From Modestobacter sp. VKM Ac-2982 (lineage in GTDB: Bacteria > Actinomycetota > Actinomycetes > Mycobacteriales > Geodermatophilaceae), in the NCBI RefSeq assembly GCF_026967935.1, contig NZ_JAPVBL010000001.1:726082-790081 (forward strand): 64,000 nt of DNA. Direction: 5' to 3'. Under the pieces are notes generated by a model. It was given only the letters and a program-made list of their open reading frames with translations. It was not told the origin of the DNA and did no database searches. Both the position numbers and the translations under genes were made by a program. Every line of letters begins with the position of its first letter. The first letter of the stretch is position 1. Shown piece after piece: positions 1 to 64,000 of the stretch.

Positions 1-168
1 GGCAGCGTCAGCAGCGTCGTTGGTGACGCCGATCCGGGCGACGGCGGCGTCGGCCGCGTCGTTGGTGACCCCGATCCTGCCCACGGCAGCGTCAGCAGCG
101 TCGTTGGTGACGCCGATCCGGGCGACGGCGGCGTCGGCCGCGTCGTTGGTGACCCCGATCCGGGCCAC
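1..168. repeat. 84-bp tandem repeat, two copies, continuing past the window edge
   Basis: Bases 1-84 and 85-168 are the same except for two substitutions near the end of each copy. Each copy encodes two 14-residue units on the minus strand. Near-identity at synonymous sites points to recent expansion by slippage or unequal crossover. Confidence 0.9.
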
Positions 169-399
169 GGCAACGTCGGCGTCGGCGCGGATGACGTCGA
201 TGCCGGCGATCGCCACCTCGGCCCGGTCGGCGATCCCTTCCATCCGATCGACGAGCGCACCGACACGCTTCAGCAGCTGTTCGGCCTCGCCGAGGGCGCC
301 CGCCACCCGGGGCAGCAGGGCGAGGGCCTCGGTGACGCCGTCACGGAGACCCTCGGCGGCGTGCAGCACGTCCGACGGGCCGGGGAAGGGCAACTTCAC
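1..399 (-). CDS. Alanine-rich tandem-repeat protein, 3' end outside window
   Basis: I do not recognise the family. The reading frame starts at GTG 399, with an in-frame TAG four codons upstream, and runs 133 codons off the window edge. The first 75 or so residues are amphipathic, with regularly spaced leucine, valine and alanine (for example LLPRVAGALGEAEQLLKRVG), and look like a helical or phasin-like bundle. From about residue 78 a 14-residue unit of the type ARIGVTNDAADAAV is repeated at least four times. In DNA the units alternate as an 84-bp block (1-84 and 85-168) that differs at only two bases. No clear Shine-Dalgarno sequence precedes the start. A surface-associated or granule-associated helical protein is possible but unproven. 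Confidence 0.6.
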   Translation of the reverse strand, partial: MKLPFPGPSDVLHAAEGLRDGVTEALALLPRVAGALGEAEQLLKRVGALVDRMEGIADRAEVAIAGIDVIRADADVAVARIGVTNDAADAAVARIGVTNDAADAAVGRIGVTNDAADAAVARIGVTNDAADAA

Positions 400-596
400 G
401 GCCAGAGGCTACGGTCCTGCGGGTCGGCCTGCCGGTCGAGCCGTCCTTCCGCTGCGACCGATCCGTTCGTCCCCCGCGCGTCCGGCTGGGCGGGTGGTCG
501 ACCGCCCGTATCGTGGAGCGGTCGCACCGGCGGCGGTCTGCGACCGCCCGGGGCGGGACGACCGGGCAGCGAGCGGCTGCCGACAACGACGATGGG

Positions 597-2870
597 ATGT
601 CGACGCCGGTGGCGGATCAGCCGACGCGGGACGGGGCCGACGGCGGTCCCCGACGCGACGACCGGTCGACCGGCGCCGGCCCGCCTGCCTCTGGGCACGC
701 CGGGGACGGCCCGGCCGCGCCGCTGACCGTCGCCGAGTTGCTCGCCCGCTCGGGCACCGGGGTCCGCCGGCGACGGGCGGACCGCCGGGAGGCCGGTGAG
801 CTCACGGGCCGTCAGCAACCGGTCGACGACGCCGGGACCCCGCTGTGGCAGCCCGGTGTGGACAGGGACGACGCACCAGCACGGCCGGGCGGCCCGGCCT
901 CGTCCGACGGACCCGGTCCCCGGGGTGGCTGGCGGGACCGCCCGCAGCCGTCCGTCGTCCCCTCGCCGCAGGTGCTGCCGACCGGCTGGCAGCCGGCGAT
1001 GCCCGCACCCGTCTCCGAGCCGGAGCCCGCCGCCCCGACCGACGAGCCCGGCGTCCGGGTCGCCCGCCCGCCGGCCGCCCCGCCCGGGTCCCGCAGGCAC
1101 CTTCCTCCGGCCGAGCGGGCCACGCCGACGGCGGGGCGTCGCCCCCCGGTCCCCGCCGCCACGCCGAACGGGCCCGGCTCGCCCACCCCCGGCGTCCCGG
1201 AGAGCCCGAGGCCGCCGGCCGGCAGCAGGCCGGCCGCGGCACCGTCCGTGCCCATGCCCTCACGGCCGGTCCGGTCGTCGGCGCCCGTGGCCTCCCCGAC
1301 GCCACTCCCGGCACCGACGTCGTCCCCGCGGCCGGTGGGCCCGCCGCTCCCCCCTGTGGCACCACCGCAGTACTCGGTGCCGGTGCCCGGGGTCCGGCGC
1401 AGCCTGCCGGTGCCACCCATCCCCGGCCGGGACGTACCCGTCGGCGCGACGGTCGCCGATCTGCCCACGCCCCGCCCACCTGCCGGGCCGCTCCGCCGTC
1501 GGGTGACCCGGGTCGCGCTCGCGCTGGTGGCCCTGTTCGGCCTGGTGGCCGTCTACTACGTGGGCCTCTACTTCTACGCCGACCACTCGATCGGCCGGGT
1601 CGACGCGCTGGTCACCGACGGCCCCGAGGTGCTGGCCCCGCAGCTGCAGGAGACCTCGTCGACCTACCTGGTGGTCGGCACCGGCCTGCCCGGGCGGAGT
1701 GGGCTGCCTGCGGTCAGCACCGTGGTCGCGCACGTCTCCGCCGACGGCGAGCAGGCCGTGCTGGTCAGCGTGCCGCCCACGGCACTGTCCGACACCCCCG
1801 TCTGCCAGACGACGGACGGCGATCTGCGTCAGCCGCAGACCGAGCCGTTCGCCGCCGCCCTGCTCGACGGCGGTCCCTCCTGCCTGGTCCGGTCGGTGCA
1901 GCAGCTGACCGGCCTGCGGGTCGACCACTACGTGTCCGTCGACCTCGCCCGGCTGCCCGGCATGGTCGAGGCGCTCGGCGGGGTCCCGGTCTGCCCGGGG
2001 ACGGGTGGCCTCCAGCTGGCCGGCGCCGAGGTGACCGGCTTCCTGCAGCCCGCCACCGGGACCGACGTCACCGGCGCAGCGGTCGCCGAACGCGAGCAGC
2101 GAGTGCTGATCTCGGCACTCGACTCCGCGCTGGCGGACAGCACGCTGGCCGACCCGCTCACCCTGACCCGCTTCCTCTCCCGGGCAGGGGACGCGTTCAC
2201 CGTGGACGCGGAGACGACGCTGGGCGACCTCCGGACCTTCGGGGCCACCCTGGGCGAGCTGTCCGGCGGCGCGATCGAGCGCACCGGGCTCCCGGTCGCC
2301 GAGGTGGGCCACGTGCCCAGTGGCAGCGACCAGGCGGTGGTCGTCGTCGACGCCGCCGCGACCCGGCAGCTGTTCGACTCGGTGATCGAGACCGGCCTGC
2401 TGCCCGTCCCGGCCGGCGCTGGCGTCGCCGACGCCGCGGCGACCGACCCCGCGCCCGCCGAGCCGGCGCCGGTGGTCGACCCGGTGCCCGAGGGGACGAC
2501 CGTCTCCGTGGAGCCGGCCGGGGTGACGCTGGACGTGCTGGACGGCTCCGCTTCCGGGCGCACCGGCGAGGTGGCCGACGGCCTGGCCGCCGCGGGGTTC
2601 CGGGTCGGTGCCCGGGGCGTCGAACCGGCGACCGTGGACCGCACCGTGGTCCGGTACGGCCCGGCGGCGCTGGAGCCGGCGCGCACGGTGGCGGCGGCCG
2701 TGCCCGGAGCCGTGCTGGTGGAGACCCCCCTCGTCGGCTCGGCGGTGCAGCTGGTTGTCGGGCCGGACTTCACCGGCCTGGCTGCCGTGGAGATCGGCAC
2801 CCCGGTGCCGACGACAGCGGCCCCGGACCCCGCTGTCGCGGAGGCCGAGGCCGCATCGTCCTGCAGCTGA
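597..2870 (+). CDS. LytR-CpsA-Psr (LCP) family membrane protein with LytR_C domain
   Basis: A 757-residue type II membrane protein. Residues 1-300 are a disordered, Pro/Ala/Arg-rich cytoplasmic region. One membrane helix lies at about 302-325 (VALALVALFGLVAVYYVGLY). An LCP-like extracellular domain follows at about 355-550, with the recognisable LTGLRVDHYVSVDL and EALGGVPVCPG segments. A LytR_C domain lies at about 635-730. LCP enzymes transfer glycan polymers onto peptidoglycan; here several usual arginine and aspartate landmarks of the active site (the RSDT-like and SIPRD-like motifs) are absent, so catalysis is doubtful. M. tuberculosis also has an LCP gene (Rv0822c) near its pst gene. ATG 597 was chosen because the upstream extension is arginine-rich low-complexity sequence; an earlier GTG at 513 is possible. 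Confidence 0.8.
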   Translation: MSTPVADQPTRDGADGGPRRDDRSTGAGPPASGHAGDGPAAPLTVAELLARSGTGVRRRRADRREAGELTGRQQPVDDAGTPLWQPGVDRDDAPARPGGPASSDGPGPRGGWRDRPQPSVVPSPQVLPTGWQPAMPAPVSEPEPAAPTDEPGVRVARPPAAPPGSRRHLPPAERATPTAGRRPPVPAATPNGPGSPTPGVPESPRPPAGSRPAAAPSVPMPSRPVRSSAPVASPTPLPAPTSSPRPVGPPLPPVAPPQYSVPVPGVRRSLPVPPIPGRDVPVGATVADLPTPRPPAGPLRRRVTRVALALVALFGLVAVYYVGLYFYADHSIGRVDALVTDGPEVLAPQLQETSSTYLVVGTGLPGRSGLPAVSTVVAHVSADGEQAVLVSVPPTALSDTPVCQTTDGDLRQPQTEPFAAALLDGGPSCLVRSVQQLTGLRVDHYVSVDLARLPGMVEALGGVPVCPGTGGLQLAGAEVTGFLQPATGTDVTGAAVAEREQRVLISALDSALADSTLADPLTLTRFLSRAGDAFTVDAETTLGDLRTFGATLGELSGGAIERTGLPVAEVGHVPSGSDQAVVVVDAAATRQLFDSVIETGLLPVPAGAGVADAAATDPAPAEPAPVVDPVPEGTTVSVEPAGVTLDVLDGSASGRTGEVADGLAAAGFRVGARGVEPATVDRTVVRYGPAALEPARTVAAAVPGAVLVETPLVGSAVQLVVGPDFTGLAAVEIGTPVPTTAAPDPAVAEAEAASSCS

Positions 2871-2890
2871 GCGGCGGGAGAGCCGCTCAG
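2867..2890. terminator. Bidirectional hairpin between LCP gene and pstB
   Basis: CTGAGCGGC, a 6-nt loop and GCCGCTCAG form a perfect 9-bp stem that includes the LCP stop codon and sits between convergent genes. Confidence 0.6.
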
Positions 2891-2897
2891 CGGAGCA

Positions 2898-3677
2898 TCA
2901 CCCGAACCGGCCGGAGATGTAGTCCTCCGTCGCCTTCTCGTCGGGGTTGCTGAAGATCTTCTCGGTGGGGTTGTACTCGATCAGCCGGCCGGGCTGCCCG
3001 ACCCCGTTGAGGTTGAAGAACCCGGTGGTCTCGCTGACCCGCGCGGCCTGCTGCATGTTGTGCGTGACGATGACGATGGTGAACTGCTCCTTGAGCTCCA
3101 TCATCAGGTCCTCCACGGCCAGCGTGGAGATCGGGTCGAGCGCGGAGCACGGCTCGTCCATCAGCAGCACCTCCGGCTGGACGGCGATGGCCCGGGCGAT
3201 GCACAGCCGCTGCTGCTGACCACCGGAGAGCCCCGACCCCGGGCGGTTCAGCCGGTCCTTGACCTCGTTCCACAGGTTCGCGCCCTTGAGGGAACGCTCC
3301 ACCAGGCCGTCCATGTCGCTCTTGCTGGTCTTCTTGGCGTTCAGCCGCAGACCTGCTGCGACGTTGTCGTAGATCGACATCGTCGGGAACGGGTTCGGCC
3401 GCTGGAAGACCATGCCGATCTGCCGGCGGACGTCGACCGGGTCGACGTCGGAGCCGTAGAGGTCCTGCCCCTCGATGACGACCTTCCCCTCGACGCGGGC
3501 GCCGGGGATCACCTCGTGCATCCGGTTGAGCGACCGCAGGAAGGTGGACTTGCCACACCCCGAGGGCCCGATGAGGGCGGTGATGCTGCGCGGCTCGATG
3601 GACAGGTTGACGCCTTCCACGGCCTTGAAGTTGCCGTAGTAGATGTCCAGGTCCGAGACGTCGATGCGCTTGGCCAC
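2898..3677 (-). CDS. pstB: Phosphate ABC transporter ATP-binding protein PstB
   Basis: ATPase of the high-affinity phosphate importer PstSCAB, acting on the cytoplasmic face of the membrane. The 259 residues include Walker [10 protein letters not shown] (about 38-46), a Q-loop ([10 protein letters not shown]), the signature LSGGQQQR, Walker B VLLMDEP and a switch histidine (VTHNM). Length matches the family (250-275). It is the last gene of a minus-strand pstS-C-A-B set, 23 bp after pstA. No phoU follows; a phoU homologue lies 32 kb away beside senX3-regX3. Confidence 0.97.
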
Positions 3678-3700
3678 GTGGTGTTCCTCCGGGTTCCGGG

Positions 3701-4789
3701 TCAGCGACTGGTCTTGGGGGCGAAGAGGCGGCTGATCAGGCGGGCGACCACGTTGAGGCCCATGACCAGCATGATGAGGACCAGGGCGGCTGTCCAGGCC
3801 CGGTCGATCGCGTTCTCCGGCGGCACGCCCGGTTGGGTGAGCTGGTAGTAGGCGTACACCGGGAGGGTCGCCATCCGCCCGTCGAACGGGTTGAAGTTCA
3901 GGGCGTTGGTGATGCCGACCGTGATCAGCAGAGGTGCGGTCTCACCGATCACCCGGGCGATGGCCAGGGTGACACCGGTGGCGAGGCCGGCGATCGCGGT
4001 CGGGATGACCACCTTGAGGATCGTGCGCCACTTGGGCACGCCCAGGGCGTAGGCGGCCTCGCGGAGCTCGTTCGGGACGAGCTTGAGCACCTCCTCCGCC
4101 GAGCGGACGATCACCGGGATCATCAGCACCGACAGGGCCACCGCGCCCATGATCCCCAGCCGGACCCCCGGGCCGAAGATGAGCACGAACAGCGCGTAGG
4201 CGAACAGGCCGGCGACGATCGAGGGGATGCCGGTCATCACGTCGACCAGGAAGGTGATCGACCGCTTGAGCCGGCCGGAGCCGTACTCCACCAGGTAGAT
4301 CGCGGTCATCAGGCCGATCGGCACCGAGATCAGCGTGGTCAGCAGCGTGATGATCAGCGTGCCCATGAGCGCGTGGTAGGCGCCACCGCCCGGTCCGATG
4401 ATCCCCTGCAAGGAGGCGGTGAAGAACTCGCCGTCGAAGCGCTCCGCACCGCGGCGGACCACCTCGTAGACCAGCGAGACCAGCGGCACCATGGCGATGC
4501 CGAAGGCGCTGATCACCAGGCAGGTGACCAGCCGGTCGACGGCCTTGCGCGGCCCTTCGGTCACCCGGGACAGCACGTAGGTGCCCAGCGTGCCGAGCAC
4601 CACCGTGTAGATGACGAACAGCACGATGTTCCAGCTGGTCAGCAGCCCGATCCCCAGCGCGAGGACGGCGGCGGCACCGAACACCGCCCACGGCACCCAC
4701 GGCGCCTGCTTCTCGTGGCCGCCCAGGGGGTTGGGGGACGACGCAGAGGTGTCCGGTCCGGCGCTGGACTGCTGGGTGGAGGTGCTCAT
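3701..4789 (-). CDS. pstA: Phosphate ABC transporter permease PstA
   Basis: Inner-membrane permease of the Pst importer, 362 residues with multiple hydrophobic segments and the transporter EAA-loop ([17 protein letters not shown]). The N-terminal 60 residues hold a Ser/Gly/Pro-rich tail followed by two extra hydrophobic stretches, giving a protein longer than the roughly 280-300 residue PstA of enterobacteria; such extensions occur in actinobacteria. ATG 4789 overlaps the pstC stop (TGATG), which fixes the start and indicates translational coupling. Confidence 0.95.
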
Positions 4790-5736
4790 CAGTTCGCTCC
4801 GGAGAAGTCGGCGCGGCGGTTGACGACCCACCGGGCGAGCATGTTGACCAGGAGGGTGATCACGAAGAGCGCGAGCCCGCTGGCGATCAGGGTGTTGACG
4901 GCGAGTCCGGTCGACTCCGGGAACTGCAGGGCGATGTTCGCCGCGATCGTCTGCGGGTTGGCGCTGGAGATGAGCGCCCAGGTGATCCCCGCGGCCGAGC
5001 CGGACAGGATGATCGCCACGGCCATCGTCTCGCCGAGGGCGCGCCCCAGGCCGAGCATCGAGCCGCCGATGACGCCGGACTTGCCGTAGGGGATGACCGC
5101 GATCTTGATCATCTCCCAGCGGGTGGCGCCCAGGGCGAGGGCGGCCTCGGTGTGCAGCGTGGGCACCTGGCTGAAGACCTCGCGGGAGATGGCGCTGACG
5201 ATCGGCAGGATCATCACCGCGAGCACCAGCCCGATGGTCAGCATGGTGCGGCCGGTCGAGGAGACGGGCCCCGCGAAGAACGGCAGGAAGCCGAGGTTCT
5301 CCTCCAGCCACCGGTAGAACGGCACCAGTCGGGGGGCGAGCCAGAAGATGCCCCAGAAGCCGTACACGATGCTCGGGATCGCGGCCAGCAGGTCGACCAC
5401 GTAGCCCAGTCCGGCGGCCAGCTTGCGCGGCGCGTAGAAGGTGATGAACAGCGCGATCGCCACCGCCAGCGGGGTGGCGACCAGCAGGGCGATCACCGCG
5501 GAGAGCAGCGTGCCGAAGACCAGGGGGCCGATGTAGGAGGCGAGGCCACCGTCACCGGAGATCTCGTCCGCCGACGCCGTCAGCGCCGGCACCGACTCGC
5601 TGATCAGGAAGAGGGCCACCCCGGCCAGGATGACCAGGATGAGGATGCCGGCGCCCTTGGCGCTGCCCGCGAAGATGCGGTCGCCGGGCCGGCTCTTGGG
5701 CTGCTGGGCGGGTGGTGCGCTGGTGGTGGAGGTCAC
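4789..5736 (-). CDS. pstC: Phosphate ABC transporter permease PstC
   Basis: Partner permease of PstA, 315 residues. A short cytoplasmic tail rich in Pro/Gln/Ser is followed by six predicted membrane segments. The EAA-loop EAALALGATRWEMIKIAVIP is present, as is the LGRALGETMAVAI segment typical of PstC. It lies 124 bp downstream of pstS and overlaps pstA by one base. Its family assignment rests on these motifs and its position within pstSCAB. Confidence 0.95.
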   Translation of the reverse strand: MTSTTSAPPAQQPKSRPGDRIFAGSAKGAGILILVILAGVALFLISESVPALTASADEISGDGGLASYIGPLVFGTLLSAVIALLVATPLAVAIALFITFYAPRKLAAGLGYVVDLLAAIPSIVYGFWGIFWLAPRLVPFYRWLEENLGFLPFFAGPVSSTGRTMLTIGLVLAVMILPIVSAISREVFSQVPTLHTEAALALGATRWEMIKIAVIPYGKSGVIGGSMLGLGRALGETMAVAIILSGSAAGITWALISSANPQTIAANIALQFPESTGLAVNTLIASGLALFVITLLVNMLARWVVNRRADFSGAN

Positions 5737-5860
5737 CGATCGCTCCGGGGGGCTCGTACTGCGGGGTGCTGGGAGGCGTGCAGTGGATCACGCGCCACGG
5801 CGGCCCGGGGTGTCCGGGTGGACACTCCGAGCCGCCGCAGCGCGCTGGTGACCGGCTCGA

Positions 5861-6976
5861 TCAGCCGGCGGCCGTGATCGCGTCGATCGCGCTCTGCGCC
5901 TGCTCGCGCAGGGTGTCGGAGATCGGCGCGCTGCCCGCGGCGTCGGCCGCGGCCTGCTGGCCCTCCTCGCTGACCACGTAGGTCATGAAGTCCGTGACCA
6001 GGTCGGCGGTCTCCTGGTCGTCGTACTCGATGCAGCCGACGTGGTAGCTGATCAGGACGATCGGGTAGTTGCCCGACTCGGTGGTGTCGCGGGCGAGCTC
6101 CACGGCGAAGTCGTACTCGCCCCGGCCCTCCAGCGTCTCCGAGTTCTCCACCACGGCAGCGGCGGCCTCGGCGGTGGGCTCGACGAACTCCTCGCCGACA
6201 CCGATGTTGGCCACGCCCAGGTCGCCGGCCTGGCTCAGGTCGGCGTAGCCGATGCTGCCGTTGCCGGCCGTGACGGCGCTGATCACGCCGGACGTGCCCT
6301 GGGCGGCCTCGCCGCCGGAGACGGGCCAGTCACCACTGGCCTCGTGCGGCCACGCGTCGCCGGCCGCGGCGACCAGGTACTCGGTGAAGTTCTCCGTGGT
6401 GCCGGACTCGTCACTCCGGTTGACCGGGGTGATCGGCAGGTCCGGGAGGGTGGCGTCCGGGTTGTCGGCCGCGATCGCCGGGTCGTTCCAGTTGGTGATC
6501 TGCTGGTTGAAGATCCCGGCCACGACCTCGGGGGAGAGGTTCAGCTCGTCGACGCCCTCGAGGTTGTAGACGACGGCGATCGGCGCGATGTAGTTCGCCA
6601 GCTCGAAGATGCCGGACTCGCCGCAGCGCTCCTCGGCCTGCGCGAGCTCCTCCTCGTCCAGCGCGGCGTCCGAGCCGGCGAAGTCGGTGCCGCCGGCCAG
6701 GAACTGCTCGCGGCCACCGCCAGAGCCGACCGGGTCGTAGTTGACCGTGACGTCGGGCTGGACGCTCGAGTAGCCGGCCGTCCAGCCCTGCATGGCCGCC
6801 TGCTGGCTGCTGGCGCCGGCGCCGACGAGGGTGCCGCTGAGCTCCCCGCCGCTTTCGCCCCCGGAAGCGGTGCCCGAACCGGTCTCCTCGTTCGAGGCGC
6901 CGCACGCGGCGAGAGCGAGGGTGGCGGCGAGCGCTGCGGACACGGCCGCGGTGCGCGTCGTGGTGCTGAGCTTCAA
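5861..6976 (-). CDS. pstS: Phosphate-binding lipoprotein PstS
   Basis: Extracytoplasmic phosphate receptor that delivers phosphate to PstCA. The TTG start at 6976 is chosen because GAAAGG lies 8 nt upstream and because it gives a clean lipoprotein signal peptide (KLSTTTRTAAV... ending LALAAC, lipidated Cys25). A GTG further upstream would add 56 residues of arginine-rich leader and bury the signal. The mature 347-residue domain has the PstS hallmarks VGAGASSQQAAMQGW and GSGGGREQF (phosphate-contacting loops) and VNRSDESGTTENF. The gene has its own leader of about 60-70 nt with a hairpin and a PHO box upstream, so strong phosphate-starvation control is expected. Confidence 0.93.
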   Translation of the reverse strand: MKLSTTTRTAAVSAALAATLALAACGASNEETGSGTASGGESGGELSGTLVGAGASSQQAAMQGWTAGYSSVQPDVTVNYDPVGSGGGREQFLAGGTDFAGSDAALDEEELAQAEERCGESGIFELANYIAPIAVVYNLEGVDELNLSPEVVAGIFNQQITNWNDPAIAADNPDATLPDLPITPVNRSDESGTTENFTEYLVAAAGDAWPHEASGDWPVSGGEAAQGTSGVISAVTAGNGSIGYADLSQAGDLGVANIGVGEEFVEPTAEAAAAVVENSETLEGRGEYDFAVELARDTTESGNYPIVLISYHVGCIEYDDQETADLVTDFMTYVVSEEGQQAAADAAGSAPISDTLREQAQSAIDAITAAG

Positions 6977-7000
6977 CTCAGTGGCCTTTCGACTGGTGTG

Positions 7001-7023
7001 TGCCCGGACGTCGAAGCCGGGCA
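7001..7023 (-). other. Hairpin in the pstS leader
   Basis: TGCCCGG and CCGGGCA pair perfectly around a 9-nt loop in the transcribed leader of pstS, 24 nt before the TTG start. It may protect the mRNA or tune translation; no known riboswitch was recognised. Confidence 0.4.
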
Positions 7024-7043
7024 GGGAAGATCGAACGACCAGG

Positions 7044-7049
7044 ACGCTA
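7044..7049 (-). promoter_or_regulatory. Putative -10 box of pstS
   Basis: TAGCGT on the minus strand, about 28 bp downstream of the PHO box repeats. This spacing would place an activator over the -35 region. Confidence 0.45.
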
Positions 7050-7076
7050 AGCAGCGCAGATGGACGGATCCGGGTG

Positions 7077-7098
7077 GCTCGATGAACGCCGGGTGAAC
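7077..7098 (-). promoter_or_regulatory. PHO box upstream of pstS
   Basis: Two adjacent 11-bp direct repeats on the minus strand, GTTCACCCGGC then GTTCATCGAGC. This matches the actinobacterial PHO box (GTTCACC plus four weaker positions) bound by PhoP or RegX3-type regulators. The candidate regulator SenX3-RegX3 is encoded at 36.5-38.5 kb. Confidence 0.8.
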
Positions 7099-7131
7099 GC
7101 GGACTGAGACTTGGCCCACGAATCGACAGAC

Positions 7132-7153
7132 GGTGTACGTCCAACGGGTGAAC
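7132..7153 (-). promoter_or_regulatory. Second, weaker PHO-box-like site
   Basis: GTTCACCCGTT followed directly by a degenerate 11-mer on the minus strand, 33 bp upstream of the main PHO box. It may be an auxiliary site. Confidence 0.4.
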
Positions 7154-7216
7154 CGCCGCGTGGCGGGGTGCCGACGGGTGGTCCGAGGTCCCCGACGAGC
7201 GGTGCAGCAGGGCCGT

Positions 7217-8185
7217 TCAGGGCGAGGGCGTGCGCCGCCAGGAGACGTCGACGGCGTGCCGGGTGAACCCGCTCCGCTCGTACAGCGCGACGGCGGCGGT
7301 GTTGTCCTCCTCGACGTAGAGGAGCACAGCGGACAGGCCGGCGGCGCGCAGGTGCGCCAGCCCGGCATCGGTCAGGGCCCGGCCCAGCCGCATCCCCTGC
7401 GCGTCCGGGTCGATGCCGAGCACGTAGACCTCGCCGATCGGCTCGTCGCCGACGTCGCCGGCCGGGTGCACCTTGGTCCAGTGGAAGCCGAGCAGTCGGG
7501 GCCCGTCCGGCTCGTCCCGCCAGGCCAGGAAGAACCCGGCCGGGTCGAACCAGGCCTCCCCCTCGCGCAGGGCGAGGTCGCCGCGGGTCCACCGGCCCTG
7601 CTCGGGGTGGGAGGCGAAGGCGCGGGAGTTCACCCGCAGCCAGGCGTCCTCGTCGGTGCCCGGCCGGAAGGTCGTGACGGACACCCCGGTCGGCAGCTCG
7701 AGCCGCGGGTCGGGGTCGACCCCGTCCAGCGGACGGCGCATCTGCAGCAGCACGCGCGCCCGGTCGTAACCGCGGCCGCGGGCGAGCTCGGCCGACCCGG
7801 GCAGCTCGCCGTGCGCCCACACCCGCAGCGGGCGGTCGGCGGCGAGCTCCTCGAGCCGGGCGACCAGGGCGGTGCCCACGCCGCGACGACGGCTGCCCGG
7901 GGCCACGACCAGCTCGGCCTCGGCCTCCGGGTCGCCGGGCGGCAGCTCCAGCCGGGCATGGCCGAGGAGCGTGCCGGCGTCGTCCCGTGCGGTGAGGTCG
8001 ACGCCACCGACCGGGCCGCCGTGCTGCAGTCGCAGCTCGGACTCCTCGGAGACCGGCCGCACCCCGTCGGCGGCCAGCGCTGCCTCGAGCAGGGCGCGGA
8101 CCTCCTGCACGACCGCGGCGGGGAGCCGTTCGGTGACCTCGACCAGCACCGGGTTCAGCGGACCGTGGTCAGGAGAGCGGGACAC
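7217..8185 (-). CDS. mshD: Mycothiol acetyltransferase MshD
   Basis: Catalyses the last step of mycothiol synthesis, acetylating Cys-GlcN-inositol with acetyl-CoA. The 322-residue protein has two GNAT folds. The N-terminal one carries the acetyl-CoA loop [16 protein letters not shown] (about 94-109). The C-terminal one carries [21 protein letters not shown] (about 250-270) and ends with the [19 protein letters not shown] motif. GTG 8185 overlaps the end of glnR by 17 bp. The glnR-mshD order is as in mycobacteria. Together with mshA at 29.7 kb it shows that the cell makes mycothiol. Confidence 0.93.
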
Positions 8186-8906
8186 CGGTCTCGACCGCCG
8201 CCACGTTGGCCGCGGCGGTCGCGTCGGCGACCTGCTGGTCGAGCTTGTAGCCGACGTTGCGGACCGTGCCGATCAGGGCCTCGTGCTCGGTGCCGAGCTT
8301 GGCGCGCAGCCGACGGACGTGCACGTCGACGGTGCGGGTGCCACCGAAGTAGTCGTAGCCCCAGATCTCCTGCAGCAGCTGGGCCCGGGAGAAGACCCGG
8401 CCCGGGTGCTGGGCGAGGTACTTGAGGAGCTCGAACTCCTTGTAGGTGAGGTCGAGCGGGCGCCCGCGCAGCTTCGCCGAGTAGCTGTGCTCGTCGATCA
8501 CCAGCTCGCCGGCCTTGGTCACGCCGCCCTCCGACCCGTCGGCCGGCGCGGTGGCGGCCAGCCTGCGGGCGGTGGCCCACTTCAGCCGGGCGTCGACCTC
8601 GGCCGGGCCGGCGGTGTCGAGCACGACGTCGTCGACGCCCCAGTCGGCCGACAGGGCGACGAGGCCGCCCTCGGACAGCACCGCGACCAGCGAGGCGGCG
8701 ACGCCCGTCGAGGCCAGCAGCGAGCACAGGGTCCGCGCGGAGACGAGGTCGTGCCGGGCGTCGACCAGCACGACGTCCCCGGCGTCACCGTCGAGCAGGC
8801 TGGACAGCTCGGGAGGCACGACGCGCACCTGGTGGGCCAGCAGCCCGAGTGCAGGGAGGACCTCCGTGGTGGCCTGACGGGCCGAGGTCATGAGCACGAG
8901 CCGCAT
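8169..8906 (-). CDS. glnR: Nitrogen regulator GlnR (orphan OmpR-type)
   Basis: DNA-binding regulator of nitrogen assimilation in actinobacteria. The 245 residues comprise an atypical receiver domain (1-115) and an OmpR-type winged helix (about 140-225, with [20 protein letters not shown] and [13 protein letters not shown]). The receiver keeps one aspartate at the usual position (D49, LVDARHD) but lacks the rest of the acidic pocket and the switch lysine, as is known for GlnR, which is not driven by a partner kinase. Position next to mshD, thioredoxin and LmeA matches the mycobacterial glnR locus. A -10 box TATCCT lies about 58 bp upstream and AGGAGA precedes the ATG. Confidence 0.92.
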
Positions 8907-8963
8907 GTCGTCTCCTCACTGGGCGCACCCAGGCCGTCGACGGCGCTGTCGAGGTGAGAGGGC

Positions 8964-8969
8964 AGGATA
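8964..8969 (-). promoter_or_regulatory. Putative -10 box of glnR
   Basis: TATCCT on the minus strand, leaving a leader of about 50 nt before the glnR ATG. Confidence 0.45.
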
Positions 8970-9088
8970 GCGGACGTGCGCCACCGTCCGGACGAACTGG
9001 TGAGGTACCGCACGACCGGGTCGTGTCCCGGCGACACGACCACCCCGGCACGCCCCGCGGTGCGGGCATCCTCTGCGAGGATCCCGGG

Positions 9089-9910
9089 GTGACGCAGGCC
9101 GCTCCGGACGCCCAGCTGTCCCCGGTCGCCCACCACCTCCCGGCGGCCGGCCTGGTCGTCGTGGTGACCGCGGTGGCCGTGGGGCTGCCCGCCGCGCTCG
9201 GCGACACCGGCTGGGTCGTCGCGGTGGCGCTGCTCCAGCTGGGCCTGGTCGCCGGATGGGTGGTCGCCACCGGCATCCGTGGCTCCCTGGGCTCCCTCGC
9301 CCTGGGGGGTGCCGCGGCCGTCGCGGCCGATGCGGCGGTGCTCCTCCCGGCCCGCCCGCAACTGGACTGGCTGCTGGCGGTCCTCGGCCTGGGGTTCCTG
9401 GCCGCCGTCGTCCACCAGATGACCCGCCCGGCACCGCGCCGGTACCTCGTCGCGTCACTGGCCGGGGTCGCCCTGCTGCTGTGCTCGGTCTGTGCGCTGG
9501 CGGTGCTGCTGGGGGTCGCCCGGCTCGAGGCCGGGTCGCAGGCGCTGGAGACGGCGGTCCTGGTGGTCGGTGCCGCGCTGCTGGTCGGTCATCTGGTCGA
9601 CGTCGTGCTGCCCCGCCCGGAGATCGCCCCTGGCGTGCCCCGCGGCCTGCTCGGCGTCGTCCTCGCTGTGCTGGCCGCCACGGGGGTCGCCCTGCTGGAC
9701 CGGGGGAGCGACGCGCTGATCGACGTCCTCTCGGCGGCCATCTACGGCGCGGCCCTGGGCGGGGCGGCCGCGCTCGCGGCGCTGAGCGCCTCCTACGTCG
9801 CGGCCGAGCGCGGTGAGGGGAGCTGGGCGCTGCCGGTGGTGCAGGCGGTGCTCCCGCTGGCGGTCGTCGCCCCGGTGGCCTATGCCCTCGCCTCGTACGG
9901 CACCGGCTGA
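9089..9910 (+). CDS. Polytopic membrane protein of unknown function
   Basis: I do not recognise the family. GTG 9089 follows GAGGAT and gives 273 residues, almost all hydrophobic, with about seven or eight predicted membrane helices rich in Ala, Val and Leu. No catalytic or transport motif is visible. It is divergent from glnR and 21 bp upstream of the LmeA-like gene, so it probably shares that transcript. An actinobacterial cell-envelope role is a guess from position only. Confidence 0.7.
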   Translation: MTQAAPDAQLSPVAHHLPAAGLVVVVTAVAVGLPAALGDTGWVVAVALLQLGLVAGWVVATGIRGSLGSLALGGAAAVAADAAVLLPARPQLDWLLAVLGLGFLAAVVHQMTRPAPRRYLVASLAGVALLLCSVCALAVLLGVARLEAGSQALETAVLVVGAALLVGHLVDVVLPRPEIAPGVPRGLLGVVLAVLAATGVALLDRGSDALIDVLSAAIYGAALGGAAALAALSASYVAAERGEGSWALPVVQAVLPLAVVAPVAYALASYGTG

Positions 9911-9931
9911 GCGGCAGGGGAGACTCGAGGC

Positions 9932-10621
9932 GTGAAGGCACTGCTGATCGTCCTGCTGCTCGCGCTCGGCCTGCTGGTCCTGGTCGACCGGGTCGGCGTC
10001 ACCGTCGCGGAGGGGCAGGTGGCCGACCAGGTGGCCGAACGGGGTGGGCTGGCCAGTGCGCCGGACGTCGACATCACCGGGTTCCCGTTCCTCACCCAGG
10101 CGCTGTCCGGCCGCTACGACGAGGTGCGGATCAGCCTGACCGCCGAGCAGCTCGGCGAGCCGGCCGGCACCCGGGCCGACGTGTCGCTGTTCGGGGTGCA
10201 GGTGCCCTTGTCCGACGCGGTCTCCGGCTCGGTCCAGGAGATCCCGGTGGAGCAGGTCGACGGGACGGCGACGATCTCCTACGTGCTGCTCGCCCAGCAG
10301 CTCGGCGGTGACACCCGGCTGCGGCCCGACGGCGACCGGTTGCGCATCGACCGCACGGTCGACCTCCTCGGCCTGGAGGTCCCGGTCACCGCCCGGGGGA
10401 CCGTCTCCCTCGACGGGCAGGACCTGGTGGTCGACGTCGACGACGCGGCGGCCGCGGGCGTCGACGTCCCCGGCTTCGTCCTCGACGGGGCGGCGGACGT
10501 GCTCGACTTCCGGTACCCCGTGCCGGAGCTGCCGTTCGGGCTCGAGCTGACCGGGGTCGACCCCCGGGACGACGGCGTCCTGGTGCAGGTGTCGGCGACC
10601 GACACGGTCCTGAGCGGCTGA
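9932..10621 (+). CDS. lmeA: LmeA-like DUF2993 phospholipid-binding protein
   Basis: DUF2993 proteins bind phospholipid outside the membrane; the mycobacterial member LmeA (Rv0817c) is needed for mannan elongation of lipomannan. This 229-residue protein has an N-terminal membrane anchor or signal (ALLIVLLLALGLLVLV) and the duplicated beta-rich domain with the early VDITGFPFLTQALSGRYDEV segment that typifies the family. The position between glnR and thioredoxin equals the mycobacterial order. GTG 9932 is the first start after the upstream gene; there is no strong ribosome site. Confidence 0.82.
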   Translation: MKALLIVLLLALGLLVLVDRVGVTVAEGQVADQVAERGGLASAPDVDITGFPFLTQALSGRYDEVRISLTAEQLGEPAGTRADVSLFGVQVPLSDAVSGSVQEIPVEQVDGTATISYVLLAQQLGGDTRLRPDGDRLRIDRTVDLLGLEVPVTARGTVSLDGQDLVVDVDDAAAAGVDVPGFVLDGAADVLDFRYPVPELPFGLELTGVDPRDDGVLVQVSATDTVLSG

Positions 10622-10680
10622 TCGGTGCTGAGCGACTGATCGGCCGGAATGCTCCCGGGGGTGCACCCGTTGCCCCTCAG

Positions 10681-11022
10681 GTGACCACGACGATCCCCAC
10701 GGCCGAGGCCGCTGCCGCCCTGGCGGGTCTCGGCGTGCGCCCGGCGGAGGCGGAGCTCACCGCGGTCCAGTTCTCGACGGCCTTCTGCGGTCCCTGCCGG
10801 GCCACCCGCGCCCGGCTGCAGCGGTTGCAGGCCACCCGGCCCGGGTTGTCGCACGTGCACGTGGACGCCGAGAGCCACCTGGACGCGGTGCGGGCACTCG
10901 ACGTCCGGGTCACCCCGACGCTGATCTGGCTGGACGCCGCGGGGGCGGTGGTGGCCCGCAGCACCGGCGCGCCTGGGTCGGCGGAACTGGCCGCTCTGGT
11001 GGACGCGCACCTGGGGTCGTGA
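10681..11022 (+). CDS. Thioredoxin-like protein
   Basis: A 113-residue cytoplasmic thioredoxin fold with the redox motif FCGPC (Cys36, Cys39) and the cis-proline region VRVTPTLIWLD. The residue before the motif is Phe rather than Trp. It corresponds in position to mycobacterial thiX (Rv0816c), upstream of the sulfurtransferase gene. It may reduce protein persulfides or disulfides formed during sulfur transfer, which is inference from context. GTG 10681 is the first codon after a short gap and no strong Shine-Dalgarno sequence is seen. Confidence 0.85.
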   Translation: MTTTIPTAEAAAALAGLGVRPAEAELTAVQFSTAFCGPCRATRARLQRLQATRPGLSHVHVDAESHLDAVRALDVRVTPTLIWLDAAGAVVARSTGAPGSAELAALVDAHLGS

Positions 11023-11033
11023 CGGTGATCCGC

Positions 11034-11039
11034 TACCCT
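11034..11039 (+). promoter_or_regulatory. -10 box of the leaderless Cys leader ORF
   Basis: TACCCT followed by 6 nt and then GTG. Transcription would start at the start codon itself. Confidence 0.65.
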
Positions 11040-11045
11040 CGCGCC

Positions 11046-11120
11046 GTGGGCCCCCTGCTGACCTCGCGCCGCACAGTCGACCTGTGCCGCGTCGGCAGCA
11101 CCCGCTGTCCGGCCTGCTGA
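11046..11120 (+). CDS. Cys-containing leader peptide (24 aa)
   Basis: A 24-codon ORF starting 6 nt after a -10 box and ending TGA. The product has the SRRTVDLCR core seen in short actinobacterial leader peptides placed ahead of sulfur genes, and ends with two more cysteines (CPAC). Such poly-Cys leaderless ORFs are known in mycobacteria to sense cysteine supply by ribosome stalling or attenuation. It stands 165 bp before the sulfurtransferase gene, and the interval can form stems (GCGGAGA with TCTCCGC; CCGCCGGA with TCCGGTGG). A regulatory role in this organism is inferred. Confidence 0.7.
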   Translation: MGPLLTSRRTVDLCRVGSTRCPAC

Positions 11121-11285
11121 GGCCGCACCCCGCGCGGAGACCCCGTCCCGCGCCGCTCTCCGCACGCCCTGGCCGACCTCCGCCGGATGTGCCGCTCCGG
11201 TGGACCCCCGCTCCGCGTTCCCGCACGGGATCCGCACCGCACGACGTCCGCACCATCCGCCCGAACTGATGGAGGAACCACACTC

Positions 11286-12113
11286 ATGAGCCGTAGCGAC
11301 GTGCTCGTCACCGCCGACTGGGCCCAGGAGCACCTGGGTGACCCGGGCATCGTCTTCGTCGAGGTCGACGAGGACACCAGCGCCTACGACGGCGGCCACC
11401 TCGAGGGTGCCGTCAAGCTGGACTGGAAGACCGACCTGCAGGACCCGCTGCGCCGTGACTTCGTGGGCCGTGAGGCGTTCGAGGCGCTGCTGTCCTCGCG
11501 CGGCATCGGCAACGACGACACCGTGGTCCTCTACGGCGGCAACAACAACTGGTTCGCCGCCTACGCCTACTGGTACTTCAAGCTCTACGGGCACCGCGAC
11601 GTGAAGCTGATCGACGGTGGCCGCAAGAAGTGGGAGCTCGACGGCCGCCCGCTGTCGAAGGAGACCGTGGCGCGCCCGGCCACCACCTACCGCGCCAGCG
11701 AGCCCGACCTGTCGATCCGTGCGTTCCGCGACGAGGTCGTGGCCTCGATCGGCAGCAAGAACATCATCGACGTGCGCTCGCCCGACGAGTTCTCCGGCAA
11801 GATCCTCGCCCCGGCACACCTGCCGCAGGAGCAGGCGCAGAAGGGCGGGCACGTCCCCACGGCGATGAACATCCCGTGGAGCAAGGCGGCCAACGAGGAC
11901 GGCACGTTCAAGAGCGACGAGGACCTGGCCAAGCTCTACGCCGAGCAGGGCTACGACGAGGCCAAGCCGACCATCGCCTACTGCCGCATCGGCGAGCGCT
12001 CGAGCCACACCTGGTTCGTGCTGCGCGAGCTGCTCGGCAAGTCCGACGTCAAGAACTACGACGGCTCCTGGGTCGAGTACGGCTCGCTGGTCGGCGTCCC
12101 GATCGAGAAGTGA
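11286..12113 (+). CDS. sseA: Thiosulfate sulfurtransferase, CysA/SseA type
   Basis: Two-domain rhodanese of 275 residues. It transfers sulfane sulfur from thiosulfate or a similar donor to a thiol acceptor. The inactive N-terminal domain carries HLEGAVKLDWKTDL. The C-terminal domain holds catalytic Cys233 in the loop CRIGERSS, the form typical of actinobacterial CysA2-type enzymes. ATG 11286 is fixed by GGAGGAA 8 nt upstream; an open frame extending upstream is ignored. The next gene, an SseC-like protein, starts 6 bp downstream, so the two form one unit. Upstream lies a Cys leader peptide, which suggests control by cysteine. Confidence 0.93.
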   Translation: MSRSDVLVTADWAQEHLGDPGIVFVEVDEDTSAYDGGHLEGAVKLDWKTDLQDPLRRDFVGREAFEALLSSRGIGNDDTVVLYGGNNNWFAAYAYWYFKLYGHRDVKLIDGGRKKWELDGRPLSKETVARPATTYRASEPDLSIRAFRDEVVASIGSKNIIDVRSPDEFSGKILAPAHLPQEQAQKGGHVPTAMNIPWSKAANEDGTFKSDEDLAKLYAEQGYDEAKPTIAYCRIGERSSHTWFVLRELLGKSDVKNYDGSWVEYGSLVGVPIEK

Positions 12114-12119
12114 GCTGAC

Positions 12120-12413
12120 ATGTGCGGAGCCCCGAAGCAGGGCGGCAGCCTGGCCGGTGTCGACCTGAGCACCCAGACCGTCATCCAGGGGTCGGTGTGG
12201 CACGACGGCGCCCCGGTGGCCGGTGCGTACGTCCGGCTGCTGGACGCCACCGACGAGTTCACCGCCGAGGTGGTGACCAGCCCGGAGGGTGAGTTCCGGT
12301 TCTTCGCCGCGCCGGGTCGCTGGACGCTGCGCACCCTGGCGCCCGTCGGCCGGGCCGAGCGCCCGATCGACGCCGAGGTCGGGCTGAACGAGACGACCCT
12401 CGCGATCGACTGA
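12120..12413 (+). CDS. sseC: SseC-like DUF1416 protein
   Basis: A 97-residue protein with the family's N-terminus MCGAPKQGG and a beta-rich transthyretin-like body (GSVWHDGAPVAGAYVRLLD). DUF1416 members are always found beside CysA-type sulfurtransferases in actinobacteria; Cys2 is conserved and could carry sulfur. No biochemical role is firmly established. The gene follows the sulfurtransferase by 6 bp and is followed by a strong terminator. Confidence 0.9.
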   Translation: MCGAPKQGGSLAGVDLSTQTVIQGSVWHDGAPVAGAYVRLLDATDEFTAEVVTSPEGEFRFFAAPGRWTLRTLAPVGRAERPIDAEVGLNETTLAID

Positions 12414-12438
12414 CGACCGACCTCGTCACGGGTCCACC

Positions 12439-12472
12439 AGCGCCCGCTCCGGCTACGGCCGGGGCGGGCGCT
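12439..12472 (+). terminator. Terminator hairpin after sseC
   Basis: A 15-bp GC-rich stem with one G-T pair and a TACG loop, 26 bp after the SseC stop. Confidence 0.75.
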
Positions 12473-12503
12473 GTCGTCTCCGCCCGCCGCCCAGTCCCAC
12501 CTG

Positions 12504-12983
12504 GTGCGGCAGCTGGACACCCTGCGCCGCGGACGACGGGCGTGGGTGATCGGTGACCCCGACGTCCCGCGCAGCTGGACCCACGTGCCCGACGTGGCGG
12601 CCACCCTGGTCGCGCTCGGTACCGACGACCGGTCCTGGGGCCGGGCGTGGCACGTGCCCAGCCCGGCGCCGCGCTCGCAGCGGCAGGCGCTGACCGACCT
12701 GGCCCGGGCGATGGGCGCTCCGCCGGCCCGGGTCAGCGGCGTCCCGTGGCCGGTGATGCGCGCCGCCGGGCTCGCGGTCCCGCTGATGCGGGAGATCGTG
12801 GCGATCCGGCACCAGTGGGACCAGGAGTTCGTGCTGGACGCGACCGAGACGACGGCGGTGTTCGGGCTGGCCGCGACGCCGTGGGACGACGTCGTCCGCG
12901 CCACCGTGGCGACGGTCCAGCCGGGGACGTCCGCCGGCTCGGCGAGCAGCGTCGAGGCCGGGAACGGTCGGCTGGGGCAGTAG
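12504..12983 (+). pseudogene. 3' remnant of an NAD-dependent epimerase/reductase gene
   Basis: The 159-residue frame matches only the C-terminal half of an extended short-chain (epimerase-type) reductase. It has the WVIGDPDVPRSWTHVPDVA region, then GRAWHVPSPAP and a helical end. The N-terminal Rossmann half with GxxGxxG and the YxxxK active site is absent. The frame starts 30 bp after a terminator, with no ribosome site. The sequence is still open and high-GC, so decay by 5' deletion looks recent. It is probably silent; a short separate protein cannot be excluded. Confidence 0.6.
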
Positions 12984-13025
12984 CGCGCAGCTGCCCCGCT
13001 CCCGGTGCGCGCAGGGGACCCGGAT

Positions 13026-13031
13026 TACCGT
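13026..13031 (+). promoter_or_regulatory. -10 box of the small membrane protein/nitrobindin unit
   Basis: TACCGT followed by 6 nt and then ATG 13038, the leaderless spacing. Confidence 0.55.
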
Positions 13032-13037
13032 GACGGC

Positions 13038-13151
13038 ATGGGTCTGTTCTCCGCCTGGGTGCTCATCACCCTCGTCGCGCTCGTCGCACTGGGCTTCGCT
13101 GCCTCGGCGTGGCGGGTCGCCCGCGCCGACCGTCCGGGGCGCGCCCGATGA
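13038..13151 (+). CDS. Single-helix membrane mini-protein (37 aa)
   Basis: Small ORF with one hydrophobic helix (WVLITLVALVALGFAASAW) and a basic tail. The start is supported by a -10 box 6 nt upstream. Its stop overlaps the next ATG (ATGA), so it is translationally coupled to the nitrobindin-like gene. The family is not recognised. Being the first cistron of a leaderless transcript argues that it is a real gene. Confidence 0.6.
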   Translation: MGLFSAWVLITLVALVALGFAASAWRVARADRPGRAR

Positions 13152-13720
13152 GCGCCCCCGTCCCGCCCGGCCTGCCGAACGGGCCGGTCGCCGGCCCGAC
13201 CGAGCTGCCGGTCCCGGACACCGTCGACGTCCGCGAGGGGCCCGAGGTGGCCCACGAGCTGCTGTCGGTGCTGCCGCTGCTGGGCGAGTGGCACGGCGAG
13301 GGGCAGGCCGCCGGCGCCGGCGGCGACCACCGCTTCGGGCAGTGGGTCCGGTTCGCCCACGACGGCCGCGACTTCCTCAGCTACGAGTCGCGCACCTGGC
13401 GGCTGTCCGGCGACGGCCAGGTGGCCGGCCCGGACCAGCGGGAGTCCGGCTTCTGGCGGCCCCGCGGCGAGGACGAGGTCGAGCTGCTGGTGAGCTCCCC
13501 GGCCGGCCTGGTCGAGATCTACGTCGGGACGGCCCGGACGACGACCAGCTGGGAGCTGGACAGCGACGTCCTGGCCCGCACCCCCGACCACCCCGACACC
13601 AGCCGGGCCAAGCGGCTCTACGGCATCGTCGACGGCGCCCTCCTCTACGCCGTCGACCGGGCGGCGGGCGACCAGCCGCTGCGCCCCACCATGTCCGCCC
13701 GCCTGGAGAGGATCCGCTGA
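13148..13720 (+). CDS. Nitrobindin-like FABP-family heme protein
   Basis: A 190-residue protein of the bacterial fatty-acid-binding-protein-like/THAP4 (nitrobindin) family. It shows the hallmark GEWHGEG (GxWxGxG) at about residue 45 and a series of beta strands ending YAVDRAAGDQPLRPTMSARL. Mycobacterial homologue Rv0813c sits beside sseC as here; related nitrobindins bind heme and isomerise peroxynitrite or react with nitric oxide. The heme ligand histidine near the C-terminus of classical nitrobindins is not evident in my reading. The start overlaps the preceding small ORF by 4 bp. Confidence 0.85.
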   Translation: MSAPVPPGLPNGPVAGPTELPVPDTVDVREGPEVAHELLSVLPLLGEWHGEGQAAGAGGDHRFGQWVRFAHDGRDFLSYESRTWRLSGDGQVAGPDQRESGFWRPRGEDEVELLVSSPAGLVEIYVGTARTTTSWELDSDVLARTPDHPDTSRAKRLYGIVDGALLYAVDRAAGDQPLRPTMSARLERIR

Positions 13721-13725
13721 AGCCC

Positions 13726-15426
13726 GTGACGCCGCCCGCCACCACCCCCCGTCAGGTCGCCGACCGCTACGTCGACGCGGTGTGCGACCTCGACCCGATC
13801 GTCGCCACCCAGCTGGGCACCCGCCCCGGTGACGACCGGCTGCCTGACACCAGCCCCACCGGCCTGGCCGCCGAGGCCGAGCTGATCCGGGCCACGCTCG
13901 CCGAGCTGGACCGGGTGCTGGCCGCCGACCCGTCCCTGGACGACGACCCGGTCGAGCGCCGCTGCGCCCGGCTGCTGCGGGAGCGGCTCACCGCCGCGCT
14001 GGACCTGCACGAGGCCGGCGAGGACCTGCGGGCGGTGTCCAACCTCTTCTCCCCGGTGCACTCCATCCGGCAGGTCTTCTCGATGATGCCGACCCGGACG
14101 CCGGAGGACTGGGCCGTCCTGGCCCGCCGGCTCGCCCGGGTGCCGGCGGCCTACCGGGGCTACTGCGAGTCGCTGAGCGCCGGGGCCGCGCAGGGTCTGT
14201 TCGCCGCGCCCCGGCAGGTGCACACCGTGGTCGGCCAGCTCGACGAGTGGCTGGCCGGCCCGTACTTCGCCGGGCTGGTCGCCCCAGGCCCCGACGAGGT
14301 GCGTGCCGAGCTGGACGCTGCCGCGGCCGCCGCCGACGCCGCGGTCGCCACCGTCCGCGACTTCCTCCGGGACACCTACGCTCCCCAGGCCGCAGGCACC
14401 CCCGACGCGGTCGGCCGGGAGCGGTACGCCCGCTTCGCCCGCTCGTGGAACGGCTCGGACCTCGGCACCGGCACCGGCCTGGAGGAGGCCTACGCCTGGG
14501 GCTGGGCCGAGCACCAGCGGATCCTGACCGAGCAGCGCGCCGAGGCGGAGAAGGTGCTCCCCGGTGCCACGCCCATGGAGGCGATGCGCTGGCTGACCGA
14601 GCACGGCGACGCCGTGGAGGGCGTGGAACCGGTGCGGCAGCGGCTTCAGGCGATGATGGACGAAGCGATCGAGGCCCTCGACGGGGTGCACTTCGACATC
14701 GCCGGCCCGGTGCGCCAGGTGGAGGCGATGATCGCCCCGCCGGGCAGCGCGGCGGCGCCGTACTACACCCGGCCGACCCAGGACTTCTCCCGGCCGGGCC
14801 GGACCTGGCTGCCGACGCTGGGCCGGGAGCGCTTCCCGCTGTGGGACCTCGTCTCGACCTGGTACCACGAGGGCGTCCCCGGCCACCACCTGCAGCTGGC
14901 GCAGTGGGCGTACGTCTCCGGCGACCTGTCGTCCTACCAGACCTCGCTGGGGTCGGTCGGGGCCAACGTCGAGGGCTGGGCGCTCTACGCCGAGCGGCTG
15001 ATGGACGAGCTGGGCTTCCTGACCGACCCGGGCGCCCGGCTGGGCTACCTGGACGCGCAGCAGATGCGCGCCGTCCGGGTGGTGGTCGACATCGGCATGC
15101 ACCTGGAGCTGCCGATCCCCGACGACGCCGAGGGTGCCGTCGCGGCACACCGTGGCGAGCCGTGGACGCCGGAGCTCGCGCGCGCCTTCTTCGGGGAGAA
15201 CTGCGGCCGGGACACCGACTTCCTGGACAGCGAGCTCGTGCGGTACCTCGGCATGCCCGGGCAGGCGATCAGCTACAAGCTGGGGGAGCGGGCCTGGCTG
15301 GCCGGCCGGGAGGCCGCGCAGCAGGCGCGGGGTGCCGACTTCGACCTGAAGGCCTGGCACATGGCCGCGCTCTCGCAGGGCAGCCTGGGCCTCGACGACC
15401 TGGCCGCCGAACTCGCCCAGCTCTGA
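13726..15426 (+). CDS. DUF885 family metallopeptidase-like protein
   Basis: A 566-residue protein of the DUF885 group, distant relatives of zinc oligopeptidases. The zinc-site motif is visible as HEGVPGHHLQ (His381-Glu382 to His387/388), followed by the ENCGRDTDFLDSE segment. No signal peptide is seen, so it is probably cytoplasmic and perhaps degrades peptides; the substrate is unknown. GTG 13726 lies 5 bp after the previous stop, with GGAGAGGAT about 12 nt upstream. It ends at a palindromic terminator. Confidence 0.85.
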   Translation: MTPPATTPRQVADRYVDAVCDLDPIVATQLGTRPGDDRLPDTSPTGLAAEAELIRATLAELDRVLAADPSLDDDPVERRCARLLRERLTAALDLHEAGEDLRAVSNLFSPVHSIRQVFSMMPTRTPEDWAVLARRLARVPAAYRGYCESLSAGAAQGLFAAPRQVHTVVGQLDEWLAGPYFAGLVAPGPDEVRAELDAAAAAADAAVATVRDFLRDTYAPQAAGTPDAVGRERYARFARSWNGSDLGTGTGLEEAYAWGWAEHQRILTEQRAEAEKVLPGATPMEAMRWLTEHGDAVEGVEPVRQRLQAMMDEAIEALDGVHFDIAGPVRQVEAMIAPPGSAAAPYYTRPTQDFSRPGRTWLPTLGRERFPLWDLVSTWYHEGVPGHHLQLAQWAYVSGDLSSYQTSLGSVGANVEGWALYAERLMDELGFLTDPGARLGYLDAQQMRAVRVVVDIGMHLELPIPDDAEGAVAAHRGEPWTPELARAFFGENCGRDTDFLDSELVRYLGMPGQAISYKLGERAWLAGREAAQQARGADFDLKAWHMAALSQGSLGLDDLAAELAQL

Positions 15427-15432
15427 CCCGCC

Positions 15433-15462
15433 AGCCGACAGAAATGGCCATTTCTGTCGGCT
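15433..15462. terminator. Perfect 30-bp palindrome between convergent genes
   Basis: AGCCGACAGAAATGG is followed at once by its exact reverse complement. It lies between the DUF885 stop and the stop of the minus-strand gene, whose TAG is inside it. The A/T-rich centre is unusual for this genome. It is most likely a two-way terminator; a protein-binding palindrome is also possible. Confidence 0.7.
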
Positions 15463-16189
15463 AGCGGTCGGGGGCGTCGGGTGGGGTGGGGTTGACCCGG
15501 TCGGCGTCCCAGGTCGTGCGCTGGCCGAACTCGGCCGGGGCGATCTCCAGGCCGTCGACGGCGAACAGCTCGGCGATGCAGGCGGCGCTGCCGCCGACGT
15601 AGGTGCTGACCAGGTCGATGTCGGTCACCACGCACCAGGCGCGGTCGGCCGGCCACCAGAGGTTGGCGCTCTGCTCGAACGGCTCGGCGGCCATGTTCTG
15701 CGCGGCCAGCTGGACCGGGCCGTTGATCAGCCAGTACTCCCGGTCGGGCAGGCTCAGCGTCGGGTGGTCGGTGATGACGGCGCCGCCCTGGGCCACGGCG
15801 AACCAGCAGACGTCCGGGGTCGTCGTCCAGCGGGAGAGCACCGAGACGAGTCGTTCGGCCACCGGCGCGGGGAGGTGCCCGCGGGCCGGGGCGCCGTGCC
15901 ACAGCGGGGACTGGTCGTCGTTCTCGAAGTACTCCATCGCGCCGGTGACCGAGCCCCACTGCATCAGCGGGTGCACGGTGGTGCCGTTGGCGGCTGCGAC
16001 GGAGGCCCAGGGGACCTCGACGTCGTCGTCCCCCACGTAGCGCACGGCCGGGTGGAAGACCCGGGCCACCGCCTCGAACGAGGAGGGGACCAGCGCGGCG
16101 ACGGTCGCCGGCGTGGCAGACGCGGCGGACTCGGCCAGCCAGATGCCCGCAGACGTGTCCAGGGCGACGGAGCGGCCGGTGAACTGCAT
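15461..16189 (-). CDS. Conserved-looking protein of unknown function (242 aa)
   Basis: I do not recognise this protein. ATG 16189 is fixed by GGGGGAGGT about 8 nt upstream. The sequence is soluble, rich in Trp and acidic residues, with alpha/beta character and segments such as WWPADRAWCVVTDIDLVSTYVGG near the middle-to-end. No signal peptide, membrane helix or catalytic motif stands out. It stands alone, between the palindrome and a gene-free stretch, so context gives no role. Confidence 0.7.
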   Translation of the reverse strand: MQFTGRSVALDTSAGIWLAESAASATPATVAALVPSSFEAVARVFHPAVRYVGDDDVEVPWASVAAANGTTVHPLMQWGSVTGAMEYFENDDQSPLWHGAPARGHLPAPVAERLVSVLSRWTTTPDVCWFAVAQGGAVITDHPTLSLPDREYWLINGPVQLAAQNMAAEPFEQSANLWWPADRAWCVVTDIDLVSTYVGGSAACIAELFAVDGLEIAPAEFGQRTTWDADRVNPTPPDAPDR

Positions 16190-16526
16190 GCGGCGACACC
16201 TCCCCCGGACAACGGACAACCCCCGGGCTGCTCCGCGGCGCTGTACCCACCGTAGTGGGGAGCAGCTCGCGGGCCGACTGGACAACGTCGGCAGCCCGGG
16301 GGTCGGGTGACTGTCCGGTTCTCGCCTGCCGCCATCGACGGACGGGCGGGAGTGCCGTCGCTCAGGTGCTGTGGGTCTTCCACAGGTTCTGAACGGGCGG
16401 CCCATCTGGACGGCGGCTAGCGGACAGCCACCTCACGTGTCCTGTAAGTCATCAACTTCGGGACCACCTCCTCTCTCGTGTGCCACGACGGTACGACGCG
16501 GAGAAGAGCTCGGCAACGACCTTTTC
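16190..16526. other. Gene-free stretch of 337 bp
   Basis: Upstream region of the 242-residue protein and downstream region of nhaA. The ribosome site of the former lies at its left edge. Bases 16430-16500 are less GC-rich than the surroundings. I see no ORF with coding character, no RNA gene and no convincing hairpin. Confidence 0.5.
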
Positions 16527-17924
16527 TCAGGTGTCGGACGAGGGGCCGGCCTTGCGCCCGGGCGGCGGTGCGCCCTCCCAGCCTGGGTCGTGGGTGGCCT
16601 TGTCGTCGACGGTGCGGATCTCCCGCCCGTCCTCGGTCTGGTAGACGTCGGGCACGCCGTCCTGGTCGCGGTCCTCCGTCTCGAACGCAGCGATCCGGCG
16701 GTACCGGCGGTCGCGCGACTTGAGCAGGATCGAGGCCAGCAGGGCCGCGGTCAGGGTGCCGACCAGGACGCCGACCTTCACGTGCTCGTCGCGCAGCGAG
16801 CCCTCGCCGTAGGCGAGTGCACCGATGAGCAGGGAGACGGTGAACCCGATGCCGGCGAGCATGGCCAGGCCGATGACGTCGGGCCAGCCCAGCGACTCGT
16901 CCAGCTCGGCCCGGGTGAAGCGGGAGACCAGCCAGGTGGCGCCGGTGATGCCGATCGTCTTGCCGGCGACCAGGCCCACGACGATGCCGATGGCGACCGG
17001 GTCCGACAGCGACTCGACCAGCCCGGACAGGCCACCGATGGTGACGCCGGCGGCGAAGAAGGCGAACACCGGGACGGCGAACCCGGCGGAGATCGGGCGG
17101 ATGCGGTGCTCGAAGTGCTCGGCCAGGCCCGGGCCCGCGTCCGGGCCGCCGGCGGCCTGGCTGCGGACGACCGGCACGGTGAAGGCCAGCAGCACCCCGG
17201 CGACGGTGGCGTGCACCCCGGACTCGTGCACCAGCACCCAGGCGATGACGGCGAGCGGGATGAGCAGCCACCAGGACCGGATCCGCTTCTGCACCAGGAA
17301 CCCGAAGACGGCGAGCGGGATCAGCGACAGCAGCAGCGGCGTGATCGCCAGCTCGGAGGTGTAGAAGATCGCGATGACCGTGATCGCCAGCAGGTCGTCG
17401 ACCACGGCCAGGGTCAGCAGGAAGGTGCGCAGCGCGGTGGGCAGGTGCGTGCTGATCACCGCGAGGACGGCGAGCGCGAAGGCGATGTCGGTGGCCGTGG
17501 GGATGGCCCAGCCGCGCAGCGCCCCATCGCCGGTGCCCAGGTTCACCAGCACGAACAGCAGGGCCGGGACCACCATGCCGCCGACCGCAGCGGCGACCGG
17601 GAGGGCCGCCCGTCGGGGGTCGCGCAGGTCGCCGGCGACGAACTCGCGCTTGAGCTCGAGCCCGACCACGAAGAAGAAGATCGCCAGCAGCCCGTCGGCC
17701 GCCCAGGTGCCGAGGGTGAGGTCCAGGTGCAGCGCCTCGGGGCCGACCCGGGTGTCGCGGAGCGACTCGTAGGACTCCGCCCAGGGGGAGTTCGCCCAGA
17801 CCAGGGCGATCACCGTGCCCACCAGCAGCAGGGCCCCGCCGATGGTCTCCTTGCGGAGGATCGCGGCGATCCGCGTGGCCTCCGGGTAGGACCCCCGGCT
17901 GAACAGGCGGGTGGGTGTGGTCAC
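16527..17924 (-). CDS. nhaA: Na+/H+ antiporter NhaA
   Basis: Inner-membrane sodium/proton antiporter, 465 residues with about 12 hydrophobic helices. The signature helices are present: [13 protein letters not shown] (helix IV) and [12 protein letters not shown] (the two ion-binding aspartates), plus [12 protein letters not shown] near the N-terminus. A hydrophilic C-terminal tail of about 70 residues ([19 protein letters not shown]) is longer than in Escherichia coli NhaA (388 residues); it has an acidic, EF-hand-like look, which is noted only as appearance. It stands as a single gene. Confidence 0.95.
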
Positions 17925-17994
17925 GTGGCGGCTCCGTTGTGCAGGGTCGGGAAGAGAGTTGCCGACCAGACTTCCCGGCGCACCTCGATCGAGG

Positions 17995-18840
17995 CTACCG
18001 GGCCAGCAGCTCCCGCACCCGTCGGGACAACCCGGCGTCCCCGCGGGCTGCGTCGTCCAGCCGGGTGACCGTCGCGGCGCCGCGGATGCCCGAGAGCAGC
18101 CAGACGGCGTCGGCCGACCGCAGGTCCTCCACCGACCCCGGGGTCACGGCGGTCGGCCACCCGGCGGCCTCGGCCCGGTCGAACAGCCGGGCCTGGGTCG
18201 TCCCGGCCAGGATCCCGGTGTCCACCGGCGGGGTGTGCAACCGGCCACCGGCCGCCCAGACGACGGTCGAGGTCGGGCCCTCCAGCAGTCGGCCCTCCAC
18301 CGAGGTGAGGACGACGTCGTCGGCGCCCACGGCGTGTGCGTGCCGCAGGGCGGCCATGTTCACCGCGTAGGAGAGCGTCTTCGCCCCGCCCAGCAGCCAC
18401 GGGGCGGTGGCGCGCACGTCGGCGGGCACGCCGAGGGAGAGGCTGACCACGGTGATGCCCCGTTCCCGCTGCCGCAGGGTCTCGGCCGGCACCGGGGCCA
18501 GCAGGGCGAGCAGCGTCGGCGGCCCGTCGTCCCCGAGGCCGCGGGTGAGCAGCACCCGGCAGGCGCCCTCGACCTCGGCCGGCCAGTCGGCGACCCCGGC
18601 CGCCACCACGGCCCGGACGGCGTCGTCCCCGGGGTGGGCGAGCGCCATGATCGACGCCGAGCGGCGCAACCGGGCCAGGTGGGCGTCCAGGTGCGGGGTC
18701 GTCCCGCCGGTGACCAGCACCGACTCGAAGACGCCGTCACCCCGGCCGAGCCCCAGGTCGAACCCGGTCACCACCGGCTCGTCCGGCGCCACCACCGTCG
18801 CCGTGCCGTTCCGCCAGACCACGACCCGCGCGCTCGTCAC
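17995..18840 (-). CDS. pabC: Aminodeoxychorismate lyase (class IV aminotransferase)
   Basis: PLP enzyme of folate synthesis, releasing p-aminobenzoate and pyruvate from aminodeoxychorismate. The 281-residue protein has the class IV fold with the [15 protein letters not shown]-terminal segment, the PLP lysine in [14 protein letters not shown] and the later [20 protein letters not shown] motif. Branched-chain aminotransferase or D-amino-acid transaminase cannot be fully excluded. GTG 18840 follows AGGGTGG; another GTG lies 9 bp upstream. The gene is divergent from the Fur-family gene, an arrangement also seen in other actinobacteria. Confidence 0.82.
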
Positions 18841-18867
18841 GACGTCCACCCTGCCGCATCGGCGAAC

Positions 18868-18873
18868 TAGGCT
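18868..18873 (+). promoter_or_regulatory. -10 box of the fur-ygfZ-BKACE-rsiG-asparaginase operon
   Basis: TAGGCT followed by 7 nt and then GTG 18881, the leaderless spacing. It drives the five overlapping genes that follow. Confidence 0.55.
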
Positions 18874-18880
18874 CGGCACC

Positions 18881-19330
18881 GTGTCCGGACCGGAGAGCGC
18901 GCCGCCGTTGGCCGCCGAGCTGCGGGCCCGTGGCCTGCGGCTGACCAGTCAGCGACAGCGGGTGCTGGCGGCCGTCGCGGCGCTGGAGCACGGCACCCCC
19001 GAGGAGATCGGCGCCCGGCTGCGGGCCGACGCCGGCCCGGACGGCGCGGCCCCGGACACCTCGACGGTCTACCGCACCCTGGAGCTGCTCGAGCGGCTCG
19101 GCCTGGTCTGGCACACCCACCTCGGCAAGGGCGCACCGATCTACCACGCCGCCCAGCACCCCCACCTGCACGTCGTCTGCCAGTCCTGCGGCGAGATCCA
19201 CTCGGTCGACCCGGCGCTGCTCGACAGTGCTGCGGAACGTCTGAGCGCCCAGCTGGGTTTCACCCTCGACGTGGGTCACGTGGCGCTGTCCGGCACCTGT
19301 CGAGCCTGCGCGGAGAAGGAGAACGCATGA
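18881..19330 (+). CDS. Fur-family metal-responsive repressor
   Basis: A 149-residue Fur/Zur/PerR-type regulator. The winged helix at about 10-85 includes LRLTSQRQRVLAAVAAL and DTSTVYRTLELLERLGLV. The dimerisation and metal domain has HPHLHVVCQSCGEIH and C-terminal CRAC, the two CxxC pairs of a structural zinc site. Which metal it senses (Fe, Zn or Mn) cannot be decided from sequence. It is the first gene of an operon and its stop overlaps the ygfZ ATG (ATGA), so the regulator is made together with the genes below. Confidence 0.88.
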   Translation: MSGPESAPPLAAELRARGLRLTSQRQRVLAAVAALEHGTPEEIGARLRADAGPDGAAPDTSTVYRTLELLERLGLVWHTHLGKGAPIYHAAQHPHLHVVCQSCGEIHSVDPALLDSAAERLSAQLGFTLDVGHVALSGTCRACAEKENA

Positions 19331-20439
19331 GGTCGTCCCTGCTGCAGCGCCCCGGTGCCGTCGCCCTCGACGTCGAGGGGGGCGGCTCGGTGGCGGCCCA
19401 CTACGGCGAGCCGCTGCCCGAGCAGCGCCGGCTCGCCGAGGGCGCCGGGCTGGTCGACCGCAGCGACCGGGACGTCGTCGCCGTCCCCGGCCCGGACCGG
19501 CTGAGCTGGCTGCACGACCTGACCTCCCAGCACCTGCGCGAGCTGCCCGACGCGACCGGCACCGAGGCGCTGTTCCTCGATCCGAACGGCCGGGTCGAGC
19601 ACCACGCCGTGCTGACCGAGCTGGCCGGCACCACCTGGGCCGACGTCGAGCCGGGCACGGGTGCGGCGCTGACCGGGTGGCTGCAGAAGATGCAGTTCAT
19701 GCTCCGGGTCGAGCCCGAGCTGCGCACCGCAGGATGGGCCCTGCTGAGCCTGGTCGGGCCGCAGGGCGACGCGGTGCTCACCGCGGCCGGCTGGCCGGTG
19801 CCGGCGGCGGAGCACGCCGTGGTGCCGCTGGACGGTGGCGGCTGGGCGCGCCGGATGCCGGCGATCGGTGACGGGACGGCGGCGGTCGTCGACCTGTTGG
19901 TGCCGCGGGCCGAGGTGGCGGCACGGGCCGACGCCCTGCTGGCCGCCGGTGCGGTGCTCGCCGGCCTGGACGCCTACGAGGGGCTGCGGGTCGAGGCCCG
20001 CCGCCCGCGCGCCGGGATCGACTCCGACCACCGCACCATCCCCAACGAACTGGTCTGGCTGGACAGCGCCGTCCATCTGGACAAGGGCTGCTACCGGGGC
20101 CAGGAGACGGTCGCCCGGGTGCACAACCTCGGCCGCCCGCCGCGCCGCCAGGTGCTGCTGCACCTGGACGGGATGAGCGAGGTGCTCCCCGCGCCGGGCA
20201 CCCCGGTCACCGCCGGCACGCGCGAGGTCGGCCGGGTCGGCAGCGTGGTGCGCCACCACGAGCTGGGCGTGATCGGGCTGGCGCTGGTCAAGCAGTCCGT
20301 GGCCCCCGATGCCGACCTGCGGGTCGGGGAGGCCGTCGCCGTCATCGACCCCGACGACGCCCCGGCGGCGCTGGACGACACCCGGGCGGCGGCCCGCGAC
20401 CGCGTGCGCGCCGTCCGGTCTGCGACGATCGGCCGGTGA
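19327..20439 (+). CDS. ygfZ: Folate-binding Fe-S cluster maintenance protein YgfZ
   Basis: A 370-residue member of the GcvT-like/YgfZ (IBA57) family, which uses tetrahydrofolate in maturation or repair of certain Fe-S enzymes. The diagnostic motif KGCYRGQE is present at about residue 256, and the GLVDRSDRDVVAVPGPDRLSWL N-terminal segment fits the GcvT fold. It overlaps the Fur gene by 4 bp at its start and the BKACE gene by 4 bp (GTGA) at its end. Coupling with a metal-responsive regulator fits a role in iron-sulfur homeostasis. Confidence 0.93.
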   Translation: MRSSLLQRPGAVALDVEGGGSVAAHYGEPLPEQRRLAEGAGLVDRSDRDVVAVPGPDRLSWLHDLTSQHLRELPDATGTEALFLDPNGRVEHHAVLTELAGTTWADVEPGTGAALTGWLQKMQFMLRVEPELRTAGWALLSLVGPQGDAVLTAAGWPVPAAEHAVVPLDGGGWARRMPAIGDGTAAVVDLLVPRAEVAARADALLAAGAVLAGLDAYEGLRVEARRPRAGIDSDHRTIPNELVWLDSAVHLDKGCYRGQETVARVHNLGRPPRRQVLLHLDGMSEVLPAPGTPVTAGTREVGRVGSVVRHHELGVIGLALVKQSVAPDADLRVGEAVAVIDPDDAPAALDDTRAAARDRVRAVRSATIGR

Positions 20440-21302
20440 GCACTCCGGTCGGCGTCCAGGGCACCCTGCTGACCCTGGCACCGACCGGGGCGGAGTCGGC
20501 GAAGTCCGACGTCCCGGCGCTGCCGGTGACCGTCGAGGAGCTGGTCTCCACCGCCCGCGACTGCCGGGCCCTGGGTGCGGCGGTGCTGCACCTGCACGTC
20601 CGCGGCACCGACACCCGGCCGACGCTGGACCTGCCCCGGGTCCGCGAGGTCGTCGCCGCGGTCCGGGAGGCCACCGACCTGGTCGTGCAGCTCTCGACCG
20701 GCGGCGCGGTCACCGACCCGGCTGAGGCCCGGCTGGCGGTCCTCGACGCCGAGCCGGACGCCGCCTCGCTGTCGATGGGCACGGTGAACTTCGGCCGGGA
20801 CGTCTTCTACAACCCCTGGGACCTGATCGTCGAGCTGCACACCCAGATGCAGCAGCGCGGGATCGTCCCGGAGTACGAGGTGTTCGACCTCGGCCAGCTG
20901 GCCACCCTCTCCCGGCTGCTCGACCGGCACGGGCCGCCCGCCGGCGGGCACGTGCACGTCGACCTGGTGATGGGCGTGCCCGGCGGGATGCCCGGCACGA
21001 CCGCGGCGCTGGCCGCGTGCCTGCCGTTCCTCCCGCCCGGCGCCACCTTCGCCGCGACCGGCGTGGGGCGCACCTCGCTGCCGGTGATGCTGGCCGCGCT
21101 GTCGGCCGGCGGTCACCTGCGGGTCGGCATGGAGGACACGCTGACCTACGCCCCCGGCGAGCCGGTGCGCGGCAACGCCCAGCTGGTCGCCCGGGCGGCC
21201 GGCCTCGCCCGGATCGCCCAACGCCCGCCGCTCACCCCGAGCGAGGCCCGGCAGCTGCTGGGCATCACCCGCGTCCCCACCCCTGCGGAGGTCTCCCGAT
21301 GA
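20436..21302 (+). CDS. BKACE family (DUF849) beta-keto acid cleavage enzyme
   Basis: A 288-residue TIM-barrel enzyme of the BKACE family, whose founder cleaves 3-keto-5-aminohexanoate with acetyl-CoA during lysine fermentation. Zinc ligand motifs are visible: HLHVRG (HxH, about 53-57) and GHVHVDLVMGVPGGMPG. The N-terminus LLTLAPTGAESAKSD has the TPTG-like start of the family. The real substrate is not deducible; family members act on many beta-keto acids. Overlaps on both sides (GTGA, ATGA) place it firmly in the operon. Confidence 0.85.
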   Translation: MSTPVGVQGTLLTLAPTGAESAKSDVPALPVTVEELVSTARDCRALGAAVLHLHVRGTDTRPTLDLPRVREVVAAVREATDLVVQLSTGGAVTDPAEARLAVLDAEPDAASLSMGTVNFGRDVFYNPWDLIVELHTQMQQRGIVPEYEVFDLGQLATLSRLLDRHGPPAGGHVHVDLVMGVPGGMPGTTAALAACLPFLPPGATFAATGVGRTSLPVMLAALSAGGHLRVGMEDTLTYAPGEPVRGNAQLVARAAGLARIAQRPPLTPSEARQLLGITRVPTPAEVSR

Positions 21303-21865
21303 CTGCCCCCAAGTCTCCTGCCGGCGGCGCCGGCGTCGACGAGCTGCTCGACCCGTCCTTCCTGGACGGCGTCCAGGAGCTGCCGATGACCGAGGTCCGC
21401 GCACTGCGGCACCGGGCCGAGCAGGAGGAGGTCAACCTCTCCTACACCCGGCGGCTGCTGCAGGGGCGGCTGGACATCGTCCGCCGCGAGCTGCAGCGTC
21501 GGGCCGAGCACGACGGCCGTTCGCTGGTCGACCTGCTGCCGGAGATCCTCTCGGAGAAGGGCCGCGGCCCCGCGCACGGGCTCGGTCGGCACCAGACCGT
21601 CCAGCCGACGTCCCCGGAGCAGTTCGAGACCTGGGTCAACGGGCTGGCACCGGGGGTCGACCTGTCCGACGTGCCGTCCCTGCCCGACGACCAGCTGGAG
21701 CAGGCAGCCCGGGCCCTGGGCGAGGGGGAGCGGACGCTGTCCGAGCGGCGCCGCGGGGTGCAGCAGGTGATGGACGCCGTCGCCGGTGAGCTGGCCCGCC
21801 GCTACCGCGAGGGCCTGGCCGACGTCGCGCAGCTGCTGGCCGACGAGTCCCGGCACCGCGCCTGA
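21299..21865 (+). CDS. rsiG: RsiG-type anti-sigma factor with two c-di-GMP motifs
   Basis: A 188-residue, mostly helical protein. It carries two exact copies of the RsiG signature E(X)3S(X)2R(X)3Q(X)3D: E44-S48-R51-Q55-D59 in the first helical region, and E144-S148-R151-Q155-D159 in the second. In Streptomyces, RsiG bound to a c-di-GMP dimer sequesters the sporulation sigma factor WhiG, and the same two motifs contact the ligand. The linker (about 65-130) is longer and less ordered. Start ATG overlaps the BKACE stop and the last base overlaps the asparaginase ATG (TGATG). The partner sigma factor is not in the window; a WhiG/FliA-type factor is expected elsewhere. Confidence 0.9.
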   Translation: MTAPKSPAGGAGVDELLDPSFLDGVQELPMTEVRALRHRAEQEEVNLSYTRRLLQGRLDIVRRELQRRAEHDGRSLVDLLPEILSEKGRGPAHGLGRHQTVQPTSPEQFETWVNGLAPGVDLSDVPSLPDDQLEQAARALGEGERTLSERRRGVQQVMDAVAGELARRYREGLADVAQLLADESRHRA

Positions 21866-22854
21866 TGCGGGAACAGCTGACCCGCTGGGCGGACGAGCCG
21901 GTCCTCGTCGAGGTCTGGCGCGCCGGCTTCGGCGTCGACGTGCTCGAGTCCGTGCACCGCGGGGCGCTGGTCGTGCTGGGCGTCGACGGTGCGCCGCTGC
22001 TGGAGGTCGGGGACGTCACCCGGCCGGTGCTGCCGCGCTCGTCGAACAAGCCGGTGCAGGCCACCACCTACCTGCAGGCGGGGTGGCAGCCGCGGGACGA
22101 CCGGGAGCTGGCGATCGCGGCCGCCTCGCACAGCGGTGAGGACGAGCACCGGACACTGGCCGGCGAGCTGCTCGCCGCCGCCGGGCTGGGCCCCGACGAC
22201 CTGGGGTGCCCGCCGGCGCTGCCGCAGCACGAGCGCACCCGCGCCGACTGGCTGGTGGCCGGCCGGTCGCCGGAGCGGCTGGCGATGAACTGTTCGGGCA
22301 AGCACTCGGCGATGCTGGCCGCCTGTGTGGCGGCCGGCTGGCCGACGGCCGGGTACCTGGACCCGGGACACCCGCTGCAGCAGGCGATCGAGGCGCGGCT
22401 GGGCGAGGCCGCGGGTGAGCCGGTCGCCGCGGTCGTCGTCGACGGGTGTGGCGCACCGCAGCACGCGATCTCCCTGACCGGCCTGGCCCGCGGCGTGCTC
22501 TCACTGGTGCAGGACGAGCCGGGGACGCCGGGCCGCCGGGTCGCCGACGCGATGCGCGCGCACCCCTGGCTGGTGGCCGGCACCGGTCGGGAGGACACCG
22601 AGCTGATGCAGGCCGTGGACGGCCTGCTGGTCAAGGGCGGAGCCGACGGGGTGCACGTGGCGGCGCTGCCGGGCGCCGGGGCGGTGGCGCTGAAGCTGGA
22701 CGACGGTGGCGACCGTGGCCGGGCGCCGGCGCTGGCCGCCGGGCTGCAGCGGCTGGGGGTGCCGGCCGAGACGCTGGCCCGGTGGCTGGTCACGCCGGTG
22801 AACGGCGGCGAGGGCGTGGTGGGCGAGGTCCGGGCAGCCGCCGTCCTCGGCTGA
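21865..22854 (+). CDS. L-asparaginase II family protein
   Basis: A 329-residue member of the asparaginase family typified by the Rhizobium etli enzyme (PF06089), unrelated to the E. coli type. Diagnostic segments are LPRSSNKPVQA (about 56-66), HSGEDEHRTLAGELL, MNCSGKHSAMLAAC and DGCGAPQHAISL. It would hydrolyse asparagine to aspartate and ammonia in the cytoplasm. It is the last gene of the overlapping operon; the next transcription unit starts 55 bp downstream. Confidence 0.88.
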   Translation: MREQLTRWADEPVLVEVWRAGFGVDVLESVHRGALVVLGVDGAPLLEVGDVTRPVLPRSSNKPVQATTYLQAGWQPRDDRELAIAAASHSGEDEHRTLAGELLAAAGLGPDDLGCPPALPQHERTRADWLVAGRSPERLAMNCSGKHSAMLAACVAAGWPTAGYLDPGHPLQQAIEARLGEAAGEPVAAVVVDGCGAPQHAISLTGLARGVLSLVQDEPGTPGRRVADAMRAHPWLVAGTGREDTELMQAVDGLLVKGGADGVHVAALPGAGAVALKLDDGGDRGRAPALAAGLQRLGVPAETLARWLVTPVNGGEGVVGEVRAAAVLG

Positions 22855-22860
22855 GCCAGT

Positions 22861-22903
22861 TGCTAGCAGTCCGCTTGCAAGAGCTAGCACGCTGGGCTAA
22901 CGT
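22861..22903 (+). promoter_or_regulatory. Promoter and candidate operator of the XRE-hbhA unit
   Basis: -35 TTGCAA (22875-22880), a 17-bp spacer and -10 TAACGT (22898-22903), then 6 nt to GTG 22910, so the message is leaderless. The -35 lies inside the palindrome CTTGCAAG (22874-22881), flanked by TGCTAGCA at 22861-22868 and GCTAGCA at 22883/22884-22889. The symmetric boxes suggest a repressor site, perhaps for the XRE protein itself. Confidence 0.65.
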
Positions 22904-22909
22904 GGGGCT

Positions 22910-23422
22910 GTGCAGCGACCCACGGAGTTCGTCCGGGACCAGGTGACCGCCGTCCGCGAGAGCGTCGCGACGGCGGCTGCCGAGGCCTCGACGGTGAACA
23001 CGACCGTCAGCTCCTCGGTCGGTGAGTTCATCCGCAACCAGCGCAACGCCGCCCAGGTGTCGCTGCGCGAGCTCTCCCGGCTGGCTGGCGTGAGCAACCC
23101 CTACCTGTCCCAGGTCGAGCGCGGGCTGCGCAAGCCCTCCGCCGAGATCCTGGCGCAGATCGCCCGCGGCCTGAAGATCTCCGCGGAGACGCTCTACGAG
23201 CAGGCCGGGATCCTCGACCGGCGGTCGGGGACGGCGAGCACCGTCGCCGCCCTGCGGGCCGACGAGGCGCTCTCCGAGCGGCACAAGGCCGTGCTCCTGG
23301 AGCTGTACGAGACCTACACCCGGGAGCACGCCGCACAGCTCGCCCGCGAGCAGGCGGCTGTGTCCTCAGCACCCGCCCCCACCACCGCACCCACCCCCAC
23401 TCCCCAGGAGGAGACGGCATGA
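22910..23422 (+). CDS. XRE-family regulator (Rv0474-like)
   Basis: A 170-residue DNA-binding protein. The helix-turn-helix at about 36-92 (IRNQRNAAQVSLRELSRLAG, then SNPYLSQVERGLRKPSAEIL) is of Cro/CI type. The first 35 residues are Ser/Thr/Ala-rich and the C-terminal 25 are a Pro/Thr/Ala tail. The homologue in M. tuberculosis is also directly upstream of hbhA. The gene starts at a leaderless GTG and overlaps hbhA by 4 bp (ATGA). Autoregulation through the boxes upstream is likely but inferred. Confidence 0.88.
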   Translation: MQRPTEFVRDQVTAVRESVATAAAEASTVNTTVSSSVGEFIRNQRNAAQVSLRELSRLAGVSNPYLSQVERGLRKPSAEILAQIARGLKISAETLYEQAGILDRRSGTASTVAALRADEALSERHKAVLLELYETYTREHAAQLAREQAAVSSAPAPTTAPTPTPQEETA

Positions 23423-24204
23423 GCCGCACCGACACCCTGAAGCACCACGGCGAGACCTTCGTCCGCACCGGCCTGCTGGCCGCGCTCGGCGCCGGCGACG
23501 TCGCCGTCGACCGCGCCCGCACCGTCGTCGGCACCTTCCGCACCCGCGCCGAGGCGCTGCCCGGCGAGGCCCAGGTGCAGGCAGACCTGGCCGGCAAGGA
23601 GGCGCGCACCCGCGTCGAGGCCGCCCGCGCCCGCGCCGCCCAGGCGGCGGCCGAGGCCCGGGTCCGCGCCGAGCAGGCCCGCGGGGTCGCCACCACCGTC
23701 CGCCCGGAGACCGTGCTGGGCACCGTCACCGGCCTCGTGGAGAGCGCCCGCACCCAGGCGCTCGGCGCGATCGAGGAGCTGGCCGGTCGCGGCGAGAAGG
23801 TCGTCGACGACCTCCGGACCCAGCCGGCGTTCCGCAAGGTCGTGGCCCGGACCGAGCGGGCCGTCGACGCCGTCGAGGACACCGTCGAGGACGTGCTCGA
23901 GGAGACCGGTGAGACCGTCGGGAAGGCCTCCGACGAGGTCACCTCGGTCGCGCAGAAGGCCAAGTCGCGCACCGACAAGGCCGTGGACGCCGCGCAGCAG
24001 GAGACCCAGGAGGTCGCTGAGCAGGCCAAGCGCAGCGCCCGGGACACCACCGCCCCGGCGAAGAAGGCCCCGGCCAAGAAGGCGGCCGCCAAGCGCACTC
24101 CCAAGGCCACCCCGGCGACCGTCGCCCCGGTCGAGTCGGCCGCCGACCCGCTGCCCGACCCGCTGGCCGTCCCGGCGAAGAGCACCGACGACGCCACCAG
24201 CTGA
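23419..24204 (+). CDS. hbhA: HbhA-like heparin-binding/coiled-coil protein
   Basis: A 261-residue protein with a long charged helical region (about 35-200) rich in Arg, Ala and Glu, apt to form a coiled coil. The C-terminal tail is of Lys/Ala/Pro type (KKAPAKKAAAKRTPKA). That layout is the hallmark of mycobacterial HbhA, an adhesin that also binds lipid bodies and membranes. No signal peptide is present, as in HbhA. In a non-pathogen the role may concern intracytoplasmic lipid inclusions or membranes rather than adhesion. It is translationally coupled to the XRE gene and followed by a strong terminator. Confidence 0.82.
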   Translation: MSRTDTLKHHGETFVRTGLLAALGAGDVAVDRARTVVGTFRTRAEALPGEAQVQADLAGKEARTRVEAARARAAQAAAEARVRAEQARGVATTVRPETVLGTVTGLVESARTQALGAIEELAGRGEKVVDDLRTQPAFRKVVARTERAVDAVEDTVEDVLEETGETVGKASDEVTSVAQKAKSRTDKAVDAAQQETQEVAEQAKRSARDTTAPAKKAPAKKAAAKRTPKATPATVAPVESAADPLPDPLAVPAKSTDDATS

Positions 24205-24238
24205 TCAGGGCCCCCGGCCCCCGACCCGGGGCCTGAGC

Positions 24239-24280
24239 ACCGCGCCCCGGCGCCCGCGACCGCGGGTGCCGGGGCGCGGT
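24239..24280 (+). terminator. Strong terminator after hbhA
   Basis: A 20-bp GC stem with a single wobble and a 2-nt loop (in practice a shorter stem with a small loop), 34 bp after the hbhA stop. Confidence 0.8.
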
Positions 24281-24351
24281 CGTCCCACCCCGAGGGGTCA
24301 GGGCAGCCCGTCTCGCGCGGGGCGAGGCGCCGCCGCAGGGCTCTGCGCGCC

Positions 24352-24357
24352 TATCCT
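24352..24357 (+). promoter_or_regulatory. -10 box of the DUF2516 gene
   Basis: TATCCT followed by 6 nt and then ATG 24364; leaderless layout. Confidence 0.6.
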
Positions 24358-24363
24358 GCTGGC

Positions 24364-24651
24364 ATGGCTGGCATCGACGGGCTCATCAACCTCGTCGTCT
24401 TCTACGCGACCCTCGCCCTCGCGGTGTGGGCCTTCGTCGACGCGATCATCCGACCGGCGGCCGCGTTCGTCGCGGCAGGGAAGTTGAGCAAGCCCGGCTG
24501 GATGGCGATCACCGGTCTCGCGACGCTGCTCCTGCTCTGGCAGGGTCCGCTGAGCTTCCTGGGCCTGCCGGCCGTCATCGCCGCGGTCGTCTACCTGGTG
24601 GACGTCCGCCCTGCGGTGCGCGAGCTGCCCCGGGGCAACTCGAACTGGTGA
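24364..24651 (+). CDS. DUF2516 membrane protein (Rv0476-like)
   Basis: A 95-residue protein with three hydrophobic helices: FYATLALAVWAFVDAI, WMAITGLATLLLLW and GLPAVIAAVVYLVDV. It matches the DUF2516 family, which follows hbhA in mycobacteria as it does here. Function is unknown. It has its own leaderless promoter and ends at a two-way terminator. Confidence 0.85.
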   Translation: MAGIDGLINLVVFYATLALAVWAFVDAIIRPAAAFVAAGKLSKPGWMAITGLATLLLLWQGPLSFLGLPAVIAAVVYLVDVRPAVRELPRGNSNW

Positions 24652-24655
24652 GCCC

Positions 24656-24679
24656 ACCGCCGCCGGACGGGGCGGCGGT
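24656..24679. terminator. Bidirectional hairpin between DUF2516 and PspC genes
   Basis: ACCGCCGCC, a 6-nt loop and GGCGGCGGT form a perfect 9-bp stem between convergent genes. Confidence 0.65.
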
Positions 24680-24882
24680 CAGGCCCGGTCGTCGCGGGGC
24701 ATGATGACCCACAGCACGAGGTAGGCGACGAACTGCGGGCCCGGGAGCACGCAGGAGACGACGAACGCCAGTCGCAGGCCGGTGCGGGAGAGTCCGTAGC
24801 GGCGGGCCAGGCCGGCGCACACGCCGGCGATGACCTTGTGCCGGGTGTCGCGGGTGAGCCGTCGGGATGCGGGAGCGGTCAT
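24679..24882 (-). CDS. PspC-domain membrane protein
   Basis: A 67-residue protein that is essentially one PspC domain: VIAGVCAGLARRYGLSRTGLRLAFVV, then a second hydrophobic stretch (FVAYLVLWVIMPRDD). PspC proteins sit in the membrane and take part in phage-shock or envelope-stress responses. The short single-domain form is common in actinobacteria. TAGGGT lies 6 nt before the ATG, so the message is leaderless. Confidence 0.9.
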   Translation of the reverse strand: MTAPASRRLTRDTRHKVIAGVCAGLARRYGLSRTGLRLAFVVSCVLPGPQFVAYLVLWVIMPRDDRA

Positions 24883-24888
24883 GGCCCG

Positions 24889-24894
24889 ACCCTA
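24889..24894 (-). promoter_or_regulatory. -10 box of the PspC gene
   Basis: TAGGGT on the minus strand, 6 nt before the start codon. Confidence 0.55.
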
Positions 24895-24927
24895 GGCCGA
24901 CGGCCCGGCCGGTGCACTCTGCGGCGG

Positions 24928-25788
24928 TCAGCCGAAGATGCCGTCCGGCGGCGGGGGCGAGGGCTCGGCGACGGCGTCGGTCACCGGCACGGCCTGCCCG
25001 ACGAAGCGGTCCAGCTCCGCGTCGCTGACCACCCGGGAGGGCATCGGGTCACCGGCGCACCGGCGGGTGAGGCCGGCGATCGGCAGCTCGGCCGCCGACG
25101 CGACCGCCACGGTGTTGCCGAACCGGCGCCCGCGCAGCGTGCCGGGCTCGGCCAGCAGGGCCACGTGGCCGAAGACGGCCCGCAGGGTCGCGGCCTCGGC
25201 GCGGGCGAAGCGCAGCGGCGGACCGTCGGAGACGTTCCAGGCCGTCGTGCCGCCGGGGCGCAGCACCCGGGCCACGTCGGTGGCGAACTCCACGGTGGTC
25301 AGGTGGGCCGGGGTGCGGGCGCCGGCGAAGACGTCGACCAGGACGACGTCGGCGCTGGCGTCGGGCAGCGCGGCCAGCCCGGCCCGGGCGTCGATTCCCC
25401 GGACCCGGACGCGGGCGTTCCGGGGCAGTGGCAGCTCGCGGCGCACCAGTTCGGTGAGCGCCTCGTCGAGCTCCATCACCCGCTGCGCGGACCCCGGCCG
25501 GGTCGCCGCCACGTAGCGGGGCAACGTCAGCGCGCCCCCGCCCAGGTGCACGACGTCCAGCGGCCGGCCGGGGTCGGCGACCAGGTCCAGCACGTGGCCC
25601 ATCCGCCGCACGTACTCGAACTCCAGGTACGTCGGGTCGGTCAGGTCGACGTGCGACTGCGGCGTGCCGTTGACCAGCAGCTGCCAGGCGCCGTCCCGGT
25701 CGGCGTCCGCGAGCAGCTCCGCCGTCCCCCCGCCCACCTCGGTGGCGCCCGGCAGGGCGGTGAGGTGAGCGCGGTCGCGCCGGCCCAC
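24928..25788 (-). CDS. Spermidine synthase-like methyltransferase-fold protein
   Basis: A 286-residue Rossmann protein related to polyamine aminopropyltransferases. Visible are LEFEYVRRMGHVLDL (N-terminal hairpin region), the binding motif VVHLGGGALTLPRYVAA (about 80-96), the acidic VMELDEAL and DVVLVDVFAGARTP. The catalytic acidic residues of true spermidine synthases are only partly conserved, so polyamine synthesis is unproven; many actinobacterial members lack a known substrate. GTG 25788 lies 2 bp after the stop of the preceding minus-strand gene, giving an operon of three. Confidence 0.8.
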   Translation of the reverse strand: MGRRDRAHLTALPGATEVGGGTAELLADADRDGAWQLLVNGTPQSHVDLTDPTYLEFEYVRRMGHVLDLVADPGRPLDVVHLGGGALTLPRYVAATRPGSAQRVMELDEALTELVRRELPLPRNARVRVRGIDARAGLAALPDASADVVLVDVFAGARTPAHLTTVEFATDVARVLRPGGTTAWNVSDGPPLRFARAEAATLRAVFGHVALLAEPGTLRGRRFGNTVAVASAAELPIAGLTRRCAGDPMPSRVVSDAELDRFVGQAVPVTDAVAEPSPPPPDGIFG

Positions 25789-25790
25789 GG

Positions 25791-26588
25791 TCAGCGCCCC
25801 CGCAGCAGGGCCTCGGCGGCCCGGTCGCCGTGCACCGTCACCTCGGCCGGACGGCCCCACAGCCGCAGCAGCAGCTGGCCGGCCGTGCCGGACAGCTGGG
25901 CGTCGGCGTCCGCGGTGGCGCCGTCGGTGCACCGGACGGCGCCGTCGGTCACCTCCACGGTCCAGTCGCGGTCCAGGTCGGTCGCGGTGACGCCGACCGA
26001 CGCCCGGGCGGAGACCAGCGGGGCGGTGTGCTGCCAGCGGGGGAGGACGACGGCCAGCAGCTCGTCGACCCCGTCACCGGCCAGCACCGGGTCGACCGGG
26101 GCGTGGTCCAGGGACGCGGCTGCCTCCAGGTCCTGCCGGTGGACGGTGTGCTCGTGCGCCTGCCGCCGGGCCCAGTCGCGCGCGGTGTGGGTGGCGGCCG
26201 GGCTCATGTGCCAGGCGGGTGCGTCCGGGTCGGTGGTGCGCAGCGTGGCGACCAGCTCGGTGAGGCCCAGGGCGTACCAGCCGTGCAGGTCGTCGTGCGG
26301 CGGGGTGATGCCGCTGGAGGAGCCCGGTGCGCGGGTGTGGCCGGCCCGCAGGATCCCGGTGACCCAGCGGTGCACCGCGCCGAGGTGGGCGATCAGGTCG
26401 CGGGCGGTCCAGCCGGCCACCCAGGGCACCTCGGTCTGCAGGCCCCCGGCGACCGGGGTGCGCCCGGCGTCCAGTTCCTGGGCGAGCACGCCGATCCGCT
26501 CGCCGTCCTGCACGACGGCGGCGATGCACCGGTCGTGCAGCTCGTCGGGGGTCAGCGGGGGAGCGGGCACCACGTCATCGTGCCGCAC
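25791..26588 (-). CDS. Maleylpyruvate isomerase/DinB-like mycothiol-dependent protein
   Basis: A 265-residue protein of the actinobacterial family of mycothiol-dependent maleylpyruvate isomerase homologues. The N-terminal DinB-like four-helix bundle has the metal-binding histidines in DLIAHLGAVHRWVTG and RQAHEHTVHRQDLE. A C-terminal domain of about 80 residues ends in QLSGTAGQLLLRLWGR. It could carry out a thiol-dependent isomerisation, conjugation or transferase reaction; the substrate is unknown. GTG 26588 is 8 bp after the previous stop; GTG 26573 is an alternative. Confidence 0.8.
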   Translation of the reverse strand: MRHDDVVPAPPLTPDELHDRCIAAVVQDGERIGVLAQELDAGRTPVAGGLQTEVPWVAGWTARDLIAHLGAVHRWVTGILRAGHTRAPGSSSGITPPHDDLHGWYALGLTELVATLRTTDPDAPAWHMSPAATHTARDWARRQAHEHTVHRQDLEAAASLDHAPVDPVLAGDGVDELLAVVLPRWQHTAPLVSARASVGVTATDLDRDWTVEVTDGAVRCTDGATADADAQLSGTAGQLLLRLWGRPAEVTVHGDRAAEALLRGR

Positions 26589-26596
26589 GGGGCGGG

Positions 26597-27442
26597 TCAG
26601 GTCGGCGCGACCGCCGACCAGCGGACGCTGACCTCGCCGTGCTTCCACCGTCGGGGCGGGCCCACCAGCGGCCAGCCGTCGTCGGCCAGCGTCTCGACCG
26701 CGGCGGCCCAGCGCTGCCGGGGGCCGAACGTCGACAGCCCGGCCGCCGAGGCCCAGGCGCGGTCGAAGGCGGTGAGGAAGGCGTGCACCGGCTGGCCGGG
26801 GACGTTGCGGTGGATCAGCGCCTTGGGGAGCCGCTCGGCCAGGTCGGAGGGGCGCTCCAGGTCCGACACCCGGGCGGCGAGGGTCAGGGTGAGCGGGCCG
26901 TCCTCGTCCAGGGCCACCCAGGTCGACCGTCGTCCCCACTCGTCGCAGGTGCCCTCGACCAGCAGGCCCCCGGGCGCCAGCGCGGCGCGCATGGTGTCCC
27001 AGGCTCGGCCGGCGGACTCCTCGTCGTACTGGCGCAGCACGTTGAACGCCCGCACCAGCACCGGCTGCAGCCCGGCCAGCTCGAAGCCGCCCACCCGGAA
27101 GTCCACCCGTGGCGGGTCGCGGTCGGCGGCCACGGCGGCCACCCGCTCGGGGTCGATCTCCAGCCCGACCACCTCCAGCCGGTCGACCTCCGGGGCGAGC
27201 CGGTCGACCAGCTCCAGGGTGGTCACCGCCGACGCCCCGTAGCCCAGGTCGACGACCAGCGGCCGGGCGGCGTCGCGCAGCCGGGCGACCTGGGTGGCGA
27301 CCAGCCAGCGGTCGACCCGGCGCAGCCGGTTCGCGTTCGTGGTGCCGCGGGTCGGCAGGCCGAGGGCGCGAGCGCGGCCGGCGGCCAGTCGGGGGGCCTT
27401 GCGGACGGGTGGCAGCGACGCACGCTGGGTGTGGTCGCTCAC
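26597..27442 (-). CDS. Class I SAM-dependent methyltransferase-like protein
   Basis: A 281-residue protein with a SAM-binding Rossmann core. Motif I appears as LVVDLGYGASAVTTLEL (about 62-78) with a following acidic EIDPERV, then ALAPGGLLVEGTCDEWGRR as the post-IV region. It lies divergent from murB, as similar methyltransferase-like genes do in other actinobacteria. No substrate can be named. TAACCT lies 8 nt before the GTG, close to leaderless spacing. Confidence 0.78.
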   Translation of the reverse strand: MSDHTQRASLPPVRKAPRLAAGRARALGLPTRGTTNANRLRRVDRWLVATQVARLRDAARPLVVDLGYGASAVTTLELVDRLAPEVDRLEVVGLEIDPERVAAVAADRDPPRVDFRVGGFELAGLQPVLVRAFNVLRQYDEESAGRAWDTMRAALAPGGLLVEGTCDEWGRRSTWVALDEDGPLTLTLAARVSDLERPSDLAERLPKALIHRNVPGQPVHAFLTAFDRAWASAAGLSTFGPRQRWAAAVETLADDGWPLVGPPRRWKHGEVSVRWSAVAPT

Positions 27443-27450
27443 GGTGCACG

Positions 27451-27476
27451 AGGTTAGCCGTGGCGCCGATTACGGT
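27451..27476. promoter_or_regulatory. Divergent promoter pair, methyltransferase and murB
   Basis: TAACCT on the minus strand (27451-27456), 8 nt before the methyltransferase GTG, and TACGGT on the plus strand (27471-27476), 6 nt before the murB GTG. The two -10 boxes are only 14 bp apart, so the two promoters overlap. Confidence 0.6.
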
Positions 27477-27482
27477 GGTCCC

Positions 27483-28517
27483 GTGCAGGTACGCCACGAC
27501 GCCCGGCTGGCGGACCTGACGACCCTCGGGGTCGGCGGTCCGATCGAGCGCCTGGTCGAGGTCACCGGCCGCGACGAGCTGGTCGCCGCCGTCCGCGATG
27601 CCGATGACGCCGGCCGCCCGCTGCTGGTCCTCGGCGGCGGTTCGAACATCGTCGCCCCGGACGCCGGCTGGCCCGGCGACGTGGTGCTGGTGCGCACCCG
27701 GGGCATCGCGCGCCGGGACACCGCCGACGGGGTGGAGCTCGAGGTCGAGGCCGGCGAGCCCTGGGACGACCTGGTCGCGCACACCGTGGGGCAGCAGCTG
27801 GCCGGGATGGAGGCGCTGTCGGGCATCCCCGGCTCGACCGGCGCCACCCCGGTGCAGAACGTCGGTGCCTACGGCCAGGAGGTCGCGGCGCTGATCACCT
27901 CGGTGCGGGTGTACGACCGGTCCGCCGGGGCCGAGCGGGTGTTCCTCCCCGCCGAGCTGGGCTTCGCCTACCGGGACAGCCGGCTCAAGCAGCAGCCCGG
28001 CGCGTACGTGGTCCTCGCGGTGACGTTCCTGCTGCGGGCCTCGGCGCAGTCGAGCCCGGTCAGCTACGCCGAGCTGGCCAAGACGCTCGGCGTCGAGCTG
28101 GGCGAGACCGCCCCGCTGGCCGCGGTGCGGGACGCCGTCCTGACCCTGCGCCGCGGCAAGGGGATGGTCTGGGACCCGGCCGACCCCGACTCGCGCAGCG
28201 CCGGGTCGTTCTTCACCAACCCGGTCGTGCCGGTCGGCACCGCGGTGCCCGAGTGCCCGTCCTGGCCGGCCGGGATCGGTGCCGACGGGGCCGCGCAGGT
28301 GAAGCTGAGCGCCGCCTGGCTGGTGCAGCACTCCGGCTACGGCCGGGGCACCCGCGCCGGGAAGGTCGGGACGTCGTCGCGGCACAGCCTGGCGCTGACC
28401 ACCGAGCCCGGCGCCACCGCCGCGGAGCTGATGGCCTTCGCCGACCGGGTGGTGGCCGCGGTGCGGGAGCAGTTCGGCGTCACCCTGGTGCCCGAGCCGA
28501 CCGCGGTGCGCGCGTGA
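27483..28517 (+). CDS. murB: UDP-N-acetylenolpyruvoylglucosamine reductase MurB
   Basis: FAD/NADPH enzyme of peptidoglycan precursor synthesis, 344 residues. It shows the N-terminal TTLGVGGP, the FAD-binding LVLGGGSNIV and IPGSTGATPVQNVGAYGQEV, the catalytic serine region SAGSFFTNPVV (about 239-249) and the C-terminal glutamate in VPEPTAVRA. The GTG start is supported by TACGGT 6 nt upstream. The next small gene overlaps its stop (GTGA). Confidence 0.95.
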   Translation: MQVRHDARLADLTTLGVGGPIERLVEVTGRDELVAAVRDADDAGRPLLVLGGGSNIVAPDAGWPGDVVLVRTRGIARRDTADGVELEVEAGEPWDDLVAHTVGQQLAGMEALSGIPGSTGATPVQNVGAYGQEVAALITSVRVYDRSAGAERVFLPAELGFAYRDSRLKQQPGAYVVLAVTFLLRASAQSSPVSYAELAKTLGVELGETAPLAAVRDAVLTLRRGKGMVWDPADPDSRSAGSFFTNPVVPVGTAVPECPSWPAGIGADGAAQVKLSAAWLVQHSGYGRGTRAGKVGTSSRHSLALTTEPGATAAELMAFADRVVAAVREQFGVTLVPEPTAVRA

Positions 28518-28789
28518 GGCCGGACGAGTCGCTGCAGCTGGGCGCCCTCTACGACGCGCTGCGCACACCCGCGCCGATGCCGGCCGACCCCGCCCAGCTG
28601 ACCGGCTGGATGGCTCGCGTGGAGGCCGACGCCGCACTGACCGGGCTGATCGCCCGGGTGCTGAACTCCGGCACCGCCACCACGGCCGAGGTCACCGACG
28701 CCCAGACGCTGTTCGAGAAGAGCGGCACCGCCGCCGACCCGGCGCGGGTGACCCGCGCCTACGACGTCCTGCACCGCAACGCGGAGTAG
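28514..28789 (+). CDS. Small protein of unknown function coupled to murB
   Basis: A 91-residue soluble protein, mostly helical ([47 protein letters not shown]). GTG 28514 overlaps the murB stop by 4 bp, so it is translated after murB. I do not recognise the family and see no metal or nucleotide motif. Confidence 0.65.
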
Positions 28790-28820
28790 CCCCCCGGTCC
28801 GGGCTCACGAGGGGGCGGCC

Positions 28821-29603
28821 TCACTCCTCGCGGTGCACCTTGTGCTGGGCGGCCTGAGCCCGGGGGCGGACGACGAGCAGGTCGACGTTCACGTGGTGCG
28901 GCCGGGTGACCGCCCAGGCGATGCAGTCGGCGACGTCCGCGGCGACCAGCGGCTCGCGCACCCCCCGGTAGACGGCGTCGGCCTTCTCCTGCGACCTGGT
29001 GCGGTTGAGCGAGAACTCCTCGGTCTTGACCATCCCCGGCGCGATCTCGACCACCCGGACCGGCTCGGCCACGAGCTCCAGCCGCAGCGTCTCGACCAGC
29101 GTGTGCACCCCGTGCTTGGCCGCGGTGTAGCTCGCCCCGCCCTCGTAGCTGACCAGCCCGGCCGTCGAGCCGACGAACACCAGGTCGCCCGCGCCCGAGG
29201 CCCGCAACGCGGGCAGCAGCGCCGTGGTCACCCGCACGGTGCCGAGCACGTTGACGTCGTAGGTGCGCTGCCAGGAGTCCAGGTCGGCCTCGGCCACCGG
29301 GTTGCTGTCGAACGCCCCGCCGGCGTTGTTCACCAGCACGTCGACCCGGTCCAGCCCGGCGGCCAGCGCCGCGACGGACATGGGATCGGTCACGTCGAGC
29401 TGCACCGCGCGGCCGCCGATCCGCTCCGCGAGCTCGGTCAGCCGGTCGATGCGGCGGGCGGCCAGCACCACGGAGAAGCCGTCGGCCGCCAGCCGTTCCG
29501 CGGTCGCGGCGCCGATGCCGCTGGAGGCTCCGGTGACGACCGCGACGCGGCCCGACCCGGCGAAGGGCGTGCTGGTGGACGACGGGGCGACGGGGCTGGA
29601 CAT
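28821..29603 (-). CDS. Short-chain dehydrogenase/reductase (Rv0484c-like)
   Basis: A 260-residue classical SDR. It has the NADP-binding [13 protein letters not shown] (about 24-36), [11 protein letters not shown], a catalytic Ser in [15 protein letters not shown] and the YxxxK motif in YTAAKHGVH, followed by IAPGMVKTE. An oxidoreductase with unknown substrate. It lies divergent from mshA, as in mycobacteria. A weak -10 (CAGGAT) lies 6 nt before the ATG. Confidence 0.9.
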
Positions 29604-29717
29604 GTGCCCATCCTGGCGCTGTTGCAGACTGGGACGACGACAGGGTGTCCCGACCGGGCCGCCTCAGCAGCCACGGCAGGCCACAGCGGCCCCAGGCGCC
29701 CGAGCGGGAGGAGCTCC

Positions 29718-31112
29718 GTGCCCGCTCGCCGCCATCCGCGCCAGCCCACGCCGTGGCGGGCCGGCGCCGCGCCCGAGCCGGCCGCGCCGGTGCTGCCCCG
29801 CCGGGTGGCGACCCTGTCGGTGCACACCAGCCCGCTGGAGCAGCCGGGCGCCGGTGACGCCGGGGGCATGAACGTCTACGTGGTCGAGGTGTCCCGCCGG
29901 CTGGCCGCCCGCGGGATCGCCGTTGACGTGTTCACCCGGGCGACCTCGAGCGAGCAGCCACCCGTGGTCGAGATGAGCCCGGGCGTGACCGTGCGGCACG
30001 TGAGCGCCGGACCGTTCGAGGGCCTGGGCAAGCAGGAGCTGCCCGCCCAGATGTGCGCCTTCACCGCCGCGGTGCTGCGCGAGGAGGCCCAGCACGAGCC
30101 GGGGCACTTCGACGTCGTCCACTCCCACTACTGGCTCTCCGGCCAGGTCGGCTGGCTGGCCCGCGACCGCTGGGGCGTGCCGCTGGTGCACTCGGCGCAC
30201 ACCCTGGCGAAGGTGAAGAACGCTGCGCTGGCCGAGGGGGACGAGCCCGAGCCGCGCACCCGGGTGATCGGTGAGGAGCAGGTCGTCGCCGAGGCCGACC
30301 GGCTGGTGGCCAACACCGCCGAGGAGGCCCGGCAGCTGGTCGACTTCTACGACGCCGACCCCCGTCGCACCCTGGTCATCCCGCCGGGCGTGGACCTGGA
30401 GTGCTTTCGGCCCGGCGACCGGCAGGCCGCCCGGGCGCGGGTCGGGGTGGCCCCGGACGCCGTCGTCCTGCTGTTCGTGGGCCGGATCCAGCCGCTCAAG
30501 GCCCCGGAGATGCTGCTGCACGCCGCGGCCCGGATGCTCGCTGCGGACCCGGCCCTGCGGAACCGGCTGGAGGTGCTGGTGGTCGGCGCGCCCAGCGGGT
30601 CGGGGCTGGCCGAACCGCAGCGGCTGCAGGAGCTGGCCGTCTCCCTCGGGGTCGCCGACGTGGTCCGCTTCCTGCCGCCGCAGGCCCCCGCGCAGCTCGC
30701 CGACCACTACCGGGCCGCCGACGTCGCCGTCGTCCCCAGCCACAACGAGTCCTTCGGCCTGGTCGCACTCGAGGCGCAGGCCTGCGGCACCCCGGTGGTC
30801 GCCGCCGCGGTCGGCGGGCTGCCCACCGCCGTGGACGACGGGGTCTCCGGGCTGCTGGTCGCCGGGCGCGACCCCGAGGACTACGCCGGCGCCGTCCGCC
30901 GGGTGCTGGTTCGCCGGGAGCTGTTGGCCGCCGGTGCCCGCCGGCACGCGGCTGCGTTCAGCTGGGACCGCACCACCGACTCCCTCGTCGAGGCCTACGC
31001 CGCGGCGATGACCGAGATGGGCCGGCGCCGGGTGCGCCCCGCCCACCGGGCCGCCGAGGCCGTGCGGGTGCTGACCGGGGGGAGCAGCCTGGGCGGTCGG
31101 GCTCGGCGATGA
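29718..31112 (+). CDS. mshA: D-inositol-3-phosphate glycosyltransferase MshA
   Basis: First committed enzyme of mycothiol synthesis, joining UDP-GlcNAc and inositol-3-phosphate. The 464-residue GT4 glycosyltransferase has the N-terminal [20 protein letters not shown] loop, [30 protein letters not shown] and the nucleotide-sugar motif [22 protein letters not shown] 29718 is fixed by GGGAGGAG 6-7 nt upstream; the open frame continuing upstream is not coding. The stop overlaps the YbjN gene start (ATGA). Confidence 0.95.
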
Positions 31113-31624
31113 GCGAGCGCAGCCTCCCCGAACTCGACGCGGTCGTCGAGGAGACGCTGCGCGCCGCCGAACTGGAGCACGAGCACCCGGGTGTGGGCCG
31201 CTTCGTCGTCACGCTGCCCGGCACGAAGAAGCTGAAGACCGTGGTGGGGCTGACCATCGGGGCTCACGCGCTCACCGTCGAGGCCTTCGTCTGCCGGCAG
31301 CCCGACGAGAACCGCGAGCAGCTGTGGGCCTGGCTGCTGCAGCACAACGCGCGCAGCTACGGGGTGAGCTATTCGATCGACGGTGTGGGCGACGTGTACC
31401 TCACCGGCCGGCTCCCGCACGCGGTGATCACCCCGGAGGAGATCGACCGGCTGCTCGGCTCGGTGCTCACCTACGCCGACGACCACTTCAACACCATGCT
31501 GGAGATCGGCTTCGGCACCTCGATCCGCCGCGAGTGGGACTGGCGGGTCAAGCGCGGGGAGTCGCTGCGCAACCTGGAGGCCTTCGCAGCGTTCGCCGAC
31601 CCCGCCCGGCGCCCGCGCGAGTGA
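31109..31624 (+). CDS. YbjN-domain protein (Rv0487-like)
   Basis: A 171-residue protein with a YbjN/type III chaperone-like fold: [39 protein letters not shown] and [20 protein letters not shown]. YbjN proteins are thought to act as chaperone-like factors; no specific partner is known. It is coupled to mshA by a 4-bp overlap, the same order as in mycobacteria, which suggests a link to mycothiol or sugar metabolism without proof. Confidence 0.85.
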
Positions 31625-31634
31625 GCCGCCCCGC

Positions 31635-33194
31635 GTGAGCACCACCGAGCGCCCGGCACCGGCGACCGGCGAGCTGCCGGCGGGCTACGAGCGCCGCTGG
31701 TGGGTGCTCGGGACGATGATCGTCTGCCTGCTCATGGTGATCATGGGCAACACGATCCTGAACGTCGCGCTGCCCACCCTGCAGCGGGAGCTGGACGCCA
31801 CCCAGGGCGAGCTGCAGTGGGCCATCGACTCCTACATCCTGGTGTTCGCCGGGCTGCTGTTCAGCTGGGGCGTCATCGGTGACCGGATCGGCCGGCGCAA
31901 GGTGCTGCTGGCCGGGCTGACGATCTTCGCGCTCGGGTCGGTGCTGGCCGCCTCCAGCGACTCGGCGCTCGAGCTGATCGGCTGGCGGGCGCTGATGGGC
32001 GTCGGGGGCGCGGCGATCCAGCCGGCCACCCTCGCCGTGATCACCAACGTCTTCCCCGCCGGCGAGCGGGGCCGGGCGATCGGTCTGTGGGCGGGGGCCT
32101 CCGGGCTCGCGGTCGCCGGTGGGCCGCTGGCCGGTGGGCTGGTGCTGGAGCACTTCTGGTGGGGCGCGGTCTTCCTGCTCGGCGTCCCGGTGGCCGCCCT
32201 CGGCGCGGTCGGCGTGCTGACCGTCGTCCCCGAGTCCAGGGACCCCGACCCCGGCCGGCTCGACGTCCCCGGGGTGCTGCTGTCCATCGCCGCGCTGGTC
32301 GGGGTCGTCTACGGCATCATCCGCGGCGGCAGCGAGGGCTGGGGCGAGCTGCAGACCTGGGGGCCGCTGGCCGCCGGCGTCGTCCTGCTCGTCGTCTTCA
32401 TCTGGTGGCAGCGGCGCACCGCGCACCCGGCGCTGGACGTCTCGCTGTTCCGCAACCCCGCGTTCTCCGCGGCGGCAGGGGCGCTGGCGCTCAACTTCTT
32501 CGCCCTCCAGGGGGCGACGTTCTACCTCGTCTACTACCTCCAGGGCGTGCGCGGGTACTCCCCGCTGGAGAGCGGGGCCGCGCTGGTGCCGGTCGCCGTG
32601 GGCATCGCGCTGACCGCGCCGCGCACCTCGGGGCTGGCCCAGCGGTTCGGCGCCAAGGCCGTCTGCGCCACCGGCTTCACCCTGATCGCGCTCTCCTTCG
32701 CCGGCATCCAGCTGCTGGACGCCGACGCCCCGGTCTGGCTGGTGCTCGCCGATCTGGCGCTGCAGGGCATCGGCATGGGCGCGGTGATGGCCCCGGCGAC
32801 GGAGTCGATCATGTCCGTCGTCCCACGGGAGAAGGCCGGGGCCGGGGCCGCGGTGAACAACGCGGTGCGCCAGGTCGGCGGCGCGCTGGGGGTGGCGATC
32901 CTCGGCTCGGTGCTGGCCACCTCCTACGCCAACCGGCTCGGGGACGACGTCGAGGCCCTGCCCGCCGGGGCTCGGGACCAGGCCGGTGAGTCGATCGTGG
33001 CGACGCTGTCCGCCGTGGCGGACGCCGAGGCAGCCGGTGGGGAGACCGCGGCAGCGGCCGCGGCCGTCGTGGACCCGGCCCGGGAGGCGTTCGTGGGCGC
33101 CATGCACCTGACCGCCGTCGGCACCGCGGCCGCTGCGGTGATCGCCGCGGTCGTCGTCCTGCTCTGGCTCCCCGGCCGTCGCCCGGCAGCCTGA
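31635..33194 (+). CDS. MFS multidrug-type exporter (DHA2 family)
   Basis: A 519-residue transporter with about 14 membrane segments, the DHA2 count. Motif A (GDRIGRRKVLL, about 76-86), motif C-like GASGLAVAGGPLAGG (antiporter motif in helix V) and the helix-I NTILNVALPTLQREL segment are all present. It probably exports drugs or metabolites with proton exchange. GTG 31635 lies 11 bp after the YbjN stop, so it may be co-transcribed with mshA. Confidence 0.9.
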   Translation: MSTTERPAPATGELPAGYERRWWVLGTMIVCLLMVIMGNTILNVALPTLQRELDATQGELQWAIDSYILVFAGLLFSWGVIGDRIGRRKVLLAGLTIFALGSVLAASSDSALELIGWRALMGVGGAAIQPATLAVITNVFPAGERGRAIGLWAGASGLAVAGGPLAGGLVLEHFWWGAVFLLGVPVAALGAVGVLTVVPESRDPDPGRLDVPGVLLSIAALVGVVYGIIRGGSEGWGELQTWGPLAAGVVLLVVFIWWQRRTAHPALDVSLFRNPAFSAAAGALALNFFALQGATFYLVYYLQGVRGYSPLESGAALVPVAVGIALTAPRTSGLAQRFGAKAVCATGFTLIALSFAGIQLLDADAPVWLVLADLALQGIGMGAVMAPATESIMSVVPREKAGAGAAVNNAVRQVGGALGVAILGSVLATSYANRLGDDVEALPAGARDQAGESIVATLSAVADAEAAGGETAAAAAAVVDPAREAFVGAMHLTAVGTAAAAVIAAVVVLLWLPGRRPAA

Positions 33195-33404
33195 GCCCTT
33201 TCCCCTCGCGCGACCGGGTGTCACCCGCCCGGGCCCTGCCGGCTGCCCGGATCCGACACGCTCCGTCGAGGAGTGACCCGTCCCACGCCTGCTCGGGTGA
33301 CCCTCGACCGGACTGAACGGTATCTGTTGACCACGGAGCGTGTTGGCCGCCAGGGTCAGGGGTGAACGGCTGCGATCCCCGCGCCGCACTGCGAGGAGCT
33401 GCCC

Positions 33405-34652
33405 GTGTTCGACGCTGCCCGGCCCGTCCCCACCCGCCGCGACCCCTTCGCCCCGCTGCTGGAGAGCACCCGCGCGGAGATGATGCGGCGGCACGTCCGG
33501 GAGGGGATGGCCACGCACTCGGTGCCCACCGCCGGGGCACCCCAGCCGCTCACGGTGTTCGACGACGGCCGGACCCGGATCAACCTGGGCACCAACAACT
33601 ACCTCGGCCTGGCCGGCGACCCGCAGGTGGTCGAGGCCGCGGTCGACGCGCTGCGGCAGTACGGCACCAGTGCGGCCGGGAGCCGCATCCTCAACGGCAC
33701 CACCCGGCTGCACCTGACCCTGGAGCGGGAGCTCGCCGAGCACAGCGGCACCGAGGACGCGGTGCTGACCTCCGCCGGCGTCAACGCCAACGCCGCCATC
33801 CTGTCCACGATCGGTGCTCCCGGCGACGTGCTCCTCGTCGACGCGCACGCGCACGCCAGCCTGCACGCCGCCGCAGCGGCCAGCCGGGGCACCGTGCTGC
33901 GGTTCACGCACAACTCGGTGGCGTCGCTGGAGCGGCGGCTGGGGCGTCTGGACCCCGAGGCCGGGGCCGTCGTGGTCGTCGACGGCGTCTACTCGATGAG
34001 CGGGGAGTCAGCTCCGCTGGCGGCGATCGCCGGCCTCTGCGGGCGGTTCTCCGCCCGGCTGGTGGTCGACGAGGCGCACGGGCTCGGCGTGCTCGGGGCG
34101 AACGGCCGGGGCGCCGCCGAGGCCGCCGGCGTCCTGGACCGGGTCGACGCGGTCACCGTGGCGTTCAGCAAGTCGCTGGCCAGCGTCGGCGGTGCGGTGC
34201 TGACCTCCCGGGCGGTGGCGGACGGCATCCGGGCCTCGGCGATGCCCTACATCTTCAGCGCCGCCAACGCCCCGACGGCGGTCGCCGCCGCGCTCGCCGC
34301 CCTCCGCGTGCTGCGCCGGGAGCCGGAGCGGATGCAGCGCCTGCGGGACAACAGCGACCTGCTGCGCCGGGTGCTCACCGAGCACGGCGCACCGCCGCTG
34401 CCCGGCAAGGGCGCCGTCATCGCCGTCCGCACCGGGGAGGACGAGGCGACCCGCCGCGCATGGGCCGCGGCCCACGAGTCCGGGGTCTACACCAACGCGG
34501 TCAGCTACCCGGCCGTCCCGCGCGGGCAGGGCGTGCTGCGCCTGGCGGTCATGGCCACGCACACCGACGAGCAGCTGCGCCGGGCCGGGGAGCTGGTGGC
34601 CGACGCCGTCCGCGGGGTGCGCACCGCGGAGCTGGCCGGCGCGATGGCCTGA
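33405..34652 (+). CDS. Alpha-oxoamine synthase (AONS/KBL/SPT-like)
   Basis: A 415-residue PLP-dependent acyl-CoA:amino acid synthase. The family features are [14 protein letters not shown] near the N-terminus, [25 protein letters not shown] and the PLP lysine K256 in [12 protein letters not shown]. Relatives make 8-amino-7-oxononanoate (BioF), 2-amino-3-ketobutyrate (Kbl) or 3-ketosphinganine (Spt); the sequence alone does not decide. The N-terminal 40-residue extension and the lack of biotin or threonine genes nearby leave room for a lipid (sphingoid-like) role. GTG 33405 is preceded by GAGGAG. Confidence 0.82.
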
Positions 34653-34704
34653 GGCCGCCGGACTGCCGTGCACGGGCCGGATGGGGGTCGGGCAGGATGG
34701 CCGT

Positions 34705-35469
34705 GTGAGCGACACGACGAGCACCGGGACCCTCATCCTGCTCCGCCATGGCGAGAGCGAGTGGAACAAGGCCAACCTGTTCACCGGCTGGGTGGACGTC
34801 GAGCTGTCGGAGAAGGGGCGCGCCGAGGCCGCCCGTGGTGGGGAGCTGCTCGCCGAGCACGGCGTGCTCCCCGACGTGCTGCACACCTCCCTGCTCAAGC
34901 GCGCCATCACCACCGCCGAGCTGACCCTGGCCGCCGCCGACCGGCAGTGGATCCCGGTCCGCCGCTCCTGGCGGCTCAACGAGCGGCACTACGGGGCGTT
35001 GCAGGGCAAGGACAAGGCCGCCACGCTCGCCGAGTACGGCGAGGAGCAGTTCATGACCTGGCGGCGCAGCTACGCCACCCCGCCGCCGCCGATCGAGGCC
35101 GGCAGCCAGTACAGCCAGGACGGCGACCCGCGGTACTCGTTCCTGCCCCCGGAGGCCCGCCCGGCCACCGAGTGCCTGGCCGACGTGGTCGTCCGGATGC
35201 TCCCGTACTGGTACGACGCGATCGTGCCGGACCTGCGCAGTGGCCAGACCGTGCTGGTGGCCGCGCACGGCAACAGCCTGCGGGCCCTGGTGAAGCACCT
35301 GGACGGCATGGGCGAGGACGAGGTCGTCGGGCTGAACATCCCCACCGGCGTCCCGCTGCGCTACGACCTGGACGCCGACCTGCGGCCGATCACGACCGGC
35401 GGGCAGTACCTCGACCCCGACGCCGCGGCCGCCGCGATCGAGGCGGTCAAGAACCAGGGCAAGAAGTAG
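34705..35469 (+). CDS. gpmA: 2,3-bisphosphoglycerate-dependent phosphoglycerate mutase
   Basis: Glycolytic enzyme interconverting 3- and 2-phosphoglycerate, 254 residues. The catalytic motif [10 protein letters not shown] (phosphorylated His15), [20 protein letters not shown] and [15 protein letters not shown] are all intact. A CAGGAT box lies 5-6 nt before the GTG, so a leaderless message is possible. The gene lies upstream of phoU-senX3-regX3, as gpm1 precedes senX3 in mycobacteria. Confidence 0.95.
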
Positions 35470-35472
35470 GCA

Positions 35473-35518
35473 CCCTCTGCCCCACCCCTCGCAGGCTCGG
35501 GGCGGACCCTGCAGAGGG
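35473..35518. repeat. Hairpin element, copy A
   Basis: Outer stem CCCTCTGC with GCAGAGGG (8 bp) encloses a C-rich then G-rich interior. It shares its layout with 41168-41217 and 45300-45357, but the stem sequence differs while staying paired. Confidence 0.55.
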
Positions 35519-35535
35519 GCCGCCCCGTCGGGTGC

Positions 35536-35572
35536 AGCAGGGCCCGGGCGCGATGCGCGCCCGGGCCCTGCT
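35536..35572. terminator. Strong two-way terminator between gpmA and phoU
   Basis: A perfect 17-bp GC-rich stem around ATG, between convergent genes. Confidence 0.85.
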
Positions 35573-35588
35573 CTCGTCCGGGTGGAGC

Positions 35589-36257
35589 TCAGACCGGGTC
35601 GGTCGCGGCCTGGAGCGGCTTCTCGCCGGTGACCAGGAAGACCACCCGGCGGGCGACGCTGACCGCGTGGTCGGCGAAGCGCTCGTAGTAGCGGCCCAGC
35701 AGCGTGACGTCGATGGCCGACTCCATGCCGTGGCCCCAGGTCGGGGCGAGCAGCTCACGGAACAGCTGCTTGTGCAGCTTGTCCATCTGGTCGTCCTCGG
35801 CCTCGAGCTCGACGGCCGCCTCGACGTCCCGCTTGGCGATGACCGTGCCGGCCTTGGTCACCAGGCTCTCCGCGATGTGCCCGGCCTCCAGGAAGACCGG
35901 CCGCACCTCCTGCGGCACCGCGTGCTCCGGGAAGCGCATCCGGGCGACCTTGGCGATGTGCTCGGCGAGGTCGCCCATCCGCTCCAGGTCTCCGACGATC
36001 CGCATGGCGGTGGTGATCGCCCGCAGGTCGGTGGCGACCGGCTGCTGGCGGGCCAGCAGGGTGAAGCACCGCTCCTCGATGCTCTCCCGGACGGCGTCGA
36101 TGCGCTCGTCGCCGGCGATCACCAGGTCGGCGAGGGCGACATCGGCGTCCAGCAGGGCGGTCGTGGCCGTGCTCATCGCCGAGCCGACCGAGTTGGCCAT
36201 CTCCACCAGGCAGGCGTTGATGTCGTCCAGTTCCTCGCGGTAGCTCTCTCGCAACAC
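35589..36257 (-). CDS. phoU: Phosphate signalling protein PhoU
   Basis: A 222-residue, all-helical protein made of two three-helix PhoU repeats. Each carries the acidic metal-binding E(D)xxxD-type motif, for example IVGDLERMGDLAEHIAKV and GRYYERFADHAVSVARRV. PhoU relays the state of the Pst transporter to the SenX3-type kinase and keeps the regulon off when phosphate is plentiful. The gene is divergent from senX3-regX3 across 260 bp, and GTG 36257 is preceded by AGGAGGA. Confidence 0.94.
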   Translation of the reverse strand: MLRESYREELDDINACLVEMANSVGSAMSTATTALLDADVALADLVIAGDERIDAVRESIEERCFTLLARQQPVATDLRAITTAMRIVGDLERMGDLAEHIAKVARMRFPEHAVPQEVRPVFLEAGHIAESLVTKAGTVIAKRDVEAAVELEAEDDQMDKLHKQLFRELLAPTWGHGMESAIDVTLLGRYYERFADHAVSVARRVVFLVTGEKPLQAATDPV

Positions 36258-36412
36258 GGTTCCTCCTCGTCCCGTCGCCGCGCTCAGGCGGCACCCGGGG
36301 GACGGCGACCCGGGACGACGCGGCCCCCCCGCGTGTGCGCCGCCGGCGGATTCGTCGGTCGCGACACGTGTGTGATCGAGGGTAGAGACCCGATTCTGGG
36401 CCCGAGGAGGCC

Positions 36413-36445
36413 GTCAGGTGAACGGCCTGCGGCCCGGTGGTGAAC
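36413..36445 (-). promoter_or_regulatory. PHO-box-like direct repeats between phoU and senX3
   Basis: On the minus strand GTTCACCACCG and GTTCACCTGAC start exactly 22 bp apart, that is two 11-bp steps, with a diverged unit between. They sit in the divergent region and could control phoU, senX3-regX3, or both. Confidence 0.6.
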
Positions 36446-36504
36446 TCCTCTGCCCCGACCGGGTGATCATCATCGTCGATGCGGGTCAGCGCCCCGGCCG
36501 TGTC

Positions 36505-36510
36505 TAGCAT
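36505..36510 (+). promoter_or_regulatory. -10 box of senX3-regX3
   Basis: TAGCAT followed by 7 nt and then GTG 36518; leaderless layout. Confidence 0.55.
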
Positions 36511-36517
36511 CGGCATC

Positions 36518-37819
36518 GTGGACCCGGTGGTCGCCCTGCTGGTGGGCCTGGTGCTCGGCCTGCTGCTGACGACGTCGGCGGCACTGGTCGTGCGGTCCTC
36601 GCGCGCCCGGCGGGCGGCAGCCGACGAGGGAGCCGGCCCGGACGATCGTGCCGATCGGCGCACCGACGGCGACGCCGCACTGAGCCGGCGGCTGGTCGAC
36701 CTGATGGACCCCGCCGTCGTCCTGCTCGGACCCGACGAGGGCGTCCTGCTGGCCAACACCTCCGCTCGGGCGCTGGGCATCCTGCGCGGCAACCGGCTGC
36801 TGGTCCCCGGGCTGGTGGAGGTGGCTCGCGCCGTGCAGGTCACCGGGACCCAGCGAGCCGACGTCGCCCTGTCCAGTGACCTCGTGGGCGCGGGGCCGCG
36901 GATGGTGGCCGTGCACGGCATCCGGCTCGGGACCGGCCCAGCTGTCTCGGCCGGGCCGGTCGCGCTCGTGCTGCAGGACGTCACCGAGGCGCGCCGGGTC
37001 GAGGCGGTCCGCAAGGACTTCGTGGCCAACGTCGGGCACGAGCTGAAGACACCCGTCGGCGCCCTCGCACTGCTGGCGGAGGCGGTGCAGGGTGCCGCCG
37101 ACGACCCCGAGACCGTCCAGCGCTTCGCTGCGCGGATGAGCCACGAGGCCGATCGGCTGGCCCGGCTGGTCCGCGAGCTCATCGACCTCTCGCGGTTGCA
37201 GGGGGCCGAACCGCTGCCCGAGCTGGTGCCGGTCGCCGTGGCCACGGTCGTCTCCGAGGCCGTGGACCGGACCCGGGCCGCCGCGGCCGCGAAGGACATC
37301 CAGCTGGCCGTCGCCGCCCAGCCCGGCCTCGTGGTCCGCGGGGTCGAGGCGCAACTGGCCACCGCGCTGACCAACCTGCTCGCCAACGCCGTCGCCTACA
37401 GTCCGGGCGGCACCACGATCGCCGTCGGCGCGCGGGCGCGGTCGGGCTTCGCGGAGATCGCGGTGACCGACTCGGGCATCGGCATCCCCCGCTCGGACCG
37501 CTCGCGCGTGTTCGAGCGCTTCTACCGGGTCGACCAGTCCCGGGCCAGTGCCACCGGCGGCACCGGGCTGGGGCTGGCGATCGTCAAGCACGTGGCCTCC
37601 AACCACGGTGGTTCGGTCACGGTCTGGAGCGAGGAGGGGCTCGGCTCCACCTTCACCCTGCGCATCCCGCTGGCGACCGACGCCGACGGGTCGATGGACG
37701 ACGACGGTGCGCCCGAACGGCCACCGGTTCCACCGCTGCACAGCCGCCAGACATCCGATCAGGGCTCCTCCGGGGCCGACGAGGGACCCTCCGGGGCCCT
37801 GCAGAAGGGACGGTCATGA
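36518..37819 (+). CDS. senX3: Phosphate-sensing histidine kinase SenX3
   Basis: Membrane sensor kinase, 433 residues. An N-terminal hydrophobic segment (VVALLVGLVLGLLLTTSAAL) is followed by a cytoplasmic PAS-like region (about 60-155). The dimerisation helix carries the phosphorylated His174 in FVANVGHELKTP. The ATPase domain has the N box (TNLLANAVAYSP), G1 (VTDSGIGIP) and G2 (GGTGLGLAI). The 50-residue C-terminal tail is disordered. It lacks a periplasmic domain, like mycobacterial SenX3, and so probably senses phosphate through Pst/PhoU. It overlaps regX3 by 4 bp. Confidence 0.95.
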   Translation: MDPVVALLVGLVLGLLLTTSAALVVRSSRARRAAADEGAGPDDRADRRTDGDAALSRRLVDLMDPAVVLLGPDEGVLLANTSARALGILRGNRLLVPGLVEVARAVQVTGTQRADVALSSDLVGAGPRMVAVHGIRLGTGPAVSAGPVALVLQDVTEARRVEAVRKDFVANVGHELKTPVGALALLAEAVQGAADDPETVQRFAARMSHEADRLARLVRELIDLSRLQGAEPLPELVPVAVATVVSEAVDRTRAAAAAKDIQLAVAAQPGLVVRGVEAQLATALTNLLANAVAYSPGGTTIAVGARARSGFAEIAVTDSGIGIPRSDRSRVFERFYRVDQSRASATGGTGLGLAIVKHVASNHGGSVTVWSEEGLGSTFTLRIPLATDADGSMDDDGAPERPPVPPLHSRQTSDQGSSGADEGPSGALQKGRS

Positions 37820-38496
37820 CCCGAGTGCTCGTGGTGGAGGACGAGGAGTCCTTCTCCGACGCGCTGTCCTACATGTTGCGGCGGGAGGGCTACGACACCG
37901 TCGTGGCCTCCACCGGGACGGACGCGCTCGTCGAGTTCGACCGGGCCGGGGCCGACATCGTCCTGCTGGACCTGATGCTGCCCGGTCTGTCGGGCACGGA
38001 GGTCTGCCGGTCGCTGCGGGCCAAGAGCTCGGTGCCGATCATCATGCTCACCGCCAAGGACGCCGAGATCGACAAGGTCGTCGGGCTCGAGCTCGGCGCC
38101 GACGACTACGTCACCAAGCCCTACTCGGCCCGCGAGCTCGTCGCCCGGATGCGGGCGGTGCTGCGCCGCGGCACCGAGAACGAGCAGACGGCCGAGGGTG
38201 CTCTCGTCGCGGGGCCGGTGCGGCTGGACGTCGACCGGCACGTCGTCGCCGTCGACGGCCAGACGGTGTCGCTGCCGCTCAAGGAGTTCGACCTGCTGGA
38301 GCTGCTGCTGCGCAACGCCGGCCGGGTGCTCACCCGCGGCCAGCTCATCGACCGGGTCTGGGGCGCCGACTACGTCGGGGACACCAAGACCCTCGACGTC
38401 CACGTCAAGCGGCTGCGCGCCAAGCTGGAGCCCGACCCGGCCAACCCGCGCTACCTCGTCACCGTCCGCGGGCTGGGCTACAAGTTCGAGGCGTAG
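37816..38496 (+). CDS. regX3: Response regulator RegX3
   Basis: A 226-residue OmpR-type response regulator. The receiver has E8-D9, the phosphorylated D52 (LLDLMLPG) and K101 region (DDYVTKPYS). The C-terminal winged helix includes LPLKEFDLLELLLRNAGRVL and LDVHVKRLRAKLEPDP. It should activate pstSCAB and other phosphate genes by binding PHO boxes such as that at 7077-7098. The start is coupled to senX3 (ATGA). Confidence 0.96.
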   Translation: MTRVLVVEDEESFSDALSYMLRREGYDTVVASTGTDALVEFDRAGADIVLLDLMLPGLSGTEVCRSLRAKSSVPIIMLTAKDAEIDKVVGLELGADDYVTKPYSARELVARMRAVLRRGTENEQTAEGALVAGPVRLDVDRHVVAVDGQTVSLPLKEFDLLELLLRNAGRVLTRGQLIDRVWGADYVGDTKTLDVHVKRLRAKLEPDPANPRYLVTVRGLGYKFEA

Positions 38497-38520
38497 CTGA
38501 TCGCGATCCTCCGGATCGCA

Positions 38521-38724
38521 CCGCGGCCAGGTGCCGAGTCACCTCGTGCTGAGCCGTTTCCCGTCACGCCGGAGGTGGACCCTGCGGGCCCGCCGTCTGG
38601 CGTGACCGCCTCCGGCGTCTCGGACCCCGCGGCCAGGTGCGGGCTCGCCCTGCGGTGAGCCGCTACCCGTGACGTCGGAGGTGGACCCTGCGGGCCCGCC
38701 GTCCGACGTCACCGCCTCCGGCGT
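38521..38724. repeat. 106-bp tandem duplication with conserved stems
   Basis: Copy 1 starts at 38521 and copy 2 at 38627. They align without gaps at about 83% identity over 98 bp. Each holds an 11-bp inverted repeat around a constant core (38563-38606 and 38669-38712). Bases that differ between copies differ on both arms, so pairing is kept. The start of the copy 1 stem also pairs with the end of copy 2 (CCTCCGGCGTGAC). It lies between convergent regX3 and DUF3072 genes and may act as terminators, a REP-like element or a structured RNA. Confidence 0.8.
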
Positions 38725-38757
38725 GACCACTGGTGGCCGTGGTCGGCGGCCTGCCTG

Positions 38758-38976
38758 CTACTGGCCGCGGCCGGTCTCTTCCTGGAGTTCGTCGATCTTC
38801 TTCGAGGCGTCGCCCTTGCTGATGTCGTCGGGGACGTCCTCGCCGGCCTCGCGGGCCAGGGTGTTCAGGTAGCTCTTCTGCGCGCCGGTGGCCGGCTCGC
38901 CACCGGTGACCCAGTCGTCCGGGTCCTTCTCGGTGCTCTGCGGGCTGTCGGGACCGGTGGTGTTGGCTTCGCTCAT
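38758..38976 (-). CDS. DUF3072 protein
   Basis: A 72-residue, highly charged protein with the DUF3072 core DDWVTGGEPATGAQKSYLNTL and SKGDASKKIDELQEETG. The fold looks like a small helical SAP-like unit; function is unknown. TAACTT stands 7 nt before the ATG, so it has its own leaderless promoter although another minus-strand gene ends 10 bp upstream. Confidence 0.85.
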   Translation of the reverse strand: MSEANTTGPDSPQSTEKDPDDWVTGGEPATGAQKSYLNTLAREAGEDVPDDISKGDASKKIDELQEETGRGQ

Positions 38977-38983
38977 GTGTTCG

Positions 38984-38989
38984 AAGTTA
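38984..38989 (-). promoter_or_regulatory. -10 box of the DUF3072 gene
   Basis: TAACTT on the minus strand, 7 nt before the ATG; it lies over the stop codon of the upstream gene. Confidence 0.5.
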
Positions 38990-39244
38990 CGCGGGCTCCC
39001 GGACCCGCGCAGCCCGAGCCGCGGCGGCCGTCGTCGCCTGGACGGCGGCCTGCTGCGCGGCCTGGGCAGTGCGCTCGGTGTGCCGGTCCTCCCACCGCCG
39101 TCCGGTCCGGAAGACGTGCGTGCCGCCGCAGGACGGGCAGTCGACCGCGACGGCGATGTGCGTGGGGTGGTTGGCGACCGATCGGATCCGCCGGTCGGCG
39201 ACCAGCTCGTCGGTCCGGGTCACGGGGCAGGTGATCAGCAACAT
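38987..39244 (-). CDS. Small CxxC protein of unknown function
   Basis: An 85-residue protein with a VDCPSCGGTHVF segment (CxxC, residues about 35-38) and a lone Cys6. The C-terminal 35 residues are Ala/Arg/Gln-rich helix. A half zinc ribbon is suggested, but the second cysteine pair is missing. ATG 39244 has no strong ribosome site. The family is not recognised. Confidence 0.55.
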   Translation of the reverse strand: MLLITCPVTRTDELVADRRIRSVANHPTHIAVAVDCPSCGGTHVFRTGRRWEDRHTERTAQAAQQAAVQATTAAAARAARVREPA

Positions 39245-39325
39245 GCGGAGAGCGTCGCCCTCGCGCCGCCGGGCGACGAGTGGCAGGACTGACCACAGTC
39301 GCATGTTTCCTGCCATGCTGTGCCC

Positions 39326-40411
39326 ATGAGCACATCGGACCGCCCGCTGGTCGTCAGCCTCGTGGTCACCGACGGCATGGTGGGCAGCTTCGGGATCGGC
39401 GTGGCCGCCGAGGTGTTCGGCTACGACCGCCGTGAGATGGGCCTGCCGCGGTTCGACTTCGCGCTCGTCTCGCGACGACCGGGCGTGCTCCGCACCGACA
39501 CCGGGCTCGCGATGCTCATCGAGCACGGGCTGGACCGGCTGGCGGTCTCCGACATCGTGCTGATCACCGCCTGGGAGCAGCACGACCGGCCACCGCCGGC
39601 GGAACTGCTCGAGGGCATCCGTGCGGCGCACGCCCGCGGAGCGCTGATCGTCAGCCACTGCACCGGGGCGTTCGCGCTGGCCTGGGCCGGGCTGCTCGAC
39701 GGCCAGCGGGCGACCACCCACTGGAAGTACGCCGGCGAACTGGCCGCCCGGTTCCCGCGGGTGCACGTCGACCCCGCCGTCCTGTACGTCGACAACGGCC
39801 AGGTGATCACCGGGGCCGGCACGGCCAGCGGCATCGACGCGCTGCTGCACCTGGTCCGCCGGGAGTGGGGCGCCGCCGCCGCCAACGCGCTGGCCCGGGA
39901 GATGGTCGTGCCCCCGCACCGCGACGGCGGGCAGGCGCAGTACATCGACACCCCGGTCGCCCGCTGCGAGGACGACCTGCTGGGCGTCGTCCTGGAGTGG
40001 GCCCGGGCGCACCTGGCGGAGGAGATCAGCGTCGAGCTGCTCGCCCGCCGCGCGCTGATGAGCCCGCGGAGCTTCGCCCGCCGGTTCAAGGCCACCACCG
40101 GGACGACGCCGCACGCCTGGCTCCTCGCTCAACGGCTGGCAGCCGCCGAGGCGCTGCTGGAGGACAGCGACGCCCCGGTCGAGGAGATCGCCCGGCTGGT
40201 CGGGTTCGGCACCGCGGCCGGCCTGCGGGAGCAGTTCACCCGGCGGCGCGGGGTCTCCCCGCGGGCCTACCGGCAGACCTTCCGGGCCGGGGCCCGCCCG
40301 GGCTCCTCAGCGGGGACGGCGCCGGTGCAGCTCCACCGGGACCGGCTGGGGGCTGGCGGGGTGCGGGGCGACGAGCCCGGCGTCCAGGCGGGCCTCGGTC
40401 AGCCGGCGTAG
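39326..40411 (+). CDS. GlxA-type AraC regulator with DJ-1/PfpI domain
   Basis: A 361-residue transcription regulator. The N-terminal DJ-1/PfpI-like domain (about 5-190) has the nucleophile-elbow-type segment [13 protein letters not shown] and a following [15 protein letters not shown]. The AraC helix-turn-helix pair lies at about 225-320 ([19 protein letters not shown] and [20 protein letters not shown]). The ligand is unknown. The last 40 residues extend beyond the AraC fold and overlap the 3' end of the minus-strand gene by 105 bp; this tail is low-complexity and may be a by-product. Confidence 0.88.
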
Positions 40412-41146
40412 CTCGGCGTACGCGGCCGGGCCGAGGAGTGCGGTGAGCTCCGGGCCGTAGGTCTCCACCAGCGGCTCGGCGGCGACGTGCGCGGTCGGGG
40501 AACCGGTGCACCACCAGTGCAGGTCGTGCCCACCGGGGCCCCACCCGCGCCGGTCGAACTCGCCGATCGTGGAGACCAGCACCCGGCTGTCGTCGGGGCG
40601 GTCGACCCACTCCTGCTCCCGGCGCACCGGCAGCTGCCAGCACACGTCGGGCTTGGTCTCCAGGGGGTGCCGGCCCTGCCGCAGCGCCAGGGCGTGCAGT
40701 GCGCACCCGGCCCCGGCGGGGTGCCCCGGCCGGTTGAGGAAGACGCAGGCCCCCTCGACCACCCGGGTCCGCAGCGCCTCCTCGGCGGCCTCGCCCGGCG
40801 CGGGCTCGGTCAGGGTGTCCGGTTCGGTCCAGTCGTCCCGGCCGGGGGGCGTGCCGGGGTGCCGTTGCCAGTCCGCCGGCGTCAGCTCGCCGACGGACTC
40901 CTCGACCCGGGTGAGGTCGTCGGTGTCGGTGAAGAAGGCCCCGTGGTTGCAGCACCCGTCCTCGGCGCGACCGGCCACCACACCGGCGCACCCGCGCCCG
41001 AACACGCAGGTCCACGCACTGGTCAACCAGGTCAGGTCTGCCCGCACGAGGTGCTCGGGATCGGCCGGGTCCAGGAACTCGATCCACTCGCGGCGGAAGT
41101 CCAGACCGACCTCGGGAGGGGCGTCGGCGGTTGTGCTCGGGTCCAC
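40307..41146 (-). CDS. Cys-rich conserved protein (Rv0495c-like)
   Basis: A 279-residue soluble protein with about eight conserved-looking cysteines in sets: [48 protein letters not shown] and WWC. The spacing suggests a metal or Fe-S centre, related to the YkgJ/DUF3109-like proteins. In mycobacteria the homologue lies next to ppx as here and has been linked to redox balance. GTG 41146 has TACGCT 6 nt upstream (leaderless). Its 3' end overlaps the regulator gene in antisense. Confidence 0.8.
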
Positions 41147-41152
41147 CGGCGC

Positions 41153-41158
41153 AGCGTA
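41153..41158 (-). promoter_or_regulatory. -10 box of the Cys-rich protein gene
   Basis: TACGCT on the minus strand, 6 nt before GTG 41146. Confidence 0.6.
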
Positions 41159-41167
41159 GTGAAAGGA

Positions 41168-41217
41168 CCCCCTCCCCCTCACACCTCCCTCCGCTCGGCG
41201 CGAGCCTCTGGAGGGGG
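41168..41217. repeat. Hairpin element, copy B
   Basis: Outer stem CCCCCTCC with GGAGGGGG (8 bp), inner stem GCTCG-GCG-CGAGC, preceded by AAGGACCCCCTC. It lies between divergent start codons, so it cannot be a simple terminator. Confidence 0.6.
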
Positions 41218-41235
41218 CCAGGCACACTCTCGGGC

Positions 41236-42180
41236 ATGCGACTCGGGGTGCTGGACGTCGGCTCGAACACCGTCCACCTGCTGGTGGTGGACGCGCACCG
41301 TGGTGCCCACCCCACCCCGATGCACGATGACCGCTCGGTCCTCCGGCTGGCCGAGCACGTCGGCCCGGACGGCAAGCTGTCCAAGGCGGGGGAGAAGGGC
41401 CTGCTGCACGCGGTGCAGAAGGCGAAGCAACAGGCGGCCGAGCAGCGGTGCGACGAGCTGCTGGCCTTCGTCACCTCTGCGATCCGGGAGGCGGAGAACG
41501 GGGCGGCGGTGCTGCGCCGGGTCCGCGAGCAGACCGGTGTCGACCTGCAGGTCCTCACCGGTGAGGACGAGGCCCGGTTGACCTTCCTGGCGGTGCGGCG
41601 GTGGTTCGGCTGGAGCGCCGGCCGGCTGCTGGTGCTCGACATCGGCGGCGGCTCCCTGGAACTGGCCACCGGTGTGGACGAGGACCCCGACGTCGCGCTC
41701 TCGGTCCCGCTGGGCGCGGGCCGGATGACCCGGCGGTTCCTGCCCGACTCCGAGACCGGGGGCCGGCCCGACCTGTCGGCGCTGGACGAGCTGGCGGAGC
41801 ACGCCACCGACGTGCTCGGCCCGGTCGGCAGGAAGCTGCTCGACGCGGGGACGCCCGACCTGGTGGCCGCCACGTCCAAGACCTTCCGGACACTGGCCCG
41901 GCTGGCCGGTGCCGCGCCGTCCGCGGCCGGGCTGCGCGCACCCCGCGAGCTGACCGCCACCGGGCTGTCCCAGGTGATCGGCTTCGTCTCCCGGATCGAG
42001 TGCACGGCGCTGGCCGAGCTGCAGGGCGTGTCCGCGCAACGCGCGCACCAGGTCCCGGCCGGCGCCGTCGTGGCGCAGGCCGCGATGCGGGCCGTGGACG
42101 TACCGTTCGTGCGGATCTGCCCGTGGGCGCTGCGTGAGGGCGTCATCCTGCGGCGCCTGGACCAGCTGGAAGGAGCGTGA
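41236..42180 (+). CDS. ppx: Exopolyphosphatase/guanosine pentaphosphate phosphatase-like
   Basis: A 314-residue member of the Ppx/GppA actin-like ATPase fold. The phosphate-binding loops are [12 protein letters not shown] (about 5-16) and [14 protein letters not shown] (about 135-148). It lacks the C-terminal HD-like domain of E. coli Ppx, as do the two-domain mycobacterial homologues. It should release phosphate from polyphosphate or hydrolyse pppGpp. The gene lies next to the Cys-rich protein gene and overlaps the next start, as in mycobacteria. Confidence 0.9.
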
Positions 42181-43181
42181 TGACGCAGCCCAACCCGTCG
42201 GGGGAGTACAGCGTCCGCTCGCTCGCGGAGATCCTGCGTGAGCACGGTCTGGAGAGCGAGCTCGGCACCCGCCCTGGCCGGCGGCGGAAGTCCTCGGACG
42301 ACACCGGGGCCACCGGTCGTTCGGCGCGGGTGGACACCGGGTCCGGTCAGCCGCGGGCAGAGTCGCCGGGGCGCTCACCCTCGGCCGCACCGAACGGCCG
42401 GGCCGCCACCCCGCCGCGCTCCCCGGCCCGGGCTCCGGAGCGGGCTGCGTCGGTCCCGGTCTGGACGCCGGCGCCCGAACCGACGGCCCGGCCGGCAGCC
42501 GGCCTGCTGAGCCCACAGCCCCCGGCCGCCGCCCCGTCCGCAGCCCCGGCACCGGCCCGGCCGGCGGCCGGGCCCGCCGACGCGGCGGCGCCCCCGGCGG
42601 TCCGCCCTGGCCGGCGGAAGTCCGACGCCACCCCGACCGGCCCCGGCGGCGAGCCGCTGTTCGGCACCGGGCCCTCGACCGCCGCCATCCCCGCGGCCAG
42701 CCCGACGACCGCGCACACCGCCGCGCCCACCACCGCGAAGCCGACGAGCTCCACCGGCGCGACGGCCCGGGGCGCCACCGGTGCGGCCCGGCGGGGCACC
42801 GACCACCCGGTCACCGGCCCCATCCCGGTCGTCTCCCCGGCCCAGGCCGAGGCGGCCAGAGGCGCGGCCGCCAAGGCCGACGAGGAGCCGCTGACCGGCC
42901 GGGAGAGCGTGCTGGCCTGGGCGCGGTTCGCCGGCGAGATGGTCGTCGCGCTGGCCGCCGGCATCGGCGTCTACTTCGCCTTCACCGTGTTGTGGGAGCT
43001 GCTGCCCTACGTCGCCCTGGTCGCGGCGCCGGTGACGGTGACCGGCCTGGTCGCGGGGGTGGCGGCCTACCGGCAGCGCCGAGGTCAAGGGGCGCTGCCG
43101 GTCCGCCTGCTGGCGGTGCTGCTGCTGGCCGGGACGGTGCTGGTGATCGCCCCCGCCGCGGGGCTGCTCGCCAGCAGCTGA
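42180..43181 (+). CDS. Disordered-N-terminus membrane protein (Rv0497-like)
   Basis: A 333-residue protein. The start holds a short conserved helix (YSVRSLAEILREHGLESEL), then about 210 residues of Pro/Ala/Thr-rich disorder with two GRRRKS/GRRKSD patches. The C-terminus has three hydrophobic helices (about 240-330). ATG 42180 is preferred over GTG 42177 because AAGGAG then has workable spacing; it overlaps the ppx stop as TGATG. The function is unknown; the gene pair with ppx is conserved in actinobacteria. Confidence 0.8.
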   Translation: MTQPNPSGEYSVRSLAEILREHGLESELGTRPGRRRKSSDDTGATGRSARVDTGSGQPRAESPGRSPSAAPNGRAATPPRSPARAPERAASVPVWTPAPEPTARPAAGLLSPQPPAAAPSAAPAPARPAAGPADAAAPPAVRPGRRKSDATPTGPGGEPLFGTGPSTAAIPAASPTTAHTAAPTTAKPTSSTGATARGATGAARRGTDHPVTGPIPVVSPAQAEAARGAAAKADEEPLTGRESVLAWARFAGEMVVALAAGIGVYFAFTVLWELLPYVALVAAPVTVTGLVAGVAAYRQRRGQGALPVRLLAVLLLAGTVLVIAPAAGLLASS

Positions 43182-43196
43182 CCTGCCCGGGTCAGC
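43177..43196. terminator. Two-way hairpin containing both stop codons
   Basis: GCTGACC, a 6-nt loop and GGTCAGC. The arms hold the stop codons of the convergent genes on either side. Confidence 0.55.
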
Positions 43197-43737
43197 CCGC
43201 CGCGGCGAACTGTTCGACGAGCGTGCGACCGAAGGCCGGCAGGTCGTCCGGCTTGCGGCTGGTGGTCAGGTTGCCGTCGACGACGACCTCCTGGTCGACC
43301 CACTCGGCGCCGGCGTTGCGCAAGTCCGTCTGCAGCGAGGGCCAGGAGGTCATCCGGCGGCCACGGACGACGTCGGCCTCGGCGAGCACCCAGGGGGCGT
43401 GGCAGATCGCCGCCACCGGCTTCCCGGCGTCGAAGAAGGCCTTCACGAAGGCGACGGCCCCCTGGTCGGAGCGCACGAAGTCGCCGTTGATCACGCCGCC
43501 GGGCAGCACGAGCGCGTCGTAGCTGCCGGGGTCGGCGTCGGCCACCGCGACGTCGACGTCCTTGGTGTCGCCCTTGTCGATGTGCTGGTAGGCGGTGATG
43601 GTGCCGGCCTCGAGCCCGACGAGCTCCGGTCGGGCACCGGCGTCCACCAGTGCCTGCCAGGGCTGGTCCAGCTCGACCTGCTCCACGCCGTCGGTGGCGA
43701 GCACGGCCACCCGCTTGCCGTCCAGTTCTCCGGACAT
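43192..43737 (-). CDS. PfpI/YhbO-family DJ-1-like protein
   Basis: A 181-residue DJ-1/PfpI superfamily member. The catalytic cysteine lies in AAICHAPWVLAEA (about 110), with the glutamate in the N-terminal GVEQVEL and DALVLPGGVINGDF. Such proteins act as deglycases or glyoxalase-like stress enzymes; protease activity is disputed. The N-terminal tag and length fit the YhbO/PfpI group. It is a single gene on the minus strand. Confidence 0.92.
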   Translation of the reverse strand: MSGELDGKRVAVLATDGVEQVELDQPWQALVDAGARPELVGLEAGTITAYQHIDKGDTKDVDVAVADADPGSYDALVLPGGVINGDFVRSDQGAVAFVKAFFDAGKPVAAICHAPWVLAEADVVRGRRMTSWPSLQTDLRNAGAEWVDQEVVVDGNLTTSRKPDDLPAFGRTLVEQFAAAG

Positions 43738-43796
43738 GACGGGCCGCTACCCCGGCCCCTCCGGACACACACGCCCGGGCGCGCCCGCCCGGGCGC

Positions 43797-43802
43797 TACG
43801 GT
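43797..43802 (+). promoter_or_regulatory. -10 box of proC
   Basis: TACGGT followed by 7 nt and then ATG 43810; leaderless layout. Confidence 0.55.
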
Positions 43803-43809
43803 CGCGGAC

Positions 43810-44640
43810 ATGAGCGATGCAGGGCAGGCAGGTCCCGACGCACGGCTGGCCGTCATCGGCGGGGGCAAGATCGGGGAGGCCCTGCTCGCCGGCCTGGTCC
43901 GTCAGGCCGGGGGTGGTCAGGAGTTCCTGGTCGTCGAGCGCAGCGCGGAGCGGGCCGCGGAGCTGACGACCCGGTACGGCGTCGGCGCCACCGACCTCGC
44001 CGGGGCGGCCGCCCGCGCCCGGGTGCTGCTGCTGGCCGTGAAGCCGCAGGACATCGACGTGCTGCTGGCGGCGCTGGGGCCGCACGTGACCCCAGAGCAC
44101 CTGGTGGTCTCCGTGGCGGCGGGCGTGCCCACCAGCCGGGTGGAGGCGGCGTTGCCGGCCGGCACCCCGGTGGTGCGGGTCATGCCCAACACGCCGGCCC
44201 TCGTCGACGCCGGGATGAGCGTGCTGTCGGCCGGGGCGCACGCGACCGAGGCGCACCTGGACGAGGCCGAGGCGCTGCTGCTGCCGGTGGGTCAGGTGCG
44301 CCGGGTGCCGGAGAGCCAGCAGGACGCCGTGACCGCGCTGTCGGGCAGCGGACCGGCGTACTTCTTCTTCCTCGTCGAGGCCATGATCGACGCCGGCATC
44401 CTGCTCGGCCTGCCCCGTTCGGTCGCCGCCGACCTGATCGTGCAGACCGCCTACGGCGCGGCCGTCATGCTGCGCGACTCCGGGGAGCATCCGGTCCAGC
44501 TCCGCGAGGCGGTCACCAGCCCCGGTGGGACGACGATCGCCGCGATCCGCGAGCTGGAGCGGCACGGCGTGCGAGCCGCGCTGATCGCCGCGATCGAGGC
44601 GGCGCACCTGCGCTCGGTGGAGCTCGGCCGCACCTCCTGA
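43810..44640 (+). CDS. proC: Pyrroline-5-carboxylate reductase
   Basis: Last enzyme of proline synthesis, reducing pyrroline-5-carboxylate with NAD(P)H. The 276 residues include the nucleotide motif AVIGGGKIGEALLAGL (about 13-28), LLAVKPQDI, VVRVMPNTPALV and the family signature ALSGSGPAYFFFLVEAM, plus REAVTSPGGTTIAAI near the C-terminus. ATG 43810 was chosen for its leaderless -10 box. Confidence 0.96.
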   Translation: MSDAGQAGPDARLAVIGGGKIGEALLAGLVRQAGGGQEFLVVERSAERAAELTTRYGVGATDLAGAAARARVLLLAVKPQDIDVLLAALGPHVTPEHLVVSVAAGVPTSRVEAALPAGTPVVRVMPNTPALVDAGMSVLSAGAHATEAHLDEAEALLLPVGQVRRVPESQQDAVTALSGSGPAYFFFLVEAMIDAGILLGLPRSVAADLIVQTAYGAAVMLRDSGEHPVQLREAVTSPGGTTIAAIRELERHGVRAALIAAIEAAHLRSVELGRTS

Positions 44641-44703
44641 CCCCCGGGACTCCGGCTGGAGCACCGTCCGTCCCATCCGCATGCGGCTGAATCACACGCA
44701 TGT

Positions 44704-44802
44704 GGTTTTCCACAGAAATCTGTGGAGAACCGGCCTGGCAGGGCATGTCGACTTGGGGACAACACGCCGTGACCGGTGTGTCACGCGGTGTCTCTGTCCA
44801 CT
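44704..44802. promoter_or_regulatory. DnaA-box-like cluster in the proC-HTH gap
   Basis: Four 9-mers close to TTGTCCACA occur within 99 bp: TTTTCCACA (44706-44714, plus), TTCTCCACA (44721-44729, minus), TTGTCCCCA (44754-44762, minus) and CTGTCCACT (44794-44802, plus). The first two form a 12-bp inverted repeat (44704-44731) around AAAT. The area is less GC-rich than its surroundings. DnaA binding is inferred. Confidence 0.5.
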
Positions 44803-44952
44803 TGTGCCCAGGACGGACCGGTCCGCCTGTTCGTTTCACCCATCGCTTCTGTCACTCCGGTCCCCTTACGCTCTGTTCCAGCACATGAGCGTTCTGTTCA
44901 TCGGTGGGGAAGCCGGTGGCCGCACATGGAGCTGAGACCGGAGATGATCCAA

Positions 44953-45297
44953 GTGACCATGCCCCAGCGCGCCGCCGTTCAGACCGTCCGTCCGGGTGTC
45001 CCGGCACCCCGCCAGATGGGCCGGCCGATCTCGGCCGCCTCCATGGGCCGCCCGGTCCCCGCCGCCCACCCGGCCGCCATGCCGATCGGCCGCCCGGCCG
45101 CCGTGCCCGCGCCCCGCGCCGCGGTCTCGTTCCTCACCGTCGCCGAGGTCGCCGCCCTGATGCGGGTCTCCAAGATGACCGTCTACCGCCTCGTCCACGG
45201 CGGCGAGCTCGCCGCCGTCCGCGTCGGCCGGTCCTTCCGGGTCCCCGAGCGCGCCGTGCACGAGTACCTGCGCGACGCCTACACCGACATCGCCTGA
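44953..45297 (+). CDS. Excisionase-like HTH DNA-binding protein (Rv0500A-like)
   Basis: A 114-residue protein. A 60-residue N-terminal part is rich in Pro/Ala with a thrice repeated MGRP/IGRP pattern. A MerR-like/excisionase helix-turn-helix follows (FLTVAEVAALMRVSKMTVYR, then LVHGGELAAVRVGRSFRVPE). Mycobacterial Rv0500A, in the same place between proC and bS22, shares this core. The start is uncertain: GTG 44953 has GGAG 9 nt upstream, while ATG 44926 or 44944 would lengthen it slightly. A TACGCT -10 box at 44869-44874 would give a leader of about 70 nt. Confidence 0.78.
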   Translation: MTMPQRAAVQTVRPGVPAPRQMGRPISAASMGRPVPAAHPAAMPIGRPAAVPAPRAAVSFLTVAEVAALMRVSKMTVYRLVHGGELAAVRVGRSFRVPERAVHEYLRDAYTDIA

Positions 45298-45299
45298 GG

Positions 45300-45357
45300 A
45301 AGGACCCCCTCGCCCCCCACCGCTCGCGAGCTCGCGGTGGGCCCCTGCGAGGCGGCC
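45300..45357. repeat. Hairpin element, copy C
   Basis: Outer stem CCTCGC with GCGAGG and inner stem CCCACCGC with GCGGTGGG (both perfect), preceded by AAGGACCCCCTC exactly as in copy B. It follows the HTH gene stop directly. Confidence 0.6.
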
Positions 45358-45373
45358 GCTCCAGCACGTCACC

Positions 45374-45393
45374 GGCGGGCGTCCCCGCCCGCC
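45374..45393 (+). terminator. Terminator hairpin before the bS22 gene
   Basis: GGCGGGCG, TCCC loop, CGCCCGCC: a perfect 8-bp stem after copy C and before the next promoter. Confidence 0.6.
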
Positions 45394-45406
45394 CTGTCGG
45401 GCCAGG

Positions 45407-45446
45407 TAGTCTCGGGCGCTGAGCGGTACCGCCTCCCAGGAGGCGG
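45407..45446 (+). promoter_or_regulatory. Promoter and leader hairpin of the bS22 gene
   Basis: -10 box TAGTCT at 45407-45412 would give a leader of about 135 nt. It starts with the hairpin CCGCCTCC-CA-GGAGGCGG (45429-45446). A long structured leader on a ribosomal protein gene may serve control by its own product; this is inference. Confidence 0.45.
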
Positions 45447-45553
45447 GCTGCGCACGAGCTGATCACCTCGCCCGGCGCCCGGACCACGGATCCGCGTGAC
45501 CACCCCGGTCACCACCCCCGGCCGCTGAGCGAAGACGACGTCGGGAGCGCGAC

Positions 45554-45652
45554 ATGGGTTCTGTCATCAAGAAGCGCCGCAAGCGGATGGCGAAGAAGAA
45601 GCACCGCAAGCTGCTCAAGAAGACCCGCGTCCAGCGGCGCAACAAGAAGTGA
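45554..45652 (+). CDS. bS22-type mini ribosomal protein (AURKAIP1/COX24 domain)
   Basis: A 32-residue, extremely basic protein ([20 protein letters not shown], then a Lys/Arg-rich end). It matches the actinobacterial protein first seen as an extra small-subunit component near the decoding centre in mycobacterial ribosomes (bS22, Rv0500B). GGGAG lies 7 nt before the ATG. Position between the HTH gene and the GalE2-like gene equals the mycobacterial order. Confidence 0.93.
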
Positions 45653-45662
45653 GCTGACGCTC

Positions 45663-46793
45663 GTGCCGCCCGCGGTCGTCCTCGTCACCGGCGTCAGTCG
45701 ATGGCTGGGCGGCGCGCTGGCGGCCGAGCTCGCTTCCGACCCGGCGATCGGCCGGGTCATCGGGGTGGACACCGTCCCCCCGCGCCCCGAGGTGCTGCGT
45801 CGCCTCGGGCGGGTCGAGTTCGTCCGCGCCGACATCCGCAGCCCGTTGATCGGGAAGGTGATCGAGTCGGCGTCGGTGGACACCGTCGTCCACATGAACA
45901 TCAGCGCCACACCGGCCGGTGCCGGCGGGCGGGTGTCGATGAAGGAGCTCAACGTCATCGGCACCATGCAGCTGCTGGCCGCGTGCCAGCGGTCTCCTGC
46001 GGTGCGCCGCCTGGTCCTCAAGAGCACCAGTGCCGTCTACGGCGCCAGCTCCCGGGACCCTGCGGTCTTCACCGAGACCATGCAGGCCCGCCGGGTGCCC
46101 GGCGGCGGCTTCGCCAAGGACAGCCTCGACATCGAGGGCTACGTCCGGGCCTTCGCCCGCCGCCGTCCCGACGTGGGCGTGGCCGTGTTGCGGTTCACCA
46201 ACCTCATCGGCCCGCGGATCGACTCCCTGCTCTCCGGGTTCCTCCGGATGCCCGTCGTCCCGACGGCCCTGGGGTACGACGCCCGGCTGCAGCTCCTCCA
46301 CGAGGACGACGCCGTGGCCGTGCTCACCCGCGCCGCCACCGGCGACTTCGTCGGCACCGCGAACGCCGGCGCCTCCGGGACGGTCCTGCTCTCCCAGGCC
46401 ATCCGCCGGCTGGGCCGCGTCCCGCTGCCCCTGCCGGAGCCCGCGATGGGCTCCCTCGGCCGGACGACCCGCTGGGCCCGGATGGTCGACTGGTCGCCGG
46501 AGCAGATGCGCTTCCTGAACTTCGGCCGGGTCATCGACACCCGGGTGCTCCGTGAGGAGTTCGGCTACGTGCCGCGCTACAGCACCGCCGAGGCCCTCGC
46601 CGACTACGGGCGCAGCCTCCCCCCGGTGGTCCGGCCCGAGCTCGTCGAGGAGGTGGCCGCCTCCGCCCGGACGGTGCTCACCTCCGTCGCCGGGGGCGCC
46701 CACACCGTGCAGCGTGTCCTGGACACCGTCGCCGGTGGACGCCGCCGTGCCGCGCCGTCGGTGCCGGGCCTGCGGGCGGTCCACGATGCCTGA
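45663..46793 (+). CDS. NAD-dependent epimerase/dehydratase (GalE2-like)
   Basis: A 376-residue extended SDR. The N-terminal LVTGVSRWLGGALAAEL (about 7-23) is the nucleotide loop; the SDR serine and YGASSRDP lie in LKSTSAVYGASSRDP. The expected YxxxK tyrosine region is altered (GGFAKDSLDIEGYVRAF), so activity on a UDP-sugar is unsure. The C-terminal 100 residues are specific to the actinobacterial Rv0501 group. The end overlaps the acyltransferase gene by 8 bp. Confidence 0.82.
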   Translation: MPPAVVLVTGVSRWLGGALAAELASDPAIGRVIGVDTVPPRPEVLRRLGRVEFVRADIRSPLIGKVIESASVDTVVHMNISATPAGAGGRVSMKELNVIGTMQLLAACQRSPAVRRLVLKSTSAVYGASSRDPAVFTETMQARRVPGGGFAKDSLDIEGYVRAFARRRPDVGVAVLRFTNLIGPRIDSLLSGFLRMPVVPTALGYDARLQLLHEDDAVAVLTRAATGDFVGTANAGASGTVLLSQAIRRLGRVPLPLPEPAMGSLGRTTRWARMVDWSPEQMRFLNFGRVIDTRVLREEFGYVPRYSTAEALADYGRSLPPVVRPELVEEVAASARTVLTSVAGGAHTVQRVLDTVAGGRRRAAPSVPGLRAVHDA

Positions 46794-47694
46794 GGCGCGG
46801 GTGATCCCGCTGCGCCCCGACGACGAGCAGCCCCCGTCGCCGCCGGCGGCGGAGCCGGGCTGGGACGAGCAGCTGGCCGGTGGCCTGGAGTTCCTGCGCC
46901 GCCGGCTGACCGGTGAGTACGACACCGACGAGTTCGGCTTCGACCCCGACCTCACCGACCACGTCCTGCTGCCGGGCCTGCGGCCGTGGTTCCACCGCTG
47001 GTTCCGGGTGGAGACCCAGGGGCTGGAGAACGTGCCGGACGTCGGCGGCGCCCTGGTGGTGGCCAACCACTCGGGCACCGTGCCGGTCGACGCCCTGATG
47101 GCCACGGTGGCCCTGCACGACGAGCACCCGGCGGCCCGCCGGCTGCGGCTGCTCGGTGCCGACCTGGTGTTTCAGGTGCCCTTCATCGGGTCCCTGGCGC
47201 GCAAGCTCGGCGTCACGCTGGCCTGCAACGAGGACGCCGAACGGCTGCTGTCCAGCGGGGAGCTGGTCGGGGTCTTCCCCGAGGGCTTCAAGGGCGTCGG
47301 CAAGCCGTTCCACGAGCGGTACACCCTGCAGCGGTTCGGTCGCGGGGGCTTCGTCAGCGCCGCGCTGCGCACCGGCACCCCGATCGTGCCGTGCGCGATC
47401 GTCGGGGCCGAGGAGATCTACCCGATGATCGGCAACGCCCGCATCGCCGCCCGGCTGCTCGGCCTGCCCTACTTCCCGATCACCCCGACGTTCCCGCTGC
47501 TGGGCCCGCTGGGTGCGGTCCCGCTGCCGTCGAAGTGGTTCATCGCCTTCGGCGAGCCGATCGAGACGGCGTCCTACGGCCCGGCCGCCGCCGACGACCC
47601 GATGGTCGTGTTCAACCTGACCGACCAGGTCCGCGAGACCATCCAGCACTCCCTCTACCGCCTCCTCCTCCAACGCCGCAGCGTCTTCAGCTGA
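46786..47694 (+). CDS. PlsC-like acyltransferase (Rv0502-like)
   Basis: A 302-residue protein with the glycerolipid acyltransferase motif I NHSGTVPVD (HX4D, about 96-104), motif III-like VFPEGFKGVGKPF and a later PIVPCAIVGAEEIYP. It probably transfers an acyl chain to a lipid acceptor at the membrane. An N-terminal 50-residue acidic part precedes the domain. It forms one unit with the epimerase-like gene, as in mycobacteria, followed by a terminator. Confidence 0.85.
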   Translation: MPEARVIPLRPDDEQPPSPPAAEPGWDEQLAGGLEFLRRRLTGEYDTDEFGFDPDLTDHVLLPGLRPWFHRWFRVETQGLENVPDVGGALVVANHSGTVPVDALMATVALHDEHPAARRLRLLGADLVFQVPFIGSLARKLGVTLACNEDAERLLSSGELVGVFPEGFKGVGKPFHERYTLQRFGRGGFVSAALRTGTPIVPCAIVGAEEIYPMIGNARIAARLLGLPYFPITPTFPLLGPLGAVPLPSKWFIAFGEPIETASYGPAAADDPMVVFNLTDQVRETIQHSLYRLLLQRRSVFS

Positions 47695-47702
47695 GCAGGA
47701 AC

Positions 47703-47747
47703 CGGGCGGCCGCAGGCGGTCGTCCGGCGCCGGAGCACGGCCGCCCG
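47703..47747 (+). terminator. Terminator hairpin after the acyltransferase gene
   Basis: CGGGCGGCCG and CGGCCGCCCG pair perfectly over 10 bp around a 25-nt GC-rich loop that can itself fold. Confidence 0.55.
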
Positions 47748-47760
47748 TGGGTGATCTCGG

Positions 47761-47766
47761 TAGCGT
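47761..47766 (+). promoter_or_regulatory. Putative -10 box of the 95-aa membrane protein gene
   Basis: TAGCGT, giving a leader of about 50 nt before GTG 47824. Confidence 0.35.
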
Positions 47767-47823
47767 CACCGACTGGTCCGGCAGGGAGCGGTGCTGGACG
47801 TCCACGGTGACGGGAGCCGCCTC

Positions 47824-48111
47824 GTGTCCTTGCTCATCACGATCACGGGCGTCTGGCTGGGGTACGCCTACGCCGGGCTGGTCCACCGGCGCTTCGGCCC
47901 GACAGATCGGCATCGCTGGTCGCTGCTGGCGCCGGTCTGGGCGGTCTACGCCGTGGTGCTGCTCACCGCGGACACCGGTGAACCGGTCCCGCGGGCGGTC
48001 CAGGCGTTCGCGATGGCGACCGTCCTGTTCACCGTCGTCGATGCGGCCGGGCTCTGGTGGCGTCGGCGCACGCACCGCCGGGTGATGGACGAACGGATCA
48101 CTTACGGGTGA
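47824..48111 (+). CDS. Small membrane protein of unknown function
   Basis: A 95-residue protein with three hydrophobic helices (LLITITGVWLGYAYAG, LLAPVWAVYAVVLLT, FAMATVLFTVVDAAGLWW). GTG 47824 is chosen for GGGAG 7 nt upstream; GTG 47791 would add 11 residues. No family recognised. Confidence 0.6.
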   Translation: MSLLITITGVWLGYAYAGLVHRRFGPTDRHRWSLLAPVWAVYAVVLLTADTGEPVPRAVQAFAMATVLFTVVDAAGLWWRRRTHRRVMDERITYG

Positions 48112-48237
48112 CCAGCCGGGTCCCGGTCCGCCAGGCATCTGCTCGTCGGGGGTCCGGAGGCCGCCACGAGGAGGCGGGGAGCCGCTGTGCGGATGGGGGT
48201 TCGGCACCTGTGCGTGGTGCGGTCCGGACGGCCGGGA
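48112..48237. other. Short convergent gap without signal
   Basis: 126 bp between convergent genes. I see no clear hairpin of terminator strength and no ORF. Confidence 0.4.
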
Positions 48238-49149
48238 TCAGAACGGCCAGTGGTTCCTGCGGCGCAGGGAGAGGAGGCCGCCGACGACGCCGCCGGACAG
48301 GGCGGCCGCGCCGACCGTGGGGACGCCGATCTTGGCGGCCTTGCGACCGGTCCGGTAGTCCTTCACCGTCCAGCCGCGGGAGCGCGCGACGGCGCGCAGC
48401 TCGGAGTCCGGGTTCACCGCGACCGCGCTGCCGACCAAGGTGAGCATGGGCAGGTCGTTGGTCGAGTCGCTGTAGGCGGTGCAGCGGGTCAGGTCGAGGC
48501 CCTCCCGCTCGGCGAGCGCCCGTACGGCCTGCGCCTTGGACTCGCCGTGCATCATCTCGCCGACCAGCCGGCCGGTGTAGCGGCCGTCGACGATCTCGGA
48601 GACGGTGCCCAGCGCGCCGGTGAGGCCGAGGCGGTGGGCGATGATCGACGCCAGCTCGACCGGGGTGGCGGTGACGAGCCAGACCCGCTGGCCGGCGTCG
48701 AGGTGCTGCTGCGCGAGGTTGCGGGTGCCCGACCAGATCCGGTCGGCCATCAGCTCGTCGTAGATCTCCTCGCTCGCCGCCACGATCTCCTGCACCTCGC
48801 GGCCGGCCACGAACGCCAGGGCGTTGTCGCGGACCGTGTGCATGTCGGTCGCGCTCTCGCTCCCGGCGACCCGGAACTTGGCCTGCTGCCAGATGAAGGA
48901 GGCGACGTCGCGGCTGGTGAAGTACTTGCGGGCGGCGAGGCCGCGGGCGAACCAGAAGAGCGAGGCGCCCATCATCATCGTGTTGTCGACGTCGAAGAAC
49001 GCCGCGGCCGTGCGGTCGGGTGTCGGGGCGGTGGTCTCGGTCTCCGCCGCAGCGGCCGACGCGGCGCCGGCGACCAGGGCGCGGGCCTCGTCGTCCTCCA
49101 GCTCCACGGGGGTGCGGGCGTGACGGCCCCGGAAGGGGACTCGGACCAT
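48238..49149 (-). CDS. HAD-IB family phosphatase (SerB1-like)
   Basis: A 303-residue phosphatase of the SerB-like HAD subfamily. Motif [12 protein letters not shown] (about 50-60), motif II threonine in WLVTATP, motif III lysine in [10 protein letters not shown] and motif [13 protein letters not shown] are all intact. A C-terminal glycine-rich hydrophobic stretch ([20 protein letters not shown]) may anchor it to the membrane. Substrate is unproven; the group includes phosphoserine and phospholipid-head phosphatases. ATG 49149 is preceded by GGGAGGG. It follows the BldN-like sigma gene on the same strand. Confidence 0.87.
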
Positions 49150-49232
49150 CCCGCACCACCCTCCCGGTGTCGCTCCGACCGGCACGCCCTGGCCGCCGCC
49201 TCGCCGACCGTCACTGGGACCCTAGCGCCGGG

Positions 49233-49895
49233 TCACCCTCCGGTGGCCGGCCCGTCGGGCAGCAGCGCGGCGAGTCGGCGCACCGCCCGGTGCTGCAGCG
49301 CCTTCACCGCGCCGTCCTTGCGGCCCATGACCGTGGCCGTCTCCGCCACCGACAGCCCCTGGAAGAACCGCAGGGTCACGCACTCGCGCTGATCGGCGGA
49401 CAGCTGCCGGACGCCGGCCAGCAGCTCCACGTTCGCCAGCCGCTGCAGCACGGCGTCCTCGGGTCCGGCGGTGCCCCGGTCGGCGTCGCGCATGTCCGCG
49501 GTGAGCACCTCCCGCCGGTTCCGGCCGCTCTTCACGTGGTCCAGCGCGATGTTGCGGGCGATGCTGATCAGCCAGGCCCCGACGTCCCGGCCCTGGAAGG
49601 TCAGCGAGTCGATCCGGCGCAGGGCGCGGGTGAACGTCTCGCTGGTGAGGTCCTCCGCCGTGGCCGGGTCGGCGACCCGGTGGCGCAGGTAGCGGTGGAC
49701 GACGTCGGCGTACCGGTCGTAGAGCTCGCCGAACCCCTCCGCGTCACCCGCCTGCGCCCGGCGCACCAGCTCCCAGACCTCGGACTCGGCCGGGGTCGGC
49801 TCACCGCCCCGGCGCGGCTGGGGGACGAGCCGCGGCTGGGCCGGGGCGCCGACGGCGGGGGACGCGCAGGCCGGGACGGGCGGGAGGGCGGTCAT
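49233..49895 (-). CDS. ECF sigma factor, BldN-like
   Basis: A 220-residue group 4 sigma factor. Region 2 spans about 50-120 (FGELYDRYADVVHRYLRHRV, then AWLISIARNIALDHVKS); region 4 spans about 150-210 (LSADQRECVTLRFFQGLSVAETATVMGR). The first 40 residues are a Pro/Ala-rich extension, shorter than the roughly 86-residue pro-sequence of Streptomyces BldN. The neighbourhood (glutaredoxin, rex, hemA downstream across the divide) matches the Streptomyces bldN region. No anti-sigma gene of the RsbN type lies beside it; the downstream neighbour is the HAD phosphatase gene. ATG 49895 follows GGAGGAGG. Confidence 0.85.
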   Translation of the reverse strand: MTALPPVPACASPAVGAPAQPRLVPQPRRGGEPTPAESEVWELVRRAQAGDAEGFGELYDRYADVVHRYLRHRVADPATAEDLTSETFTRALRRIDSLTFQGRDVGAWLISIARNIALDHVKSGRNRREVLTADMRDADRGTAGPEDAVLQRLANVELLAGVRQLSADQRECVTLRFFQGLSVAETATVMGRKDGAVKALQHRAVRRLAALLPDGPATGG

Positions 49896-50052
49896 GTCGC
49901 GGTCGGACCTCCTCCATCCCTGGACCGAGCCGGACGGCTCGGCCGCCACGCAGCCACGGACGGTGCGGTCCGCGGCCCATGGTGACAACATCGTGCCGCT
50001 GCGTCCACGTCCCCGCCGTCCGAGACGGCGGCTGCCCCAGCGGAGGTCCGTC

Positions 50053-51705
50053 GTGCCGGTCGACCCAGCACCGCACGAGCTGGACGGCGAGGTGCGCTCC
50101 CTCGCCGCGCTCGTGCGCCGTGCGGCCGCGTCCCACGGCGACGGCCCGGCGCTGGTCCACGGCGAGCGCCGGCTGACCTGGTCGGAGGTCGACGCACTGG
50201 TCGACCGGGCGGCCGCGGGGTACGTCGAGCGCGGACTGCACGCCGGTGACCGGGTCGCGGTGCAGCTGCCCAACGGGGTCGACTGGGTGGTCGCGGTGAT
50301 GGGTGCGCTGCGGACCGGGCTGGTCGTCGTACCGGTCAACACCGCCTACACCGATCCGGAGGTCACGCACCTGCTCACCGACTCCGGTGCCCGGCTGCTC
50401 GTCGTGGCGGGGGAGCGGTCGGAGCTGGCCGGCGTCCCGGTGTGCGTCGGGCCCCCGTCGGCCGACGGCCCGCCGCCGGCCGAGGCGGACGACCCGGGTG
50501 CGCTGGCGCTGCTGGCCTACACCAGCGGCACCACCGGCCACCCGCGCGGAGCGATGCTGACCCATGCGGCCCTGCTGGCCAACCAGCGGCAGTGCCTGGC
50601 GCTGGAGCCACCGCCGGTGCGCGCCGGTGACCGGGTGCTGCTGGCCCTCCCGCTGTTCCACGTCTACGGCTTCAACAGCGGCTGGGGGCTGGTGGCGGCC
50701 ACCGGCGCCTGCGCGGTGCTGCTGGACGAGTTCGACCCTGCGGGGTCCCTGGCGTTGATGGCGGCCGAGGAGGTGTCGGCGGTGCCGGGTGCCCCGCCGA
50801 TGTACGCCGCCTGGCTGGCGGTGGCCGACGCGACCGGCAGTGACGCCGTGCTCCGCCGCGGGTTCGCCGCCGTCCGCACGGCCAGCTGCGGCGCCGCCCC
50901 GATGCCCGGGGCGCTGTTCGAGGCGATGCGCACCCGCGCCGCGGTCACCGTGTGGGAGGGGTACGGGCTCACCGAGGCCGCCCCGGTGCTGGCCAGCACG
51001 CTGGCGACCGGGCGTCCCAAGCCGGAGTGCATCGGCGGCCCGCTGCCCGGCGTGGAGCTCGTGCTGCGCGACACCGCCGGCGGGCCGACCGCGGGCCCGG
51101 ACCCGGGCAGCCGGGTGCGGGCCGACGTGTTCGGTGACCCGTTCGGCGACGAGGACGCCGACGGGGAGACCGGGGAGATCTGCGTCCGCGGCCCGAACCT
51201 GTTCGGTGGCTACTGGCCCGACGGGGCCGACGGCCCGGACGCCGACGGCTGGCTCCTCACCGGCGACATCGCCTACCGCGACGTGCAGGGCGACCTCAAG
51301 CTGGTCGACCGGCGACGGGACCTGGTGCTGGTCAGCGGGTTCAACGTCTACCCGGGTGAGGTCGAGCGGGTGCTGTGTGGGCACCCGGAGGTGGCCGAGA
51401 GCGCGGTGATCGGCGTGCCCGACCAGCGCAGCGGCGAGGCGGTGCACGCCGTCGTCGTCCGCACCCCGGGCGCAGAGGTGACCGAGCAGCAGCTGCGCGA
51501 GCACGCCGGCCGCTCGCTGGCCCGGTTCAAGGTCCCGGTGGCCGTGCACTTCGTCCCCGAGCTGCCGCACTCCCTGGCCGGCAAGGTCAGCCGGGCCCGG
51601 TTGCGCGAACTCGGGCTCGAGCGGGCCGCGGCAGCGGCGGACGCCGAGTCGTCGGCCGCGGCAGCGGCGGACGCCGAGCCGTCGGCGGGCGGGGGCGTCC
51701 GATGA
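50053..51705 (+). CDS. AMP-dependent acyl-CoA synthetase/ligase
   Basis: A 550-residue adenylate-forming enzyme. The phosphate loop YTSGTTGHPRGAML (about 156-169), the A5-type motif WEGYGLTEAAPV, the hinge region LTGDIAYRDVQGDLKLVDRRRDLVLVSGFNVYP and the catalytic lysine in HSLAGKVSR near the C-terminus are intact. It probably activates a fatty or aromatic acid to its CoA ester. The tail has a duplicated Ala-rich decapeptide (ADAESSAAAA). GTG 50053 is chosen for GGAGG 6 nt upstream; an earlier ATG would overlap the sigma gene's start. Confidence 0.88.
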   Translation: MPVDPAPHELDGEVRSLAALVRRAAASHGDGPALVHGERRLTWSEVDALVDRAAAGYVERGLHAGDRVAVQLPNGVDWVVAVMGALRTGLVVVPVNTAYTDPEVTHLLTDSGARLLVVAGERSELAGVPVCVGPPSADGPPPAEADDPGALALLAYTSGTTGHPRGAMLTHAALLANQRQCLALEPPPVRAGDRVLLALPLFHVYGFNSGWGLVAATGACAVLLDEFDPAGSLALMAAEEVSAVPGAPPMYAAWLAVADATGSDAVLRRGFAAVRTASCGAAPMPGALFEAMRTRAAVTVWEGYGLTEAAPVLASTLATGRPKPECIGGPLPGVELVLRDTAGGPTAGPDPGSRVRADVFGDPFGDEDADGETGEICVRGPNLFGGYWPDGADGPDADGWLLTGDIAYRDVQGDLKLVDRRRDLVLVSGFNVYPGEVERVLCGHPEVAESAVIGVPDQRSGEAVHAVVVRTPGAEVTEQQLREHAGRSLARFKVPVAVHFVPELPHSLAGKVSRARLRELGLERAAAAADAESSAAAAADAEPSAGGGVR

Positions 51706-51962
51706 CTGAGCCGGAGGCCCGGCTGCAGCTGCTGATCCGCGAGGGCTGCCACCTGTGCGTCATCGCCGCGGAGACCCTCACCCGGATCGGTGGGGAAGCG
51801 GGTCTGGGCGTCACCCTGGTCGACGTCGACACCGACCCGGAGCTGCGGATCGAGTACGGCGACCGGGTGCCGGTGGTGCTGCTGGACGGCCGGGAGCACA
51901 GCCACTTCACCGTCGACGTCCCCCGGCTGCGCCGCGACCTGGGGATCCCCGCCCCCAGCTGA
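51702..51962 (+). CDS. Glutaredoxin-like (DUF836) protein
   Basis: An 86-residue thioredoxin-fold protein with the redox motif CHLC (about 16-19) in LIREGCHLCVIA and cis-Pro in RVPVVLLDG. It is coupled to the ligase gene by a 4-bp overlap (ATGA) and lies upstream of rex, as in Streptomyces. It probably takes part in thiol exchange with mycothiol as partner, which is inference. Confidence 0.87.
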   Translation: MTEPEARLQLLIREGCHLCVIAAETLTRIGGEAGLGVTLVDVDTDPELRIEYGDRVPVVLLDGREHSHFTVDVPRLRRDLGIPAPS

Positions 51963-51970
51963 TCCGGGTG

Positions 51971-51990
51971 GTCCCACGACGGGGTGGGAC
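51971..51990 (+). terminator. Weak terminator hairpin after the glutaredoxin gene
   Basis: GTCCCAC, 6-nt loop, GTGGGAC, 8 bp after the stop. Confidence 0.5.
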
Positions 51991-52081
51991 GTCGTCCGCG
52001 GCGGGCACCCGTCCGGGTGTGCGCAGGCGTGGTCCTCGACACAGCAGGGGCCCACCACCTGCGGGGATGCTCCCGACGACT

Positions 52082-52110
52082 TTGTTCAGGCGTTCACAAG
52101 CGGTTACCGT
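52082..52110 (+). promoter_or_regulatory. Rex operator over the rex-hem promoter
   Basis: TTGTTCA-GGCG-TTCACAA (52082-52099) matches the Rex site TTGTGAA-N4-TTCACAA at 16 of 18 positions if the N4 is counted as free. The site covers -35 TTGTTC; a 17-bp spacer leads to -10 TACCGT (52105-52110). Binding would block the promoter. NADH should relieve it, so the operon would rise when respiration is slow. Confidence 0.7.
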
Positions 52111-52216
52111 GGCGTTTGCCGGGTGCCGATGCGCCCGTCTGCCCTGAAGTGTCTGAGTCCCCCCGATCGTCCCCGGCCCGGCCGGGAGTGCGTTCGGATC
52201 GCTGTGGAGTCTGCCC

Positions 52217-52906
52217 GTGCCCCAGTCGCGGCCCCGGATCATCCCGGAGGCCACCGTTGCCCGGCTGGCCGTGTACCTGAGGGTGCTGGCCGGTCTCGCC
52301 GACGGCGGTCGCAGTCACGTCTCCTCCGGGGAGCTGGCCTCGGCGGCCGGGGTGAACCCCGCCGGTCTGCGCAAGGACCTGTCCTACCTCGGCCCGTGCG
52401 GCGTCCGTGGGGTCGGCTACTCGGTCGCGGGCCTGCGCGACCGGCTCACCGACGCCCTGGGCGGGGAGCGCTCCCGGCCCTGCGTGCTGATCGGGATCGG
52501 CCGGCTGGGGTCGGCGCTGGCCGACTACGCCGGGTTCGCCAGCCGGGGCTTCGAGTTCGTCGGCCTGCTGGACACCGACCCCGCAGCCGTGGGGCGCCGG
52601 GTCGGGGGCCTCCCGGTCCGCCCGGTCGCGGAGCTGGAGTCCGTCGTCGCCGAGACGCAGGCGGCCATCGGGGTCATCACGACACCGGCCGAGGTGGCCC
52701 AGTCGGTCTGCGACCGACTGGTCTCGGTCGGGGTGAGGAGCATCTTGAACTTCGCGCCGGTGGCGTTGACGGTGCCTGCGGGTGTCGACGTCCGCAAGGT
52801 CGACCTGTCCGTGGAGCTGCAGGTGCTGGCCTTCCTGGACCAGCAGCGCCACGGGACGCCGCCACTGGTGGCCCCGCTGCGCGCTGCCCAGGGGAGTGCC
52901 CGATGA
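52217..52906 (+). CDS. rex: Redox-sensing repressor Rex
   Basis: A 229-residue NADH/NAD-sensing repressor. The winged helix lies at about 10-80 (RLAVYLRVLAGL, NPAGLRKDLSYLG) and the Rossmann domain at about 85-210 with the nucleotide loop LIGIGRLGSALA and TTPAEVAQSVCDRLV. GTG 52217 has GGAG 8 nt upstream and follows a leader of about 100 nt. Its stop overlaps hemA (ATGA). As in Streptomyces, rex heads the tetrapyrrole genes and probably represses itself and them. Confidence 0.95.
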   Translation: MPQSRPRIIPEATVARLAVYLRVLAGLADGGRSHVSSGELASAAGVNPAGLRKDLSYLGPCGVRGVGYSVAGLRDRLTDALGGERSRPCVLIGIGRLGSALADYAGFASRGFEFVGLLDTDPAAVGRRVGGLPVRPVAELESVVAETQAAIGVITTPAEVAQSVCDRLVSVGVRSILNFAPVALTVPAGVDVRKVDLSVELQVLAFLDQQRHGTPPLVAPLRAAQGSAR

Positions 52907-54321
52907 GCCTGCTCGCCGTCGGCATCAGCCACCAGACCGCGCCGGTCGCCCTGCTCGAGCAGGTCAGCATGACCGGCGACGACAAGGTCAAGACCCTCCA
53001 CGAGCTGGTCGAGAGCGACCACGTCTCCGAGGCCATCGTGCTGGCCACCTGCAACCGGATCGAGGTGTTCGCCGAGGTCGACCGCTTCCACGGCGGGATC
53101 ACCGACGTCAGCCGGGTGCTCGCCCGGCACGCCGGCGCCACGGTGGAGGAGCTCTCCCCGTACGTCACCGTCTACTACGAGGACCAGGCGATCGGGCACC
53201 TGTGCACCGTCGCCGCGGGCCTGGACTCGATGGTGGTCGGGGAGACCCAGGTCCTCGGCCAGCTGCGCGCCGCCTACGCCCTCGCTCAGGAGGAGGGCAC
53301 GGTCGGGCGCGAGCTGCACCCGATCGCCCAGCGGGCGCTGCGCGTGGGCAAGCGCGTGCACGCCGAGACCGGCATCGACCGGGCCGGCGCCTCCCTGGTC
53401 TCGGTCGCCCTGGACCGGGTCTCCGAGACCCTCGGTGAGCTCGGCGGCCGCCCGGCGCTGGTGGTCGGAGCGGGGTCGATGGGCGCGCTGGCCGCGACCA
53501 CCCTTGCCCGGCGGGGTGCGGCGGTCACGGTCAGCAGCCGGACGCCGGCCAGCGCCGCCCGGCTGGCCGAGACGATCGGCGGCCGGCAGGCCGACCTGGC
53601 GCAGCTGCCCGACGAGCTCGCCGCGGCCGACGTCCTGGTCACCTGCACGGGCGCGACCGGCACGGTCATCGGGACCGACCTGGTCGAGGACGCCCTCTCC
53701 GGCCGGGCCGGCCGGCCGCTGGTGATCGTGGACCTCGCCCTCCCGCGCGACGTCGACGCCGCGGTCGCCGCGCTCCCCGGCGTGCACGTGGTGGACCTGG
53801 CGATGCTGCAGGGCGAGCGCGCTGCGCACCCCGGCCAGCCGGTGGCCGGTTCCGTCGCCGCCGACGACATCGCCGCCGCGCACGCCCTGGTTGAGCTGGA
53901 GACCTCGCTGCTGCGCGCCGAGCGGCAGGCCGCCGCGGTGGCCCCGACCGTCTCGGCGCTGCGCAGCCAGGCCGCCGAGGTGGTCGACGCCGAGCTGCTC
54001 CGGCTGTCCACCCGACTGCCGGACCTCGACGCCAAGGCGCGCAGCGAGATCGCCCGCACCGTGCGCCGGGTGGTCGACAAGCTGCTGCACGAGCCCACCG
54101 TCCGGGTGAAGGAGCTGGCCGGTGCCCCCGGCGGCACCGACTACGCCGACGCCCTGCGGGCGCTGTTCGGACTGGGGCTGTCCGGCGCCACCGACGGGGA
54201 GCACACCAGCCTGTCCGATGCGGTCACCGTCGACCCGGAGCTGCCGGCCGGCACCCCGTTGTCGGCCCTCGACCCGCGGATCGACGTCACCAGCGACGGT
54301 CGCCCCGGCGGTGCCGCATGA
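52903..54321 (+). CDS. hemA: Glutamyl-tRNA reductase
   Basis: First enzyme of C5-pathway tetrapyrrole synthesis, turning Glu-tRNA into glutamate-1-semialdehyde. The 472-residue protein has the N-terminal catalytic domain with Cys50 ([10 protein letters not shown]) and His-rich SHQTAP, the NADPH domain ([19 protein letters not shown]) and the C-terminal dimerisation helix. The last 50 residues are an acidic, Ser-rich extension. It overlaps both rex and hemC by 4 bp. Feedback by heme is known for some family members but is not visible here. Confidence 0.96.
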
Positions 54322-55256
54322 CCGCCACGGAGCAGCCGCTGCGGCTGGGCACCCGGGCCAGCCAGCTGGCGCTCACCCAGTCCCAGCACGTGGCCGACGC
54401 GCTCACTGCCGCGACCGGCGTGCCGGTGGAGCTGGTGCACGTGAGCACCTACGGCGACCGGTCGACCGAGGCGATCACCCTGCTCGGCGGCACCGGCGTG
54501 TTCGTCACCGCGCTGCGGGACGCCCTGCTGCAGGGGACCGTCGACCTGGCGGTGCACAGCTTCAAGGACCTGCCGACCGCGCCTGCCCCGGGCCTGACCG
54601 TGGCCGCCGTCCCGCCGCGCGAGGACCCGCGCGACGCGCTCGTGGCCCGCGACGGCCTCACCCTCGGCGAGCTGCCCGCCGGCTCCCGCGTCGGCACCGG
54701 TGCGCCCCGGCGGATGGCCCAGCTGCGCGCCCTCGGCCTCGGTCTGGAGGTCATCCCGATCCGCGGCAACGTCGACACCCGGATGGGCCGGGTCACCTCC
54801 GGGGACCTGGACGCCGTCGTCCTGGCCCGGGCCGGGCTGGCCCGGCTGGACCGGCTGTCGGCGGTCACCGAGGTGCTCGACCCGATCCAGGTGCTCTCCG
54901 CCCCGGCGCAGGGCGCCCTCGCCGTGGAGTGCCGCAGTGACGACACCCGGGTCCGGGAGCTGCTCGCCGTGCTCGACGACCCCGCGGCCCGGGACTGCGT
55001 GGCCGCCGAACGCGCGGTGCTCGCCGCCCTCGAGGCCGGCTGCAGCGCGCCGGTGGCCGCGCACGCCGAGCTCGCCGAGGGGGAGGACGGCGCCGCGGAG
55101 CTCTACCTGCGCGCGTCGGTCACCGCGCTCGACGGCAGCGACGGCGTCCGTGGCTCGATCACCGGCCCGGCGACCGCGGCCGCGTCCCTGGGGCGCGAGC
55201 TGGCCGCCGAGCTGCTGGACCGCGGCGCGGCCGCCCTGATGGCAGCCAGCCGGTGA
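54318..55256 (+). CDS. hemC: Hydroxymethylbilane synthase (porphobilinogen deaminase)
   Basis: Joins four porphobilinogens into the linear tetrapyrrole. The 312-residue protein has [14 protein letters not shown] at the N-terminus, the catalytic aspartate loop [10 protein letters not shown], the RGNVDTR segment and Cys242 ([12 protein letters not shown]), which carries the dipyrromethane cofactor. It starts at an ATGA overlap with hemA; a longer gap of 88 bp leads to hemD. Confidence 0.96.
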
Positions 55257-55344
55257 CCTCACCCCGCGGGGGCCACGCCCCCCGCCCCATCCGTCCCGTA
55301 CCACCCGCAGCGACCCCCTCCGGGGGCAGGAACAGGAGCACGCG

Positions 55345-56904
55345 ATGACGCGCTCACGCAAGCAGAACGGCAACGGCAAGGGCACGGTGGTCTTCGTGGG
55401 CGCCGGGCCCGGTGACCCGGAGCTGCTGACCGTCCGGGCCAGCGCCGCGATCGCCGGCGCCGACACGGTGCTGGCCGACCCCGAGGTGTCCGCCGCCGTC
55501 CGCGAGGCGCTGCTGGAGGCGCACCCGGACCTCGAGCTGACCACGGTCAGCGGCGAGCCGGCCGAGGTGGCCAAGTCCGCGGTGGCCGCGGCCAAGAACG
55601 GCAGCGTCGTCGTCCGGCTGATCGCCGGTGACCCGTTCACCAGCGACGCCGTGGTCAAGGAGGCGCTGGCGGTCACCCGCACCAGCGTCGCGTTCGACGT
55701 CGTCCCCGGCGTCGCGATCGGCACCGCCGTGCCCGCCTACGCCGGCGTCCCGCTGGGCGCGAGCTCGGTGCAGGCCGACCTCCGCACCGCCGACGCCCCG
55801 GTCGACCTGGCAGCGCTCGCCGCCGCCGCGACCGGCACCGGCAGCCCGCTGGTGCTGCAGGCCAACGCCGACCAGGTGGCCACCGCGGCGGCCGGCCTGC
55901 TCGAGGGCGGCCTGTCCGGCAACACCCCGGTCGTCGTCACCACCCAGGGCACCGGGACGGCGCAGAAGAGCGTCGCCGCCAAGCTGTCCGCGGTCGCCGA
56001 GAAGTCCGCCGGGCTGGACAGCCTGGCCGGTCCGGTCGTCATCACCGTCGGCTCCGTGGTCGACAAGCGCGCCAAGCTCTCCTGGTGGGAGAGCCGCCCG
56101 CTGTTCGGCTGGCGGGTGCTGGTGCCGCGCACCAAGGAGCAGGCCGGCGACATGAGCGAGCGGCTGCGCGCCTACGGGGCCGTGCCGGTGGAGGTGCCGA
56201 CGATCGCCGTCGAGCCGCCCCGCAGCCCCGCGCAGATGGACCGCGCGGTCAAGGGCCTGGTCACCGGCCGCTACGGCTGGATCGTCTTCACCTCGACCAA
56301 CGCGGTCCGCGCGGTGCGCGAGAAGTTCACCGAGCTCGGCCTGGACGCCCGCGCCTTCGCCGGGGTCAAGGTCGCCTGCGTCGGGCAGCAGACCGCCGAC
56401 GCGGTGCGCGAGTTCGGCATCGTGCCGGAGCTGGTGCCCAGCGGCGAGCAGTCCAGCGAGGGCCTGCTGGCCGACTTCCCGCCCTACGACGACGTCTTCG
56501 ACCCGATCGACCGGGTGCTGCTGCCCCGGGCCGACATCGCCACCGAGACCCTGGCGGCCGGGCTCAAGGAGCGCGGCTGGGAGATCGACGACGTCACCGC
56601 CTACCGCACCGTGCGGGCGGCGCCGCCGCCGGCCGCGGTGCGCGAGGCGATCAAGGGCGGTGGCTTCGACGCGGTCTGCTTCACCTCCTCCTCGACCGTG
56701 CGCAACCTGGTCGGCATCGCCGGCAAGCCGCACGCCCGCACCGTCGTCTCGGTGATCGGCCCGGCGACCGCGGCCAGCGCCACCGAGTTCGGCCTGCGCG
56801 TGGACGTGCAGCCGGAGACCGCGGCGGTCGGTCCGCTCGTCGACGCGCTCGCCGCGTTCGCCGAGGCCCGCCGCGCCGAGGCGGAGGCCGGGGACACCCC
56901 GTGA
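55345..56904 (+). CDS. hemD: Fused uroporphyrinogen-III methyltransferase/synthase (HemD)
   Basis: A 519-residue two-domain protein. Residues about 13-250 are a SUMT-type methyltransferase fold (VVFVGAGPGDPELLTVRA). Residues about 258-510 are uroporphyrinogen-III synthase (WRVLVPRTKEQAGDMSERL, IVFTSTNAVRAV, VCFTSSSTVRNL). In the SUMT half the usual motifs after the first are weakened (RLIAGDPF, PGVAIGTAVPAY), so methylation of uroporphyrinogen III toward siroheme or cobalamin is unsure. AGGAG lies about 8 nt before the ATG. The end overlaps hemB (GTGA). Confidence 0.92.
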   Translation: MTRSRKQNGNGKGTVVFVGAGPGDPELLTVRASAAIAGADTVLADPEVSAAVREALLEAHPDLELTTVSGEPAEVAKSAVAAAKNGSVVVRLIAGDPFTSDAVVKEALAVTRTSVAFDVVPGVAIGTAVPAYAGVPLGASSVQADLRTADAPVDLAALAAAATGTGSPLVLQANADQVATAAAGLLEGGLSGNTPVVVTTQGTGTAQKSVAAKLSAVAEKSAGLDSLAGPVVITVGSVVDKRAKLSWWESRPLFGWRVLVPRTKEQAGDMSERLRAYGAVPVEVPTIAVEPPRSPAQMDRAVKGLVTGRYGWIVFTSTNAVRAVREKFTELGLDARAFAGVKVACVGQQTADAVREFGIVPELVPSGEQSSEGLLADFPPYDDVFDPIDRVLLPRADIATETLAAGLKERGWEIDDVTAYRTVRAAPPPAAVREAIKGGGFDAVCFTSSSTVRNLVGIAGKPHARTVVSVIGPATAASATEFGLRVDVQPETAAVGPLVDALAAFAEARRAEAEAGDTP

Positions 56905-57899
56905 CCTCCGGCCAGGGCGGCACGAACCCTGGGTTCGCCCGGGGACGCCGGCTGCGCTCGACCCCGGCGATGCGCCGGTGGACGGCGCAGACCCGGCTGT
57001 CCCCGGCCGACCTGGTGCTGCCGGTGTTCGTCAAGGAGGGGATCAGCGAGCCGGTGCCGATCAGCTCCATGCCGGGCGTCGTCCAGCACACCCCCGAGTC
57101 GCTGCGGAAGGCGGCCGCGGAGGCGGCCGAGGTCGGGATCAGCGGGCTGATGCTGTTCGGCATCCCCGCGGACAAGGACCCGGTGGGCTCCCAGGCCGAC
57201 GCGGCCGACGGCGTGGTCAACGCGGCGCTGCAGCAGCTGCGGGCCGACCTCGGCGACGAGCTGGTGCTGATGGCCGACCTGTGCCTGTGCGAGTACACCG
57301 ACCACGGGCACTGCGGCGTGGTGACCCCGGCGGGCGTGGTCGACAACGACCCGACGCTGGACCGCTACGCCGCCGTCGCGATCGCACAGGCCCAGGCCGG
57401 GGCGCACGTGATCGCCCCCAGCGGGATGATGGACGGCCAGGTCGCGGCGATCCGGGCCGGGCTGGACAGCGCCGCGTTCACCGAGACGCCGATCCTGGCC
57501 TACGCCGCCAAGTACGCCTCGGGCTTCTACGGGCCCTTCCGCGAGGCGGCCGAGGGCGCGCCCCAGTTCGGCGACCGCTCGACCTATCAGATGGACCCGC
57601 CGAACACCGACGAGGCGCTGCGCGAGGTGGCCCAGGACATCGCCGAGGGCGCCGACGCGGTCATGGTCAAGCCGGCCGGGCCGTACCTGGACATCGTCGC
57701 CCGGGTCGCCGACGCCGTCGACGTCCCGGTGGCCGCCTACCAGGTCAGCGGCGAGTACGCGATGGTCGAGGCGGCCGCCGCGAACGGCTGGATCGACCGC
57801 GAGCGGGCCGTGCTGGAGACGCTCACCGCGATCCGGCGGGCCGGCGCCGGCTCGGTGCTCACCTACTGGGCGGTCGAGGCCGCCCGCTGGCTGCGCTGA
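56901..57899 (+). CDS. hemB: Porphobilinogen synthase (ALA dehydratase)
   Basis: Condenses two aminolevulinate molecules. The 332-residue TIM barrel has the Schiff-base lysines in AAKYASGFYGPFREA and AVMVKPAGPYLDI. The zinc-type cysteines C128, C130 and C138 lie in DLCLCEYTDHGHCGV, so it is the Zn-dependent rather than the Mg-only class. The GTG start overlaps hemD by 4 bp. hemL follows 83 bp later. Confidence 0.96.
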   Translation: MTSGQGGTNPGFARGRRLRSTPAMRRWTAQTRLSPADLVLPVFVKEGISEPVPISSMPGVVQHTPESLRKAAAEAAEVGISGLMLFGIPADKDPVGSQADAADGVVNAALQQLRADLGDELVLMADLCLCEYTDHGHCGVVTPAGVVDNDPTLDRYAAVAIAQAQAGAHVIAPSGMMDGQVAAIRAGLDSAAFTETPILAYAAKYASGFYGPFREAAEGAPQFGDRSTYQMDPPNTDEALREVAQDIAEGADAVMVKPAGPYLDIVARVADAVDVPVAAYQVSGEYAMVEAAAANGWIDRERAVLETLTAIRRAGAGSVLTYWAVEAARWLR

Positions 57900-57982
57900 T
57901 CGGGTCGTGAGCTGAGCGTGGCGCTGCTCACCGTCCACCCCGTGGGCGGCGCGGACACCGGAGCGCCTGGGAGAGTGGGACC

Positions 57983-59347
57983 GTGACTGAGCCCTACCCG
58001 TACGAGGCCCCGGTGTCGGCAGAGCTGTTCGAGCGGGCCGGCCGGGTGACGCCCGGCGGGGTGAACTCCCCGGTGCGTGCGTTCCGGGCGGTCGGGGGGA
58101 CCCCGCGGTTCATGGCCTCGGGCTCCGGTCCGTGGCTGACCGACGTCGACGGTCGCCGCTACGTGGACCTGGTGGCCTCCTGGGGCCCGATGATCCTGGG
58201 GCACGCGCACCCGGAGGTGGTCGCCGCCGTCACGGCCGCGGCCCGCAACGGGTTCACCTTCGGCACCCCCACCGCCGCCGAGGCGGAGCTGGCCGAGGAG
58301 ATCGTCGCCCGGGTGGCCCCGGTCGAGCGGGTGCGGCTGGTCAACTCCGGCACCGAGGCGGTCCTCTCCGCGGTGCGGCTGGCCCGCGGGTACACCGGCC
58401 GGCCGCTGATCGTGAAGTTCGCCGGCTGCTACCACGGCCACGTCGACGCCCTGCTGGCCTCGGCCGGGTCCGGCGTCGCGACCCTCGGCCTGCCGGACAC
58501 CCCCGGGGTGACCACCGGCGCGGCGGCCGACACGATCGTGCTGCCCTACAACGACGTCGCCGCGGTCGAGGCGGTCTTCGCCGAGCGCGGCGACCAGATC
58601 GCCTGTGTGGTCACCGAGGCGGCCGCCGGGAACATGGGCGTCGTCCCGCCGCTGGACGGCTTCAACGGCCACCTGCGCCGGATCACCGCCGCGCACGGGG
58701 CGCTGCTGCTCGTCGACGAGGTGATGACCGGGTTCCGGGTCTCCGGTGCCGGTTGGTACGGCCTGGACCCGGTGGACGCCGACCTGTTCACCTTCGGCAA
58801 GGTCATGGGCGGTGGCATGCCGGCCGCGGCGTTCGGTGGCCGCGCCGACGTGATGGAGCAGCTGGCACCGTCCGGGCCCGTCTACCAGGCGGGCACGCTG
58901 GCCGGGAACCCGGTCGCGGTGGCGGCCGGGCTCACCACGCTGCGGCTGTGCACCGACGAGGTCTACGAGCGGTGCGACTCCGTCGCCGCCCTGCTGCGGG
59001 GTGCCGCCAGCGCGGCGCTCTTCGCCGCCGGGGTGCCGCACCGGGTGCAGCAGGCCGGCTCGATGTTCTCGGTCTTCTTCGTGCCCGACGAGCGCCAGGT
59101 GCGCGACTACGACGACGCCCGCAGCCAGGACGTCGCCGCGCACACCGCCTTCTTCCACGCCATGCTCGCCCGCGGCGTCTACCTGCCGCCCTCGGCGTTC
59201 GAGGCGTGGTTCGTCAGCGCCGCCCTGGACGACGAGGCGCTCGACCACGTGCTGGCCGCGCTGCCCGCCGCCGCCTCGGCCGCCGCGGCCGCCGCCGGCG
59301 GCCCCGCCTCGCCCGAGGCGAAGGACACCCTGGAGCTGCAGCCGTGA
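57983..59347 (+). CDS. hemL: Glutamate-1-semialdehyde 2,1-aminomutase
   Basis: PLP enzyme giving 5-aminolevulinate, 454 residues. It shows the N-terminal [34 protein letters not shown], the PLP lysine K273 in [18 protein letters not shown] and [11 protein letters not shown]. The 30-residue C-terminal tail is Ala-rich. GTG 57983 is preceded by GGGAGAG. With hemA, C, D and B it completes the route from Glu-tRNA to uroporphyrinogen III; the later heme genes are not in the window. Confidence 0.96.
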
Positions 59348-59420
59348 GCGAGCGTGCGAGCGAACCAATGTGCACAGCAGCGGCGCGAACGCGCACGACG
59401 AGCGCCAGCGAGGAGAGCTC
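59344..59420 (+). repeat. GAGCGAGCG-type intergenic spacer with mini-ORF
   Basis: The gap between hemL and the phosphatase gene is built of GAGCGAGCG-, GCGAGCG- and CGACGAGCGC-like words, a type of spacer I recall from other actinobacterial genomes. It supplies AGGAGAG for the next gene. An 18-codon ORF (ATG 59368 to TGA 59424) ends in a GTGA overlap with that gene and could couple its translation. Confidence 0.5.
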
Positions 59421-60056
59421 GTGAGCGAGACGACCGTCGTCCACCTGATGCGGCACGGCGAGGTGCACAACCCGGCCGGCGTGCTCTACGGCCGGCTGCC
59501 CGGCTACCGGCTGAGCGAGGCCGGCGAGGGCATGGCCCGCACCGCGGCTGCCTGGTTCGCCGACCGGGACGTCACGCACCTGGTCGCCAGCCCGCTGGAG
59601 CGGGCGCAGCAGACCGCGCGTCCGATCGCGGACACGCTGGGGCTGGAGATCGCCACGGACGAGCGGCTGATCGAGGCCGGCAACTCCTTCGAGGGCAAGA
59701 CCTTCGGCGTCGGTGACGGGGCGATGCGGCACCCGGGCAACTGGTGGCGGCTGCGCAACCCGTGGACCCCCTCGTGGGGCGAGCCGTACCGGGAGATCGC
59801 CGCCCGGATGCTCGGCGCGATCGACAGCGCCCGGGACGCCGCCCGCGGGCACGCCGCTGTCTGCGTCAGCCACCAGCTGCCGGTCTGGACCGTCCGGCTG
59901 CACCTGGAGGGCCGTCGCTACCTGCACGACCCACGTCGCCGGGAGTGCGGGCTGGCCAGCGTCACCTCGCTCACCTACGACGGCGACCGGCTGGTGCGGC
60001 TGGAGTACGCCGAGCCGGCCGGGGCCACCGACCCCGATGCGGTGCCCGGTGCATAG
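59421..60056 (+). CDS. Histidine phosphatase family protein (Rv0525-like)
   Basis: A 211-residue phosphoglycerate-mutase-like phosphatase. The catalytic histidine is His12 in LMRHGEVHN; the second is in VCVSHQLPVWTVRL. The substrate is unknown. In mycobacteria the homologue also sits between hemL and the cytochrome c genes. The gene ends overlapping the TlpA-like gene by 8 bp. Confidence 0.9.
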   Translation: MSETTVVHLMRHGEVHNPAGVLYGRLPGYRLSEAGEGMARTAAAWFADRDVTHLVASPLERAQQTARPIADTLGLEIATDERLIEAGNSFEGKTFGVGDGAMRHPGNWWRLRNPWTPSWGEPYREIAARMLGAIDSARDAARGHAAVCVSHQLPVWTVRLHLEGRRYLHDPRRRECGLASVTSLTYDGDRLVRLEYAEPAGATDPDAVPGA

Positions 60057-60624
60057 CCGACTGGCGGCCGCGCTGGCGGTGGCCGCCGTGCTCACCGCCG
60101 GCTGCAGCACCGGGGACGACGCGGTCGACGTGACCAACGGCGGGGAGTTCCGCTTCGTGGCCGGCACGCCGGCCGGCGAGGTCATCCCCGAAGGGGAGCG
60201 GGCCAGTGCGCCGGAGTTCTCCGGGACGCTCCTCGAGGGTGGGGAGTTCGCCTCCGACGAGCTGGCCGGCGACGTCGCGGTGCTCAACTTCTGGGGTTCG
60301 TGGTGCGCGCCCTGCCGGGTGGAGAGCCCCGAGTTCCAGGAGGTCTACACCGAGGTCCGGGACGACGGCGTCCAGTTCCTGGGCCTCAACGTCAAGGACG
60401 AGGAGCAGCTGGCCACCGCCTTCGTGGAGAGCAAGGGGATCACCTTCCCCTCGCTGCACGACCCGCGCGGTGAGGTGGCGCTGGCGTTCCGGGACTACCC
60501 GGCCAGCGCCATCCCCTCGACGATCGTGCTGGACCGTGCCGGTCGCGTCGCGGCGGTGTACACCGGTGCCGTGCGCCAGGACGACCTGCGCACCGTGATC
60601 GCCCAGCTGACCGGGGAGGCCTGA
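60049..60624 (+). CDS. TlpA/ResA-like thiol-disulfide lipoprotein
   Basis: A 191-residue extracytoplasmic thioredoxin. The signal peptide ends in LTAGC (lipidated Cys19), and the redox motif is WCAPC in LNFWGSWCAPCRVESP (about 80-95). It should keep apocytochrome c haem-binding cysteines reduced, using electrons from CcdA next door. GTG 60049 gives the best lipoprotein signal; ATG 60037 is an alternative. It lies 3 bp before ccdA. Confidence 0.92.
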   Translation: MHSRLAAALAVAAVLTAGCSTGDDAVDVTNGGEFRFVAGTPAGEVIPEGERASAPEFSGTLLEGGEFASDELAGDVAVLNFWGSWCAPCRVESPEFQEVYTEVRDDGVQFLGLNVKDEEQLATAFVESKGITFPSLHDPRGEVALAFRDYPASAIPSTIVLDRAGRVAAVYTGAVRQDDLRTVIAQLTGEA

Positions 60625-60627
60625 CCC

Positions 60628-61527
60628 ATGGTGGAGGCGATCAGGGAGCTGATCGGTGACGGGCCGCTGCTGGTCGCCGCTGCGGTGGCGGCGCTGGCCG
60701 GGCTGATCAGCTTCGCCTCGCCCTGCGTGCTGCCGCTGGTCCCCGGCTACCTCTCCTACGTCACCGGCCTGGTGGGCAGCGCCCCGCGGACGACGGCCGG
60801 CACGCCCCCGGTGGGCGGGCCGCCAACGGGCGAGCCCTCCATGGACGGACCCTCGGTGGGCGGCTCCTCGGCGGGTGTGGCCCAGGCGGCTGGGGCCTCG
60901 GTGGCCACCGCCGTCCGGCCGGTCGACGAGCGGGCCTCGCGCGGCCGGATGGTGCTCGGCTCGGTGCTGTTCGTGCTCGGCTTCACGGTGGTCTTCGTGG
61001 CGATCAGCAGCGCCTTCGGCGGGCTGGGCCGGCTGCTGCTGGAGTACAACGACGTGATCACCCGGGTGATGGGCCTGGTCACCATCGTGGTGGGGCTCGG
61101 CTTCCTGGGGTGGTTGCCGTTCCTGCAGCGCACCGCCCGGATCAACGCCCGCCCCGCGGTCGGCCTGGCCGGCGCCCCGTTGCTCGGTGTGGTGTTCGGG
61201 CTGGGCTGGACCCCGTGCCTGGGCCCGACCCTGCAGGCCGTGCAGAGCCTGGCCTTCACCGAGGCGACGGTCGGGCGCGGTGCGTTCCTCGGGCTCGCCT
61301 ACTGCGTGGGACTCGGCGTGCCGTTCGTGCTCGTGGCGCTGGGCGCCCGCTGGGCCGTGGGGGCGATGTCGTTCCTGCGCCGCAACGCCCGCACGGTCAC
61401 CCGGGTCGGCGGGATCGTGCTGATCGGGGTCGGCCTGATGCTGGTCACCGGGGCCTGGACCGAGCTGATGATCTGGCTGCGCGGCTGGCTGGCCGCCACC
61501 GGACTGGCCGAGTCGGCCCCGCTGTGA
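60628..61527 (+). CDS. ccdA: Cytochrome c biogenesis protein CcdA
   Basis: Membrane protein carrying electrons from cytoplasmic thioredoxin to TlpA/ResA. The 299 residues have six main hydrophobic segments and the two redox cysteines in FASPCVLPLVPGYLSYVTG (helix I) and GWTPCLGPTLQAV (helix IV). A 50-residue Gly/Pro/Ser-rich insertion (about 52-105) in the loop after helix I is unusual; typical CcdA has about 235 residues. It overlaps resB by 4 bp (GTGA). Confidence 0.94.
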   Translation: MVEAIRELIGDGPLLVAAAVAALAGLISFASPCVLPLVPGYLSYVTGLVGSAPRTTAGTPPVGGPPTGEPSMDGPSVGGSSAGVAQAAGASVATAVRPVDERASRGRMVLGSVLFVLGFTVVFVAISSAFGGLGRLLLEYNDVITRVMGLVTIVVGLGFLGWLPFLQRTARINARPAVGLAGAPLLGVVFGLGWTPCLGPTLQAVQSLAFTEATVGRGAFLGLAYCVGLGVPFVLVALGARWAVGAMSFLRRNARTVTRVGGIVLIGVGLMLVTGAWTELMIWLRGWLAATGLAESAPL

Positions 61528-63176
61528 CCACGACCGCCCCGCCGCGGCCGGCCGCGTCGGCCAGCCCACCGTCCCCGCCCTCGGCCGGCCGTCGGGTGCT
61601 GGGCCGGCTGCTGCGCTGGTGGCGGCAGCTGACCGCGATGCGCACGGCGCTGATGTTGCTGTTCCTGCTGGCCCTCGCGGCGATCCCGGGCTCGCTGCTG
61701 CCCCAGCGGTCGCTGTCGCAGAGCAACGTGAACGGCTACTTCGCCGACCACCCCACCCTGGCGCCCTGGCTGGACCGGCTCTACCTGTTCGACGTCTTCA
61801 GCTCGCCGTGGTTCGCCGCGATCTACCTGCTGCTGTTCATCTCGCTGATCGGCTGCGTCGTGCCGCGGGCGATCGAGCACGGCCGCACCCTCGTCACCCC
61901 ACCACCGACGGCGCCCCGGCACCTGCAGCGGCTGCCGGAGTCGGCGGCACTCACCACCCCGCTGCCCGCCCCGGCCGCGCTCGACGTCGTGGAGGAGGAA
62001 CTGCGGGTCCGTCGCTTCCGGGTGGTCCGCCGGGAGGGCCGGTCCGGTCCGGAGGTGTCGGCGGAGAAGGGCTTCCTCCGGGAGACCGGCAACGTGTTGT
62101 TCCACTTCTCGCTGCTGGCGCTGCTGCTCGGCCTGGCCGGCGGCAAGTTGTGGGGCTACGAGGGCAGCATCCTGGTGACCGAGGGCCAGGGCTTCTGCAA
62201 CGCGTTCCAGCAGTACGACACCCACCGGTCCGGGCCGCTGGTCGACGGTGAGGACCTCTCGCGGTTGTGCGTGGACCTCGACGACTTCGAGGCTCAGTAC
62301 GAGGAGAACCTCACCGCCGCCTCCTACACCGCGGACATCAGCTGGGAGCTGGACGGCGCCGACCCGGTGAGCACCACCATCGGGGTCAACGACCCGCTGC
62401 GGGTGGGTGGCGACCGGGTCTACGTCACCGGGCACGGTTTCAGCCCCGTCTTCAGCATCACCCGGCCGGACGGTCAGACGTTCACCGACCTGTCCACGCC
62501 ATTCCTCCCTGCCGATCTGGGCACCATGCTCAGCCAGGGCGTGCTGAAGGTGCCCGACCTGGGCGCCGGCTCGACCGAGCAGCTGGCGATCGAGGGGTTC
62601 CTCGCCCCCACCGGTGTGCTGGAGGCCGGCTTCCTGACCTCGATCGACCCGCGGCCGCTGGACCCGAAGGTGGGCATCGACGTCTACACCGGCTATCTGG
62701 GGCTGGACTCCGGCATGCCGCAGTCCGTCTACGCGCTGGACCGTGACCAGATCGACCGTGGTGTGCTGACTCGGCAGGCCCGGACGAACCTCGCCGTGGG
62801 GGAGTCGACCACCCTGCCCGACGGGACCGTGGTCACCTTCAGCGGCCTGAAGGAGTTCGCGGCTCTGCAGGTCTCGCACGACCCCGGCCAGGTGTGGGTG
62901 CTGGGGGCGTCGATCGCCGTCCTGGTCGGGCTGCTCGGCATGCTGCTGGTCCGCCGGGAGCGGGTGTTCGCCCGCTCCGGCCCCTCTCCGGACGGCGGGG
63001 GTACCGTGCTGTCGATCGGCTCGCTGACCCGGGGCAGCGCTGACACCGGTCCTCGCTTCGCCTCGTTCACCGAGGACGTGCAGGAGGCCCTGGCCGCCCG
63101 CACCGACGCCCCGGCGAGCACCCCACCGGCCCGTGGACACGGGCCGGCACCCGATGAGGAGGCACCGCCGTCGTGA
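61524..63176 (+). CDS. resB: Cytochrome c biogenesis protein ResB
   Basis: A 550-residue System II cytochrome c synthase component. Three early membrane helices (TALMLLFLLALAAIPGSLLP; WFAAIYLLLFISLIGCVV; FHFSLLALLLGLAGG) are followed by a large outside domain (about 210-450) and a fourth helix (VWVLGASIAVLVGLLGMLLV). It works with CcsB (ResC) to pass haem to apocytochromes. Its stop overlaps the CcsB start (GTGA). Confidence 0.94.
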   Translation: MTTTAPPRPAASASPPSPPSAGRRVLGRLLRWWRQLTAMRTALMLLFLLALAAIPGSLLPQRSLSQSNVNGYFADHPTLAPWLDRLYLFDVFSSPWFAAIYLLLFISLIGCVVPRAIEHGRTLVTPPPTAPRHLQRLPESAALTTPLPAPAALDVVEEELRVRRFRVVRREGRSGPEVSAEKGFLRETGNVLFHFSLLALLLGLAGGKLWGYEGSILVTEGQGFCNAFQQYDTHRSGPLVDGEDLSRLCVDLDDFEAQYEENLTAASYTADISWELDGADPVSTTIGVNDPLRVGGDRVYVTGHGFSPVFSITRPDGQTFTDLSTPFLPADLGTMLSQGVLKVPDLGAGSTEQLAIEGFLAPTGVLEAGFLTSIDPRPLDPKVGIDVYTGYLGLDSGMPQSVYALDRDQIDRGVLTRQARTNLAVGESTTLPDGTVVTFSGLKEFAALQVSHDPGQVWVLGASIAVLVGLLGMLLVRRERVFARSGPSPDGGGTVLSIGSLTRGSADTGPRFASFTEDVQEALAARTDAPASTPPARGHGPAPDEEAPPS

Positions 63177-64000
63177 TCGACGAGTCGCTGGCCGCACTGT
63201 CCGACACCCTGTTCTCGGTCAGCGTCGGGCTGTACTCCCTGGCCGTGGTCGCGTTCTGCGCCGAGCTGGCGTTCGGCCGGTCGCGGCAGTCCCGGGAGCT
63301 CGTGGCCGCCGGCGGCCCTGCGGTGCCGCCGGCCGGGGCGTCGGCCGCGACCCCGCCCGCGGAGCCCGAAGGGGCCCGCCGGCTGGGCCTGGTCGCGATG
63401 GTGCTGACCGGGCTGGGGGCGGTCGCCCACGCCGGTGTGCTCGTCGCCCGCGGCATGGCCACCGATCGGTTGCCCTGGGGCAACATGTACGAGTTCGCCA
63501 CCGCGGTCGTGCTGGTGGCCGTCGTGGCCTACCTGGTGCTCGCCGTGCGGGCGCCGTCCCTGCGGCACATCGGCGTCTTCCTGCTCGCGCCGGTGGTGCT
63601 GTCGATGGTGCTGATCGGGCTGTTCCTCTACGCCGAGGCCGGCCCGCTGGTCGCCGCTCTGCGGTCGAGCTGGCTGGCGATCCACGTCAGCACCGCCACC
63701 ATCGGCTTCGGCATCTTCTTCGTCAGCGGCATCGCCAGCGTGCTCTACCTGGTGCGCACCCGGCGGGACGCCACGGTCGCGGCCGGTGCCGGCACGGCCG
63801 CGCCGTCGCTGCTGGACCGGCTGCCCACGGCGGCGGCGCTGGACCGCACCGCCCACCGCACCGCCGTCTTCGGCTTCCCGATCTGGACCTTCGCGGTCAT
63901 CGCCGGGGCGATCTGGGCGGAGAGCGCCTGGGGCCGGTTCTGGGGCTGGGACCCGAAGGAGACCTGGGCGTTCATCGCCTGGATCGTCTACGCGGCCTAC
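63173..64000 (+). CDS. ccsB: Cytochrome c biogenesis protein CcsB (ResC), cut by window end
   Basis: The first 276 residues of a polytopic haem-handling protein. The Trp-rich haem-binding WWD-type motif is visible near the cut (WGRFWGWDPKETWAFIAWIV). His residues flank it in LAIHVSTATIGFG. An Ala/Pro-rich insert follows the first helix. GTG 63173 overlaps the resB stop. The 3' end is beyond the window. Confidence 0.94.
   Translation, partial: MIDESLAALSDTLFSVSVGLYSLAVVAFCAELAFGRSRQSRELVAAGGPAVPPAGASAATPPAEPEGARRLGLVAMVLTGLGAVAHAGVLVARGMATDRLPWGNMYEFATAVVLVAVVAYLVLAVRAPSLRHIGVFLLAPVVLSMVLIGLFLYAEAGPLVAALRSSWLAIHVSTATIGFGIFFVSGIASVLYLVRTRRDATVAAGAGTAAPSLLDRLPTAAALDRTAHRTAVFGFPIWTFAVIAGAIWAESAWGRFWGWDPKETWAFIAWIVYAAY

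Follow-up and report, generated by a model that had tools for sequence, protein, structure and literature searches.

The window analyzed here, a 64,000-nucleotide (64-kb) stretch of the genome of the soil bacterium Modestobacter sp. VKM Ac-2982, carries five consecutive genes that encode a Fur-type regulator, a YgfZ/CAF17-type folate-binding Fe-S maintenance protein, a beta-keto acid cleavage enzyme (BKACE), an RsiG, and an L-asparaginase II (Table 1). The Fur/YgfZ, YgfZ/BKACE, BKACE/RsiG, and RsiG/asparaginase II junctions overlap by 4, 4, 4, and 1 bp, respectively. A preliminary description of this DNA had noted overlaps of 1 to 4 bp at every junction, and these real overlaps suggest, as it proposed, that the five genes may be translated together, although rsiG also has a Shine-Dalgarno-like stretch of its own. 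Its gene calls are borne out by profile matches for Fur (Pfam FUR, 8.4e-19), YgfZ (GCV_T, 8.5e-27; NCBIfam TIGR03317, 93.1 bits against a cutoff of 49), BKACE (PF05853, 2.7e-88; PDB 2y7d, 4.5e-61), RsiG (Pfam RsiG PF22802, 1.8e-27 and 95.2 bits against a cutoff of 27, in two stretches), and asparaginase II (Asparaginase_II PF06089, 2.1e-102). A class IV aminotransferase gene borders the operon from outside, and a gene of this class also lies divergently beside Fur/YgfZ in many relatives. Two BKACE-less relatives (L011 and L015) retain the Shine-Dalgarno-like stretch before rsiG.

Table 1. Genes and signals at the operon and on its borders, in window coordinates
Feature	Coordinates	Strand	Remarks
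Class IV aminotransferase gene	17995-18879	-	PF01063, 4.4e-45; divergent, outside the operon
-10-like TAGGCT, putative leaderless promoter	18868-18873	+	7 nt before the fur GTG; from sequence
Fur gene	18881-19330	+	GTG start; ORF call
YgfZ gene	19327-20439	+	ORF call
BKACE gene	20436-21302	+	GTG start; ORF call
Shine-Dalgarno-like GCGGAGG	21285-21291	+	Inside the BKACE 3' end, before rsiG; read from sequence
RsiG gene	21299-21865	+	188-aa product; ORF call
Asparaginase II gene	21865-22854	+	ORF call
-10-like TAACGT of the next leaderless unit	22898-22903	+	Before the HTH gene
HTH gene of the next separate leaderless unit	22910-23422	+	3' of the operon
Presumed HbhA-like gene	23419-24204	+	Second in the HTH-led unit

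Promoter and metal signals

Across the Geodermatophilaceae, a TANNNT element occupies the -10 place of fur in 62/62 loci (61/62 when the position bounds are drawn slightly differently), against a shuffled mean of 1.4, and that of the next, HTH-led unit in 64/64 loci, against a shuffled mean of 4.3. No conserved -10 element was found at the equivalent place before YgfZ, BKACE, RsiG, or asparaginase in these loci, a comparison that covers -10 signals at a set place before each gene and has other promoter types, or positions deep inside genes, outside its scope. A TANNNT anywhere within the 100 nt 5' of rsiG occurs in 10 of 64 loci, where 6.6 are expected. Because a conserved -10 precedes fur and has no counterpart at the same position ahead of its four partners, the comparative signal indicates that the genes likely form a single operon, as had been supposed, with one leaderless promoter before fur.

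The closest solved relative of Fur is PDB 3eyy (6.2e-34; the next match is at 4.2e-13), an entry named putative iron uptake regulatory protein that we take to be Streptomyces coelicolor Nur. Histidines of Fur align with those histidines of 3eyy that we presume to be the Nur metal ligands. At one mismatch, a genome-wide search with what we assume to be the Nur-type box pattern returned 9 sites (18 on both strands), against 12 (24) in the control, and no such box lies in the 64-kb window. The stretch from -120 to +6 of fur holds no pair of perfectly inverted 6-nt arms with a gap of up to 12, in a search that a degenerate operator would escape. With no exact repeat and Nur-type boxes not above control, we rejected the candidate metal box before fur.

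RsiG and its sigma factor

Two exact E(X)3S(X)2R(X)3Q(X)3D motifs, the twin c-di-GMP motifs described earlier, are confirmed in RsiG at E44-D59 and E144-D159, both with Q at the position where the twin-motif signature admits Q or H. Among 200,000 shuffled versions of the protein, 84 contained at least one motif and none contained two, and the motif is present in just 1 of the 537 stop-to-stop ORFs of at least 60 aa in the window. The predicted structure is an antiparallel coiled coil, as expected of a twin-motif RsiG, with one motif on each long helix; among the 418 Foldseek-ranked chains compared, its best match is Streptomyces venezuelae RsiG. Profile, motifs, and predicted fold all uphold the identification of the fourth product as RsiG. 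It is best read as an orthologue of the known twin-motif RsiG, an ordinary c-di-GMP-armed anti-WhiG factor.

The preliminary description had called for a search for a WhiG-type sigma gene, whose absence it would have taken as a refutation, and the genome does encode this developmental sigma factor (NCBIfam WhiG, 389.7 bits against a cutoff of 343), which keeps the K, G, and R c-di-GMP-contact residues. Among 249 genomes, RsiG and a close WhiG occur together in 99 and are both missing from 140, with RsiG alone in 8 and WhiG alone in 2; WhiG was scored as present at an E value of at most 1e-60, a threshold at which sigma factors like those of Actinoplanes may go uncounted. Of the eight genomes with RsiG alone, six are assemblies of a single family (f84) that are 81 to 92% complete, and another (G503) has a weak RsiG match. 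This distribution suggests that rsiG may be kept or lost with whiG rather than with its operon neighbors. Actinoplanes species are reported to have WhiG and to lack RsiG (PMC8325347), so the two are not inseparable.

We also searched for promoters that WhiG might recognize. The pattern TAAA-N14..16-GCCGATAA had no exact match in this search; with N15 and two mismatches it gave 14 sites against 8 in a reversed-pattern control, and none of the three sites inspected was convincing. On these grounds we rejected a candidate WhiG regulon. One of the inspected sites lies 84 nt 5' of a possible lipoprotein ORF.

Gene neighborhoods in relatives and what they imply

Our neighborhood counts omit 20 of 140 loci (single-motif families, second copies, and families f99 and f8). 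Outside the Geodermatophilaceae, BKACE lies directly 5' of RsiG in 53/117 loci, spanning 17/35 family labels (locus L204, with less than 500 nt upstream, is among the 53 and not in the denominator), and asparaginase lies directly 3' of RsiG in 59/118 loci under 16 family labels. The 4-bp BKACE-RsiG overlap recurs in 33/35 Geodermatophilaceae loci and in 15/46 outside the family, and in one rearranged genome (L106) BKACE and RsiG are still together while YgfZ and Fur sit on the other strand. The 10 loci with a TANNNT 5' of rsiG, the Actinoplanes exception, and the lack of any WhiG regulon in our pattern searches count against the explanation that we favor below, and so do this contiguity and overlap, which are tighter than a passenger gene needs. 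BKACE is nonetheless missing from 30 of the 64 assessable Geodermatophilaceae loci, and Fur from the examined stretch of 14/27 loci in family f89. At the short loci of the single-motif type (f19, f22, f28, f43, f47, and f49), neither Fur nor BKACE was found; in two of them YgfZ lies 5 kb off.

Some relatives that lack RsiG retain much of the cassette. YgfZ-BKACE is kept in 15/18 RsiG-less genomes examined in families f3, f82, and f83, mostly with Fur and asparaginase, a proportion that is not a family-wide rate, as the f3 genomes were picked for a BKACE of the right length; BKACE and asparaginase are adjacent in 14 of the 18. Five RsiG-less genomes of family f2 (L284, L285, L286, L287, and L291) have BKACE loci without the cassette. 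At 55% identity, the 84 linked BKACEs form four clusters of 71 (with the window's own), 7, 4, and 3. Our BKACE tree has 82 rows. Of these, 40 come from the 84 linked proteins (42 were chosen, and L052 and L053 were dropped for their length), and the remaining 42 are further BKACEs that we retrieved; several near-duplicates were not used. One well-supported group of the tree holds 34 of the 40 linked rows along with the 8 rows from RsiG-less cassettes, 3 that have moved, and 1 that is unlinked, and the other six linked rows, all from family f10, are placed apart. The 34 of 40 linked rows in one supported group point to divergence and led us to reject, for that group, repeated recruitment of different BKACEs beside RsiG.

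In S. venezuelae, c-di-GMP-armed RsiG silences WhiG. We consider it quite probable that the Modestobacter protein is such a factor in a vertically inherited operon whose neighbors form no dedicated circuit with it. From conservation, we would expect the two motif-bearing helices to hold a c-di-GMP dimer when c-di-GMP is high, the armed RsiG to bind and silence the genome's WhiG, and a fall in c-di-GMP to free it. Presumably, the one leaderless promoter before fur would drive rsiG within a long-standing cassette of the order Fur(Nur-type)-YgfZ-(BKACE)-RsiG-asparaginase II. The neighbors would lie on the same transcript as rsiG, probably with a common basal dose; they and rsiG could each be lost without the other, with rsiG kept or lost with whiG.

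The preliminary description went further and suggested that metal or Fe-S status could act, via the operon, on the anti-sigma factor. That proposed circuit from metal or Fe-S to c-di-GMP control is not supported: our searches found no Fur or Nur box, BKACE and Fur are often absent from the loci, YgfZ-BKACE persists where RsiG is gone, and RsiG instead tracks a close WhiG. The joint gain and loss of RsiG and its neighbors that a metal-controlled circuit entails was not found. For these same reasons, and because the BKACE tree nests RsiG-less cassettes inside the linked clade, we regard as unlikely a functional module in which the RsiG dose, and with it the c-di-GMP threshold of WhiG, would answer to metal, Fe-S, beta-keto acid, or nitrogen status through cotranscription with its four neighbors (the Nur-type Fur, YgfZ, BKACE, and asparaginase). 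In favor of such a module are the common leaderless promoter, the 4-bp overlaps, and the frequent contiguity of RsiG with BKACE and asparaginase across families from two or more classes. A narrower version, in which the leaderless promoter of the Nur-type fur drives a conserved BKACE-rsiG-asparaginase II core that adjusts the level of the c-di-GMP-armed anti-sigma factor to metal and carbon/nitrogen state, strikes us as rather improbable; if true, it would give second-messenger control of WhiG a metabolic gain setting. The persistent adjacency, which at L106 outlasts rearrangement, could also mean that BKACE or asparaginase is a moonlighting protein partner of RsiG, explaining the three-gene linkage, but the many BKACE-less Geodermatophilaceae loci and the BKACE-asparaginase adjacency kept without RsiG make this very doubtful. 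Equally remote is the idea that RsiG here targets a FliA-like flagellar sigma factor instead of WhiG, with direct control of motility. The genome does encode flagellins with such a sigma beside them, so labeled from alignment and position; however, it lacks two of the three c-di-GMP-contact residues that WhiG keeps, and the co-occurrence of RsiG is with the close WhiG match.

Preferring an ordinary RsiG in an inherited operon corrects the tempting reading in which the operon partners of a signaling protein are taken as its regulators. The locus offers a clear RsiG context outside Streptomyces, with one likely leaderless operon and a defined WhiG partner, and the relatives that lack both rsiG and a close whiG but still have the cassette provide a natural test that parts operon neighborhood from function.

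Comparison with known systems

What we take to be S. coelicolor Nur (PDB 3eyy) is the closest solved relative of this Fur, with the presumed ligand histidines aligned; the search of the genome here at one mismatch found no Nur box signal. The synteny of the operon is partly foreshadowed in the actinobacterial literature. The Fig. 3 legend of a 2008 paper (PMC2464607) names gcvT, tst, amfC, and dtd, in that order, among the genes syntenic with fur homologues. According to its text, SCO4180 has its context in common with four further genes of group E, a group to which gcvT, tst, amfC, and dtd would seem to belong. The order Fur-YgfZ-RsiG in 5/5 loci of family f5, probably Streptomycetaceae, fits this actinobacterial fur synteny. 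BKACE and asparaginase II, however, are not in the legend's list, and the Geodermatophilaceae are not among the organisms in the relevant passages. The name amfC is also used for a different gene, SCO6681 (PMC4255298). An open-literature search returned no paper linking BKACE with RsiG, and a term search of the main text of Schumacher et al. 2021 (PMC8325347) found no discussion of the genes around rsiG. The kind of RsiG is itself already known, as is the placement of gcvT and amfC near fur (PMC2464607): that 2021 study (PMC8325347) reported a twin-motif RsiG in 16/16 Geodermatophilaceae species, a group of homologues to which the Modestobacter protein belongs. The single-motif RsiG of Rubrobacter (PDB 7lq2-7lq4) has the same motif and sigma target but is a homodimer with one motif, whereas the protein here has two. 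The nearest known system, matched in predicted fold, is S. venezuelae RsiG (PDB 6pfj/6pfv, there called AmfC protein), from which the present case differs in its Geodermatophilaceae genome and in an rsiG flanked by BKACE and asparaginase.

Gene order and putative promoter elements of the cassette

The preliminary description had proposed a run of five overlapping genes, and both the ORF positions and the overlaps at the four successive junctions from Fur to asparaginase II (4, 4, 4, and 1 bp) agree with it. The RsiG of the window is 97 to 99% identical to that of four Modestobacter loci (L006 to L009), and its beta-keto acid cleavage enzyme (BKACE) is 98% identical to named Modestobacter proteins; we infer a Modestobacter-like source.

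Features of the cassette and its 3' flank, in window coordinates
Feature	Position	Strand	Remark
TAGGCT (TANNNT element of fur)	18868-18873	+	7 nt 5' of GTG
Fur	18881-19330	+	profile-assigned, firm
YgfZ	19327-20439	+	profile-assigned, firm
BKACE	20436-21302	+	profile-assigned, firm
RsiG	21299-21865	+	profile-assigned, firm
Asparaginase II	21865-22854	+	profile-assigned, firm
TTGCTAGCA and TTGCAAGAGCTAGCA repeats	22855-22909		5' of HTH gene
HTH gene	22910-23422		leaderless; before HbhA-like gene

Among Geodermatophilaceae loci, a TANNNT element lies directly 5' of the fur start in 62/62 (shuffled mean, 1.4) and 5' of the downstream HTH gene in 64/64. At the equivalent position it was found before none of the YgfZ (0/63), BKACE (0/33), RsiG (0/64), or asparaginase (0/56) starts, a comparison of TANNNT-type promoters in which internal starts lie in or near coding sequence, which by itself depresses the motif. 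Anywhere within 100 nt 5' of rsiG, it occurs in 10/64 loci versus 6.6 expected. This distribution supports a single operon with asparaginase as its last gene, and the closeness of TAGGCT to the fur GTG points to a leaderless transcript. The repeats beyond asparaginase are perhaps the HTH gene's own operator.

Conservation with and without RsiG

Asparaginase follows RsiG in 64 of 65 Geodermatophilaceae loci; 62 of the loci show Fur-YgfZ, and the remaining three end too early. BKACE is present in 34 and absent from 30 of the 64 assessable loci, and of 35 BKACE-bearing loci (window counted), 33 have a BKACE-RsiG overlap of exactly 4 bp. Two Modestobacter loci without BKACE (L011 and L015; rsiG at 10001) retain upstream a 31-nt stretch, 87% identical to the BKACE 3' end, that includes the rsiG ribosome-binding region.

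Outside the family we sampled 140 further loci and counted 120 of the twin type, leaving out 20 (single-motif families, second copies, and families f99 and f8). BKACE is immediately 5' of RsiG in 53/117 loci and 17/35 family labels (for one of the 53, <500 nt of upstream sequence is available), and asparaginase is immediately 3' in 59/118 loci and 16 labels. The three genes are often contiguous across families of at least two classes, the rearranged genome L106 among them. In family f89, Fur is missing from the available stretch in 14/27 loci, where YgfZ is present. Six RsiG-linked BKACEs (L062, L080, L233, L234, L076, and L074) have long branches in the BKACE tree, which may reflect either rapid evolution or altered substrate.

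The cassette also occurs without RsiG. Our survey of the order sample found no RsiG match in f3, a family of the same order that is inferably Micromonosporaceae. Of 16 f3 genomes examined, selected for possession of such a BKACE, 13 keep Fur-YgfZ-BKACE, with asparaginase next in the available stretch for 11; in a fourteenth (G537), BKACE adjoins asparaginase without YgfZ. The RsiG-less genomes G401 (f82) and G402 (f83) keep YgfZ-BKACE-asparaginase, G401 with Fur too, and no cassette was found in five RsiG-less f2 genomes. None of the 18 RsiG-less f3, f82, and f83 genomes has a match at E <= 1e-60 to WhiG, the sigma partner of RsiG. At that threshold, 249 genomes of the order sample divide into 99 with both proteins, 8 with RsiG only, 2 with WhiG only, and 140 with neither (Fisher p 6e-57, shared ancestry ignored). 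RsiG-less cassette BKACEs are nested within the RsiG-linked clade. On this evidence, the cassette looks vertically inherited, and rsiG is able to drop out of it, a close whiG being what rsiG goes with. A caveat on this pairing is that the available text of PMC8325347 reports Actinoplanes species with WhiG and without RsiG.

Two genomes (G568 and G627; f89, g292) encode diverged WhiG (266 and 230 bits) with no RsiG match, candidates for release from c-di-GMP control. Five RsiG-less f3 loci (L274 to L278) have a TACCGT- or TACGGT-like element a few bases 5' of the asparaginase GTG, possibly a separate leaderless promoter.

Probable sigma partner and proposed metal control

A search for a WhiG-type sigma factor found one in the genome (NCBIfam equivalog, 389.7 bits against a cut-off of 343; 6pfj_A match, 4.2e-93). 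In alignment it retains K, G, and R at the positions where, in the accessible part of PMC8325347, K57, G61, and R62 of Streptomyces venezuelae WhiG contact c-di-GMP. A second sigma factor, adjoining flagellin genes and FliA-like by our reading of the alignment, has glutamine, serine, and arginine there, and because of this difference WhiG is the likelier partner of RsiG. The genome has 30 GGDEF matches. By analogy with S. venezuelae, high c-di-GMP would arm RsiG, which would then hold WhiG; in that species the phosphodiesterase RmdB is described as a rival of RsiG for WhiG (PMC13232838, in part). A search for a WhiG regulon, using the promoter consensus from the literature, yielded no signal.

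The nearest solved relative of the window Fur is 3eyy, which we take to be S. coelicolor Nur. The proposal that metal or Fe-S status is linked to c-di-GMP control through the shared operon is not supported, because no exact inverted repeat was found 5' of fur and Nur-type boxes were not above control; a link through shared dose is possible.

Relation to known RsiG systems

Seven loci (L094, L095, L097, L102, L108, L110, and L209) carry a second RsiG-like family, located outside the fur cassette. Motif 1 is full in 6/7, in 4 as ED[KR]VSYWRRL[VI][HQ]ARLD, and motif 2 is exact in 2/7 and degenerate in the others. Genomes of f99 and f8 have it as their only copy, others as a second one; a second copy is reported in one genome only in the available portion of PMC8325347. 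Genes of interest lie at 6088-6807 (minus strand) in L102 and at 661-1392 and 7517-9223 (both plus strand) in L110. The RsiG-like gene of L102 and a FliA/WhiG-type sigma gene are divergently arranged. That of L110 has a gene for a T2SSE ATPase with an MshEN domain after it and a sigma gene ~5.6 kb away. These arrangements possibly represent a pilus-linked RsiG switch.

Twin-motif RsiG is listed for 16/16 Geodermatophilaceae in the accessible text of PMC8325347. The available part of PMC2464607 describes five group E fur genes, including SCO4180, with a common gene context; gcvT, tst, amfC, and dtd are named consecutively in its figure legend. This amfC is probably rsiG, since the RsiG chain of 6pfj bears the name AmfC protein; PMC4255298, as far as available, uses amfC for SCO6681. 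The RsiG system of the window is of an already known kind.
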